DNA of 64,000 nt from Fragilariopsis cylindrus CCMP1102 (Eukaryota > Bacillariophyta > Bacillariophyceae > Bacillariales > Bacillariaceae), in assembly GCA_900095095.1 (NCBI GenBank), contig FMBT01000463.1:1-64000 (forward strand), given 5' to 3'. Position 1 is the first letter of the stretch. Every line of letters begins with the position of its first letter. The notes under the pieces were generated by a model that saw nothing but the letters and a program-made list of their open reading frames with translations, had not been told where the DNA came from and did not search any database. Shown in pieces: positions 1 through 64,000 of this stretch. Made by a program: the position numbers and the translations under genes.

Positions 1-236
1 CGCTCATTCGATTTGCTTTTTCTTGCACATGATTTAAAATAAGTGTGACGCCAAAATTTAGCTTTGAAGTCGTTCATGCCACGTCATTCTAAAAATTGAA
101 TAAATACGGGCTGTGACGAATGAGCGAAGAAGCACATGTCAATTAATAATTAATGACGGAAATTGATAATTATGGCGCACGAGTAGTTTTACGTTCGCGT
201 CTTGCAGTGTACGAAGTCTGGTTTTGACACGCGAAT

Positions 237-272
237 ATAATATATATAATATAATATATAATATATAATATA
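237..272. repeat. AT-rich TATAATA microsatellite, left of the integrase fossil
   Basis: The stretch is made only of A and T in the pattern TATATAATA. A matching block lies at 579-650, so the integrase fragment between them sits in simple-repeat DNA. Confidence 0.85.
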
Positions 273-578
273 AGGTTATCACGATATCCACGACCAAAAG
301 AGATTGGATTTGATAATGGAACTGAATTTAAAGCAGAGTTTGCTGAACTCTGTGATAATATGGGTTTAAAACAAAAGCCAAGCAATGCTTGGAACCCTCA
401 ATCAAATGCTATACTAGAACGTATACACCAGGTGTTAGGTGATGGTTTAGCAACATTTGATTTAGAAAATACACCAATCGATCTGGACAATGAAGATCCA
501 TTCGATGAATATCTTTCTTCAGTAGCCTACGCGATTAGATCATCATATCACCAATCGCATGGTCACTCACCAGCCCAG
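273..578 (+). mobile_element. Fossil fragment of an LTR-retrotransposon integrase core
   Basis: The translation carries the integrase-core signature DNGTEF, a cysteine block, then NPQSNAILERIHQVLG and a helical segment ending SHGHSPAQ. This matches the second half of the catalytic core of LTR-retrotransposon integrases; the NPQxNAILERxHQ wording is common in algal and oomycete elements. Only about 300 bp survive. No LTRs, reverse transcriptase, gag or primer-binding site are visible nearby. The element is broken and only a fragment remains. Age cannot be set without a full-length relative, but the open reading suggests it is not very old. Ty3/Gypsy-like versus Ty1/Copia-like is left open. Confidence 0.75.
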
Positions 579-650
579 CATATATTATATATTATATATT
601 ATATATTATATATTATATATTATATATTATAATATGTAGTATTATATATA
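579..650. repeat. AT-rich TATAATAT microsatellite, right of the integrase fossil
   Basis: Tandem TATATTA units continue for about 70 bp and grade into TA dinucleotides. The block mirrors the repeat at 237-272. Confidence 0.85.
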
Positions 651-953
651 TATATAGTATGCAGTAGTATATATCATTTTTCAATTACAGTACAGTAGTC
701 AGACTCATATCATCATCAGATATCCCTTCTCAATAGCGAGTTGAAACTGTAGATATATCATCGTCTCCCTCGTACTCAGCAGATCAAGATGTTACTTGCA
801 ATTTGCGATATATATATATATATATATCTATATCTATATATAATTGTAGCACTACAACGACTATAAGGACAGAGAAAGAGTAGGAGACGGATCTATGTCT
901 CTTTGGTATAAAGCTCCATTTATTTATTTACCTTGCTGAACCATCATGTAGTA
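651..953. other. Non-coding 3' flank of the SGNH gene
   Basis: No gene is seen. The stretch holds a TA/TATC microsatellite at about 808-842 and presumably the 3' UTR and polyadenylation region of the minus-strand gene that ends at 954. Confidence 0.5.
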
Positions 954-2548
954 CTAGCAAACCTGCCTAAAATAAGGTTTCTTATCCCCATTAGTATGGC
1001 ACTGATGGTTTGAGTAATACCAACTCAGTATTTTTCTATTTAAGTCTGGTTTATAATGACGACCATCAGATGGATACAAAATATCAGATGACAAATAAGT
1101 AGCCTATGTAATTCCGTGCATGGAAGATTAACAAGAGTGATCATAATTTAAGAAAAAAATTAATGGGATGAGAGTTGACAGAATAAAGTACAAACAATCA
1201 CCAATTATGCAATATCACAATGATCATGATCTCTCGGTCAATTTTATCAGATCATAACTTACCTCATACAGATCCAATACGGGTACCTGTAGCTCTTCCA
1301 TAAGCTTCGTTTGTAACGTATAAAGGAAGAACGAGCGAGATGCGCTCATATATTTGATACGATCTATCCCAAACAATGTTGCCGTGGCTCGGTCGTGTTC
1401 TATGACACGCTGTTGGTCCACCCAATGAATATGTACAGCCATCGGAGATTTCCATATTAAACAAACCGAGGGATATCTTTGTCTCAGACGGTGAATGAAT
1501 TCTCGACACGCATTACGATGATCTATGAAATCTGATCCCTGTAAATTATCATGTGCACTCAAAATATCCCACAAGCAACTACCAATAATTAAAGCTTTCT
1601 TTTTTTGGTCGCATTCATTTGATAGCTCTTCATCGATGCCATCGTTCATTAAAGATTCTAACAATGTATCGATTGTTTCTGAATTCAATCCCATTCGTAC
1701 TTTATCTCCTATTATTCGAAGATTCGAATGAAAGTAGTACTTTCCTTTCTTATTTGGTCGTTGCCTTAGAAATTGACAAAATGTAGAATCCCCGAAAGCA
1801 AAAACTTGATCGAATGTACTCAAATCAACACTAGGAGTTGGTGGAACAAAAGCTCGAATATGTGGTCGGTTGTAATGACAAGGAAGATCAATTGTATAAC
1901 ATTTGTGAGAATATCCACCATTTGACCAATTTTCTTTTAACGGTGGTGGTAGATGTCCAATATTATCAGTGTATTCGAAGTATACCGTAATGGTTCGATT
2001 AATTTTTTCGTCGTTGTCGTAGTTCTCGTCCTCGTTATTTGGAGGGAAAATATGAGGGTGCATCGGTGTTGTAGAAAAGTTTAATCCATAACTTCCGTCG
2101 AGATTGTCGGTAATTAGCGCTACAGCTTGAGTTAAGATAATCTTGGTTTTATTTTTATCCTTTTCGTCAACATTATTTTTGTCATCAATATTTTCATTTT
2201 TTTCGTTTTCATCGTCATCGTTGACCATCAGTGTATGTTCTTCGTACCTAATATAGAACTCGTCTCCGCCTGTATTCTTGCGATGACCGTTACAATCTAA
2301 ACTGTACAGAGTATTCGATAGAAGATGAATTTCAACTTGACAACAACAATTCGGCGGAGGAGCTGATTTAGATGAGGATGAGGATGATGATGATGATGAT
2401 GATGATGTAATTGCTCGCTCTACTTCCGTTTGTACTGTTACATCAGGATTTGACGGAGTAAAAATGGCATTGCCACTAGCATTAGCACCAAGTCCCATCA
2501 TGCTATTGTAGAACATACTCGAAGTACAGTACATGACAAATTGTTGAA
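954..2548 (-). CDS. SGNH-type (PC-esterase/NXPE-like) hydrolase with N-terminal filamin-like domain
   Basis: This is probably a secretory-pathway or extracellular protein acting on acyl groups of glycans. The main exon is 1263-2548. A second exon at 954-1103 follows a 159-bp intron (donor GTAAGT at 1262, acceptor TAG ending at 1104) and joins in phase. Counted from the first ATG in the exon (2534) the protein has 473 residues. A Ser repeat near the N terminus is followed by an immunoglobulin-like filamin repeat (ITDNLDGSYGLNF), then by FGDSTFCQF, the GDS block with the nucleophile Ser. The final exon supplies the matching Asp/His block, SDILYPSDGRHY. Filamin plus PC-esterase is the NXPE/Cas1p-like arrangement. 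The 5' end is uncertain: an acceptor at 2549-2550 and a GTAAGT donor at 2631 suggest an upstream exon, but I could not find its start codon. Substrate unknown. Confidence 0.75.
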
Positions 2549-3122
2549 CTAGAAACAATTGAAAATAAGATTTCGATTGTGTGGATCGAGAAAAATAGTG
2601 ATTTTCTTGACAGAATTCCAGTCGTACTTACGCGCATAATACTGAGGATTATTGTTTTTTAAACGCGCATACCGAAACACACTTTGTAAACAAAAAAATA
2701 ATATCTCAAACGAAACTCAAAAACTGAACTGATGATGCAATACGCGATCGATCAACCAATGTAACAACTATTCTTCGAAATCAAGACCACTTTCGATTGC
2801 AAATAATACAGCACAAGTGTATCACATAAAACTTCCAGTCAAACTAAACACGACCAGCACCAGTCGACATCGCAGTCAAGGACTTTGTGAGTAATATACT
2901 ATTTATTTGTGTTACTACTACTGTTCTCTATTATTTGCAGTAGCCAGCCTTTTCTCCGAGTGTTCTTATTGCTTTCTTCAGTTGTAACTAAAATTGAATA
3001 GTAAGAAAATGATATCTTTCCCCATCCTCATTATTTTCCTTCTATCGTTGTAATTTAAAATCAGAACATTCTAGGTCGGCCATACAATCCACAACAAACG
3101 TAACAAAATAAATACAAGAACT
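2549..3122. other. Divergent intergenic region, including a probable 5' intron of the SGNH gene
   Basis: Positions 2549-2631 look like an 83-bp minus-strand intron (GTAAGT at 2631, TTTCTAG at 2549). The rest separates two divergent genes and presumably holds both promoters. No RNA gene or repeat is recognised. Confidence 0.5.
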
Positions 3123-3593
3123 ATGAAAGTTACGACTGAAGCGTTTAACATTTTCTTGGAGGGGAGTCTCATGCCCAACCCATCTGGCCATGTTGAGCCC
3201 CATCGTCTCGCATCCGAGCTGATTATTTTTTACCAAACTCAAGAGCTCGAGCATCTTCGAGTGACAAACACTGGTAAAACTCAAGAGAACAAGCGTCTTC
3301 GATTACAAAACACTAATCTTCTATTTGTCAGGGGTCTTCAGGAGGAAGTAATTGATAATAGAGGAGATATAATCGATACTCTAAGAGACAGGATCCGTAT
3401 TCGAGAACAGATCGTCAATAATAGTCGAGATATGATCGATACTCTAAGAGACAGGATCCGTATTCAAGAACAGATGGTCCAACTAGACAAAACAAGTATG
3501 TTTTATGTTGTGCTTCCGCGCATTTGTATTTGCCTTCTACTTGGTGTCAACATTACTGTCTCCGTTCTTCAATACATCGGATGGTATAATTAG
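3123..3593 (+). CDS. Small coiled-coil protein with a C-terminal membrane anchor
   Basis: I do not recognise this 156-residue protein. Residues about 35-120 are helical and charged. They contain a near-perfect internal duplication, MIDTLRDRIRIQEQM after IIDTLRDRIRIREQI, duplicated at the DNA level too (about 3370-3410 and 3430-3470). The repeated units would form a coiled coil. Residues about 128-152 are a hydrophobic stretch (VVLPRICICLLLGVNITVSV) ending just before the stop, so the protein could be tail-anchored with its coiled coil in the cytosol. The start is the first ATG after a divergent promoter region. A chance ORF is possible, but the repeat and anchor argue for a real gene. Confidence 0.55.
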   Translation: MKVTTEAFNIFLEGSLMPNPSGHVEPHRLASELIIFYQTQELEHLRVTNTGKTQENKRLRLQNTNLLFVRGLQEEVIDNRGDIIDTLRDRIRIREQIVNNSRDMIDTLRDRIRIQEQMVQLDKTSMFYVVLPRICICLLLGVNITVSVLQYIGWYN

Positions 3594-5466
3594 ATCGATT
3601 CTTTTAGACAAAGTCAATAAGCCTCTATTGTGGATCCGAGTTCAAAAGAATGCGCTTTTCTATCATTTATATAGGAGTAGAAGCCTATATTTCCTTCATT
3701 ACACGGTTAATTTCGTATAAGATGTTCTCATACCTTTTTCAAATTGACTAGAAAAGTAGTTATCGTCTATTTTGAGATTCTATTGGAATTGTTCTGAGAT
3801 TCTCTGTAGCACTTGGTGAACGATATTATCTTCGAATAGAATGTAGATGTAGACTATACGAAGTGACCATCGGAACAACGCTACAACCTCATATATGAAT
3901 AATGTAGGAGTATATGATTTGGTTTGGTGTAATATTGTATCTTTGTTATATGTATGATGTATCCAAATAATAATATAGTCACACATCGTACCGTATCTTT
4001 TTGGTGTGTATGTATTGCGTTCATGATTATAATAGCAACGGATCAAGTTCAATTTAGTAATTTAATTGTATGGTACGTCGTTCGAATCATTTCCATACTT
4101 GTATCAATCTATCACGATTAAGTATAGTACGTTCTATATCTTTCAATTCTATTCAATACAATTCAAATTGACATATTGTCTAATGTTTAAACACTTCTTT
4201 GCCAATAGAAAAGTTGCGGGAGCATTCCATACAAATTTAGTTAATACATTTTGTTTGTAAATCAACTCATCATTATCATCAAAAAAAACATTGCAGTAGT
4301 TCATGTTCCGAATTGAAACACATTCGAGCGATTTGCAACAACGATGGAATAAAAACACATCTTGATGATAACAGAAATCGGCAATTTTATCTACTCTCAA
4401 AGAGGCCAAAGAATGACGAATTTTCCATGTTGATTTCCTTTAGACTACTGGAACTTCCCATCGCATTACCATTCAAATTTATTCCAGTATCATTTATAGT
4501 ACGAAGTTACTTTTTCCAAAAAAGAGCATTTATCTAAAGTTCATAAAAGGTCACTAGTCATAACGCTCTTGTTAGAGAAATCGACTCCGCGTAGTTTTGC
4601 AAATTATACGGAAGGATGTCGTGTACGAGCTGAAAATCAATACAGCGTCTTGGATAAGGTAAAGAAAAATTTACCGACGTTATTCCATTCATTTGAATAT
4701 TTTCCACGATCTGTTTTAATTCCTGAAAAATTTCCACCGCCATGGACAAACTTGTCTATATACATCCTTGAGTCTCATAAGACGATAGGATTGGAACTTT
4801 TTTCTTGTCTCGTTGTTCAAGAAATGGTTACGTAAGTTGCATGCAAATGTTGTTGCCGAACTTCCGCTGACTTCGAATACTAAACTTGACACGGTAACCC
4901 GTTACCGCCATAATGATGAAGGAATCTTCGTCGATCACTAATTTTTTATCTAGGCTATAATTTCAGCAATTATTTAGCGCGCGCGGCAAGTAAATCGCGG
5001 TGTCACGGAAACTTCTTATATATCACAGAGATCAGAATGATAATAGCACATAATATTACGAACCACATGCATGCTCTCACTTTTTTTTAAGCATCTTGCT
5101 TTCGATGGGCGCCCTTGTAGTACTTGTAAAAGTTACAGTACATTGTACTATAGCGAAAGAAAGAGTGAAAGCATCTGGTCTACTACTGGTAGCTCTAAGA
5201 CCGATTTCATGCACGTAGTCAGTCACCTTCTAATTTAGATCTAGCTAGCTAGTATCTGAATGTCATAGATCATAGTAAAATATATATTTATTTTTAATAT
5301 TTATTATAATATGTTTAGGTGTTTTAGTATATAGTACAAGAGCAAGCTTTCGTAGCTTGCGTGTGTGAATATTATATATATTATATTGAATAGTGTTACA
5401 ACAACAGAATTAAATGTTGATTATTTCTCCCAAAGAAAGAACAACGGATATGATATGTTCCCTCAA
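3594..5466. other. Gene-poor region with possible gene remnants
   Basis: About 1.9 kb hold no gene I can support. A minus-strand frame at 4149-4430 (FHRCCKSLECVSIRNMNYC, then LTKFVWNAPATFL) faintly resembles the end of diatom LRR/BspA-type repeat proteins and may be a relic. A 7-bp perfect hairpin (CGGTAAC, CC, GTTACCG) lies at 4892-4907. Short open frames near 4313-4835 show no recognisable motif. Confidence 0.35.
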
Positions 5467-6426
5467 TTAGTTTGTGTGCGTTATCAGACATTTATCAGCG
5501 AGTTCATCCCAATGAACTAGTTTCGTTTCATTATCAGTATCATTATTACTATTATTATCATCATTATTATTATTATCATTATTATCGTTTTCGTCATCCC
5601 CTTGTTATTGAGATTGAGAAGACACTTCCTGGATCGAATTCGAACGAAGACGATTACCAACCATTGAGGATGATTCATCAATACTCCAAGCGGCACATCG
5701 ATCCAATTTGCATAAACTATTGAAACAATGACTATCAGCACGAAAGATATCAGTATTATCTTCATTATTATTCGTATTACTTGTGTTGGTATTGGTATTC
5801 AATGAATCATGTACAATTTCATCCCAATGAACTATTCTCACATTCGATCTCTTTTTCGGTTCTTCAGCAGCAGTTATGGAGTGGTGATGCTGATAACGCT
5901 CACTTTCAAAGGAATAGCAACCAGCCTCGTCCTGACTCCATGCCGTACATCGATTTAATTTATAAAATTGTAAACATTGACTACTGGATGACGATGATGA
6001 TGCTTCCTGTGTTGGTTCTTCTACTCTTGATCGAAAGATAGTATCATCTTCTGATTGTCTAACAAGCATTGGCATTGCCATTGAGTCCGTTTTAGTGCGC
6101 TGACTTTGACGTTCCGACGAATCATAAAGTAATTGATGAACAGAACTAGAAAGTGATCTACTTGATAGATCTTCTTCGAATCCTCTATCGGTGTTGCTGC
6201 TGTTGTTGCTGTTTGCGAATTTGTTCGATAAAGATAATGATGATGATGATGATTCAACAACAACTTCTTCTTGCTCATCTCTTGAATCACACCATGCAGA
6301 AGAATCGATACAATTAATAGTATCGAGCAATGATGATGAACCTTTACAATTCATAGCATTACCGAGAAAATCAATTGCATTACTGTATATTGTAGATAAT
6401 TCGGGTATTGATCTGAGTAGTACCAT
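5467..6426 (-). CDS. Low-complexity protein with repeated AWSxDE and HWDE motifs; one in-frame stop
   Basis: No known family. The first frame runs from 6426 to a TAA at 5605-5607 (273 residues). It then continues in the same frame for 45 more codons to a TAA at 5467. The continuation is coding-like: an Asp/Asn run, then LVHWDELADKCLITHTN. The protein appears to contain two copies of a two-part unit. Part one is LNRCTAWSQDEAG and LDRCAAWSIDESS; part two is RIVHWDEIVHDSLN and KLVHWDELADKCL. The TAA falls inside the second copy, so the natural protein probably spans the stop, which may be a null allele, an error or a read-through site. A degenerate SSAWCDSRDE lies near residue 44. The next gene (7061-7981) ends with the same HWDE motif. 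Ser and Asn runs suggest disorder; location unknown. Confidence 0.6.
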
Positions 6427-6465
6427 GATTAGCTTATTGTATTGCTTGTTGAGAGTAATCTTTTT

Positions 6466-6503
<38 letters not shown>

Positions 6504-7060
6504 GCGTTGATTAAAGAATATTAAATTTTTTTGAGATGATAAGCTATGTGACAAAAGATATGATTTTTCTGTTATGTGAGTTAGCGTACTTCAAATACCA
6601 GGGACATTCCCTCCTCAAAATTATTTCGAAACGCATATTGCCACGCGCACATCGTCTGAAAATTATTTTCAACGTTCACTAATCAACGTTGTGCGAACAA
6701 ACCGTTAAATTACAGAATCATCGTCTCTTTTACCGTACAAAAGAATAGAAGCTGTAAAATAAATACGTACATACATACTTCAAGTACATACATACATACA
6801 TACATACGTACATACATACATATATACATATATATATACATAGGACCTATGTCCAACATGCATTGACAAACTGATCAGTTAATTTGTGCTATCTAGCAGT
6901 GCTGTTTACACACTCTCTTATGCTATGCAAATCCTAGAAGTTTTTACCATAGAGGAATATATTTGTTGTGAAGATCGTTCAATTTTTTGAGTTATTAGGT
7001 ATGATTTACATTATTTTAATGGCCTTACATATCTTTTTTTATTAATGCTAGATTTGATAG
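6427..7060. other. Intergenic region with two microsatellites
   Basis: An (ATG)n run at 6467-6502 lies just upstream of the minus-strand start at 6426, in its probable 5' leader. A CATA tetranucleotide repeat occupies about 6768-6842. No gene is seen. Confidence 0.7.
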
Positions 7061-7981
7061 CTAGCTAGTAAACGATAACTTGGCCATTTTTTCCAAGGTG
7101 TCATTATCCATGACTTGCTCGTCCCAGTGTATTTCGGTGACTTTATTGATATCTGTCCGTCGGAACATTTTTCCTGAACTTGATAATTTGTGCCTTGAAT
7201 TGCTTTCTAGAGTGGTTTCTCTCGACGACGGTGACCTTCGAATCATTCGTCTTGTTGAATTACTAGAATCTGTTGCTTGTCGACTTTCGTCATGATTTTG
7301 AGAGACGAATTCCTTTCCCAAGTTTTCTGGGAATGATAAGTGTTCACGTACATTATGCTTTGCGTCTTGTCGTTTAATCTCGTGACCTGATATGATGTAG
7401 TCGTCATTTTCTTCGTCTTCGGTATCATTGTCGTTGTCGTCCTCTTCGTCACTATATACTAGTGGGCGTTTCCAAGAAGACAACATGCTACATCCATAAA
7501 AAAGTTCATCGACACCACATGGAGAGACACCCCCTATTATACTACTAATCGTCAGCAAAGGCCTCTTCTGAAAGGTCTGTGGACTTTGGCGTGGTGAATC
7601 GCTACTAACCTTGTATGATATATCATCGCCGTCGTCAGAAAAAGAGTTGGAAGATCTGATTATACGTTCACCCCCCGCGTCCGATTTGCAGATTGCAGCT
7701 AAAGCTGCCGGTGTTTGATAGCTCCGACGTGAATCTTTGTCGAAGAATGCTTCTCGAATGTTAAGAAGCACCGGTCTCTCATTCACATCATCATCATCAT
7801 CATCTGTAGATTCTCCTACATCATCAATAATATCATCACTTTTACGTTTCCTTGCACCGCTTCTTCTTAGCTGCTGCTGCTGCGATACAAGATTGCCTAT
7901 CGTCTCACCATCATTTCCAGCGCATTCGTCAATGGCAAGCAAGCTTCCGACTTTCTTCTCATTTCTCTTGTTCGACATCAT
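7061..7981 (-). CDS. Disordered acidic protein with a C-terminal HWDE motif
   Basis: I do not recognise this 306-residue protein. It is rich in Ser, Asp, Glu and Arg, with a basic stretch (ARKRKSDD) that could act as a nuclear signal and two acidic runs. A central segment, RPLLTISSIIGGVSPCGVDELFYGCSMLSSWKRPL (about residues 140-175, quoted only in outline), is the most ordered part. The C terminus reads NKVTEIHWDEQVMDNDTLEK and shares HWDE-x-V with the neighbour at 5467-6426 on the same strand. Tandem position and a shared motif suggest an old duplication or a common binding partner. The start is the first of two adjacent ATGs. A regulatory or adaptor role would be pure inference. Confidence 0.7.
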   Translation of the reverse strand: MMSNKRNEKKVGSLLAIDECAGNDGETIGNLVSQQQQLRRSGARKRKSDDIIDDVGESTDDDDDDVNERPVLLNIREAFFDKDSRRSYQTPAALAAICKSDAGGERIIRSSNSFSDDGDDISYKVSSDSPRQSPQTFQKRPLLTISSIIGGVSPCGVDELFYGCSMLSSWKRPLVYSDEEDDNDNDTEDEENDDYIISGHEIKRQDAKHNVREHLSFPENLGKEFVSQNHDESRQATDSSNSTRRMIRRSPSSRETTLESNSRHKLSSSGKMFRRTDINKVTEIHWDEQVMDNDTLEKMAKLSFTS

Positions 7982-9400
7982 CGTCGTTCAGTTGTTTTGT
8001 TTAGATCTGAAAATCTATGTACTCAGATACGAGATAATGGACTTCAAGGTATTAGATTAGTGTGCGGCGTAGTGTGTGTGACAAGTTGTAGTTACAATTG
8101 GCAATCGCCGGAGATCGCGATCCAAGTCTACTGCCAACTCCGATTACAGTACCCTACGACAACTTTGCTTCGACCAACTCCGCGTAGAATAATAACAATT
8201 CAATTTGTGAGTTGATTGCTAAATTGCACTTCATGTTTCACAACGCTTTGTGGGCTTATAGAATGAAAAATACTTTTTATTTTTAGCGTATCAACAATTT
8301 ATTTACCGATCGTTGTTAGGTTAACTAGCGTGCACCAACATTTTCGATAATCGCCTTTCCTTCGATTTCATTTTCAAAAGTTTTCGTTCTTTAAAAAATA
8401 AATAAATGTTGAGATATTTTAAAAATCGCATCCCCCCATCCCAAAAAATCCACATCTCTGCCAAAGCATAACCTTTGAAAAGTTCTACCACACACAGCCA
8501 CCATAGAACCATATAAAAATTCGAATGTTTGCCATTGAATTGCTAAACCATGTGAAAATTTAGCATCCAGTGGTTTCCTTCTTCCTTCTATGCGAAGTAT
8601 AGTGATCACCATGGCATGGTCAGGAAAGAAAATGGAGAATTATTTGATGATCATCAATGAACAAACATACATACTGTAACAATTAGTTAGAGATAGATAA
8701 TCCATCAAATATATGATAATAGTCCTTAAATTGATGATAATCAACTTGGTCATAATCATTATCACTATCAACTATCCACAATTATGTACCAACTCAAAAA
8801 ACTACAAAAGGAGCTGGTTCCATACACACACAATTCAACTTAGATGATACTATTATAACAACTACTACAAGCGCTGAAGATATGCAACAAGACTGTCATG
8901 GGAACATATATTAAGGATTAACATTTACATTAACATTAACCTCAACAAAAAGTTGGCCACAGATCTTCAAACTGACCGGAACATATACCCTTACAGTGAC
9001 ATCAGAAAACAAAACAAAACTTGAGAATTTATGCAAAACTCCCAGCAAGTTGCTGGAAGTATACACTATAGCCCTTTACTTACAGCACTACTTACAGCAC
9101 TTACAGCACTTACAGCTAGAGTATATCTAATGACAAAATTATTAAGATAGTTACAATGAATATCTTGACAACAACAGCAACAACAACAACAGTATTCATT
9201 CAGTAGTGGTACAGGATTGATGAAATACGGGCTCCTGAATAATCATATACATTTAGATCAAAATTGCATTCAATTAGTAGTCATAGTAGAGTTTTTAATA
9301 ATATATATATACTAGTATTCGTATTCCTACAACACATTTTGTCCAACGATCTACTATACTATAACGTTATTGACTCTGCTTCAATCATACAAATATTTGT
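7982..9400. other. 1.4 kb intergenic region with short tandem repeats
   Basis: No gene is seen. Direct repeats include ACATTAAC near 8925-8945, CTTACAGCAC (four to five copies, 9079-9117) and CAA triplets near 9172-9190. Open frames on both strands here lack recognisable motifs. Confidence 0.6.
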
Positions 9401-9808
9401 TCAGCCGTGTGCTCTTGTATCACTCAAAACCTTAAGTACTTGTTTCATTTCACCAATTAGTTTTGAAATATCATCACCGCGTGCCCAATTCCATGACGCT
9501 TTATCGATATTCGTCACCCTTGCCACTTTTTCTTCTGTCGCTTTGGCATACGTATACGCGTCAGTCGTTGTCTCTTTGTTCGTTGTTGTTCCTGTCGCAA
9601 ATGTTGCTCGTGGGAAGACGACGGCCGCTACTACACCTGCACCATCATGACTCAACTAATCTTGACGTGACGATGGTTCCATAGCACAGAGTGCGTCTAC
9701 CGAGAAGAACGACGATTGACTGGTCGATGTGCATATTACGCAATGAAGAGCCGTGATCATCATCAACACAAAGATGCCACTTCTACTAGCAACTGAAATA
9801 CTCATCAT
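9401..9808 (-). CDS. Putative small secreted protein, interrupted by one in-frame TAG
   Basis: Not a family I know. An ATG at 9806-9808 opens a frame that begins MMSISVASRSGIFVLMMITA, a good signal peptide, and runs to a TAG at 9656-9658. The same frame then continues for 84 codons to a TGA at 9401, ending in an amphipathic helix (ISKLIGEMKQVLKVLSD). Total 408 nt, 136 codons including the TAG and the stop. A 45-nt stretch from GTAGAC to ATTAG, ending exactly with the stop triplet, is a multiple of three and could be a very short intron, giving FFS joined to LSHDG. Other introns here are at least 75 bp, so a nonsense allele or sequence error is also possible. The opposite-strand frame was rejected because it lacks a leader and motifs. 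Confidence 0.45.
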
Positions 9809-10174
9809 TGTCAAGAAATGATCGATTGTTTATGGTAAAATTACAAGACTGAATATTGCTGACTTGAATTTTATAAACAGTATCCAATGTACTGATATTT
9901 TAGCGTTATTGTATGCCAATAAAGGCAAATATCTAACATCTGTGAGGTCAATTGTGCCTTTTAATGAAGACGTCTCATCCGAAAAGTTCTGTTGATTAAT
10001 ACAATGTCTTATGTTTGATTGTGGTGTTTGTGTTTGTTTTGAAGAAAATTCCAAGAATTAGTTCTTTTTTCATAAGATGCGTTAGATGCACTCACGAACT
10101 GTGACACTTCAAACTAAATCGAATATGAGTTGCGATAAACTATATAATAGGAGTTTTGTTACTATTATTTTGTG
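9809..10174. other. Intergenic, nothing recognised
   Basis: AT-rich sequence between two minus-strand genes. A short minus-strand frame at 9830-10054 has no motif and is probably chance. Confidence 0.5.
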
Positions 10175-10798
10175 TTAATAACAACACGGACAATTTGGGC
10201 TTCTCATTCCTCCATTCGCAAATGACATTGTTGCCAAAAAGTTGAGTTCTTCCTTCTCTTTTTTGTGATGATTCGTACTACTACTACTACTACTACTACT
10301 ACTACGAGAACTTGTAGTATAGGCAGCAGGGGAAAAAGATGCGATATGTTTCCTGGACGAGTTTATTGTTGGTTTTGTTGTTTCGTTCGTTATTGTTGTT
10401 GATATTATATTCGTCGCCTTTGGTTCCCAAGGAAAAGGAATTATTTTAGGATTTCGATTTTTGTCATCATCATCAATACGAGTAGTAGCTTTGTTTTCTT
10501 CATCATCTTCGATTTTCCCTTCTCTATCGTCGATCTTGTCATCGCCGTTTGAATCTGCTGGCTCATTGTCATTATTATTATTACTACTACTACTACTACT
10601 ACTACTACAATTATTGTTGATGTTGTCCTCGTCACGACGTGAAGATAAGAATCCGAAACAGGATGTATAGTCATATCTTTGATTGATCACGAAAACTATC
10701 GCAACAATTGTTAAGGACGCGAGGGTGAACGCTTGTTGTTGTTGTTGGTTGTTGTTTTGAAAACTTGAACCAATCAGCATCCAACTCCATTTCTGCAT
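10175..10798 (-). CDS. Single-pass membrane protein with low-complexity body and Cys-rich tail
   Basis: Unrecognised 207-residue protein. After a short Gln-rich N terminus comes one hydrophobic segment (AFTLASLTIVAIVFVIN, about residues 23-39). Then follow a Ser/Asn/Asp-rich stretch, an aromatic-proline patch (KIIPFPWEP) and a poly-Ser run. The last 18 residues, TMSFANGGMRSPNCPCCY, are unlike the rest in composition. The C-P-C-C end is a plausible lipidation or metal site. The long disordered middle is built from triplet repeats (TAC/AGT runs at about 10278-10303 and 10576-10606). Product and location are unknown beyond probable membrane attachment. Confidence 0.6.
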   Translation of the reverse strand: MQKWSWMLIGSSFQNNNQQQQQAFTLASLTIVAIVFVINQRYDYTSCFGFLSSRRDEDNINNNCSSSSSSSSNNNNDNEPADSNGDDKIDDREGKIEDDEENKATTRIDDDDKNRNPKIIPFPWEPKATNIISTTITNETTKPTINSSRKHIASFSPAAYTTSSRSSSSSSSSSTNHHKKEKEELNFLATMSFANGGMRSPNCPCCY

Positions 10799-11530
10799 GT
10801 TCAGAATTCACGAACATGTGCGTGTGCAGTGTTGCGTGTGTGCGTGTGTGTATGCTTCTTTATTGACGGCGTGGTCACGCTTTCATCCAACACAACACAA
10901 CACAACCAACCAACGTCGTCGTGTATTCGTAAATAATATTAAAATTTAATTCACAATGTCGTAATAGTTCTAGATGCAACGTTTCGATACTTTCGATACT
11001 ACAACTTTCTGTTTATCTATTTCTGCCTGTACGCATAGGTACATTGTGATTTCTTTTTCTGCTTAATTGCTGTCTCTTCCATCGGACTTCGAAGTACAAT
11101 GCATTGTATTAAGTTGCTAGCTACAGTACTAGTACGTCATATGTTCGATGTCCTGTGTTGTGTAATAAAAGAACGGATAAAAATTTGCGTTATGAAAATC
11201 AAAAAGCATTATCAATCCGCGCAATTAAAATCTAGGGCTTAATAAAATTGCGCGTGATATTCAAATTTTAAATGCACATCAACAAGATCAAAGATCAATC
11301 TGTTCGCCCCACAATACAGTAGAGAAGTGAAGTATTTGTATATGTCGTCGAGTCGCACAGGAGCCAATAAACCAACAGCAGTTCTTCCATAATGCTGTAT
11401 TGCAATCTTCGGTCAAGGCCAAACAAAGACGGTACTGGCATTCCTTTCTTTTATTCTCAATTACTATACATACGACTAGACAAAAGGCTGGAATCAAACA
11501 AAAAATAGAGAAAAGACAAAAGACACCATA
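10799..11530. other. Divergent intergenic region
   Basis: It separates the minus-strand gene ending its 5' side at 10798 from the GH30 gene starting at 11531, so it should hold both promoters. A TG/TGCG-rich stretch lies at 10815-10850. No gene is seen. Confidence 0.5.
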
Positions 11531-13122
11531 ATGACGACGAATGAAAGCCAACCGCTTTTGAACAATGGTTCTACTAAAACTAAAGAAAGTAAAGGAAAAC
11601 GAGGTGTCAATAATAATATAATGTCTTGGCTGAAGTTAGGAGCGTGTGCGATTGCCCTGCTTGGATTTGGTGTACTGATCGGTAATAGATATGGTACTCG
11701 ACAACGAGATAATTCATCGATCACATCCTCATCCTCATCATCATCATCATCATCATCTACAGACAGCACATCTACTACTACTACTACTACTCCTGAACGA
11801 CCACCAATCGATTCCGATAATCCTCCATCAAATAGTCCTCGGGTTCGTCCCTTTTGTAAACTATACGGAGATCATCTTAAATTTGCTGGTGTTCTACAAA
11901 CATCTATCGGCGATCCATCGCAACAATGGTCTCATATACCATGTTATGCTCAACCGAAACACAATAATGTAAATTTTTGGGCCCCCAGTAAAGATGATAG
12001 TATTAGTGATGTAAATATAAATGGGTATGGTGTACCAGATGCGATATTTAGAACCGACTTTAATCGATATGCATTCCCAGAACGTCAACCGATTATTGGT
12101 TTTGGTGCTGCATTTACTGAAGCTTCATCCTTAAACTACCAATCATTATCTGATGTTGGAAAAGAACGTTTGATGGAACTTTTATATGGAAAGAGTGGAA
12201 TAGGGTATAGCATCGGTGCGTAGCGTCTCTGTTTGTTTTAATATAGAGTGTCAGATTGATGTGTAGGATACCAAATATTTATTGTATCTGGTCACAACAT
12301 AATTTTCTTTTTCATCTCTGATCACACAATATTCTAAATGCATACATTGCACAATTTTCATAACAATTGTAATTGTAATTGTCCCAATATTTTATACTTT
12401 GCAGGAAGAGTCCCTATAAACTCCTGTGATTTTTCTATTGAATCATATACATTTGACGATGTCAATGACGATTTTGACTTAAAACATTTTGATACTAACG
12501 TAACGCATGACGCACAAAAAGATGGTATGATCGATATGATTCTACGAGCCACTGCAGTTTTTAACGAAGCTTGGAAAGTACAAAACAATGTTAATGTTAT
12601 TAATGATGACGAGAACACGGGGAATAATGGAGGAGGTATAATTGATGGGGATTTTAAAATGTTTGCCTCGCCGTGGTCACCACCCAGTTGGATGAAAAGT
12701 CCATCATCTGAAGAGGACATATCAGCTGGATTAGAACATGCGTCAGGAATGACCGGTAGTGTTCAACCAAGTTGCTTGCGAGAGGGAACAGGTAAAAATT
12801 CCAAGTACGCTAAAGCATGGGCATCGTATATATCGAAATTTATTGCTGCATATCTTGACTATGGTGTACCATTAAAAGCGATTACTGTACAAAATGAACC
12901 TGAATTTCCGGCACCATGGGAAGCTTGTAGCTACACACCAGAAACAGAGGCCGACTTTGTTGGATATCATTTAGGACCGCAACTAAAGAATGATCATCCT
13001 GATATTCGAATTTTTATGTTTGACCATAATAAGGTAAATTCTTTTGGGGACGAAAGAGTTCAAATATATAGTAGCAACTCTCCTACCTTCAATGTATTAT
13101 GATTACAATATTAATAGTATGC

Positions 13123-13153
<31 letters not shown>

Positions 13154-14797
13154 GCAACCTTTATTGTTCGTTTACCATTTCCCTTTATTCAGGACCATAT
13201 GGTGACTTGGGCGAAAATAATCCTCAATCAGACTCATCCTAGCTCCCAATATGTTTCCGGAAGCGCGTACCATTGGTATGCAGGTGGAATGGACCGATTG
13301 TTGGATGGTGCTGTCGGATCTCCCAATATGCATCGAATGCAAGAAGAACTCAGGAAGTTAAACGTCTCGAATGATCATCTTGTTTTCAACAGTGAAGCGT
13401 GTCATTGTCCATATACAGGGTATGCAGGCGGAGATATTGAAGTGTCTTGGGCTCGTGCTGAACGTTACGCTCACACCATTTTGGCCGATCTTGCAGCTGG
13501 AAGTAACGGTTGGGTAGAATGGAACTTGTTACTAGATTCCGTGGGTGGTCCGAACCATTTGCACAATCTTTGTGACGCTTCCATCTTGGCTGTACCGCAT
13601 CGAGCCACCAACGAGGCAGACATCCCTCCTACTTTTGACTGGGAAACAACTAATGCCAAAAAGAAGTTCGGACCGAATATCGGGGACGGACGAACTCGAG
13701 AAGAATTGGTAAGTAAAGCACGAAATTAAGTTTCGAAATACAGCCTGTTTTTCCTGTTCTTTTTCTTCTTCCCCATTTAATGAATACGAATATCTTATAT
13801 CTTATATCTTATTATTATTGAATATTTCTTGTAAAACCAAACTTTCTAAATTATCAAAACAGAATGCTTTGGGTTTACCTGCAAAGCATCTTGATGTAGG
13901 ACTAGGTAAGAGCAGCTACGAAAATATAGAATAGATAATGTCTCGATTGTCATCAAAAGCACGCTCACAAACTCTTTTTTCCTTCGAATATTACGTCTCT
14001 CCACGTTAGCTGTGCAACCGATGTACTATTATATGGGACATATTTCCCGCTATGTAAGACCTGGATCGAGATCTGTGATGGGATTGGTCGATAACGCCAA
14101 AGATGGATTCCGTGCTTTTCGTTCACCTGGGGATAATGTTGCTGGAGGTGGTATCAATGACTTAGCCCGTCATGGAATTGAATTGACTGCCTGGCCTTGT
14201 GAGGGATCGACTCGTCAGCAATTCCATTGGAAGTCCAAGACACAACACATCGAAGTGTCTGGGCATGACTGGGTTGGCAATCCAACAACATCCTGCGTTT
14301 CGAACAGTGCTGATAAGAGTTTCTTAGGCATTACTATGACGGACTGCAGTACCAAGAGCGAAGTGGGTATTTTTGACATGGTCGAAATAAACAAAAACGA
14401 GACTGATGGATTTGTTAAGTTTGTTCAATCGGATGGAGACGTTGAGCGCTGTCTTGTTCTAAAAGATCTAGAAAATAATGGAGGAGCTTATGGACCGCGA
14501 GGAGGAGCTCAAGTGACGTTGGGTCACTGTACCAGCCCAGCAGCTCTGTGGAATTATTCCAAGGAAACAAAAGAGATCGTATCATATTATATACCCGAAG
14601 GTCCTGTGTGTATGACTACTGGATGGCCCTTCCTGCAAATGGGTGCATTTGCGACACCCAATGGAGAGAGTTCCAAAACCGTTGTTGTTTTAAATGAAGC
14701 AAAAGCCTCGGCAAATTATGTTTTGTACGATGGTGATAACATCGTTCTTTCTGGATCCATCCCACCCCGATCCATTCAAACTCTTCTTCTAGATTAA
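11531..14797 (+). CDS. GH30 glucosylceramidase, membrane-anchored, with C-terminal beta-trefoil insert
   Basis: The enzyme should hydrolyse the beta-glucosyl bond of glucosylceramide or similar glycolipids, in the lumen of the secretory pathway or outside the cell. Five exons join in phase: 11531-12215, 12405-13033, 13193-13708, 13863-13905 and 14010-14797, giving 886 residues. Human GBA1 has about 500 in the mature form. An N-terminal anchor (residues about 33-53, KLGACAIALLGFGVLIG) and a Ser/Thr linker suggest a type II membrane protein. Family landmarks are FGAAFTEA, GYSIGRVPINSCDFS (spanning exons 1 and 2), FASPWSPPSWMK, acid/base Glu393 in TVQNEPEF, nucleophile Glu506 in FNSEACHC, and WNLLLD. 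After YYYMGHISRYVRPGSR a segment of about 190 residues (GIELTAWPCEGSTRQQFHW, then CLVLKD and VTLGHCTSP) looks like a ricin-type beta-trefoil set inside the beta-sandwich, which resumes with TVVVLNEAKASANYVLYD. Confidence 0.93.
13113..13155 (+). repeat. TC/AC microsatellite in the second intron of the GH30 gene
   Basis: A (CT)n run followed by (CA)n lies between the donor at 13034 and the acceptor at 13191-13192 and may serve as part of the pyrimidine-rich region of the intron. Confidence 0.8.
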
Positions 14798-15649
14798 ATA
14801 AATAAGTTGAGCATATATGATGCAATATGAAATCCTAGTTTTTTTTTTTCTCCTTTCCTTACTTCTCGTTTTGAATCGTGATTGATTCATTTTTTAATTA
14901 AATCGTCTGATTTCGATATACTAGTGTGCATAATGAGCACCTTGAGGGACATGCCTATCTCATAGATACCACCAAGCAGGAAAAATGATCTCACATTGAA
15001 TCAAGTACCATTCCCTACTCTCAGATAGACCCTTCCTCTTGCTAATGCACTTGCTAATGCAAGTAGTGGTAAAATGGAAACAATATGGTATCTTAAGAAA
15101 GCAATACATTAGTCAAGAGCAGGAAAGTCCCCTGCTATAGCACATCCATCCTAAAGAAGAAGAAGAAGAACTTCAATGCACTACCACTGGATTTTACGGC
15201 AATATCCTGTAGTATATCCTGCAGTACTCAGTATAGTAATCACTGCTGTTTGTGGTACAGCAGTTAATGCTATCTTTATGAGTTTCCTGCCATCCTCTCT
15301 ATCCTTCTTGTGTTATGCAGATTGGTGGTCAAGTACTGTATAATAGAAGAGAGAAGCAAGAACACGCTACTTTTATAGTCTCCTCATTGTGACGTCCTTC
15401 CGTTGTCCGCGCCGCTTAGAGTACACGTGTAACGCTAATATTGCACTTTTGAAACAACATACATAAATCAAGACAACATTTTTTGTGAAGGCAACAAATC
15501 AACATCATTCATGATTCATCGGATTCCATGGAATACCAACATCTGGATTACTCTATTCGATCCTCAGGCAAAAACAATATACTATATGATACCACTATAT
15601 AATATATATTAATATATAAACGACAAACGCAAACATACGATTATTCAAT
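14798..15649. other. Intergenic region with small direct and inverted repeats
   Basis: No gene is seen. CTTGCTAATGCA occurs twice in tandem near 15040-15065. A perfect 8-bp hairpin (ACTGCTGT, 7-nt loop, ACAGCAGT) lies at 15242-15264. AT-rich sequence at 15585-15620 precedes the RF1 start and may be its core promoter. Confidence 0.5.
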
Positions 15650-17208
15650 ATGGGAATAATGGAACTTTCGTCTGTTCTTACTATTTGTGTGTTTGTACTA
15701 TCACTAATTTATTGTGTTGAGGGATTTGTCACATCGACAAAAAGATCAACAATCGTCACAACCACTACACCATCATGGACTAGCGCAAACACAAATACAG
15801 CACTACACATGGTCCTCGATCAGGGGATGGCTGGTAGATTAGATGGAATGAAACGATCGTATAATGCCATGACTGAACGTCTTGGAGATCCCGATGTTCT
15901 TGAAGATTCTAAACTATTACAAAAGGTTATGAGCGATCGAGCTAGCAGTGAACAAGTCGTCACAGCATACGACGAATATTGCGGTCTACAGGAAGAATTG
16001 GATGGAGCAACGGAACTATTCCAAGAAGCTGGAGATGATGCGGAGTTGAGAGAAATGGCCCGAGCCGAAATTAAAGAAATAGAGCCCCAATTAGACCGTC
16101 TCGAGGAGGAAATGAAAATTTTATTGTTACCCAAGGATCCAAATGATGAGCGCAATGTCATGGTAGAAATTCGTGCAGGTACGGGTGGGTCGGAAGCTAG
16201 TATATTTGTGGGAGATCTACTTGATGTTTACCGAAAATATATCTCAACTCAAGGGTGGCAAATGAAAATCATTGATGAGTCTTCTGGTGAGTCCGGAGGT
16301 TTCAAAAATATTGTTATGGAGATTAAGGGTGACAGCGTCTACTCTAAAATGAAATGGGAGGCTGGTGTGCATCGTGTACAGAGAGTTCCCGCCACAGAAT
16401 CTGCAGGTCGGGTCCATACATCTACCGCCACGGTTGCTATTATGCCTGAATGTGACGAGGTTGATGTAAAAATTGATAAAAAAGATATCGATATGTAAGT
16501 ATATATATATTTCCGTACACATATCATATACATGTACAGATGCATGTACATTTTGTTCCTAGTTTTGTTTACTTCTTATCAGAAAATCCATCACTCACAC
16601 TCGGTAATTCCTTTTCTATTCCTCTAGGTCAACCATGAGATCAGGTGGTGCAGGTGGTCAGGTGAGTCAGTCAATCTATATGATGCAACAAAATTTATTG
16701 AATTTGGAACGAGGGGTAACTGTATACTGCACTGTAATACATTCTGATTTTGTTTACTTCTTCTGCTAGAAAGAAAATACACATAATTTACACTCAATAT
16801 ATTTCATTTTTTCCCTCCTTATAGAATGTCAACAAAGTCGAAACAGCTGTTGATCTTCTGCACAAACCTACTGGTATTCGAATCAAATGTACTCAGGAGC
16901 GATCCCAGCTCAAAAACAAAGAATTGGCAATGAAAATGCTCATGGCAAAGCTATACGATATTGAGCTCGAAAAACGAGATATGGAAGATCGGGAACGACG
17001 GGGAGTACAAGTGGGTACCGGTGGACGAAGTGAAAAAATCCGAACGTACAACTGGAAAGACTCACGTTGTTCCGACCATCGTATCCAACAAAATTATCCA
17101 CTTTCACAGTTTTTGAATGGAGATATCGACCCAATCATTAGTGCTATGATATTAAAAGATCAAGAAGAGAAGCTTCAAGCACTTTCTGAAGAGTCAGCGG
17201 CAATATAA
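15650..17208 (+). CDS. prfA: Plastid-targeted peptide chain release factor 1
   Basis: RF1 ends translation at UAA and UAG by driving peptidyl-tRNA hydrolysis; this copy should serve plastid ribosomes. Exons 15650-16494, 16628-16661 and 16825-17208 join in phase to 420 residues, against about 360 in bacteria. The extra N terminus is a signal peptide ([19 protein letters not shown]) followed by [12 protein letters not shown] Phe directly after the cleavage point and a Ser/Thr/Lys-rich stretch form the bipartite plastid leader of red secondary plastids. Family motifs are [33 protein letters not shown] and [14 protein letters not shown], with the catalytic GGQ at residues 291-293 on the tiny middle exon of 34 nt. 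The tail [16 protein letters not shown] is typical of class-I factors. A mitochondrial RF1 would lack the signal peptide. Confidence 0.93.
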
Positions 17209-17378
17209 TATCGACGATTCACTTTTGAAGAAAAATTCAAACAAAAAACGATCTTTATATTAGCCAATACAAAAGTACTATAGTGCTCATGGCGTTTTGA
17301 ATTCTGTGCTAAAAGCAATTACAAAATCTAAGATCGATGTCACCAATTACTGCTATTCCAATACTTGTTCTATAATAA

Positions 17379-17823
17379 TTATTTTTCTGATTGTGCATTT
17401 TTACGGTCTTTAAATAACAGCCGCTTGAACAAAAACTGTCCGGTATTTTTTACTACGGATTTTTTCCCCCTCTCATCTTTTGTTTTCAAAGCTACTGTAC
17501 ATGATAGTGATAATTTGTCAGCTTCTTCACTTTCAATCATTGCCGCTGCCTCTGACTGTTCTGTTCCCCCCAGAACGTTGGAATCTAACTTGAGCTGCAA
17601 GCCTTTGATCACTGATGATTGTCTCGTTATTTCTTGTTGGAATGTTTTGAACTTTTGCATAGCATTATCGTTACTCTCCCGAAGCTCTGCATTTTCACGA
17701 TCTAGAATTTTAATTTTTGACGTAAGATTTTCAATCATTGATGATCCACCACTGTTGCTACTGCTACTGCTACTACTACTGCTACTCGCATCGTCTTCCC
17801 GTTCACTAAAATCCCTTGGATTG

Positions 17824-17854
<31 letters not shown>

Positions 17855-18863
17855 CAGCAGTACCATCCATCTCGTTTGGTGTAGGAAACAAGGAAAACGA
17901 TTCATCCGTCATACTCGAGGTGCTACAAGTATTGTTATCAACGATGCATAATTTATCGATGATGGAAGACTCGGTCAAAGAAAGAGGTGCGGTAACAACA
18001 ACAGTACTTTCTTGACTTCCCTGATTTTTGATCGTTTGAGGCAGGTTTTTGTTTTCTTTTTTCAAATCGTCGCATGTACTCGCCGTCAAGTATTCAACTT
18101 TGTGTTCTGAGCTGTCAAACTTTATATGCATGTACTCATCATTTTTTCTACACTGTTGCTGTTGAAGATCAGTTCGTGACTTCTCTTGTAGTGCTTCTCT
18201 AACATCCATTAGATCATTTTCCAATAGCACATTTCGTGCCTGTAAGTCATCAACCAAGCGACATTTCTTTTTCGTGACGGATACCTCTTCTTCTAACTCT
18301 ACTATACGATTATTCTGACACAGTAAGTTATCGGACTTTTCGGTAGTCGTAAACTTTGCCTGACAGTGGCGGCGAAGAATTATGCGTCGATCCTCCAACG
18401 CCTCTAATGTGTCTTCCATATTTTTAAGTCTAAGCATTTTTTTCTTTACTAGTTCCATACTTTTGTTCACTATACTTCGTGTTCCTCCTGGACGTATGAT
18501 GGTGTGTTCATAATTCGTTGATTTTGATGATGTAGAAGAAGTATCATCGTGATTATGATTGTGATCATCGTCGTCACCGTCACTACCTACTCCCAACCGA
18601 AGTGAATCTTCGAGGGTTTGTATCTTTGTTACACTAGACATAAACCGTTCCATAATCGGACCCAATCGTTCTCGTATATCGTTGGTTCTGTGTTTTCTTT
18701 CTTGATCAATCATTGCGTCGTGGTCAACAACTGGTATTAAGGAACCTGTTGTAGATGTAATGATTTTTGTTGACAATGCTGACTTTCGATTATTGGTCGC
18801 TGCTGAAGAGTAGGTTACAACATTGTCGACATTAACGCCATCATCAAATGTCGTAGGAGACAT
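17379..18863 (-). CDS. Coiled-coil protein of unknown function
   Basis: The 494-residue product has no domain I recognise. Residues about 65-85 and 150-240 and a later segment (SSMIENLTSKIKILDRENAEL) have heptad-like spacing typical of coiled coils. Between them lie an Asp/His run, a poly-Gln run (about 348-356) and a poly-Ser run, all from triplet repeats. The C terminus is basic (NTGQFLFKRLLFKDRKNAQ). A scaffold or cytoskeletal role is the usual guess for such proteins but nothing here proves it. It converges with RF1 (stop-to-stop distance about 170 bp). Confidence 0.7.
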
Positions 18864-19763
18864 GGGAGTGATGATGGAATTTTGATGATGTCAAGATAAA
18901 ATAATCGAATATTTCTCAGCTTTCATGCACTACAAGTAGACTGATAGTCTGTATCGCATCGGTACGTAGTGCGAGTACTTTTTTCTGCTCTCTTTCCACA
19001 GCTTTGGTCCTTATCTCGTGCCACTTGCTACAGTTGTAAGTCGTATCACACTTTCCTTCTTCTACGTACTAGTAACAACCAAAATATCTATGCATTGTCC
19101 TGTCTCTTGAGCCGAAATGGTTTAAGGTAGTGCTTGTAGTATTGTTTGTATCATTCATTAAACGTCGTTCGTCCGCCCCGCGTTGAGGGCGATGATTTTA
19201 TGGCGCGTAAAAACCCGAAATAATTAATGGAACTTCAATAATAACACAAAAAATAATACACAAAAATACATACTGTGCATTGTACCGTAAAACAGGCAAA
19301 AGGGGGAATAAAAAATGGTACGATGTAACGTAATGTTAGTTTGACCCCAAAATGAAGGCCCAACCGTAAAAAATGCGATTTGAATTATTTAAAGTGGTCC
19401 TTCTTCTTCACGCACAAAATGAATGCGAAGATATCATCTTTCTGCTCTTTGCTTTGTTGTTATTTTGTTACCGTGTACAAGTATGCGTGCGGTACTGTAC
19501 TTCGTTACGTACAATTTGGTGCTGTGTAGCGAGCAGAACCAGAATAAAATTAAACGACCCGAAGTCATTCATGCTTAACTTGCTAAGCGCATTACATCAA
19601 CTTACGAATACCGATAGACAAAACAAAGAGTTCTTGTACTATCTTATAGAGTATTTGTTGTATTGAGTATTGTCTATACAATTCCATCAATTCAACATAA
19701 ATTTCTACTACCGTTGTTGTTATTATTATCTCCGTAGTAGTCGAGAAAAGTCATCCATCAGTC
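18864..19763. other. Divergent intergenic region of 0.9 kb
   Basis: It separates divergent genes (coiled-coil protein and nonaspanin). A plus-strand open frame at 19373-19666 is hydrophobic and Cys-rich but has no motif or leader context and is not called. No repeat or RNA gene is recognised. Confidence 0.5.
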
Positions 19764-22057
19764 ATGTATTCTCTTCAATCAACCTTATCAACGGTAAGTT
19801 GCTTTTGGCTTCTGATATGCAGTGGGCAAGCTGCCTCTAGCAGTGCCAAAGATAAGAAACGTTTGGGTTCACGTAAAAAAGTGGTACCTAAGGGCAAAAC
19901 GCTCCCCACAGGTGCATTAGCAAAACAAGATCAACTTCGAACCAAGACATTCGCTAAGCTTGAACAATCAAAGCGTTTAAACCGTCGTGAAAAGAAGGAA
20001 GTTGCTTCCGCTGAGTTGGCAACATACAAGGAAAAGCGTCGCGAAGGTGTTGATGAGGTTTCCAACACAGAAGAAGCGGTCTTATTACGAAATTACCGTC
20101 TTAGGAACAAAAAACGAAAAGGACTTATCCGTAAGAAAGAGGTTTCTTTGTCGCAAATTTTATTTCCAGGTGTCTCTCCCGAAGAGTATGTTGCCGGAGA
20201 ACAAGTTTGGATCTATGCCGACTTAGTTGAATCGAAAAAGACTCAAGTTCCCTACGAGTTTTACGACTTACCGGGCTGTCAACTAAATGTCGAATCTGGT
20301 CTTAAAAAGAAAAGACGCGAGAGAAAGAATTTAGGTTCAAGATTGCAGGGACATGATATGAAACCTGCTCCTTTTGACCTGTTCACTAAACAAGACAAGA
20401 CTTGTACTCCTATGTGTCTCAGAGAGTTAGAAGGGAAAAAACTTCGGTGGATGAGACGACTTATTGAACGTCAGTACCGTGTCTCATTCCAGTTGGATAG
20501 TTTACCCGTACTTATGAGAAGTCAGGAATTGAATTACGCCGTCAGAGGATACCCTGTTGGATTCAGAGCCCCTTTACCTCCGGTCCTGGTGATGCTCCAA
20601 GTGCTCGGTTAAAGGGAATGATGAATATCTTCCTTTACAATCACTTGAAGTTTGCTATCACCTACCACACAGATCCCTCCCAATTCGAGGGAATTCGAAT
20701 TACTGGCTTTGATGTACATCCCGTCAGTATCGCTCATGAAATCCCCGCCACTGGAGAGGTCACGGCTGCTACAAAACTTTCGACTTGTAGTGGAATGGAA
20801 GTAGAGAACGACCCAGAACTTTACCTTTCGTTGACACCAGAAAATGGAAAGTCTGTCAAGGTTGTTTACAGTTATGATGTTCAATGGATTGAAAGTAATG
20901 ATTTATTATGGGCCGACCGATGGGACGTATATTTGGTCGGTGCGCCCGACGATGACATTCATTACTATTCCATCGTTAACAGTCTCATGATTGTTTTGTT
21001 CATGACTGGAGCTATCGCTACCATTATGATCCGAACTCTACGCAAGGATATTGCTGGGTACAATGAATTACAGACTCTAGAAGAAGCACAGGAAGAAACC
21101 GGTTGGAAGCTTGTACACGGTGACGTCTTTCGTCCTCCTCAATTTTCTCCCATGTTGCTTTCAGTCATGGTCGGTACCGGTGCCCAGATTGGCCTTGCAT
21201 TTGCACTTGCCATGGTTTTGGCCATTTTGAAGGTAACCAACTCTATGAAAAAGGGTCAAATCTTGACATCGATGATTTTACTTTACGTCTTGTGCGGGTC
21301 TATTGCTGGCTACGTATCGGCTCGCGTGTACAAGTTTTGTGATGCAAAGAATTGGAAATTAAATTCCATTGCAACAGCCACTGCTTTGCCCGCATTGTTT
21401 GTCTCCATGTTCGCCCTATTGAACATCTTTTTGAGTTTCGCTGGTGCTGCCACCGCTGTCAGTTTCTTAACAATCGTGGTCCTATTCTTATTGTGGGTCA
21501 CTATCTCAGCGCCACTGGTCTTTGTCGGTGCTTTCGTTGGACTGAAAGCAGGAACCATTGAGGTTCCTACTAAAACTAAACAAATCGCACGTATTGTTCC
21601 TGAAGCTCCTTGGCATATGAATAGCATCGTTACGATGTTCATGGGAGGTATCCTACCCTTCGGATCCGTCTGCATTGAACTAGCATTTATCATGTCAGCT
21701 CTCTGGCTACATCAAATCTACTACGTAATGGGCTTTCTTTTAGCTGTCTTGGGAATTTTGGCTGCCACCTGTGCTCAAGTTAGTATTGTCTTGGGCTACT
21801 TACAGCTCTGTGCAGAAGATCATCGTTGGTGGTGGAAATCCTTCATGAACTGTGCTATGGCTGGATTTTACTTGTTCCTGTACAGTCTCTGGTTCTTGTC
21901 GAGCCGATTGGACCTAGTCGGTTTCTTACCAGTTGTTGTTTATTTGACCTACATGAGTATGATCTCCGTTTGCTTTGGACTCTTCTGCGGTTCTGTTGGC
22001 TTCCTTTCCAGCTTCTGGTTCACACGTACCATTTATGGGGCAGTTAAGGTCGATTAA
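19764..22057 (+). CDS. Nonaspanin / TM9SF (EMP70) family protein, one -1 frame break
   Basis: TM9SF proteins are nine-pass Golgi/endosomal membrane proteins needed for sorting and adhesion. A signal peptide (about residues 1-23) is followed by an unusual Lys/Arg-rich stretch of about 100 residues. The luminal domain then starts at FPGVSPEEYVAGEQVWIYAD, with VPYEFYDLPGCQ and YAVRGYPVGF. The first frame ends at 20612. The second, open from before 20618, carries LYNHLKFAITYH, SYDVQWIES, WADRWDVYL and the membrane segments, with VHGDVFRPP at the start of the TM region. The two join if one base is added in the C4/T3 run at 20569-20575, giving RAPFTSGPGDAPSARLKGMM and 764 residues in all. The C terminus GAVKVD is the family COPI-binding type. 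No intron is seen. The break is most likely a base missing from the sequence. Confidence 0.9.
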
Positions 22058-22310
22058 TAATATAATAATCAGATGTACTATGTGCGTGCGTTTATTTATA
22101 ATGAAAATACAATATCTCCACATACGATTAAATAAAGAAAGTGAATGCGAAGGAATGATTTCAAAATATCGGACACATTAAAAAACTCAGAAAAATACTA
22201 AGAATAAAATCACATTAATATTAATTTAGATTCGAATATATTATTAAACCCCCTATTATAGTGTTACAGATCATTAGTTGGTCTGCAGTTATACATCATT
22301 ACTAACAACT

Positions 22311-25112
22311 TTAACTACATTCGCAGCAGTTGCACTCGATCTGGGAACAGCCAACTTCAATCACGACACCCATGTCGCATAGACTGACGGGAATAGTTCC
22401 TTTTATATTTGTATCGACAATTTTGAGTTCATTCAATTGAGACATTTGGCGAAAATTTGCGGGGACAGTTCCTCCCAATTGTTTGTTACCAGAAACGTCG
22501 TATACTTGGACCAAGTTCAGAAGTCCGTGCTGAGATGGTAACACTCCAGAGAACCTATTACGGTTCAGCTCGAGTCGTTCCAACTTAGTCATCGCTGCTA
22601 TAGAAACTGGTATCGTTCCGTCTAGCCCAAAATATTTATTACTGTCCTCGTAATTGGTACCAAGAAGCAGTTCACGAAGATCGACTAAGTCTCCAATTTT
22701 CTCGGGTATGGGACCACCAAAGAAATTGAAAGACAAATCAAGGACCAAAAGATTTTTAAGAGATACAATGCTATCAGGAATGCGACCACGGAGAATATTC
22801 GAACCAACATTCAGCACTTGGAGTTGTTTCATGTTCTCTACTGATCCAGGTATCTGTCCAACAAGATTGTTGTTAGCGAGGATCAATTGACGGAGTGATG
22901 CCATATTCCAGATTGCATAAGGTATAGAACCTGTGAAGCCATTATCTGCCAAATTAAGAACCTCCAAGTTTGATAAAAATCTCAGAGAGGCTGGAAGCTG
23001 GCCTTCAAGAAAGTTTGACTCCATTGTAAGAGTCTTCAGCGAAGTTAGAGCACCAATCGCAGTTGGAATATTGGATTCAAATTGATTTGAAGAGAGAGTT
23101 AATTTCTCCAGGTTTCCCAGAAAAGAAATCTCAAACGGAATGTTCCCGGTCAATTGATTTTTGTGGATAGCGAATTCTTTAAGAGGAGATATATTCGCAA
23201 TCGACAAAGGGATATTGCCACCCAAAAATTTTCTTCTAAGTTAAGTGTAGTCAATCTTGTCCAAGTTCCAACATCAACTGGAATTGCACCCGTCAAGGAA
23301 AGATTATTTAATCCCAGATTAGTCATATTGGTCATACTAAGAATATATGTTGGGAAGGCTTGACTGTCAAAGTCATTTTCACCCAATCGCAAAATTTGAA
23401 TCCAAGGAGACTCTGAAAGATCTGGAAAACGACCTGAAAATTTATTCTCCTCTAATACTACCTCCTTCAAATTACGAATGCTCCCAAAGTTAAGTTCCCC
23501 GGACAAATCATTATGACTCAGTGATAAAGTAGTTAACTTCTTCATCATTGACAATGAAGGTACAGAGCCAGCAAGCGTATTATTTGACAGATCAAGTGAT
23601 ATTAACGCAGTAGCAGATAACAATTCTGTACTTATTCCTCCCGTTAGCAGGTTGCCTCTTAGCGATAGATTCTCGAGACTACCAAGAGAACCAAATGCAA
23701 CAGGAATTGGACCATGAAATTGGTTACTATTAGCGGTAAATATCGCTGTACGATGATAAAGGAGAGAAGGCAAAGTAAAAACAAAGCAGTGAGGAATCGA
23801 ATAGATTCAAAAATTTGCACAACCATCGTTTATCATCTACCACTAGTAGTAGAGAGAAACTGATATTCGTCTTACAAAGATTGATTAGATTTCCAAAGTT
23901 TTCTGGAATCCGACCGACAAAATTATTGTTATCCAGTCGAATCTGATTGATTGTAGTGATCGAGTACAACGAATCAGGGATATTTCCCTCAAATTGATTG
24001 TTAGATAGATCCAGAGTAGCTATATTAGGCATCAGTGAGAAGTCGAGTAAAAATTTCTGAGAAAGATTATTGTCATTTAAGTATATTTCTTCCAGCAGAT
24101 TCATCGAACTCATCTCTTCGGGGACTGTCCCACTTAATTTATTCCTGGACAAGTTTAGAGAAACCAGGTTTTTCAAAAGAGACAAGTCAGGTGGGAGAGT
24201 ACCCTGTAGATTGTTTTGTTCTAAATTGACCATGTTTACGACTGTATCTCCATCACGCAATGTTCTTTCGTCGTTGTCGTTGTCTTTGTCCCGTTCTATA
24301 AGGGACCTTCTCATTCCAGTAGAAACAGTGATACACGTGACACCTTTCCATGCACATTCATCTTCCGTCAACCAATTAGTTTCGTTATACCAATCAAGGT
24401 CGGATTGAAACCAGATCGTCAAAAGGGCAAACCTTTGCTCTATACGAAAACGATGTTCTAATTTAATGGAATCCAATTCTACTGGATCTTCGTATTGCAT
24501 CCATGCAAGAGCTTGCGATTCTGGAGAGATTGGATCAATAAACGTTGCAGCACCGTTGACCACGACGGTTATCAGATACTCACGAAGGCGATTGTCGCGT
24601 TCTATTGGTTCACCAGAAGAGGGATATATATTATCTTGTACATTACTACTACCATCAGTAACTTCGCTAGAAGAAAAGAATAAACCATTTGCAATACCCA
24701 CAGAAATAATTACTATTATTATAACGAGAACACAGATAGATATGCATCCCCATAAGAATTGCTTGCTCATATTTGAAATTTTCCTTGAATTCTTTGTATT
24801 TCCAAATCTCATCCTGGAATATGGTGGGTTTTCTATGCTTTCCCCATCATCGTCTCTGTCGGAGGTCGATTCACCGGAAAATCTATTCGGAGAACCTTTC
24901 TTATGTCTAGGAGGAGTATTAGTAGTAGTCGAACCCTTCATTATTTTGTTCAGTTCAGTGTGATATTTTTTATCTTCGATATTTGTAAGATCGTTGCTGC
25001 TTTTTAAAGCAGTTATTTGTCTTCTATCTTTTCCAGGACTCGAATATGGCGTAATTATAGAGGAGCCGTACTCATTACTTGTACAGGAAAAGTCTGATTC
25101 GCAGTAGCTCAT
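22311..25112 (-). CDS. Membrane-anchored leucine-rich repeat protein, diatom receptor-like type
   Basis: This is likely a type II membrane protein exposing LRRs for recognition or adhesion. The N-terminal cytosolic part is basic and Ser-rich. One membrane segment (WGCISICVLVIIIVIISVGI, about residues 119-138) leads to the block ESQALAWMQYEDP, IEQRFALLTIWFQ and ECAWKGVTC, which resembles the plant LRR N-cap and is typical of diatom LRR proteins. More than fifteen plant-type repeats (LxxLxLxxNxLxGxIP) follow, closed by a Cys-rich cap, CDMGVVIEVGCSQIECNCC. Exons are 23876-25112 and 22311-23745 (130-bp intron). In the second exon the frame shifts by -1 at the A5 run 23224-23228. One more base restores NLEENFLGGNIPLSIANI, a repeat of normal length, and a total of 890 residues. 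No kinase domain follows. Confidence 0.88.
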
Positions 25113-25661
25113 GGCTCAACTTGAAAGATCTTCAGTACGATAATACAAGAAATACCCCTGAATTTTCGAGTACTTCTGCGTGTCAGATAATGGAGTCCGC
25201 TCTCGACTCGATGAAAGAACGTCTAATGTCTAAGTTTTCATCAGCAAGATCGAAAGAGTGCTATTGTTGCGATTGTTCCTTCGTTGGCACAGTTAATATT
25301 ATGTTGATTTGAGTATTTGCGAAAAATTTCTTTAGTTCATATTCCGCGCCGGAACAACAATGCTTCTTTTTAGGCCACAATATTCAATATCGCCGTGCCA
25401 CGCGCTTTCCGTCGTCATCGACTCTAAAATAAAATCTAAAAATTTAAGATTAGTGATCATAATAATAATAATACGACGTAGTCCTAATTGAAGTACTGTA
25501 CTGCTATATTAATAGTGTATTCTATGAAAGTATTACATATTTGTTGTACTAGTACGCGATTTACTTTTATTCCTTTAGAATATTCTGTACTATAAATTAG
25601 CTATCACAGTAAATATTTTAGTCACAAAAAAATCTACAGGCTGTACGTAAAAAGTTACAGT
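25113..25661. other. Divergent promoter region
   Basis: It lies between the 5' ends of the LRR and FAD-monooxygenase genes. No gene, repeat or RNA is recognised. An AT-rich block occupies about 25400-25640. Confidence 0.5.
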
Positions 25662-27028
25662 ATGACGATGACGAGAACGAGAACAGGCAATCGTAGTTAC
25701 AAGAGTATAATATTTGTAGCTTTTATCATTCATTGTGCTGCTGGGTTTGAGAATCGGCCACAACATTGCATTATTGACTGTGCAATTATCGGAGGAGGTC
25801 CTGGTGGATTAGCCACCGCAATTGCAATTTCTAAATCGAGTCCGTCTTCGTCTATTGCAATATTTGAGAGAGATGGTTTTCAACCAAAGGGTGCAAGTAT
25901 ACAAATTTCATCGTCGGGTTGGAAATCTCTTGCTAATCTCGATAGCTCCGTCGTTCCAAAGTTGGAAGATACCGGAGTGCCAGTAACTGCGGTGGATTTA
26001 CGATCTTGGACAAATGTTAAGGAGAAGGATGAGAAGAATAGTCGATTGAAGAAGTATATTAAGAAGCCATTGACTAAATTGAAATCGAAAATAACGCAAT
26101 TTTTATTCAGCAAAGTTGTGAGTCGAACTCATCTTTGGCATGACGTTAGAGTCGTACTTCGGCAGCATGTCGAGGAACTATATACTAGTGAAGATTCAAA
26201 ATCGAAAGCAGCTTTGATCAACCTGAATCTAAATCTAGACTATATCCAGTCATTATCAACTGGTACCAGCAGTAGTAGTAGTAGTCAAGATGATGATGAA
26301 GCTAGGTTTGAACTAATTTTCAAAAATGCAGAATCAGGCGAGGAGATGAAAGTTCGAACCAAGTATGTTTTTGCGTGTGATGGAACCAATAGTAAAGTCC
26401 GTTCTATCCTTCCGAATGAACCCGATACATTACTATCTGAAAACAAGTCAGTATGGCGAGGAATGGCACCTAACATTCCTACGTCTACTGCGACATTTTA
26501 CAGAGGGCAGCAAGACAGCGATACTGCTGGTCGTTCTGCATTGATCTTCCCTGGTGGTAAGAGTGCGGGATCATCGTGGACAGTAATCAGTGATGTGGAA
26601 GATGGAAGGGCAAATACAGAAGAAGAGTCGAGGAGGCGTGTACTGAAAGTCGTTGAAACCATGGGAACGAATAGTGAGAATTATAAACGAATGAAGCAAG
26701 TAATTGACGATAGTAATATTATTATCGAGAACAAATTACAAGTAAGGGACTTTGATAAGCCATGGGAATCATCATATGATGGTCTTATTTACATCGGCGA
26801 TAGCGCCCACCCAGTACGGCCTACTGGAGAGGGAACAGCTCTTGCATTTGAAGATGCAAATGTGCTCGGTCAAGTTGTGTAAAGTACGGTCTCGGTGTGA
26901 AAGCTTTGCGTCAATACGAGAATAAGAGATATGAACCTGTAAAAACGATTTCGGAAAAGGTTAGAACTGGTGCACAGAATTTCTACAAACAACCGAATGC
27001 ACTCATAGTTGGAGGTGGAACTGAATAG
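25662..27028 (+). CDS. FAD-dependent aromatic-ring-type monooxygenase, possibly plastid-targeted, one -1 frame break
   Basis: Class A flavin monooxygenases (salicylate hydroxylase, zeaxanthin epoxidase and kin) use FAD, NAD(P)H and oxygen to hydroxylate or epoxidise. The dinucleotide fold IIGGGPGGLATAIAIS (GxGxxG at residues 44-49) ends with IFERD. Other marks are KGASIQIS, FACDGTNSKVRS (DG motif) and IGDSAHPVRPTGEGTALAFEDA (GD motif plus substrate loop). The first frame stops at 26882 right after VLGQVV. The -1 frame continues as KYGLGVKALRQYENKRYEPV, the helix that normally follows, to a TAG at 27028. One added base near 26875-26885 gives 455 residues. The N terminus (SYKSIIFVAFIIHCAAG-FENRP) is a signal peptide followed by Phe, consistent with a bipartite plastid leader. 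Substrate unknown. Confidence 0.85.
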
Positions 27029-27684
27029 TCTGGTTTTTCGGATCTGTAGATACATTATTATGCTTGTAGTAAATGCCTGGAACCTTCACTATTTTATCCC
27101 ACCACATGCAAAGAGATCGTGATGTAGCATAAATTAGTGATAATGATTAGTGATAATGAGTATCTATATATATACCAATATACACTAATTTGTATTATAT
27201 TGTAGGATACAATCCATAACAATAGTAAGAAGAGTGAACTTAGATGCTCTTACTATTATTTTGAAAGTTCTCTCCAACTGATATTTCCCTGCTACTAAAA
27301 AAGCTAGTCATATAGATAGGATTGATTTATGTATTAGAAAACAAGCAATGCATTGATCTTGAAGTATCTAATTGATTCCTGAGCACTACCATACAGTAAT
27401 GCTGGGCCTTCCGTTAGTAAGCCAATCGTGTACTAAACGCGATTAACATCAAGAAAATTACGTGGGATTAAAATTTAGGGAGTGAGCGCAATCAATCACT
27501 ATTTCGCGCTCTACTGTATTTCCGTTTTTTATAAAGCCAAACAAAACAACGAGAAACATCAGCAACAATCAAACATAAACAACACGAACAAAAACCAAGC
27601 CATAAAAGAAATTAGTATTGTTCTCCTTGTACTATTGTGAAGGAATACAATATCAACAGAAATAATAATAGCAACAATAACAAG
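27029..27684. other. Intergenic region
   Basis: No gene is seen. ATTAGTGATAATG is tandemly duplicated near 27133-27160. The last 150 bp presumably hold the promoter of the SohB-like gene. Confidence 0.5.
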
Positions 27685-29545
27685 ATGGGGCGGTACACAA
27701 CGGATGATTTCGGTTATAATTTCAAGTCGAATAATGAAGAGACAACATCTCTAGTTGCGTCTGTAACGAAGAGCGGCGGCGATGATGATGAAGAGAATAA
27801 TAATTTACCAGAAATGAAGGCGACTGACGGTGGAGTTGAGTATAAATTGTATGAAGAACAGAAAAAAGAAAACAAAAGCAAAGACATTGAGTCGTATCAT
27901 TACCAACCCACCAAACATTATAGAGGCGGGGAGAATTTTTTTGCATCTTCTGATGATACTCCCGGTGGTGGCGGTAGTATGGCAGTGAATCCAATCGAAT
28001 GTATTGGTGCATTCTGTTGTTGTATCACTGTAAGTTTAGTGATTGTTGGTGGTATAATGCTCGCGTACGTTAAGTCTAATGATGCAGCGGACCTAATGCT
28101 CTTCGTAGGTGCCATATTACTAGTTTTTGCTGTGGGAACATGTTTGTGCGGATGCTGTGCTTTATGCATCGGCACATCCACTGATGGATTTGGTTCTTCT
28201 AGTGGTACGGGTGTGTCGAAAGCAGACCCGGGGTTCAATGAAGTTCAAGTTCGGTTTCGTAGACTTAATGACCGTTATGAAAAAGGATGTATGAAAGCTG
28301 AAGATGGTTTACAACACGTTCGATTAGATGTTGTGAGTCATATGAAGGAAATCAAAGAAGCACAAAAAAAGGAGGAAAAAGAAAAAAAAGAAACGGAAAA
28401 GAAAAATCGAGAAGAGCTAGAAAAGCGTGTAAAGAGAGATCTAAAGGCAGGAATGGCAGTAAAAGAAATTCGTCAACTATATCGTCCTGTGGTATTTTAT
28501 ATTGTATTTGATGGTGATGTTATGGTATCAGATCTAGAACTCCTTCGAAAACAGGTGTCACTGGTCGTTAATCTTTGTAAACCGGGTCATGATCAATGTG
28601 TGGTTAGTGTAACGAGTCCGTAAGTATACATATTTTTTCTTTCTTTCCTTCAACGTGTCCATTATCTTTGTTTTTCTGTTCCTTCCCTTATCTTAGTTTG
28701 AATGACAAAAAAGCTAATACTGTGCACCATTTCTCATTTCATACAACCACATATTTACAGAGGAGGCGCCGTTTCACAGTATGGTCTCGCAGCCTCACAA
28801 CTTGTGCGAATTCGAAAGGCTGGTATTCATTTGACGGTTTGTGTTGATACGGTGGCAGCATCAGGTGGTTACATGATGGCATCTGTTGCTGATAGAATTT
28901 GCGCTGCACCATTTGCTGTAGTTGGTAGTAAGTTTATGAATCGATGTGTAAATTGGGTGTGATTGAATAAATGCATCAGTGCATATTGTTATCTAACATG
29001 TTATCTTGCATTGTTTGCTGAATTTCTCTGGAAAAATAATCTTAAAAGGCATTGGAGTTGTTGCACAAATACCTAATTTCCAACGGTTCCTTAACGAGCA
29101 CAAGATTGACGCATATCTCTGTACGGCAGGTGATTACAAGCGTACGATCGATATCATTGGTGACGTCACAGAGGAGGGCAAAGCAAAGATGACAGAGCAA
29201 TTAAACGATATCCACGTAGCCTTCAAGGATCATATTGCTCACGCCCGGCCAGTTCTTAAAGATAGAATGGAGGAAGTCGGTACTGGTGAGCATTGGCTAG
29301 CCGTCGAAGCTAAAGAAAAAGGTCTTGTTGATGATATTATGACAAGTGACGAGTATTTAGAGTCTATCTGTGACACTTTCGATATAATTGAAATTTTAGA
29401 GAAGAAGCAGAAAAAGCCGGGTGTGGCTGGTCTTTTTGGTGAGCAGTTTGGTGCAGCCGCACGGAGTGTCAAATCAATAGTACAAAAAGTTCAAGCCAAT
29501 GTTGAAGCACCAGGGCAGGCTCCAACTCCGATGGCGATTGTCTAG
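27685..29545 (+). CDS. sohB-like: SohB-like membrane serine protease (peptidase family S49)
   Basis: S49 proteases cut within membrane or signal-peptide remnants using a Ser/Lys dyad. Exons 27685-28619, 28761-28927 and 29049-29545 join in phase to 532 residues; E. coli SohB has about 350. An upstream in-frame GTG at 27637 is not used as start because the first ATG is 27685. Two adjacent hydrophobic segments (about residues 107-165) precede a Lys/Glu-rich helix and the protease core. The core reads RGGAVSQYGLAASQL after splicing as SPGGAVSQYGLAASQL, then DTVAASGGYMMASVADRICAAP with nucleophile Ser346, VGSIGVVAQIPNFQRFL across the second junction, and TAGDYKRT with general-base Lys398. The similarity is to bacterial SohB rather than plant SppA, suggesting descent from a bacterial or organellar gene. 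It ends 107 bp from the convergent methyltransferase gene. Confidence 0.92.
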
Positions 29546-29652
29546 TTAGAGTAGTAATAATAAAGAACTAAGAAAATGATAAAAATAATAGTGAATTCGA
29601 TACTTCGATAAAAATGATTATAATTGGACCGAAAACTGCGTATTGGAAATAG

Positions 29653-31227
29653 TTACAGAGTCTCTAGTTTGGGATGAACATAAAACAATGCCGCCGTCAA
29701 ATAATTGCCAGCGGGAAAGCTAAATGGTGACTCTGTGTGACAAGCAGCGGCACCACTAACCCTTAGCAATGTAACCTCCCGCTGAGCAGGAATGCTAGCT
29801 TGTTGAACCGTTTCAAGGAAGAACTTTCCACCCTCTTTTTGTGTCATAGCTGCACTGCAGGTGCATGTCATCAATAAACCTCCCTTATCGTCGATTAATT
29901 TGATTGCATCACGATTCAAACTATGATATTTTCGACTAGCCCTTTGTAAGTTAGTTGCACTAGGTGCTAATTTCGGTGGATCAAGTACTATAACATCAAA
30001 TTTCTCTTCACAAGTTTTCATATATTCAGCAATATCGGACTTGGTAAAATTTATGTTTTCGTTGTCAAAATTATTGAGTTCGGCATTGACTTTACAGGTC
30101 TTAATAGCATCGGCCGATGAATCAACCCCAACGGCAAGTGCTGCTCCATGCTTAATTGCGTTCAAAGAGAACCCTCCATGGTAGCAGCATAGATCTAAAA
30201 CTTTCTTCCCTTCACAAAGCTGGGCCAAATTCAACCTATTGTCACGTTGATCACAGTACACGCTCGTCTTCTGACCTTTCTGACGTGGGAATGTTTGATA
30301 TTTGATACCATTTTCTAAGCACACAACTGGTTCATCAATATTATCAATGGATTTATTGTCTCCAACTTCTTCTTCTTCTTCATCACCGACGGCAAAACCA
30401 TCTTGCTTCAATCTAGAAGGTGTTGTCTTCCATATCAGCTCATGGTCTGGTAATGTAATTTGAAGAGATTTCAAGATTGTTGATTTATGAATTTCACACC
30501 ATGCCGCAGATGACATAACGACTGCAATTTTATTACCAATCACGTCAACCGCCAATCCAGAGATACTATCTCCTTCACCATTTACCAATCTATACGTATC
30601 AGTTTTAGATTCTGATGGTAAGCCAATTGCACGTCGTGTTTGAAGCGCACGCTGGAAGTTCATGGTTAAAATTTTCTCTATTATCATTGCATCACCATCT
30701 TCAGAATCATTTGACATGGCCAAAAATTGTTTGGTAATGTCAGGATGAAGTAGACAATGAAATATAATCCTCACACGATAAAGAGAAGCTGGATTGTAAA
30801 GACCAAAACCTACTACTATTGTGGGGGAATCTTTATTTTGACCCGCCACCTCTACTTGGACTAGAGAACCAACTGGAAGAGATTCCGGTGTCTTACCGAT
30901 TGACCCTGTAAATATCAACTGACTACCATCACGGAAGCTTTTGGTTCGTCGGTTTCTCTTCAGGAATATTCTAGGTAGTCCATCTCCTCCGCGGTTCTCC
31001 TCTCCTGGCGTGATGGGTAGAGAATTTTCGATTGCATCAGTTGTAGATTTCAAAGAGATAGTTGTTGAATAACCGACCGTTGTTTGCTTCGCAGCTTGTC
31101 GAAAAGGTGACGGAGATATTATCCGTCGTGACACTAGACCGCTGGTTCCGCGAATACTTAACAGAAGTAACGACATCATCGTCCAGACTGATATCGAATG
31201 AAATGGATTTGAACGTTCTAAAGTCAT
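29653..31227 (-). CDS. RlmI-like class I SAM-dependent rRNA (cytosine-C5) methyltransferase, probably organellar
   Basis: RlmI forms 5-methylcytosine in 23S rRNA; this 524-residue protein (E. coli about 396) probably acts on organelle ribosomes. The N terminus (SVWTMMSLLLLSIRGTSG, then LVSRRIISPSPFRQ) looks like a targeting leader. A PUA-type domain follows (IFLKRNRRTKSFRDGSQLIF to SLVQVEVAGQ). The RlmI hinge is present (FPRQKGQKTSVYCDQRDNR), then the SAM-binding core VLDLCCYHGGFSLNAIKHGA, acidic VGVDSS, DVIVLDPPKLAPS (DPPK motif) and CTCSAAMTQ, which holds the catalytic-type Cys. The end PAGNYLTAALFYV is also conserved. No intron is needed and the frame is unbroken. Mitochondrion versus plastid cannot be decided by eye. 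Confidence 0.88.
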   Translation of the reverse strand: MTLERSNPFHSISVWTMMSLLLLSIRGTSGLVSRRIISPSPFRQAAKQTTVGYSTTISLKSTTDAIENSLPITPGEENRGGDGLPRIFLKRNRRTKSFRDGSQLIFTGSIGKTPESLPVGSLVQVEVAGQNKDSPTIVVGFGLYNPASLYRVRIIFHCLLHPDITKQFLAMSNDSEDGDAMIIEKILTMNFQRALQTRRAIGLPSESKTDTYRLVNGEGDSISGLAVDVIGNKIAVVMSSAAWCEIHKSTILKSLQITLPDHELIWKTTPSRLKQDGFAVGDEEEEEVGDNKSIDNIDEPVVCLENGIKYQTFPRQKGQKTSVYCDQRDNRLNLAQLCEGKKVLDLCCYHGGFSLNAIKHGAALAVGVDSSADAIKTCKVNAELNNFDNENINFTKSDIAEYMKTCEEKFDVIVLDPPKLAPSATNLQRASRKYHSLNRDAIKLIDDKGGLLMTCTCSAAMTQKEGGKFFLETVQQASIPAQREVTLLRVSGAAACHTESPFSFPAGNYLTAALFYVHPKLETL

Positions 31228-31738
31228 AGCAGGAATATTAAGGTGCAGCTATGTCGTTGATTAATGGCATACATATATGATAATATGTGACAGATAGGAT
31301 ATGATGAGAGATACGCTGATTTTTCCATACCATTTTGCAAAGATGCATTGATTCGATTCTTCGATTGTTGATTGTTCGACATTCCGACACATCACATTTT
31401 GGATGGTCGTCGTGAATCGAATCATGATTGGATTGAGTCGGATACAAAATTATTGTTACAGTAACTAAAAACCAAAGTGAGTTAAGGTGACCTTAAGGCG
31501 CTGCCGCCTTGAAGGATGTTTTAAAAAAAACATCACGAGGTGATATGGGCGCGTGTCATTATTCTCGAAAGCAAGGCATCACAAAAAGTAATACAGAAAA
31601 GAACGCTTTGTGTTTTTTTTGAATGGTGATTGCCTTGTCACTTGTCCTATCATCACATAAAAGAACCACGACAAGCAATACTAATAGGCTGTAATCAGAA
31701 TAAGAAAAAGAGCAGAAACTCGTCTTTACGTGCTCACC
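31228..31738. other. Divergent intergenic region with two adjacent hairpins
   Basis: It lies between two divergent genes. A stem of 10 bp with one bulge occupies 31491-31515 (CCTTAAGGCG, loop CTGC). It is followed at once by a perfect 8-bp stem at 31515-31534 (GATGTTTT, AAAA, AAAACATC). Confidence 0.6.
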
Positions 31739-33414
31739 ATGAAACTGCCAAGACTAAAAAGAAGGTTTGGAACCAAAGGCTCCAAAGCATCGAGACTATC
31801 CAAAGAAAGTGCTCAGGAAAAAGAAAAAATTTCGAACCTGGTTGCGGCAAGCATTAATAATTCGGTCCCATCATCTTCCCTAACAACGAATATCACTTCT
31901 AATTCTACAGGAAAAAGTAGCACTACTTTAATTGAACAAAAGGAAATTATATCGAAAACGGACGTGACAACAACTCCAACGAAGACTGAAACAAAAATAA
32001 TATCGAAGCCAGAAAATGATCGACAATGTTTCACTTTTCAAGACAACGACGACGATGATGATGACGACAACTATCGACGAAGTATAATAAGGGAGCCAGT
32101 CAAAACTCCGCGTACACGTAAAAGCACCACACCACCGTCCAAGCTTAATATAATTACCAGTACTTCTCCCAAGAATTTTTTCATCCTCCCCAGGAGGTAA
32201 CGGTCGACCATTTATTCGTGCCACCTAGTCCAATGAAAGAACCTTCCATGACGTATCATAATGTAACAAGTCCTCAGAGCGAACGTCTACTGGACGATCA
32301 CCCGGGACTTCGTTTAACATTCAATAAGAACCATGAAGATCATCATTGTTTCGGAGATCCCGTTGGTGATATAGCAATGCAGCGACAACTATTAGATGCT
32401 CAACGTCTTGTACGAGTAATTCTTGAACCATCGCATGAAACCCAACAACTTTTAGACACAAATACAATCTTTCACGCGATTCGTTCACATGCATTGATGA
32501 AACGAGAACTCATTGAACTACGGAAAAAACAAGAAGTCATAGATGGTGATCCACCCTGTATTTTACAAAATCTTGGATCACCCACCGCAACCACTCTTGG
32601 ATCTCCTAGGACCGCCACGACTCCTACTAGTACTAATTTTCATAATAAATCAGGTTTAACTATTGACAATGTTTCTGCCCTGTCACAGAAGCAAATGGAT
32701 GACGCTCTTGTTATGAATTCTAATAATAATTCGGTAGCACTTGAGAATGCCACATCCACTATTGAAAGATTACTGAAACAACTTGCAAGTGCAAATGAAA
32801 TCATCCACAATCTGAAAGAAGAGATGAGCGCTGTATGTGATCGGAAAATAGTACCAACAAAAGACGGAAAACTGAATGAAGACAATGATAATAGTAATAA
32901 GAATCATAATAATAAGAATCATAACGAAAGCGCTTGTCTATCAATCGAGGAGCAGCAGTCGACAAAAAATCAGCAGGAGCAACAATATGTAACGTATCAA
33001 AAATACACGGATCTGAATGGAAAATATCATCAGCTTGTTAAGAATCACGAAGCTAGTCTAGAAGAATCAAAACGGAATTTAGATAATGTATTGGAAGAAA
33101 TTTCATGTGTTCCAAAGGAAGTACTTGCTGAACAATCGGTTCGAGAAAAATTGAAATTATATTGTCAAACTCTTACACACCATGCTTCTGAAATCCAAGT
33201 AATAGAAATGGAGGAAATGATGCGTAAATCACAGGATGAATCAGAAAGGAGAATACAAGAACTAGAGATTCGAATTCGAATGCAAGAAGAAAACCACAAG
33301 AAAGAAATTCAAGCGATACAACAGTGTACTGGCGATGATCTGCCCTGTTTGAACTACATAAATAATACGGATACAAAAGAAAATGAAGAAATAATGATTA
33401 AAACTCTCACATAA
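31739..33414 (+). CDS. Coiled-coil protein of unknown function, one -1 frame break
   Basis: I do not recognise the family. The first frame starts at ATG 31739 with a basic N terminus (MKLPRLKRRFGTKGSKASRL) and passes Ser/Thr- and Asp-rich sequence to a stop at 32200. The second frame, open upstream of 32218, continues with PPSPMKEPSMTYHN, an ordered part near VGDIAMQRQLLDAQRLVRVI and HAIRSHALMKRELIELRKKQ, then long coiled coils (ENATSTIERLLKQLASANEI and the Glu/Arg-rich end). One base added in the T6 run at 32176-32181 joins them as KNFFHPPQEVTVDHLFVPPS and gives 558 residues. An intron with the good-looking acceptor CCTCCCCAG at 32193 was tested, but no donor keeps the frame. Function unknown; a structural or cytoskeletal role is a guess. 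Confidence 0.65.
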
Positions 33415-33579
33415 CAAAACCTACAGTGATTTGGTTAATCGTCGTCGACTTCTTCGACAAGGTAGGGTGCTGCTCACTCAAATCGAGCTTGACTTAGGAA
33501 AAAATAGTAAGCATATATTTAAAGTATAGAAAGTATATCTAGAAAGTCAGCTGTAATGCAAAGAGATCTACCTATAAAA

Positions 33580-36500
33580 TTATTTTTCTCCTGATAATTT
33601 GTTTGGTGCCGTATTACCACCGTCGCTTGACGTTCTACTACTGCTGAATGAGGAATTTGAAGAGAGGTTTAATGTAAATGATCTTTTTTCTGCAGCGTTC
33701 AGAGTCCTCCCGCTTACTGAGGATAATCTCATCTCTTTCATATGATCTAAATGCTCTGGAGAAAACCGAGTTCGGCCCTTCATGAAACCGCCTTTTGCAC
33801 GATGGTTTACTGACGATGAACTCAAGACCTGGTGACTATCTTTCAACTGATTCGCTTTACCAGTAGCTCCCCAGTCGTTATAAAGATTGTAAGCTTGGGA
33901 GAGATAATACTCTCCCCATCCCTCGTCATCTTTATCCAAGAAATACAGTCCCGCATTTTCGTACATGGCAGCTGCGTGGTGTACCATTCCAAGTCTGGCT
34001 GTATTTCGGATGGCTTCGTCAAATTTCTCTTTCGATGGCGATTCGATTGCTTCAAGCATGAGGATTACATGGAGCACATTCTTCGATCCATACTTCAATT
34101 GGTCCTTAAAGATTTTAATAATCTTCTTACCTAGTTGACGAAAGTGTATTCTCCTCCGTAGTGCACGAGCCTTTTCACCTAGAACGAGACTAGCGTATCC
34201 CATGTACACAAGAAGTAAGTGCGCCCGCATGGTAAATATGTCAGATTGAAGGTGGGGTTGAAGAGCATCTACCAATTCTTCGGCCGTCTCCCACTTTCGA
34301 TAGATGCAGGCTAACATGAGTCTAAATGAATTTATATCGCGTTGGGTCATTTTGAGCCCTATATCTTTAAATTTTTTGAGTTCCTGTCCTTGGTCGAAAA
34401 TGTCACCAAGCAGCATTGTTGGATTAGGTTTTAATACTTGTAGATTCTGGATCGTCTGCAGTAAGATAGGAAATAACACTTGCATGGTGATCGGCATACC
34501 AAACTGTTTAGCTTCCTTCGAATATGATAACAGGTCAGAACTCAATGGGCCAATAGGGAGACCTATATTCAAATAGGTATAAGAATAACCAACCCATGCC
34601 ATAGCGGCGCTTGATATATCTCCAGCCATCAAGGCACATTGATTAAGCTCCAATAATGGATCTAGACAATCGTGGAACGGTAAAACATTAAGTAACACGC
34701 CAAACGTTACCCATGAATGAACAGAAGTATGACAGCGATCACCTTTTCTGGGAAACGTGTTGACGAGCTTAATTGCGAGTTCACCACACTCCTTCGCATC
34801 TTCAGAATGTCCTCCTCTACTCAGATAACCTGCGAGCGCGCCCAATGCCAACGCAGTTCCACTACAAGTCCCATGTTTAACAGAAGTATTCAACACCCGT
34901 ATGATAGCATATACATTCAAGTCTTTTACCTTATCGTCATAAAATGTAAAATGTATAAGGTGTGTGAACAACAGAATGATGTTGCACTTTCTCTTATCGT
35001 CGTGGTCTCCTTCATCTAGCTTTGGAAGGCTCAGAAAACTTTGTAGATCACCTCCTAACCGCGACTTCAATTTTCGTTTCTCTACAAATTGTTGACCCGG
35101 TATTAGTTTCTGCGGAAATTTCACACCATAATCTAACAGAATATTTTTGATTCTTTCGATTCCACCAGGATAGTCTCTACTACCACCTTGAACCTTGTGA
35201 CCAACAGAGACAACCTGGGCTCTTATCTTATCTTCCAACGATCTTGCGTTGCGCTCAACTTCAATAGATACGTTCAATGCCTCCTCATAGTTCCCAAATT
35301 TTAACGCCATTTCACCAAGAGAGCTGTAAACATCTAGACTTAGATCGTAGGCTCTCTCCCAGTGGTCAGTCATACCATCTAGGTGTTTTGCTGCAAATTC
35401 AAGCATATCATAAGCTAACAATGGAAAAAGAAGGAAAAAAATTGAGTACACTAAAAACGAGTTTTGACCATAGAAACGCAAGATTATTCTCTAGTATTGA
35501 TCGTTCTCACCTGGGAAGTAAGCAGACTTTGAGATAGATAGCTTCGCTGCTTCAAAACTTAGTTTCGCGAAGGCTTCATTTTCATTGTTATCCTCTATGT
35601 TAACAAAACGATTCAACTGCTCGGCGGCCATATACAACATCCACTCATTTTCTGGGTCAGATTTACTCTTTTTCCATAATATTTTTCCTAGCTCCGTATG
35701 TATTTTTTGCAGATAACAAGCTGGGATCATAGAATATGCAACACACTGCAGTTTGTCATGTGCCCACAAATAAGTCTCGGTGTCTTCAAGTCGCCGAAGG
35801 ATGCCAAATTTGACAGAGGAATCTAAGAAATGTTTCAAACCCTGCAGTTGGACACTGTTCATAGAATCGCATATCATTGCACTGTATGATAGAACTTCGT
35901 GAGAACTAAAGAATTCAATCATAATCTGTAACGGTATAACTTTTCCTAGGCAAGATGCTATCTTTAGTGCGAGAAGACTTGGACCTGGTAACTTTGACAT
36001 TGTTCCAGCAACAACATCGGCTACATTGTCAGAAACGTGTGCAAGTTGATCCATCTTGTCGATTTCACCCCATTCCCATTGGAGGGTCAAAAAGGAATAA
36101 GTAAGGAAGCGCTCGTGTCGAAGCATTTGCATAAATTGACCAACGAAGAATGGATTCCCTGCTGTCTTACTATGGATCACCTGGGAAAGTTTTACTACTA
36201 GTTTTGGATCTTTCCCCAAAATAGACGACACCATAGTGTTCGTATTTTCTACATCTAAATCGGTGATATGCATGGTTTTTAAGTTTTCACATTCTTCCTC
36301 GATGTAATTGATACATCTGAAGACTCGATCGCCTTCGTTTACTTCCTCTTCTCTGTATGAAATAGCGAGAAAGAAACCATCGATATTTCCTGTAGTAGCT
36401 AGAGTTTGAATGGCATCTAAGCTAGCTTTATCGGCCCATTGCAAATCATCCAAAAATAGAACAACGGGTTTGGCCTTACAAAGAAAGGATATGATCCTCC

Positions 36501-37094
36501 AAAAAGAAGCGTTGACCACAGAGGCATCTCCATATACACCGGTCCCGAGACCATTTTCTTTATCATTATCAGCATGTTTTGTCTCACCTTCTAGAGCTAA
36601 CTCGGACGAGGATGGTTTTCTAATCGTCTTGATTTACAGATTCTCTTGTTAGCACGAAAAACTTTAGGAAGAATATTTGCTAAAAATGCCACATCGTGAG
36701 CTAACAATTTACTGAACGATTCCATTTTACAGATTTCAGCATATTTATTGTTCTCAATCCATTCATCAACAAGAAAATCGAGTGCTTCGATGAGTGCCGA
36801 ATACGGCTCGTTCTTTCGGTGTGCTTCGTACTTTCCTGTAGCAAATATCCAACCATCGTCCTCAAAATTTTGGGATTCGATTAAAGCACTCTTCCCAGAC
36901 CCAGAAATTCCTTTCAATATAAGAGTTCCGGACGACAATTTGTTTAAATGGTCCTGCATTATTTTCGATTCTTGTTCTCTGCCGTATACTATGTCCAGAT
37001 TCCATGCAGGAAATTTATCACCCGCATTTACATGACTTTTTCTTCTCGATTTTTTTGGTGATCCCACCCTCCTTAGGCTTCTATTACTACTCAT
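33580..37094 (-). CDS. Large AAA/STAND-type ATPase with helical-repeat C terminus, one -1 frame break
   Basis: STAND-like ATPases act as nucleotide-driven signalling switches. The N-terminal ATPase has REQESKIMQDHL, Walker A GISGSGKSALIES, KYEAHRKNEPYSALIEAL, Walker B KPVVLFLDDLQWADKASLD and the sensor-like FFLAISYREEEV. A conserved KTAGNPFFVGQFMQML and a winged-helix segment follow. The second exon is TPR-like helices (LEFAAKHLDG, YSSLGEMALKFGNYEEAL). Exons are 35511-37094 and 33580-35414 (96-bp intron, FP joined to AYDML). The first exon changes frame by -1 between 36616 and 36635; one added base in the T4 or T3 run gives 1139 residues. The layout matches the ATPase half of large algal and bacterial PknB/histidine-kinase-like proteins, but no kinase, cyclase or PAS domain is visible here. 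Confidence 0.85.
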
Positions 37095-39912
37095 GATTTT
37101 ATTCTGATTTGCTTGATTATATTAGAAAAAATCGTGGCTTCGTTTCTATTGTATATTTATTGTAACAACAGCATCAAAACTTCTTACAATCTAACTGTAG
37201 ATTGTGAGAATTCATAATATGGTGCATTCATGCAGTGATCATGATGTAATATATGTCATAAATACTTCATACAATGTACTGCTTGTACAAAAATAGAGTG
37301 ATGGAAGTCAAAAGAAGAAGAGCGAACATGATCGTCGTTTTCAACATAAGATCAAGTTTTGCTATCATGAATGTTCTCTATTATTTTTTGCGACCTTGTA
37401 CACTTACAGTACGTAACAACTCGTGACGCCTTCACTTATGCGGTACAAAATGTACTGTCTTTTCGTCGCGCTTATTAAGATTTTACTTTTTGTTTTTAGT
37501 AAATACTTCAAGTAGCATGAGCATACAATACGAAGACTGATTAAGAACCGTTCAGTACCAGTTAATAATATAACCGCGGGACGCGCATATAACTGCGGGA
37601 CTAAAGAGACACCTAATGTGCCATCTCTCTTATGTGTCCGTTAACATGCTCCGATCACTCTATGATATTAGATACAATTACAGGTAACACATAAAGGAAG
37701 CATGCTGTAGAAGGAATCAAGTTTATATTCGATATGAATGTCTGTATAGATAGGTTACTACCTTGGTTCTTTTTTTTCATTGAGTTTTTTAAAAATTCGT
37801 GGAGAGACACCAAAAAATTATCGCGCAATTAAAGGATTTTCACTACAAAATCGCGCTAGGAAAATTATTTTATGTGCAGTAAGCAGAAATGAAATGGAAA
37901 ATATTTTTCCGTCAACAAAACAATGAGGAATGTGATCGAAGCTCCATCAATATAGGTCCATTTAATACAAACTTACAAGACGAAATATAGATATTCGTAC
38001 TGTTAATAAGGTCAAAAGTTTCGGTCGAATTTGGTCATTTGGGAAAAATGCTATGAGGTCGTATATGGGTGGCAGGCAAATTTCGAATCGCCAGGAAGAG
38101 GTGCACAAGAGAGGAGGATTAAAAATTAAATAATAGAGTAATAGATAAAGCACCGATACAGATGTCTCTACTATTGTTATATTAGACAATGCGATAATTT
38201 TCTTTGTTATTGCTTCTGCCATGGTGGATTAATACCATTGTCGTAAGATGAAAATGAAATAATAATAATAATAATAATAATAAATACTAACAAGTAGTTA
38301 GCTAGTACAGTAGGCATCCATGATAACACTAGTAACAAGATTAAACTTGAAATCGCATTGTTTATCTAGTAAGTGGTATGATGTAACGGGAGTGATCTTA
38401 ATAGAGAAGAAACGGTTCTAATAGACGATGAAGTCGATATTGTTGTTGTTGCATTTGCCTTTTTTTAAAATAAAATCATTAATTTTTTTGGTGTCACTAT
38501 TTTACACGCGCGCAGTACACTTTTCTACGTAGAGGAAAGTGAGGCTCATGAGTTTATTTTCAAAAAAAGGCAAGTGCGCCAACGACGAATACATGTAAAT
38601 TCGTGGTTTAATTGCTCACTTCAGAATATAAAGAACAACAGTGTTTAATGTATTGAAGAAGACAGTATATTTGGATTTCGTGTTATTAATTCATTATATT
38701 TAAAGAATCAACACACTATAAGGCATCCAAAGGTGTCAATGCGCGTCCCGCGGTTATATTATTAAAGAAAGAAGATGTTCCAGTTCAAAAAAGGCAGCCG
38801 GATTCTTAACCAACAGAAATAAATATGAGCTTGCACGACAACGCACTTTTTCACTATTAGGTTATACGTGCCTATTTAATTGATATTGACTAGGAGTAGT
38901 ATTGATTCCGTAACTTACTTATGTGGCTGCATGGTGAACTTGCTTTTCTTGTTAGAGAATAATATTACAGTATGTTGAAGAATTATTACCTGCTGATGTT
39001 TGTGGCAATTGAGAACATTTGACCCTTGGTTTGAATTGGCTTGACTCCACTTCTCAGACACACACAAAGGATTAATTATTTGCTTCTCGGTTCTTGTTGT
39101 ATCAATTTGCCTACCAGCGATAGAAAAATAGGCTTGAAATATAAATAATAGAGCAAATCCACATTGGATGAAAAACTCAAAAGATCACAGTCTGCTTGAG
39201 ATCACCAGCAAGGATTCACAAGACACTAGTGAATGCTACAGTTTGGGTTTGATGCAAATCCAGCATAATATGCAAATTATTATCATCACTATACTAGATC
39301 AATTGAATTGATTGATACTTGTACCCATTTCCTTTGATTAATATAACAAAAATAATTGCATCTGAGGTAAAAAAAGACAGTATTGAAACGAAGACTATAA
39401 TAAGTTAAACCAAAAGCACATCTTATTTTTTTTAGAATGATTTTTTCTTATTTTTGATGGATACATTTTGAGATGATACACCCCTCTGGACACTAATTCT
39501 AAACTTTCCAACAAAGATCTCCTATCAAATAAATATTGTAGTTTCAAGATACGCAGCGTACAAGTACTGTAGAATATTGTGCTTAACATCCTATAATGAA
39601 TACATCAACTTACTTCAAGAAGTATATAAGTATCATAACGACACCGTTTCAAGAAAAGATCGAGGTCGTAACGTTACTTCTTTGAATAATTAGAGAATGT
39701 AGCGTAGCAGGTTATTGGTGATTGATGAGAACGCCACTGATATGTTACCACAAGCTGGTTCCAGAGCATTCCGTTTTGATCTAGATCTATCAAGTGTATG
39801 TATATCACGTTCGTGTCTATATGATACGTAATAACTATCTATCTTTTAATTCATCCCTCTTTCCATATTTGATATTTTTTTAATGATATTCGAATATAAG
39901 TTTGACCATAAA
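37095..39912. other. 2.8 kb gene-free region
   Basis: Apart from the inverted-repeat element at 37562-38765 I see no gene. Short frames (for example 37962-38222 minus and 39395-39589 minus) have no motif. A TAA triplet repeat lies at 38261-38283. The last 130 bp before 39913 follow the proteasome stop codon and are presumably its 3' flank. Confidence 0.6.
37562..38765. mobile_element. Putative non-autonomous inverted-repeat DNA element (MITE-like)
   Basis: Perfect 27-bp inverted repeats bound the element: 37562-37588 and 38739-38765, containing the GC-rich core AACCGCGGGACGCGCAT in AT-rich surroundings. Both outer ends are TTAA, as in elements that insert at and duplicate TTAA, although the ends do not start with the CCC usual in piggyBac. 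The arms extend imperfectly inwards (GACACCT at 37605-37611 against AGGTGTC at 38731-38737). A second inner pair, GACACCAAAAAATTA at 37806-37820 and its near-complement at 38481-38495, gives nested symmetry. No transposase is encoded in the 1.2 kb. Alternative: a structured non-coding locus. Confidence 0.55.
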
Positions 39913-40864
39913 TCAATCATTACGACTTGCCAAGTCGTATTCTGCGATCCCATCCTTCGTTATGAGGTATATCAAAATTCCGTATCCACTTAGACAGTCT
40001 CGTTCAATGGCTTTCATCGACATGACGAGGTACATATGTGAAAAAGAGAAAAAGAAAGAAAACAATGGTTAAGTGATATTGAATATATAATATATAAATT
40101 CCTCGAATAAAATTATGGTGTCTCAACTAGCAAGTAACATTACTACTATATTACTTACCACTTTGAAATACTTTCCCACAGCATTCTAACAGTTCTTTGG
40201 GTTCCATATTTGGTTTCCAAAGTGCTTCTGCTGTTCCATATAATGACGTCGATGCAGCACCCGAGCAGATAAAGGATTTCGAGAAACTTTGTGCTCCGAT
40301 CATATCCATTGCACACAAGAACGGCTTACGAGTTGTTTCCATCAATCCTACCACCAACGGCTCAACATAATATCCTCGTTTTTCATACAATACATGACTA
40401 GTTAAGCATGCCAATGCAGGGGGGGATATTCGACGTCCCTTCATCTCGTCATTATTACTATCATCGTCGTCGTCCGTTTGTAATCCAGAAGAAGCAATAC
40501 TAAATCCCAATTCTCGATTTCTTTTGTATTCAATTTCCATCTTAAGTTCTTCTGATAGACTTTGAACGTCTCCCTCTAAACCTGAAAATCCTACCATCAA
40601 ATTAGGATGTGGTGCCCAAACTTGACGAGGAACAACATTGACCATTTGTGGTCCCGAACCAAATCGTTTGTCTACTGCCATAGCAACACATCCATTCCCT
40701 GCCATTGCCAACAACGACCCACCATTCATTGTTAGAGGATTTTGTTGCTCCTGTGCATAACAACTGTATCGACTCGTTGTACTAACGTCAACAACAACAA
40801 AAATTACAAATACGATAGAAAGTCGCACAATGAAATGTGTTGGGGAGCAAGGAAACAACATCAT
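39913..40864 (-). CDS. 20S proteasome beta-3 subunit with N-terminal signal peptide
   Basis: Beta-3 (PSMB3) is a non-catalytic core subunit of the 20S proteasome. Exons are 40159-40864 and 39913-40010 (148-bp intron, QS joined to AIERD), giving 267 residues; human PSMB3 has 205. Matching blocks are NGGSLLAMAGNGCVAMAVDKRFG, VLYEKRGYYVEPLVVGLMET (outlined), LCAMDMIGAQ, LWKPNMEPKELLE and, from the new exon, AIERDCLSGYGILIYLI. The family normally begins at the NGG region. Here about 45 extra residues precede it, with a strong signal-anchor (FIVRLSIVFVIFVVVDVSTT), and the ATG is in frame with no intron between. A secretory-route leader on a proteasome subunit suggests a second proteasome in the periplastid compartment, the relict cytosol of the red endosymbiont. 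That is inference. A short Asp/Asn run interrupts the middle. Confidence 0.88.
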
Positions 40865-41303
40865 GTATTTGTAGTAGTTTGAAGTTGTACTAGGCAGATA
40901 ATGAGCAAAGTAAATATTATGTTGTTATGTAAGTTTGAATGTTTGAATGAAATGAATTTTGGTTTTGGTACCATGCATACAAGTCGTAGACTCGGAAATT
41001 TGTAGAAATTTGTAGTCAATGAAGAGTCTTCAGTCTCGTTAAGTAAATTCATTTAACGAAAATTTTACTACCACGTAAAATCCGAGATCTGAAAAATTAT
41101 ATTAAAAATTTCACATACAGTAATGAACATGTTTGCAAGCGGGGATATTGAATATACTGAATCATGTTTCAAGAATGTCAAATAAATAATGAGCAAATGA
41201 GCAAATCGAAAATCATTAAATCTAGAATTAAAATCTCTTGTTGTTATAATCGCATTCATCAATACAATAAGGTACAATCGCCTGAATAAACATCGAGACT
41301 AAA
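40865..41303. other. Divergent promoter region
   Basis: It separates the proteasome and TRIP4 genes, transcribed away from each other. No gene or repeat is recognised. Confidence 0.5.
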
Positions 41304-42564
41304 ATGACTGTCGATAACAGCAAGGTCATATTGCAGAATACGTTAGGGATACTTTTGGGATTTGACGACGGTGCGGAAGATGTGTTGGATCATTTACTTA
41401 CCATAGAATCAGGAGATGTAAGTTTAGTCGGTCAAGGTGTGGTTAACCGTGATTTTCTTTTGTACCGCTGCTAATTTATTCTTCTTCCTTATTTTTGTTT
41501 ATGTGTTGTTCTTATTCGCAGGATCTTTCAGAGTATCTTGATCAATTATTGGGTAGTTGTCGTGAGGATGTTTTTGAGTTTGTAGAAAATGTGAATCTGT
41601 ATCAAAGGGGAGAACCTCTAAAAGTATATATCGGCGACGACGATAATAATAATAACAGTAACAATGCTGTAAGCCAAGAATATGATAGCAAACCAAAAGC
41701 TTCAGAGTCACAACGAAATAATAATAACAATGATACACAAAAGCAGCAGTCAAAGAAATCTAGAGTGCCACCCCCAAAGAAGACCACCACTAAGAGTCGA
41801 CCAATCTCCACAGAAGGTATTGATACAAATAAAGCAAATCAGAATACAAAAGTACAAAATCAACAATCTACATCAATTTCTGCCCATTCCGATATACAAA
41901 ACGGTCAATCTGAAAATCAGCAACAGAAACAACAACAACAGAAACAACAACCGACTATAATAAAGAAATCACATCCCTCTAAAGGGAAGGCGAATATAAT
42001 TTGTGGATGCTTTGGAACAAAACATAAACCATTGACTAATTGTCTATACTGTGGAAGAATATCATGTGAATTGGAAGGATACGACTATTGTTCGTTTTGT
42101 GGATACATGGTAGACGAAGCTGGAATGTAAGTATTTCATCTTTTGTTCTCGGTCGTTCCCCAATTCTCTTGTTGTTTTTATTATACATCACACAAGTATT
42201 CTCCTTGGAATCATTTCATATTTTTCATCACATCAGCCGCTAATGATTGGTTTTCTTTCTTGTCCATCCTTTTTTTCATGTATCAAAATTAACTAATTTT
42301 TAAATTCTCTTATCTCTTTCGTACTCTTCATGTATATTGTATTGCAGTGAGGGTAGCAACGACAAAGCCCGAATACAAAAGGATCGTTTGTTACGATTTG
42401 ATAGAGATTTTGCAAGGCGGACTGAAGTAATTGATGATCAATCTGATTATCAACAGCCAACAACGTGGATGACAGAAGAAGAAAAAGAAGATGCAGAAGA
42501 CAATCAAAAGAAGCAGCTTGAACTTTTGAAACGACCAAAACAAACATTAAATATTGGGTTTTAA
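41304..42564 (+). CDS. TRIP4: TRIP4 / ASC-1 homologue (C2HC5 zinc finger)
   Basis: TRIP4 is a subunit of the ASC-1 complex, a transcription coactivator that also helps dissociate stalled ribosomes and repair alkylated DNA. Exons 41304-41417, 41522-42126 and 42348-42564 join in phase to 311 residues; animal TRIP4 is about 580 because of a C-terminal ASCH domain absent here. The N-terminal helical part is VILQNTLGILLGFDDGAEDV and DLSEYLDQLLGSC. After a Gln/Asn linker comes the zinc finger CGCFGTKHKPLTNCLYCGRI followed by SCELEG and CSFCG. The conserved tail is KARIQKDRLLRFDRDFARRT with EVIDDQSDY, the segment after the finger in the family. The first two exons share splice signals GTAAGT and TTCGCAG. 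The shape matches lower-eukaryote ASC-1 without ASCH. Confidence 0.9.
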
Positions 42565-42999
42565 GTTGATGATTGATAGAAGAAGATTATTTGCGCTGGT
42601 AGTGTTAGTGGAGAATTAATGTTACGTGATGGTGGTGCAGTATGATTGATGATCGGACTACTACGGTATGATCTAATAATAACAACAATAATCATAATAA
42701 TACTACTACTACGACAAAAAAATGAAAAATAACAATATAGTTTTTGTTTTCTTTTCTGCAATAACCTATTTCTGATCTGATCCAATCCTAGCTGGACAAA
42801 AAGGTCTAATGATAGGTAATAATAGTACGCTCACGAAGTGAATGTTGCAGTTACTGTACTCCTGAAACTATAGCTTACATTATAAAAACACTTTAGATAC
42901 ATCATTGTATTGTGTATTGTAGTTTTTAATACATTTTTTTATATTTATAAAAAGGTGTTTTATATTTATAAAAATATAGTGAGTATGTTTTTATTCTAT
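42565..42999. other. Convergent intergenic region
   Basis: Two genes end here facing each other. ATTTATAAAAA is repeated at about 42940-42975. No gene is seen. Confidence 0.5.
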
Positions 43000-43522
43000 T
43001 TAATGAGCATGAGCCTCTTCGTCTGATGGAATAGGAAGCATCTTAAAAAATAAACCAAGATCCTTAATGTAGTAGCTACTGTTATCACTGTGAATGGTAA
43101 ACCAGAACATAGCATGAGAATCAGGATCTTGATACCCGACAACACGTGAGGTTCTTCTGGATGGGATCAAGATCGGCGATGTGAATGTACCTGTTCCTTC
43201 TGGTGGGACTAAACCTAAATCATTATATCCCTCAATATTCTTTTGTTCAAGTTCATCTAAATCTTCAATACCATCTAAACCAAGTTCTTTCATTTCCTTT
43301 TTAATATCCTCCGGGAAAAATTCTGGCATATGTTTTGGTCTTGTATCGTGTTGCTTATCAGTTGGGATCAAATGATCCGATTTCTCTCCAAGCCATTTAC
43401 CGATACCGAATGGAATAGTCTTATTCGCATCATCATCTTTACTATCTGTTCCTTTCGCAAATCCTCGTGTTACAACAAGAGATGGATGAGTAGTAGCACG
43501 TCGACCAGCGACGCGTGTGATT
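43000..43522 (-). CDS. COX5B: Cytochrome c oxidase subunit 5B-like protein (5' exon missing)
   Basis: COX5B is a nuclear-encoded matrix-side subunit of mitochondrial complex IV. The readable exon spans 43000-43522, opening after the acceptor ATTATTATCCAG. Its first part (SRITRVAGRRATTHPSLVVT, then RGFAKGTDS) is Arg/Ser/Thr-rich without acidic residues, a normal mitochondrial presequence. The mature part holds PEDIKKEMKELGLDGIEDLD, the COX5B core GTGTFTSPILIPSRRTSRVV with GYQDPDSHAMFWFTI, and ends YIKDLGLFFKMLPIP. The zinc-binding Cys pairs of animal COX5B are absent. The start codon must be in a short upstream exon, or hidden by an error, because the frame has no ATG before reaching AT-rich sequence at 43523-43600. 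That first exon was not found. Confidence 0.75.
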
Positions 43523-43831
43523 CTGGATAATAATAATGAATAATAATAGTTAAGATATAATATAATATAGTATGATATAATATAATACAGCGTACAATTG
43601 TTAGAAAGGAATCATTCTATAATTATGATAATGACAATGGAACATTATTTTCATTGCACTTCAAGTTGGAATATTTTAATTTTTAAATCCCAGTACATAA
43701 TCACCGTACAATCGTACGTGATGTGTTTAAAAATCACCGATCGAAAATAGCGAAGCTTCAGACGTTATGTACAACGAAAGCTGAAGTACAGTTGAGATCA
43801 ATTCCAATTACAGGTACATCTTATTGTCAAC

Positions 43832-44161
43832 ATGAAACTAATTGTGGATACTTACGATCGAGCTGTTATTCCCAACATCGTTGATAATACTTTGATTTAC
43901 GATAGAGGAGAGTTCAATGTAAAAGGTTACCAAAAGAGCAAACGACGACACAAAGTCTCACTCGTAAACACTCATCGATCTGCTTTCTCGCAAGTACAAC
44001 GCCGCTACGCACGTATGAAGTATGTACGCGCAGATTTCGTTGAATTCGCTTCCAAAAAAACTACCGCGTGCGCAACGCGCAAGCTTGAAGGAACAGGGTT
44101 AGTCCCAGTTGAGTCCCGAATGAATCCATCTTTTTTTCATTCTTGGAAGACCTTTTTTTGA
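43832..44161 (+). CDS. Hypothetical basic protein
   Basis: Unrecognised 109-residue frame starting at an ATG 28 bp after a CAG that could be an acceptor. It is basic (QKSKRRHKVSLVNTHRSAFS) and has no membrane segment. The opening MKLIVDTYDRAVIPNIVDNT looks ordered. It could be a real small gene, a first exon (a GTTAGT donor-like site lies at 44099), or chance. Its divergent position to COX5B fits a shared promoter. Confidence 0.35.
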   Translation: MKLIVDTYDRAVIPNIVDNTLIYDRGEFNVKGYQKSKRRHKVSLVNTHRSAFSQVQRRYARMKYVRADFVEFASKKTTACATRKLEGTGLVPVESRMNPSFFHSWKTFF

Positions 44162-44295
44162 CTACTTTTTGACGGAAAATGAAGAATATGGATGATGGAG
44201 ATGTTACGAAGTGATCAAAAAACACATAAAGTAGCAGTGAGAAAAATGAGAGGAGAGAGTGAGACTGTATCCATAGATTAAGTTACAAAACGAGT

Positions 44296-46260
44296 ATGCA
44301 AGAACAAGCAACTACTACTACTGATTATTCTAATAATACATCTGTTCTCGAGTTTTTAAGTTTTGAAGCGGGCACAATGACTTCTAATAATAATACTTCG
44401 TCTTCTAGTAGTAGACAACATCAACAACAACCGATGCATATGCAAGGCGTGTTGTGGAAACGAAGAGATATATTTAAAAATAAATGGCGACCACGATGGT
44501 TTGTTTTACATCCAGAACAACGTGTTCTTACTTACTATTTATTAACAAATCAAGCTGGTATCGGTCCACAGCAAGTTGTTTCTAGTTCAAGAAGTAGTAG
44601 TAACAGTACACCGAGTCGCAGCAACAGTTCCACCACCACACCGAGTCGCACACCAAGTCGTAGAAATAGTAATAATAGTACAAGTAGGATCCCCTCATCA
44701 TCTTCCTCCGTTGGTACTAGCAGTAGTAATTATAATAATAATAATCGACGACGAACATATTCAGAATCATCGACATTGTCAACAAATACGATAGATTGTG
44801 ATGTTGTACCAAGAGGAACTATATATCTACTTGGTTCGACAGTTGAAGCTAATGAACTTCTTACAAGACCAGACGAAGATCTTTATACATTATCAATTAC
44901 TGAACATGAAACTGGTACTCATTGTCATTTGGCAACTCGTACAGAAGAGGATCGTGATCAATGGATAATTCATATTCGTCGTGTATGCCAAGATGCTGGA
45001 TCTAGTCATGATGGTGAACAACGGTCGTCGTCGTCGTCATCATCGCAACGACACGCCTCCTACACAGGATTAGCAAGTCCCTCTAGATCAATATCTAGTA
45101 CAAATGCAGCACCGAGAACACCGATGAGTAGTAACACCATTTCGGATAGGATGATGACTACTCCAACAGCTTCAGGATCAGCTTCAAGAACTACAAGAAA
45201 TGAGGTCGTTGGTGAAGATAAGTGCTCCTCCAACTTGCTGCAAGAATTTGATCGTAACCATAACGCACAAAATTTTGAAACGAATACACAAAGAATAGAT
45301 GATTCCAAGAAACTTACGACTTCATCTCTAGCAAAGCGCATCAAAAAATATCCGTATCAGGTGGCACTATCTTTTGAAAAGGAAATGTTGATCCTATGTG
45401 GTCCTCTTATTCTATACAAACTTCTATTGATGATATCATTTCAATTTTCTGCTATGTGTTTTGTAGCAGCAAGTATAATTGCTTTGAGATGGGTAATACT
45501 CAAAAATATATCCGGTATAATGAGGATATTACCCGACGATGACGACGACGACAAGATCAAACAAAGCAACCGTACAACAAAATCAATAGGGCATGGTTCA
45601 ACTTGCTGTCGATTCACTGTAGATCTAACGAATGCTTTGCGATTTTTAGCCGATAAGAAAGATACGATGACCAGCAGCAAAAATGGTGGAACAACAAGTG
45701 CTAGTGGTAGTAGTAGTAGCACAGGAAATGAAGAAATATTCATGTCGCATATTATTGTGAAGGCATTGGCTACAGCAATGAGTCAGCACCCTCACTTGAT
45801 TTCAAGGAAATACCCTCTTTTACCTCGCGTCTATTCTATAGATGTTGCCCATATTGACCTAAAGTCGGCTGATACTGTTGTTTGGGTGAACAAGACAGAT
45901 GAAAGGAGCGTTGAAGAAATTGCTGACTTCTTCTTCAAATCATCAGAAAAAGGAGTATCATCTTCACCATCGACTTTTTGGCAGGACGCTATCGGACCTA
46001 CGTGTCGAGTTGTAATGACGACACCTGATTTTGAACATTCACATGTTGACGTTGACCTGAATCTTACGGATTGTCCCATTGCAATATTTATTTCGGATAC
46101 AACGCAGTTAGGAAATAATGAGGAGAAGCAGACGCAATTGCAACATCAACAAAAACTAAACATTTCAATCAGTATCCAATCGACAGACGTTAATGCGTGT
46201 CGAAAATTTGCCGATAATGTTCAGAAATGTATTCAGCAGTTTCCAAATACGGTTGCATAG
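44296..46260 (+). CDS. PH-domain membrane protein with acyltransferase-fold C terminus
   Basis: The 654-residue protein starts with a PH domain, a phosphoinositide- or protein-binding module. The first strands are LWKRRDIFKNKWRPRWFVLH (residues about 53-72) with LTYYLL. An insert of about 100 Ser/Thr/Asn-rich residues follows. The domain resumes with GTIYLLGSTVEA, DLYTLSITEHETGTHCHLAT and the closing helix with its invariant Trp (EEDRDQWIIHIRRVC). One or two membrane segments follow (LILCGPLILYKLLLMISFQF, then CFVAASIIALRWVIL). The last 200 residues (FTVDLTNALRFLADKK, FMSHIIVKALATAMSQHPHL, then LNISISIQSTDVNACRKFAD) resemble the CoA-dependent acyltransferase fold of 2-oxoacid dehydrogenase E2. 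The catalytic HxxxDG is not present, so this part may be non-enzymatic. The single exon is unbroken. Confidence 0.8.
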   Translation: MQEQATTTTDYSNNTSVLEFLSFEAGTMTSNNNTSSSSSRQHQQQPMHMQGVLWKRRDIFKNKWRPRWFVLHPEQRVLTYYLLTNQAGIGPQQVVSSSRSSSNSTPSRSNSSTTTPSRTPSRRNSNNSTSRIPSSSSSVGTSSSNYNNNNRRRTYSESSTLSTNTIDCDVVPRGTIYLLGSTVEANELLTRPDEDLYTLSITEHETGTHCHLATRTEEDRDQWIIHIRRVCQDAGSSHDGEQRSSSSSSSQRHASYTGLASPSRSISSTNAAPRTPMSSNTISDRMMTTPTASGSASRTTRNEVVGEDKCSSNLLQEFDRNHNAQNFETNTQRIDDSKKLTTSSLAKRIKKYPYQVALSFEKEMLILCGPLILYKLLLMISFQFSAMCFVAASIIALRWVILKNISGIMRILPDDDDDDKIKQSNRTTKSIGHGSTCCRFTVDLTNALRFLADKKDTMTSSKNGGTTSASGSSSSTGNEEIFMSHIIVKALATAMSQHPHLISRKYPLLPRVYSIDVAHIDLKSADTVVWVNKTDERSVEEIADFFFKSSEKGVSSSPSTFWQDAIGPTCRVVMTTPDFEHSHVDVDLNLTDCPIAIFISDTTQLGNNEEKQTQLQHQQKLNISISIQSTDVNACRKFADNVQKCIQQFPNTVA

Positions 46261-46447
46261 AAATTGATAATTCTATATACTGATAGTCCAATAAATATAA
46301 TTGTTAAGACTACACGTAGTATTATTATTGGAACTTTGTGGGAGGAAGTGTCACTTTTTTATATACTTCTAGTACACATATTAAAGCACTTATTGATCAA
46401 GAAAAAATAACTGTAATAGCCGAAAACAAAATAGAACAAAGGTACTA

Positions 46448-47752
46448 CTAACTTAAGTCGATTATCTCTATCTTTGCCGCTGATCGGTCTAAACGCGATT
46501 CTTCTTTTTTCGGACAAAACTTTTTCGAATGGCCTTTTTCACCACAATGGAAACACCTTTGCTTAAATGGCTTTTTATGAGTCGTTGTTCCGTTATATGT
46601 CTCTCTATTCTCTTCTTGTTCGACTGGAAATGTAAGTCCGGGAACTACGGCTCGACAGGATCGAGCCGTTGTGAACGAACCTTCCAGAGCAGCATGTTGC
46701 ACTGTGGTTACCTCTAAATTCGATTGGTAATCCTGCATAGTTGTATGTATGTTATTTGCGCTTCTACTAGAATCATTGGTACTAGCTTGTTGTGCTCGTC
46801 GACCAGACACGTGATATAAAACTTCCTTTCCCTGATCTAAGACATATGTTCCGTATTGCATATGGGCTCCCATTCCCCGTGATAGAATATCATGCAATTG
46901 TTTTTCTCCGAGTAATTCCTCAAGGTGACTTCCTTTCGCTAGGTGTCGATTCAAACAATGCGATCGAACATAGTCACTATATGTAACATGGGACCTTCCA
47001 TACCAAAAGATCAAAGGTACGAGAGGGTGGTCTAAAGTTTTCACTGTTAACGGTTCCCCCAGGTCCAATTGATACCTTCGTTTTACTTTGTTTCTATAAT
47101 CTAATGTAGCTGTAGATAGGAAATGAATACAGTTGGCACCAATTCCAAGACCATGTTCCTCTTGCATGGCACACACTACTTCACGCAAGGGTGTTTCGTT
47201 AACAAAGAAATTATCATGTTGGCATATCATCACAAGTGGCGTAGAAACAATATCTGCCATAGCTGTTTGGATGGCCGGTGCCGATCCGTGTCTTGTCTCT
47301 AATTCTATTAGTTCTATACTACCCCCAAAACGGGAACAAATGGAGGAGTTTGATCCAGAACAGCCTCTCTCAATCGCTTCAGATGTATTCGATAATTTTC
47401 GGCAGTCTCGGAGTAGCATTTTCCGTGTTTTATGTTCTCGGTATTATTTTTGTCGTTGTCACCAACAATAAGTTCATTAGTAGATGATAATTCTTCGCAC
47501 CCATCAGCTAGAATAACAATACGAGACTCCAATAGACCATCTGCTTTCGTGAAAGAACGAAACAAAGCCTCTATTAGAGCTGTCGAAGGATGAGAAGGTA
47601 TGGGTGAAGTCTATAGTAAAAATAACGAAGATTTAGATCGATTGTGTTAGAATCAAGATAATATTTTTTTTCTCCTCTAAATTAGCTAATATTTCGTATT
47701 CCTCATTCCCTACCTGTATCAAAACAGTAAGTGATTCGTGCATTTGCCTCAT
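46448..47752 (-). CDS. Glycosyltransferase-like protein with C-terminal CCHC zinc knuckle, one -1 frame break
   Basis: The first exon is only 39 nt (47714-47752, MRQMHESLTVLIQ). The second is 46448-47610, spliced in phase to TSPIPSHPSTALIEALFRSF, ESRIVILADGCEE, then, after a frame change, IELETRHGSAPAIQTAMADI and TPLVMICQHDNFFV. The order (strand, variable loop, R-x-GSA helix, acidic xHDx strand) resembles GT-A glycosyltransferases, with HDN in the DxD place; the exact family is not recognised. The change of frame lies in the T4/G5 run (plus-strand C5A4, 47322-47330). One added base gives VPVFGGSIELIE and 400 residues. Near the C terminus CFHCGEKGHSKKFC is a perfect CCHC knuckle, a nucleic-acid-binding motif unusual for a glycosyltransferase. 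Function and location are uncertain. Confidence 0.7.
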
Positions 47753-47965
47753 GGCATTAGGTTGTAAGTATTTGAGATTAATGGTCAAGAATCAAGAACA
47801 TGTGAGGTAGTGTACTGTATTGCTGTATTCATCTTCTTGTATCTCGATGGAGGTCGGAGGTTTTTTGAATTGTGATGAGATTTCATGGTTGAAAACGTGC
47901 GCACTTTGCGCGAAAATTACGATCAAAATAGGCTTCCGCACGGCATATTTAAAAAATATTAAAAA

Positions 47966-48717
47966 TTACGAATATTCCCCTCGCACCCTTACTCGAATGG
48001 AATACAAGACATTTATTGCATACATTGTCACTCTAGATTCCCCTCCACTTAACATCCTACAAATACCATCCTCTTCTTTCTGGAAGGCCTCTACATGGGT
48101 CAACCCAGTCTTGAATGTGATAGCAAAGCAAATCAATCCAACACACAAGGCTTGGGTCAACAAATTATAAACAAGTAATGCTTTTAATCCTCTCCACAAA
48201 CAATGACCTTCACAATCACCATGTGGTTCATTCTCAAACTTGAAGACCTGTAGTACCATATCACTCAAAATACCAGTAACAACAGGAATACAATATTCAT
48301 TGACTGCTTCTCCAAGGAAGAGCACTGGAAATTCTCTGAATTGGTGAATGAGAAAATTGATGTTCATTGGGACTATGAGAGAGCGGACATTGATATTTCT
48401 TTGAGTTAGAAACATTACTTCAATCCCCTGGATCAAAAAGAGCTTATGACAATGATACTGTGTAGAAAAATAGAAAATGATATGGTGAATTCGTCTAATA
48501 TGTCCATCCTTTTGCTGTTGAAATCGAGCAAAATCACATATCTTTCTTGTGTTGTAATGTATGTAGGGCCATGTACAAGATAGACACCTGTCACAGGGCA
48601 AAGAAAAATTGATATTTTTTTGTGTGGATCTTGCAACGTAAACTTTTCCAGTAGCCTAAACTGGTGCATGCGTGCCCAAGTGTCAATTAGATCATTTTTG
48701 GATACAAAAGTTAACAT
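47966..48717 (-). CDS. Unknown membrane-associated protein, one -1 frame break
   Basis: I do not recognise it. The first frame (from ATG 48717) reads MLTFVSKNDLIDTWARMHQF, VYLVHGPTYITTQERYVILL, and ends HSIIVISSF. The -1 frame continues FLIQGIEVMFLTQRNINVRS, FLIHQFREFPVLFLGEAVNE and a hydrophobic stretch, LLTQALCVGLICFAITFKTG, to the stop at 47966. One base added in the A5 run at 48435-48439 joins them to 250 residues. Two or three hydrophobic segments suggest membrane insertion. It sits between the glycosyltransferase-like gene and WDR74 with AT-rich flanks. The smooth join supports a real gene, but with no family match some doubt remains. Confidence 0.5.
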
Positions 48718-48957
48718 TAGTGAAAGCAGACTACAACACGAAGTATAAAAGATACAGAAAACGAACCTAAAATAAATACTAATATCTTTTTTCTTTCTAA
48801 ATTCTCAAAGATACGTAGAATCTAGTCTAGCATAATAAATTTTTGGAATGTAGTCTTTCTAAAGGCGTAATTGGAAAGAGGTATGTATAATAAAGAACTA
48901 ATTAATAGTGCACTTGAATTTAAGCAGCGTTCATAATTATCAACAATGTGACGTACT

Positions 48958-50552
48958 TTATCGACGCCTCCGTCTCTTGGATTCCTGGGTAATTATGATT
49001 GTTTCCTCTTCTTCACTTTCCTCTGTTTCCTCGTCGTAGTCTTTTTCGCTTAATTCTTCGTCGTCTTTTTCACTAGATTCTTCTTCCTCGCTATTTTCGT
49101 CATCGTCATCGTCATCATCATCATCGCTCTTGATTTCAATCTCGCCACTATCGCCACTGTTTGAGTCGTCATCTTCATCTTCTTCTTCGACCACTGGTTT
49201 CGAAGAATCCTTGATTTTACTTTCTGATTTCATATCATCATCTTCATTGTCGGATTCATCAGAGTCGACGTAGTCTCGAACCTCATCATCTTGATCGATA
49301 TCACCGTCATCTACATCCAAATCGTCGTCATCGTCGTCGCTGATAGCACCCGTATCACCAGTTGAGTCCCAGATGTGATTTTTATGGAATAAAACACAGT
49401 TCAATCTTTGTTTCAAATATACACAGTCCAGTTGTCTTCTTTTATTAGTATCGTACACTCGAAGCATTCGATCTAGGCCAACTGCTGCCAATCGTGGCAA
49501 GGTTGGATGTTTCTTGAGCTGCCTAATTGAGCCTACTGGGCCGGCATAACGTCCCATATCACGATTCGCCTTACACTTAGCCTCACGTCCCATTTTTCGA
49601 ATATCTAAACTTTGAATATTCCCTGAAGTATCTCCAATGACAATCTCATGCTCATTGATTTGGCATAAACTAGTAAGTCGATATTCAAATAATCCTTCTG
49701 GTGTTAAAGATGTAGGCCGTCGAGTTTTGGTATTCTCTCGAACATCGTAAAGACGAACCTGCTTATATGCAGTTCCGACTGCCATTATATTGCAATCATT
49801 GTTAAGAAATTGAATTGCAGATGGCCAAACTGGTTGTTGAAGTAACGTCTGAGGGTCTGGGGATAAATTTTTCGTTTTAAAAACTTGCTTTCCCGTTAAA
49901 ATATCTACAAGACATACCTCTCGTTCCCTTCCACCAATAGCAGCTCTCGCATTAGCCGTGTCGAAAGCAATACATGTAGCAATTTGTGAGTTCTCTAAAT
50001 TTCCTGGTGTGTATGAGATTGTTGTATTACTCTTATTTGCAGTATATGCGTTGTAGGTTTGTATAACGTTGCATTTGTTCTTATCTTTCTTCAAGTCCAG
50101 AATTACTAAATTTCCAAGCATATCTCCAGCACAAAGTTTATTGTGTTGATGGAAAAATCCAAGCCTAAAGGTCGAGGATTGTCACTACCATCTCCTCCGA
50201 AAATATTATTAGGCGTTGAATATTCTAGTGTGTGTTGACCAAACGTTTTTTTGTTATCAATATTAGCCGTCCATAAATCCACAGACCCATTTTTTCGCAG
50301 AACACTAAAAGATGATGAGGAACCCCCGTCGCTTTCGGTGCTTCCATCTCCTTCATCTATCCAGACCATATCAACTACACCCCTATTACGTTTCTGTGAT
50401 TCCTTTGGATCGACTCTATAGACACCTTCCTTAATGACATCAGCCATGGCATTGTACGGTTGAACAATATCATTAGGACCTTTCTTCTTTCGACCAATTT
50501 CTGGTATGATTTCCTTCAACAGACCACATTCATCTCCAGATAAAAGTCGCAT
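48958..50552 (-). CDS. WDR74: WDR74 / NSA1 ribosome-biogenesis WD-repeat protein, one -1 frame break
   Basis: WDR74 (yeast Nsa1) is a nucleolar beta-propeller needed for pre-60S maturation and its release by the NVL/Rix7 ATPase. The first frame (ATG 50552) has SGDECGLLKEIIPEIG and SVLRKNGSVDLWTANI. The second carries LCAGDMLGNLVILDL, ARAAIGGREREVCLVDI, NIMAVGTAYKQVRLYDVREN, GDTSGNIQSLDIRK, GPVGSIRQLKKHPTLPRLAA and VGLDRMLRVYD, the strongest family block. One added base in the A5 run at 50153-50157 joins them as LGLDFFHQHNKLCAGDMLGN (531 residues). The C terminus is about 130 residues of mostly Asp/Glu/Ser ending in a five-Arg run; yeast Nsa1 instead has a basic tail. No intron. Confidence 0.9.
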
Positions 50553-51104
50553 TGTAACTTAACTTCTCGATATTTTATTTCTTCGTTTTTGTTTTAGCTT
50601 GTCGGTCCGAATTTCGTGGTTAATCAAGTATTTGTGCTGTAGTGAAGGTACTTCTCGTCGACGGCTTGTATTGTAAAGTTAAGTGAGTATCGAGTGGCGA
50701 GTTTTGTAAAAACATTATTTTCGTTCAAGTGAGAGTCGATGTGAAAAATAATAATAATGAGAAAGAAAACCTGAGAAAAATAAATGGTCGAAACTACTAT
50801 TTACGTACAGCCGTACAGACGATACTTTTATTATTCCTATTAATTTACCCCCTTAATTATCCCCCCAATTGCTCTTTGTTTGAGATTTTTGCTGTTGACA
50901 CCGCGATCGTAACTTGATACTTCGATGTACTATTAGTACTGCTATATTGGAAGATGATGACGGTTGATTGTGTTTTTATGTCATAAAAGTTGAAAGTACT
51001 ACCGTAGCAGCCGTGTCGATGGTTCATGGTAGCATCAGCAAAGATACTCCTCTCGACGGCGATCATCGTCCTTTCTACTAATATTGATTCTAATAATTAC
51101 AGGC
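50553..51104. other. Divergent promoter region
   Basis: It separates WDR74 and the phosphatase gene. A splice-acceptor-like TAATAATTACAG ends at 51102, just before the phosphatase ATG, so a 5' UTR intron is possible. No gene is called. Confidence 0.45.
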
Positions 51105-52613
51105 ATGACTACTTGGATTGGTACTACTGTGGGTATGATAAGGGGCAGAGGCGTCTGTCGTATTGGAAAAAAATCGTCATTGTCGTCGTCAAGGTGTACT
51201 ACACGTAGTACACTCCTTCTAGGAGCCGCAGCAACGAGAAGAAAGTTTGGGTTTGGTCCCAAAAATCTTCACTACTATTCGTTTTGGTCGGGTCGTGGTG
51301 GAGAAATAGGAACAGGAACAGGAAATTTTTCAACTAATCATACCAATGATAAAGATCTTACTGCCAGTGATAATAAGGGATCATCGTCATCGTTTTCATT
51401 ATCATCATCATCATCGTCGTCGTCTTCTGATACCAGCAATGATAGAAGTAGCAAAAGTCAGACACGATCATCATCGTCATCATCGTCGTCGTCTCCTATT
51501 GCTGGGTCCCATACTAATACTCAGCATACTTATCAAATATCAGTTGGAACAGAACAAGGATATCGTTCGTATATGGAAGATGAATTCTTCGTTTCAAATG
51601 ATGGTGATTTTGCTGCAGTATTTGATGGACATGGTGGTAAGGCTGTGAGTCGTTACCTTCGTAAGAATCTATATGCGAATGTACAGGCTTTTTTACCACT
51701 TGTTGTATTGGAAGAAAAACAAGATAACAAGAAGAGACATAACAATAACAAAAGAAATGATGCTGGTGATACCAACGACAACAAAATGGAAAAAATAAAC
51801 ATTGAGAATCATATAAATAATAATAATCTTTCATCATCATCATCACCTCCACCACCATCACCGTCATTGTCATCTTCATCTTCAACAAGACGACCGAGAA
51901 ATCCCACAATTGATGACTATGCAAATGCATTAGAATCAGCGTTAGAGAAAGTTGATAGTGAAATATTGAAAATATCACACTGGAGTTTTCAAGGAAGTAC
52001 AGCTGTTGTTGTATGGTTGCATGAAGAAGAACAGCAACATAATGAACAACAACAGGATGACAGTAGCGGCAACGGCAACAGCGAATCTTCTACTACTAAT
52101 ACTCCTACTACTACACAAAGAACGATTTTGGCAGCAAATATTGGTGATAGTCGTGCCGTATTGTGTCGAAATAATAAGGCATGGGATCTTTCACGTGATC
52201 ACAAACCAAATGATCCAGATGAAAAATCACGCATTGAAAGTCTTGGTGGGAGTGTTGTTTGGTGTGGTGATACAGATAAATTTGGCCAACCAATAGGAGA
52301 CCAAGGTATATACCGTGTCAATGGGAATTTAGCTTTATCTAGAGCTATAGGCGATCGATCTGAACGTCCTCATGTGACAGCAGAACCTGAAATTATCTCT
52401 GTGCCAATCGAAGAGGGGGACCAGTTCATCGTTGTAGCCACTGATGGTTTATGGGATGTTATGGATAGTGACGATGCTGTGAATTATGTCAACGTACTGC
52501 TTGAATCAGGGGTTTCAAGAAAAAAAGTTGCAACCCTGATGGTCCAAGAGGCAATGCGTCTCGGTACATATGACAATGTCACAGTTGTAATAATATGGAT
52601 GGATTCGACATGA
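51105..52613 (+). CDS. PP2C-type Ser/Thr protein phosphatase, probably organellar
   Basis: PP2C phosphatases remove phosphate from Ser/Thr with two Mn/Mg ions. The first ATG (51105) gives 502 residues. The leader (MTTWIGTTVGMIRGRGVCRI, then GKKSSLSSSRCTTRSTLLLG) is basic and hydroxylated without acids, as in mitochondrial presequences. A long Ser-run linker precedes the catalytic domain. All main motifs are present: SVGTEQGYRSYMEDEF, FDGHGGKAVSRYL (metal-binding DGHGG), FQGSTAVVV, ANIGDSRAVLCR, LSRDHKPNDPDEKSRIESLG, LALSRAIGD, VATDGLWDVM (DG) and DNVTVVIIWM (DN). Two low-complexity inserts, Asn/Lys/Ser and Gln/Asn/Thr, interrupt the domain. The metal ligands look intact, so it should be active. 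The target is unknown. Confidence 0.93.
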   Translation: MTTWIGTTVGMIRGRGVCRIGKKSSLSSSRCTTRSTLLLGAAATRRKFGFGPKNLHYYSFWSGRGGEIGTGTGNFSTNHTNDKDLTASDNKGSSSSFSLSSSSSSSSSDTSNDRSSKSQTRSSSSSSSSSPIAGSHTNTQHTYQISVGTEQGYRSYMEDEFFVSNDGDFAAVFDGHGGKAVSRYLRKNLYANVQAFLPLVVLEEKQDNKKRHNNNKRNDAGDTNDNKMEKINIENHINNNNLSSSSSPPPPSPSLSSSSSTRRPRNPTIDDYANALESALEKVDSEILKISHWSFQGSTAVVVWLHEEEQQHNEQQQDDSSGNGNSESSTTNTPTTTQRTILAANIGDSRAVLCRNNKAWDLSRDHKPNDPDEKSRIESLGGSVVWCGDTDKFGQPIGDQGIYRVNGNLALSRAIGDRSERPHVTAEPEIISVPIEEGDQFIVVATDGLWDVMDSDDAVNYVNVLLESGVSRKKVATLMVQEAMRLGTYDNVTVVIIWMDST

Positions 52614-52930
52614 AAATATATATAAAAATGAAAATATGCGAGTACGACAAGATAAGCCTTAAGTAATGAATAGATATAATAATGATAGACCTAAAACCTT
52701 TATTGAGTGCTCTAAAATTATCTAGTCGATTATGCCTATTTCCTGTCAAATCAAACTTGCTCCTTGTATATATTTCTATTTCAACTATACTAATTGATAT
52801 AATGAAATGAGATGATACTACGGTGCATGTAAAAAACTACAACAACACGTGGATGAAAAGTAAAAATAGAATAGATATAGAAGTTTCTAATTTGGAAGCG
52901 ATGACATATTCTTGATACAAAAGTATACTA
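52614..52930. other. Convergent intergenic region
   Basis: AT-rich 3' flanks of two genes that end facing each other. Nothing recognised. Confidence 0.5.
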
Positions 52931-55152
52931 TTATATTTTGTTCACCTTCCTTTGCAAAGTTTTTAAATAAGCATCTATACCTCGCGTCCCTCTATCATCG
53001 TCAACAATTCGGCGTATCTTTCCTTCCTCTGGTATGACAACCACACATTTAATGCCTTCCATAGATCTCAAGAAACTTGCGTCTTGGCATATCATAAGCA
53101 CGGTACCATTCCATTGCTGCAAACCATATGCGAGTGCTTGGACACTTTCCACATCTAAATGTGATGTGGGATGCTCAAGAAAAAGAATTGGAGGCTCATC
53201 CAAGATAATTTTGGCCAAGGCAAGACGAAAAGTTTCGCCTCCACTCAAACAAACAAGAGGAGTTTTAGCCTGACTGATCGGAGAGAGACCAAAAGCTGTT
53301 AAATGACCACGAAGGTCCTTATCCATCTTTTTTGGATACAGTCGGGATAAATATTCTAATGCTGATGTGGTTTGACCCGTATTAGATATCATTTCATTGA
53401 TCGCACGACAATCACAATATCCGATACTCACTCCCGAAGGATGATGGACCGTGCCTTCGATAGGTGCAAGTCTCTTGGCAAGTACATTCATAAAACAAGA
53501 AGTAGAGATGCCTGGGCCCACGATACAAGTTCGCGACCCTTCCTCAATACATAAATCCACACAATCAAAAAGGAAACCGTCTCGTTTTACAATCGATAAT
53601 TCTGTATAGTCTAATTCAGGCATCGGATCTTGCGCTCTAGCTTCTATTTTAGCTACATCTTCCTCGGTGCCATATCCAACATCATAAGCTATAATTAATG
53701 GCTCTCCCCATTGAGAGGTTACCATGGGTAGTCTAGAATTAGAATGAAAACAAGGAGAAAAAAACGCAAGAACATGAATATCGACAACGGAAAGTTTCGG
53801 AAATCGACCACAAAGTTTTCGCTGGACAACTTCAAACGAACGAATACTAGCTACTAGCAGACTACTCACACAAATTGTACCGCCTTGTCTGGGATGCATT
53901 TGGTAATTTTGGCCAGCTTGAGTTGCTGCGCAGCTGTCAGATGTTTTCCTTCAGTCGAAATTATTGACGACGAGTCTGCTACTGTATTCATTGATTTTTC
54001 GTGTCTTTCAATTTTTTTACGATGATTTGCGACGGACTTCGCCTTTTTGTTGGCGCCTCCTTTTCGTTTCGGTGTCGGTTTTTCTTTCAAATTTTGAAGT
54101 GATTTCTTCAGTTGGTCGGCTTTCTTTTCCATGGCTAGAGATTCATTCAGTTGATGCGTTTCTTTTTGATCCTTTATTAGCCGATACGAGTCATAGTTTC
54201 CTGGATAATACCAAAGTTTCTTAGCATGCATATCAATAATATCTGTAGCAACGTCATTTATAAGATCAACGTCATGAGAAACCATCACAACCGTAGTAGA
54301 CCGAGCAAGATTATCATTGATCAGTTGTCGGAGTCGAATAAGTCCGTGTACATCGAGATCATTTGTCGGCTCGTCCAACAACATCAAGTTCGTGAACGAA
54401 CAGCATACGGAAGCAGCGCAAAGTAACACTTCTTTTTGTTGACCTGGTGAGAGTTCTTCGCAAGGTTTTTCATGATCAAAAAAACCAAGCTCTCGAAAGA
54501 ACTCTGGTATTTGTTCTTGAATGGACGAATCCTCGAAATCTAAATGATCTTCGAGCATCGAAAGCTCCTCGCACAAATGTTCCATCTCATCTTCTTCGTT
54601 TTCTAAATCTAAACAATCCATACGGTTCTCTAGTTCGCTTATTAAAGATTCTGTGGCTAAACGAGAGTTACGTTTACATTCGTCAAGATACTTTGTCAGT
54701 ACCTGTATTGGAGTCAATTGTAAATACTCGGACGGTAATTTGGGTGGTACGTAAAGCGTTGACCACTGTACAGACCAACCAGGTATCATTTGCGAATGCA
54801 TTTTCTTCAATAACGTGCTTTTACCAGATCCATTCCTTCCCAAAAGACAATATATGTGATTATGTAACAATTTAATAGTAGCATTCTCTAATAAGCAAGC
54901 ATCTCTCAACAAATATTGCAACCGAACATCTTCTACCACGACATCATTCGGTTGAATCGTTCGTCGGCCAAGTCCGCGACCTCCCTTCCCTTTTCCACCC
55001 CAAATATGAGTCGACTGGCCGGTTCTTCGCTGTTTGGAGAGAATTTGTTCCCACACGGATGCATAGCAGTCTGTATCATCTAAGGCAGATAATTGTGCTC
55101 GAGTTACAGCCTCTGATGATGACACCATCTCTTTATATATCTGTTTTGGCAA
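52931..55152 (-). CDS. ABC-F family ATPase with degenerate second nucleotide-binding domain
   Basis: ABC-F proteins are soluble twin-ATPase proteins that act on ribosomes or translation factors (Gcn20, eEF3 kin). Exons 53870-55152 and 52931-53732 (137-bp intron, phase 2) give 694 residues. Domain 1 has VEDVRLQYLLRDACLLENAT, Walker A GRNGSGKSTLLKK, signature ELSPGQQKEVLL, Walker B LMLLDEPTNDLD and the switch His VVMVSHDVDLI. The linker is Lys-rich (KEKPTPKRKGGANKKAKSVA). Domain 2 reads GPGISTSCFM in place of Walker A (the catalytic Lys is lost), CLSGGETFRLALAK for the signature, and ILFLEHPTSHLDVES in place of LDEPTNHLD (the Walker B Asp is replaced). Domain 2 probably cannot hydrolyse ATP. 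N-terminal residues up to about 75 are unusual for the family. Confidence 0.9.
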
Positions 55153-55696
55153 TTTCTCGAACCTTTTTCCAAATTAAAAATGATTCTAGGTTCTTTCTTA
55201 TACCTCGCAACCTGTTTCTTTGTAATTCTCTTGTTGTTGTAGTTACAGTAGTTATATGGCAACGACGACGATTGATGATTGATAGATAGATGATAGACGA
55301 TGGTGGTTGGGTTTGGGTTGGGTCGATGATTTGGCCGATCACGATCGATGTCTCTGATTTGTGACATATCGATGCACGTTTGAATCTACGACTCACTCAC
55401 ACGACTCAATAAGTTACAATTTTTTATTGTAACTGTTACAATAAAATAAATAACTCTTATGAAGTAGTATTCTGATATTCATTCAGCACTATTGAAAAAA
55501 TGGTAAAAGATAGATTGTAAGATTGCAGTACTGAACTATAGAGTCAGTTTATTTGTGTGATGAGCAGTGATTTATATGTTACAGTATGATAGTTAACACC
55601 CGTGTCCCCCAAAATAAACAGCAAAAAAGAAAGAGCTCTTTATTGCAAAGTACGAACGTATAAAAGTTCGCACACAATCTAGTGTAGTAGTAATTA
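55153..55696. other. Intergenic region
   Basis: It contains the promoter side of the ABC-F gene and the 3' flank of the next minus-strand gene. Minus-strand frames at 55104-55396 are Arg-rich, overlap the ABC-F start and are not called. No other feature is seen. Confidence 0.45.
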
Positions 55697-58198
55697 TTAC
55701 CAAGGTAAATTAAGGTTGTCCGCGTTCTTCTGTTTCGCTTTCTTTTCTTTTTCTTTGTTTCGTTTCAACAGGCTTTGGCACTTCACCATCAAAGCAGCTT
55801 GCTCTTCCTCTACTTGTTTGCAGTAATATGCATCCGCATCTGATGTCATTGTTTCCAAAAACGATATACGAGTATTGTTCGTGGAAGTTATTCTAGTAAG
55901 ATCAGTCGACATTTCTCCAATCACATTCCCCAAATTTATTTCATCTCTCTCGTGGTCGTCATTATTCGCTGCATTGGAAGCCACAAATTTGACCTTCGGA
56001 TAGAGTGATTTTTTAATCAAACCAGCATTGGATACATGAATAAATGTACGCTCTTCAATTGATAGTTCAGACAAATCGGCATAATCTAAATTGCTTGGGT
56101 CGTCGAGTACGCTTTTTTCAATATCATCTTTGTTCTTCATATCATCATCGTCGTCGTCGTCAAGAAATCCCAAGGAATCTTCTTCGTCACAATCATCATC
56201 ATCATCAGTATCATCTTCGCCACCATCTTCCTCAACAAGCAAGGACTGTAACCTGTCAAATAAAGCATTTGAACTCACTTGATCTTGAGTCTCTTCGAGC
56301 CCTTGTATTGCGGGAGGTATCGACTGAAATTGAACTCGAGAATGTATCTCGGGAGACTTGATAGCGGCAAGGCGTTTGGATGATGGAGCTTTACTGTGGA
56401 ATCCGGAAGACTGTAACCATTCCCACATCCGTGTTGTGTTCAAGGCCGGTTCTTCATCTGGTATATATTCAAGCCTACCGAACATATTTTCTCTTTGTTG
56501 TGAATTTTCCAATTCGAGTGCTAATTGGGAAACCCTCTCTACAATCTGTTGTCGTCGTGATATTGGGGACGACTCTGCGTAGGTCTTGGGAAGAGGTGGG
56601 TCTGGAGCTTGAGGGGCTACCGGAGGAACTTTCAGCTTGGTCTTATCTACCACCTTATCTTTTCGTTTCTTTTTGGTTGTTATCGTCGACGATTTCGTAG
56701 CAGTCGATGATGCAGTAGAAAATGGAGTGGCAGCTACAATAGAAAATGGAGTAGAAGATACAGTAGCCGATGTGACCTTCTTCAATTCCATCATGACTGG
56801 TAATTTTGGAGCTGCAATAACGGTGGAAGATGGCATCGGCTTAATAATAAATCCTTCTGCTACTACCATTGTTGGCAAGATCGCAAACAACGGATGGCTG
56901 TTCTTTGGTTCCTTATACCCATTACAAGCAATTTTTACTCTAACGACAGGATATTTCCATTTAGATACTTTCGGTTGCTCGATTGGTGGATTATATGTTT
57001 CGTTGTATTTCTCATCATCGAACTCATCTCTACACCAACTTTTCATATTGTCTAATGTTGTCTTCAAAAAGTTGTATTCTCTCGTCAATAGACCACATAT
57101 ACCGACTATATCCCGAACTAAGTCATTCTTATCACTTTTGTCGATCATTTTTCGTAGAAGAGAAACCCCTTTCAGTAATGCAATTCGTTTATCAGACGGA
57201 AACTTTGGTTTGCCATCTTCCTCGTACGTTTCAAGCATGAGTTTGAAAATAGGATGATCTTCGGTGACTCGGACAGGAGGTGTATTTGGACCCTCCGGTT
57301 TGGTTGTATTTACAATTGTAGAAGTTAACTGACTAGTATATCGATCAAGGACGGGATAGGCCTTCCGTTTCGGCATACTCGATTCTATTGGTACACCATC
57401 AAGGAAGGGATAAAAGAATTGTTTAGATGGTTTCAATCCACCAAAAGTAGGTTCTGCCTTTGGGAACTTAATGAGTAAAGGAGGTGGTCCCGGAGCTGGA
57501 TGTTCAGAAGTACCATCGATGTAGGACTTTTTTATTTTCCGTTTAATCTTCGTTGTTCCATTTTTTTTTACACGACCTCCAAATTGACCAGCTGCCGCCA
57601 CCACTGAAGTTGTTGTTGGAAGTGTTGAAGCCGTTCCGACTATACCTGTAGAAGCTGTAGTATGAGCGAGGTTACTCATGGATGCAGGTAGTACATCACC
57701 ACTCTTTTTCTTTCGTTTCTTCGTGGTAGCAGTAGCGATTACGGTGGCTGCAGCTTCAGTTGTTACTGTTCCCTTCTTTGTTTTCGTCGACTTGCGTTTT
57801 TTCTTTGGCTGTTCTTCTACAACTACAGGACCATCATCGTCGTCATCTCCAAAGGCAGCCGGTGCCTTAGACTTTCGTTTCGTTTTCCTTCGCTTAGTAT
57901 TCGTACTTGTTCTGGTAGTCTCGGTTGATTTATTGCCTTTCTCGTCATTTGCCTTTTCGACCATGGGATTGGTTCTCTTTGTTCTGGGACCCCCTGCTCT
58001 CTTATTGGTTGTCGTACGTGGTGGAGCAACAGTCACCAGTGGTATATCATGAGGCGTTTCATTATTATTATTTTTTTCATTAGATATGATGTCCCCCATC
58101 GCCCCATCCAATTCAATGTCCAATCCTTCAAATAACATGTCCCCATCATCGTTAAACATGTCATCTAAGTCGAGATCATCCAAGGCACCGGCATCCAT
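55697..58198 (-). CDS. Large charged, probably nuclear protein; possible Ada3-like adaptor
   Basis: The 833-residue protein starts with an acidic patch (MDAGALDDLDLDDMFNDDGD) and a long Lys/Arg/Thr-rich stretch with several nuclear-type signals (KRRKTKRKSKAP, KKKRKSTKTKK). An ordered middle follows: GLKPSKQFFYPFLDGVPIES, KRIALLKGVSLLRKMIDKSD and TLDNMKSWCRDEFDDEKYNE. After a Pro/Thr/Ser linker come RMWEWLQSSGFHS, acidic runs, and a C-terminal block, LSIEERTFIHVSNAGLIKKS, then helices (NVIGEMSTDLTRITSTNNTR). The pattern 'EERTFIxxxxAGLI' followed by a paired helix recalls Ada3-like adaptor subunits of histone acetyltransferase complexes, but this is weak. The frame is single and unbroken. I am sure of the gene, not of its function. 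Confidence 0.75.
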   Translation of the reverse strand: MDAGALDDLDLDDMFNDDGDMLFEGLDIELDGAMGDIISNEKNNNNETPHDIPLVTVAPPRTTTNKRAGGPRTKRTNPMVEKANDEKGNKSTETTRTSTNTKRRKTKRKSKAPAAFGDDDDDGPVVVEEQPKKKRKSTKTKKGTVTTEAAATVIATATTKKRKKKSGDVLPASMSNLAHTTASTGIVGTASTLPTTTSVVAAAGQFGGRVKKNGTTKIKRKIKKSYIDGTSEHPAPGPPPLLIKFPKAEPTFGGLKPSKQFFYPFLDGVPIESSMPKRKAYPVLDRYTSQLTSTIVNTTKPEGPNTPPVRVTEDHPIFKLMLETYEEDGKPKFPSDKRIALLKGVSLLRKMIDKSDKNDLVRDIVGICGLLTREYNFLKTTLDNMKSWCRDEFDDEKYNETYNPPIEQPKVSKWKYPVVRVKIACNGYKEPKNSHPLFAILPTMVVAEGFIIKPMPSSTVIAAPKLPVMMELKKVTSATVSSTPFSIVAATPFSTASSTATKSSTITTKKKRKDKVVDKTKLKVPPVAPQAPDPPLPKTYAESSPISRRQQIVERVSQLALELENSQQRENMFGRLEYIPDEEPALNTTRMWEWLQSSGFHSKAPSSKRLAAIKSPEIHSRVQFQSIPPAIQGLEETQDQVSSNALFDRLQSLLVEEDGGEDDTDDDDDCDEEDSLGFLDDDDDDDMKNKDDIEKSVLDDPSNLDYADLSELSIEERTFIHVSNAGLIKKSLYPKVKFVASNAANNDDHERDEINLGNVIGEMSTDLTRITSTNNTRISFLETMTSDADAYYCKQVEEEQAALMVKCQSLLKRNKEKEKKAKQKNADNLNLPW

Positions 58199-58868
58199 CT
58201 TATTTTTGTTATTCCCGATTTATTTATACGCGTAAGCTTCCCTCTTTCTTCCCCGGATATTTTTTTCTTATATTTTCAGCCTCGTCCTTGTCCTTGTCGG
58301 GAGAAAGAAACATCCGCGGACTTTTGGAAGTATTGTAGGTATGTAAATTGAAAATGTGCTCTTATGAAAACTCGAATCCCAATTTGGTGACATTGGTGCC
58401 AATTTGCCGACGCACCGCATATAACTGATACGTGACAACTTCCTCTCTAATTTGAAATTGATGCTCCTCCCCCAAAGTTTAGAGATCAAATTCCCCAATC
58501 ACACACGACATTTTTTGTTTTTACTTACTGCTATACGGTGTTTGATGCGTAGCTAATTGAAGAATTTGAACTTTTGTCAATCTCCTCCTAAACTTCAAAC
58601 TGGGGGGCGACAAAACCAACCCTAATTAGAAAAGTAAGATGTCAAAATATTTGTTGTTCTTGATACTGTACCAATAATTCACAATCAAGCGAAGATATGT
58701 CGAAGATGTAATATAATCTAGATTAGAGTTCGTTGTTAGCACTTTCAAAACTAGAGTAGGCAGACGACGCTGCTTACATTGGAGAACGAAGATCTTACTC
58801 GAGAAAAAAAAATCTGGTTAACTTAGTTGTGCAACACATCGTTCGCTCCTAATACGCATTTAATTATT
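58199..58868. other. Divergent promoter region
   Basis: No gene is recognised. A minus-strand open frame (58268-58498) lacks motifs. It separates two divergent genes. Confidence 0.45.
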
Positions 58869-58943
58869 ATGAATCCAGCATATTCTAAAGTTTCCACCGA
58901 TGGATTAGCAGAGAATAAAAACAATAACAATAACAAAAATGAC

Positions 58944-58974
<31 letters not shown>

Positions 58975-61901
58975 TCGAGCTTACAGGGCTAGGACATTTT
59001 GATGAAAACGACGCCGACCGTATAAGTATTCCTGATGATGAATTTCAAGATGAGCAGAACGAAAGTGATGATGATGATGATGACGACGACAGCCCATACA
59101 CCAAGCACAACCGTATCCCATTGGAGATGATAGAAGAACAATTACTATGGAATGTCTTTAATCGATGGGAAGAACCCCAACTGTTATCATTAGCTATCAC
59201 TACTTTACTTTTGATACCAACTCTAATACTATGGATGTACGGTATATTTGAATTTGTTGGGAAAATTTGGTCGATTTGGATACTAATCCTACATTTACAA
59301 TCTCGACTTTCTATTTCAGTTTGGTACATCAAGTGCACATATTCTACTACAGTACCATATATACATCGACGGTCTTTACGAATAACATGTTCGGTTATGA
59401 CAATATTAGAAGTCATACTTTGTGGAGTCGTCTATCCTGTCATAGGTTATATCCTAACGGAAACATTCTTTCGTGATATCGACGAAACAATTATCATAGA
59501 TTGGACAAAAGTAGTACGATATATTCGAGTTGGGATTGTCATGGGATGGCTGGTGGTTCTTTTCCGTTGCTTCGTGGGAATTACTTGCTTAGCTATTCGA
59601 ACAGCGAAACGCATGTATCCTGACTCGTATCGAGAATGGAGGCCGACCTATTGGACTCCTTATTGTAATGGCGTCGAAGAAGGTTCGTTAGACGAAAGAA
59701 CACGTCATAGGCTGTATTCGACTTTTCAATTTCTTAACATACTTGTTTTCGGAGTGAATTTGATCTGTATCTTATCTCTAGTATCACATTTTGGTCCCTG
59801 GCCTCCGAAACTTTCACTCATTCCGGAAAACTGTGACAGTATGGATGATACAGAATGCGCACTACCTTTTCCATCTTTTCACCATATGAAAGTTGACACA
59901 ACAAGTCAAACTGGTTGGCGTGTAGACCTTAAGGGGATGCCTCTTCTAAGGGGAGGGATCCCGTTACGTCCAAGATTTTTAAATGAGCTAGATGGTTTCA
60001 GTACTAGTAAGTCTTACTATGGATATTTAAATAAAGGGATTATTATTATTAGTATTATATCAGTTCAATACCAGTCTGACTGTACATCTTATATCTAAAA
60101 TCTTTGATATATTTCTTTGCTTACTCTTTTTCTTTATGTATCTTGTATTATAGTGGGTGCAATACTTTTCTACATGGAGGGACTGAAAGAAAGCCACGAA
60201 AATAATGCAGATACTAGAAAAGAATTACAGGGACCAGAACGGATTGCATACTCTGTAACCCCACAATCGATAACGTTATTGGTTGATATAAACGAACAGA
60301 TTTTGATTCATCATAGTGCAGAGGTAGATTACATAGATCCGAAACATCCTACCATCATGATATTCCCTGCAGAACCGCTGAAACATAAAACTCACTACGC
60401 TGTCGCGGTAATTTCGGCAAAGGATCAATTTGGGCATAATCTACCCAGAACAAAGGGAATGCTGAAAATGATGAAAGAAACGAATTCAAAAACGAGAACG
60501 CGTCTCGTTCAAAAAGTAATACCTGCCATTCAAAGAGCAGCACCCTGGTTCTCATTTACAAAGGAACCTGAATCTTTGCAATTACTTTTTGATTTTGTCA
60601 CTGTAAGCGAAGAATCGCAACTGGGACCAGTTAGAGCTGCACGAGATATTGCTTTAGAACACGTTGAGAAGTGGAATTGGCATGAACATGTCCGTATAGT
60701 GTCGGTTGTCGATAATGATTGTTATGGCGATTATCCTCCTCCTATTGGACGCATAGTTCATCTTAGCCTTGATGTTCCCAGTTTTTTGGATCACGAGAGC
60801 CGTTATTCGTTTTTAGATCTCAACAAAATCCAGCGAAAAAAATATGTGACGACTAGTCAGGCTAAAGCCATAGTATACATACCTTGCAGCTTGAAGAAAG
60901 AGACATTGGAAGAAAGCTCCGGGAACAAACTAAGATCAATCCTCGAATACGGCCATGGATTAATGGGATCACGAGAAGAATTATTTAGCGACTTTCTCCA
61001 AAAATTGGGAGATAGAAACGGGTATATTATGATGGCAATGGATTGGAGAGGCATGTCATTATTTGATCTGCCTGTGGTAATTAGGACACTTGTTGGGTCA
61101 CCAGATTTGTCTCAAGCGATGCGTGACAATCTGATACAGGGCTTTGCAAACAAACTGTGTCTACAGCACTTTTCTCAGAATGGAATGCTCGACCTGGAAG
61201 AATTTAAGTTCAACAACAAACTAATTCCTACCCTCACTGGACATCCGCCATCTTCAGTGTTCTACGGGATATCACAAGGCGGAATACTTGGAGCAGGATA
61301 CATAAGCTTGGCGGGGAAACTAATAGATAGGGCTATCTTGGGAGCGCCAGGAACTCCGTTTGCTCTAGTGCTATCTCGATCTACCTCGTTTTCTGACTAT
61401 GACAAATTGCTACTAATGAATTTTTACAATAATCGTCATGTTCGGATAATGTTGTCGTTGATTCAGATGGCCTGGGATTCTACGGAAGCATCTGGGCTAC
61501 AAGCGAAACCAGTATCAGAGTCTTTCCCTCCATTATTATTACAAGCTGGGTTGGGCGATCCTGAAGTACCATCGATTGCGGCTGAATATCTAGCAAGAGC
61601 AATGGGAGCATCTGCTCTACCTGGTAATCCTCGAGAAATATTTGGGGTTCCTATTGAACCCGCAGCTACCAACGAAACTTGGCTGGGTCCTCGAGTTACA
61701 ATTTCCGAACTTTTATATGAAAAAGAGTACAGTAACTTGCCAATCGACAATGAATCTACTGACTTTGACTCGAACAATGTTCATTGGTGTGTACGTGTAG
61801 ATGATGTCATGATAAAGCAAATTGAAGAGTTTATTAACAACGAAAGAATCATCGATCCATGCACAAATGATCAATGCCATAGAATATCATCTGCCTGTTA
61901 A
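58869..61901 (+). CDS. Polytopic membrane protein fused to an alpha/beta-hydrolase (lipase-like)
   Basis: Exons 58869-60006 and 60154-61901 join in phase (GFST joined to MGAILF) to 961 residues. The N-terminal third is acidic (Asn/Asp repeat) and then has five or so membrane segments (LLSLAITTLLLIPTLILWMY, LRITCSVMTILEVILCGVVY, VGIVMGWLVVLFRCFVGITC, FLNILVFGVNLICILSLV). Then comes a module known from bacterial surface lipases: CALPFPSFHHMKVDTTSQTG, GWRVDLKGMPL, NELDGFSTMGAILFYMEGL, a Big-5-like strand set (FPAEPLKHKTHYAVAVISAK) and the hydrolase. The hydrolase shows oxyanion-type YGHGLMGS, nucleophile elbow YGISQGGILG with Ser753, PLLLQAGLGDPEVP at the acid position and VHWCV with the likely His. 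Membrane tethering of such a lipase through a multi-pass domain is unusual. An earlier TTG at 58827 is not used. Confidence 0.82.
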
Positions 61902-62683
61902 TATTATGTATTTGATTAAATAATACATTTAGTTTGGTATAATGTATTTGATAAAATAATACTTTTAGTTCGGTATATATTCGAATGCTTTTTTCTGTAT
62001 TACTTACTTGCTCACTACCACAGATTTTCTAATTCATCAACAGGTCTGTTACATGCATATATTAAACTGTAATTTAATAATATATGCATGATAAAACGAG
62101 ATATTTGTTTGTACAACCTACTATACTTACTTACCCAATTTGGTTGCCGTACTAATTGACTGCTAATAGGATCAAAACATGTATTGTGCTATTGTTTTGT
62201 TTGCAATTTGTTTATCACCTGGTGATCAGCCATGACTTGATCCATTAATGTGATGATGTAGTATTGTTAATACAGTAGACTGAATGTCTATTTGTCTGGA
62301 TAGTTACTTGTACAGTGTAGTACTCTTTTGATGTACTGTACTATATACGGTATGAAACATCATAACCAACTGTAGTGTTATCAAGCGGGGAGCGTCCAGA
62401 TAAAAGGGGGCACAATCTTACGCCTACTAGTACAGCACGAACGTATAAGGTCCTATTATTATTAGTACGACTGAACTCGCAAAAGAAGTCGTTACTTTTT
62501 TTATTATTTTAAATTTAAAAAATAGAGGACAACAAAAAACTTCTAACGGCGTCACTTTCACTTCGAAACTTTGCAAAGCACCTTTGTTGTCATCTTGAAT
62601 GAATCTTGTCTTTCTATCAGCATCAACAAACACATAGACCATTGTTGAAAAGATACAGTTTGTAGCAGAAAGCAGAAAGAATC
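61902..62683. other. Intergenic region with an AT-rich palindrome
   Basis: No gene is seen. TATAATGTATTTGAT-type sequence is duplicated near 61904-61965. An inverted repeat with 15-bp arms (CATGCATATATTAAA at 62052-62066 and its complement, with 3 extra bases, at 62073-62090) lies about 150 bp after the lipase stop. Confidence 0.55.
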
Positions 62684-64000
62684 ATGGCGCCATCTCCAGT
62701 GGGTATCGAGATTACAAAAGGAAGCAGAACATGGATAGTCGGAAATATTTTGGGAAGGGGTGCCTGCGCAACAGTCTGCTCACTCAACTCAATCGATGCA
62801 AGTGGTAATTGCTACAAAACAGAGTTCGCTGTGAAATTAGCACCCATGCCTAAGAAAAAGACGAAGAAGGGAAATTCTGTTGAAGAAACCAATGCAAAGT
62901 TATTATATTACGAACAATTGGTTTATAATTCTCAATTCCGAACACTTCAAGGCAAATTTATTCCCAATTTACCGAAGTTGTCGTCATCAAAAAGTCCACC
63001 CGTTTATGGAGAGGCCGACGGTAAGAAGAAAAGATAGATGTGTCGCTTTTATAGGTTTCTTCTGGCACGTCGTATATTTAGTATTCTTTTTTAAATCTCT
63101 TTTTTTCCATATTCCATCTCTTCTGTGATATATAGGGTATCGTTACTTTGTGATGGAGAAGATGGATAACACAATTTCTGCCGTTGTCCCTCTTTTGCTC
63201 CAGAAAAAGTCATCTTCTAAAACTATAAATTTTGGACCGATTGCTGTAGCTCTTCTTGCTTGTATTCGGGCCTGTCACGAGGCAAAAAACATCTTCAGAG
63301 ATGTGAAATCTGACAATTTTATGCTCACGATCGATGCAGCAGCAGCAATAGCCAAAGCCAAAGCCGGATCAACAATCCTCGAAAATGAAGTAGCATCTCG
63401 CATTCGATTAATCGATTTAGCTATTGCTACACAATGGACACCTATGTATTGTGAAACAGACGAAGCAGATTTCAATGGGACTCCTCTTTATGCATCTCTC
63501 AATGTTCATTCCGGAAAGAAGGCTAGCTTCCGGGACGACCTAGAGGCGTTAGGCTATGTACTTGCCGAACTTATCATTCAACTAAATTCGGGAGATCCAT
63601 CAAAGAAACTGCCTTGGAGTCATGGGAAGTCAGATGGGGATATAGGTTCGATCAAAAAGTTACTTGTTGAAGATAAAAGTTCGGATTTCTATGCACAACT
63701 TGGTAACGCAAGTAGACTCTTTTCGAAGTATCTGGATATTATTCGTGGTTATAGCTTCAAGGAAGTACCAGACTATGACGAATTAACCGAGATACTATCC
63801 AAAATTACCCTTCAGAGAACCATCGCTACGAAATCACGACGTGCAGCAACAAAAAAGACCGCACCGACAAAAAAGACCGCACCGAAGAAACGGAAGACTC
63901 CGTCAAAAGTTGCTCGCCGCAGCACTGCCAAAAACACGGGGACTGAAGATGACGAGGATCATCATATGGGTGATCCTGATCAATCTTTCGACGAGTCGGT
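62684..64000 (+). CDS. CK1/VRK-type protein kinase (runs off the window)
   Basis: Exons 62684-63020 and 63136 onward join in phase (ADG joined to YRYFVMEK). The glycine loop is WIVGNILGRGACATVCSL, the ATP Lys is in EFAVKLAPM, the hinge is YRYFVMEKMDN, the catalytic loop is FRDVKSDNFML with Asp168 (an FRD variant of HRD), and the metal-binding motif is LIDLAIA in place of DFG. GTPLYASLNVHSGKKASFRD and DLEALGYVLAELI are the CK1/VRK activation segment and helix, where GTxxYAS-x-N/A-H is diagnostic. The C terminus is Lys/Thr/Arg-rich with imperfect KKTAPTKKTAPKKRKTP repeats, like the basic nuclear or chromatin-binding tails of VRKs, and then turns acidic as the window ends. VRK is slightly favoured over CK1 because of the tail. 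Confidence 0.85.

Follow-up and report, generated by a model that had tools for sequence, protein, structure and literature searches.

A leader-bearing proteasome beta-3 gene of Fragilariopsis cylindrus and its probable place in a periplastid 20S proteasome

Structure and identity of the leader-bearing beta-3 gene

The window, meaning the whole stretch of 64,000 nucleotides that was analysed, carries a gene of two exons whose conceptually spliced minus-strand coding sequence gives a product of 267 residues (Table 1). The ends of this coding sequence coincided exactly with the span that an earlier note on this DNA had proposed for a beta-3 gene, and the beta-3 landmarks that the note had followed through the last exon (AIERDCLSGYG...ITKDG...LASRND) were present in exon 2. 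The splice sites were picked by eye from homology rather than from a transcript. A divergently transcribed neighbour at 41453-42130 of the window has an exon with a zf-C2HC5 zinc finger (2.5e-7).

Table 1 Features of the leader-bearing beta-3 gene (window positions) and second-set or beta-7-like loci named in the text
Feature	Position	Strand	Basis or remark
Leader-bearing beta-3 CDS, two exons	40864-39913	minus	ends with stop
Exon 1, Met1 at 40864	40159..40864	minus	beta-3 best match; Pfam PF00227
Intron, 148 nt, GTAAGT...AAAG	40011..40158	minus	
Exon 2 and stop	39913..40010	minus	C-terminal beta-3 signature AIERDCLSGYG...LASRND
Leader, 45 residues, putative signal peptide and short transit-like stretch	40730..40864	minus	hydropathy, shuffle control, host beta-3 start
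Leader hydrophobic core IVFVIFVVVDVS	40781..40816	minus	mean Kyte-Doolittle 2.96
Internal Met46 codon, near ordinary beta-3 start	40727..40729	minus	host beta-3 alignment
Acidic insertion, 28 residues vs 4 in best PDB chain	40445..40528	minus	PDB alignment
Second-set beta-1 (L026)			
Second-set beta-2 (L029)			
Second-set beta-4 (L032)			
Second-set beta-5 (L028)			
Second-set beta-6 (L031)			
Beta-7-like gene (L020)	C424:47019-47843		leader and internal Met

The whole product matched the Pfam Proteasome profile PF00227 (4.1e-28), and beta-3 chains were the best 17 of the 60 PDB rows listed (116 matched), with a best value of 1.6e-43; 14 of these 17 rows are named beta-3 or PUP3 and 3 only "Proteasome subunit beta". 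In a tree of the beta subunits of this genome, the protein paired with the host beta-3 at 100/98 support. Its domain opens with MNGGSLLAMAG, compared to YNGAAIIAMAG in the host protein, and lacks a Gly-Thr-Thr active N-terminus. Judged by homology, the gene is a 20S beta-3 subunit (PSMB3), of the non-catalytic type. The earlier note had called the sequence quite divergent, and this was borne out over 198 columns, with identities of 42% to the host beta-3 and 40% to PDB chain 7dr6_H, presumably a mammalian beta-3 chain, where the host protein and 7dr6_H have 61% in common. Cytosolic or nuclear PSMB3/Pup3 is thus the same subunit type and supplies the best PDB matches, whereas the window beta-3 differs from it by this low identity, by the leader and by the acidic insertion, whose borders in the alignment with the best PDB chain pair query residue 112 with chain residue 72 and query 141 with chain 77.

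Leaders were judged by hydropathy and the (-3,-1) rule, with start methionines and cleavage sites read by eye. The roughly 45 extra N-terminal residues with a strong signal-anchor, as the earlier note had described them, were recovered as a leader with a 12-residue core more hydrophobic than controls from six host genes, which exhibited mean Kyte-Doolittle values of 0.37-1.50. Dinucleotide shuffling of the 300 nt upstream of Met46 produced a comparable leader, meaning an in-frame extension that opens with Met, spans 20 codons or more and has a core of 2.9 or higher, in only 3 of 5000 trials, so that we reject a chance open frame. The probable cleavage site, YSCYA/QEQQ, read by eye with the (-3,-1) rule, puts Q at position +1, the position at which the lack of an aromatic residue is the targeting criterion, a rule found in PMC12136025. 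The leader is read as a candidate bipartite periplastid targeting sequence.

Met46, if used as the start, would yield a leaderless beta-3, and with its leader unused the gene would be a second cytosolic beta-3. Met46 does lie near the canonical beta-3 start, and in a second copy of the gene region, that of the other haplotype, on contig C486 (97% identity over 1489 aligned columns), a one-base gap within the leader throws Met1 out of frame. The coding sequence of that copy contains, however, four more one-base gaps, five in all, and since gaps of this sort are also scattered over its flanks and intron we take them to be assembly errors. A full leaderless host beta-3 is already present in the genome, such a leader arose in only 3 of the 5000 shuffles, and hydrophobic extensions recur among the sister genes, so that we consider a start at Met46 scarcely credible. 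The C486 copy of the window region (L033, C486:17000-22000) is a low-quality stretch, its many one-base gaps falling both inside and outside coding sequence.

Host-type and second-set 20S genes

A PF00227 profile search of the genome showed 51 matches with E no greater than 0.001; raising the limit to 10 brought the number to 57, the six extra ones adjoining known loci. Grouped by contig copies and by reading of frames, these fall into 25 loci, of which 14 are host-type, 10 belong to a second set and one is HslV-like. The host-type set comprises alpha-1 to -7 and beta-1 to -7, a leader-bearing beta-7-like gene included; these types were assigned by eye from known motifs, the PDB search among host genes having covered beta-3 alone. 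The second, leaderless PSMB3 for which the earlier note had proposed a search was found on contig C463 (L014); it begins MSILEYNGAA, and its presence rules out the window gene as the sole beta-3 of the genome. Silicon transporters gave 27 matches in the same genome, the best at 1.1e-226, as expected of a diatom.

The second set consists of beta-1 to -6 and four alpha subunits, all with N-terminal extensions. For each of the five betas other than the window gene, the best PDB match was its own beta type. Extension hydropathy lay above all six host controls in 8 of the 10 genes; the beta-1 extension, at 1.50, equalled the highest control, and that of the alpha L027, at 1.18, was inside the control range. 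Other 20S subunits with leaders, the further companions that the earlier note had suggested looking for, are thus represented by nine more extended genes, clearly hydrophobic in seven of them. In a tree built from 13 beta rows of this genome, each of the six second-set betas paired with its host counterpart of like type, with starred support in four of the six pairs and values below it for beta-4 (93/93) and beta-1 (89/90), and in every pair the second-set branch was the longer. We found also, by reading the alignments, that second-set beta-1, beta-2 and beta-5 retain the catalytic residues Thr1, Asp17 and Lys33, with six additional residues lying between these positions in beta-2; because the three are kept, the second-set beta ring is expected to have proteolytic activity. 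The start of beta-5 is uncertain because the open frame continues upstream of its leader. Inside the beta-5 gene (L028, C439:273640-274223) a frame change was seen, and likewise, at the corresponding position by match coordinates, in its C772 copy; it may be an assembly error, a tiny intron or a real frameshift.

Could the leader be real and the product work outside a proteasome, as a divergent secretory, ER-lumen or other plastid protein, i.e. a neofunctionalised paralogue? The high divergence and acidic insertion of the window beta-3 would suit such a history, and in a beta-3, which lacks catalytic residues, decay could not show itself by their loss. A lone moonlighting protein, however, predicts none of the doubling found in five other betas and four alphas, and the catalytic residues are retained in second-set beta-1, -2 and -5, which makes a paralogue of this kind very unlikely.

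The alpha subunits were more difficult to type. One of them, L025, gave an identical leader reading in both contig copies and was called alpha-2, provisionally, from its YSLTTF motif only. Since the alpha tree is without any supported fork, PDB matches served for a guess at how L022, L027 and L035 should be typed. L022 (C90:1022547-1023155) ranked archaeal alpha chains above its best eukaryotic matches in the PDB, alpha type-8 and type-7. L035 (C293:390020-390556), of which one contig copy was seen, has an in-frame stop followed by a frame change. Weak Proteasome_A_N matches on C62, C60/C803 and C354 do not read as alpha subunits (C803 being outside this reading). Queries with beta-7 and alpha sequences, the TIGR03633 archaeal alpha model and PF00227 at E<=10 gave no further proteasome loci; these searches score first-look candidates and miss divergent exons, and the alpha query missed L027 and L035. 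Further second-set alphas and a second beta-7 may have diverged too far, be interrupted by introns or lie outside the assembly. The second set as found, with four alphas and without a beta-7 of its own, makes up part of a 20S particle, and a complete second particle is at present hypothetical.

Cap, unfoldase candidates and a probable periplastid proteasome

Six Rpt types make up one 19S set. The Rpt domain PF16450 gave 13 matches at six places, five of them above the cut-off and the sixth, C367/C718, below it with an E of about 0.24. No second Rpt set was found with this profile, which a divergent second set could escape, the non-ATPase cap subunits standing outside the search. PA28_C exceeded the cut-off at a single place, present on two contigs and interrupted by a stop, and matched once below it; UMP1 is present at one leaderless locus, and the genome search gave none with a leader. 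DER1 showed 16 matches on several contigs.

The CDC48_N domain gave seven matches, namely C90/C113, C230/C360, C356 (below the cut-off, 2.7e-4) and one weak pair. Two Cdc48-like genes, at C230:9200-13000 and C356:49750-52900, have leader-like first exons. The upstream exon of the C230 gene reads MRFTAASAFLALATANDKVYA..., with a core hydropathy of 1.67, and is followed by a GTAAGT donor; the protein ends in EEDLYS, an HbYX-type tail. In the C356 gene, MLFRSLAIPAGVVLVAALMA... lies upstream in another frame (core hydropathy 2.50) and the end, VPVTGED, is without HbYX. The joins were read by eye, and the ends of the C230 and C356 genes were read, the C90 copy being left out.

From the observed gene structure, homology, leader, companion genes, Rpt domains and Cdc48 tails we infer, with a probability of about 0.9, that the window gene encodes the beta-3 of a dedicated periplastid, i.e. 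symbiont-cytosol, 20S proteasome of a diatom. The earlier note had put this reading forward as a candidate, and the leaderless PSMB3 together with the nine further extended 20S genes supports it. On the other side stand the beta-1 and L027 extensions that do not surpass the host controls, the out-of-frame Met1 of the C486 copy and the single UMP1 locus without a leader. The signal peptide would carry beta-3 into the ER or outer plastid membrane, and the stretch that follows, apparently with no aromatic residue at +1, would so steer it to the periplastid compartment. There it would fill the non-catalytic position in a ring with second-set beta-1, -2, -4, -5 and -6. As to the feeding of substrate, the likely unfoldase would be the leader-bearing Cdc48 with the HbYX-type docking motif at its C-terminus, and the other leader-bearing Cdc48, without HbYX, would serve protein import.

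The periplastid 20S proteasome of plastid-bearing heterokonts, diatoms included, was reportedly first described by Moog 2011 and Stork 2012. According to PMC5070193, the periplastid proteasome of such heterokonts is limited to core subunits of the 20S, which bear signal peptides; in the majority of species that possess two symbiont Cdc48 proteins, just one of the pair carries HbYX, possibly because import and degradation are divided between them. PMC5756292 likewise states that in diatoms the periplastid 20S is present and the cap lost, and that two heterokont periplastid proteasome proteins localise to that compartment. Our findings agree with these descriptions in the nuclear-encoded core subunits with signal peptides, in the absence of a second 19S ATPase set among the matches found, and in the leader-bearing Cdc48 pair of which one member has HbYX. 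A cap-less periplastid proteasome fed by Cdc48 is therefore a mechanism already known, which the present findings fit, and the idea of a periplastid proteasome appears right but not new, because it is already in print in these two sources. Compared with these secondary descriptions, the present genome differs in exhibiting six betas and four alphas that look dedicated, and a sole beta-7-like gene with a leader and an internal Met. The cryptophyte nucleomorph proteasome, according to PMC5070193, belongs to the compartment that corresponds to the one proposed here; it is nucleomorph-encoded with core and cap, whereas in the diatom the leader-bearing genes are nuclear and the PF16450 search gave no second Rpt set.

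One genome thus yields a large share of the parts list for a putative second proteasome in the remnant cytoplasm of an endosymbiont: six betas, four alphas and a leader-bearing Cdc48 whose tail is of the HbYX type, the Rpt search having given no second set. This list makes it testable by what means a 20S core without a cap receives its substrates, and whether degradation is uncoupled from import through an ERAD-like translocon.

Origin of the second set and the beta-7-like gene

We compared identities for five beta types, beta-4 excepted. The second-set copy showed, to the host copy and to an external PDB chain respectively, 42 and 40% for beta-3, 43 and 41% for beta-1, 47 and 53% for beta-2, 54 and 54% for beta-5, and 44 and 42% for beta-6, and host and external copies share 54-68% over the same types. 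The external rows come from 7dr6, 7qve and 5cz7, which we take to be mammal, plant and yeast; for beta-1, -2, -5 and -6 the external chain was the top PDB hit to the second-set protein, a choice that biases the comparison towards the external side. A recent host duplication is disfavoured because in no type does identity to the host copy exceed that to the external chain by more than 2 points. The split between host and second set looks nearly kingdom-deep and would fit the endosymbiont's own proteasome, long branches weakening this test.

The second set might instead descend from host genes duplicated within diatoms or stramenopiles and not from those of the red endosymbiont, location and function being unchanged. 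Each second-set beta pairs with its host type in this genome, which both histories predict; in three of the five types identity to the host copy is higher by 2 points than identity to the external chain, and the comparison covered host and PDB copies rather than red algal sequences. The second copy is nevertheless nowhere more than 2 points nearer the host in the five types, with beta-5 equal and beta-2 6 points further from it, a counter-test made weak by the long branches and by the selection of four of the five external chains as top PDB hits of the second-set proteins. A duplicated-host origin appears unlikely, and an endosymbiont origin would be the likelier one.

The beta-7-like gene, L020, was the only one found in a genome query for a second beta-7, with a match at C424:47019-47693, and we take it to be beta-7 from a characteristic motif and by exclusion of the other types. 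Its open frame contains MWCFLLQSSYLQLLPLLIVSILTTRCHSNQ..., and 40 residues further on, ahead of the conserved domain, an internal Met (MSSNQ). Among 5000 shuffles of the 300 nt that precede this Met, two gave a comparable leader, and none of the ten readable host-type genes (alpha-2 to -7, beta-1, -3, -4 and -6; alpha-1, beta-2 and beta-5 lay outside the survey) had an upstream in-frame Met-started leader. Because it combines a leader with an internal Met and no second beta-7 was found, this one gene may serve both proteasomes. A part-shared proteasome, in which one beta-7 gene would feed both particles via alternative starts and the dedicated alphas would number maybe about four types, is a tentative proposal that we think somewhat less probable than its absence. 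If true, it would represent a novel type of dual targeting, to the cytosol and the periplastid compartment, and the gene offers a sharp test of subunit sharing across two compartments. PMC4494062 reports dual targeting of diatom tRNA synthetases to mitochondrion and plastid, and argues that a case of cytosol-plus-periplastid dual targeting in a cryptophyte requires alternative starts. None of the titles surveyed concerned a shared proteasome subunit, which is no proof that such a subunit is unpublished; the single leader-bearing beta-7-like gene is possibly a new point. A host-type alpha-4 shares its strand and a stretch of about 5 kb with the beta-7-like gene (C424:42555-47693).
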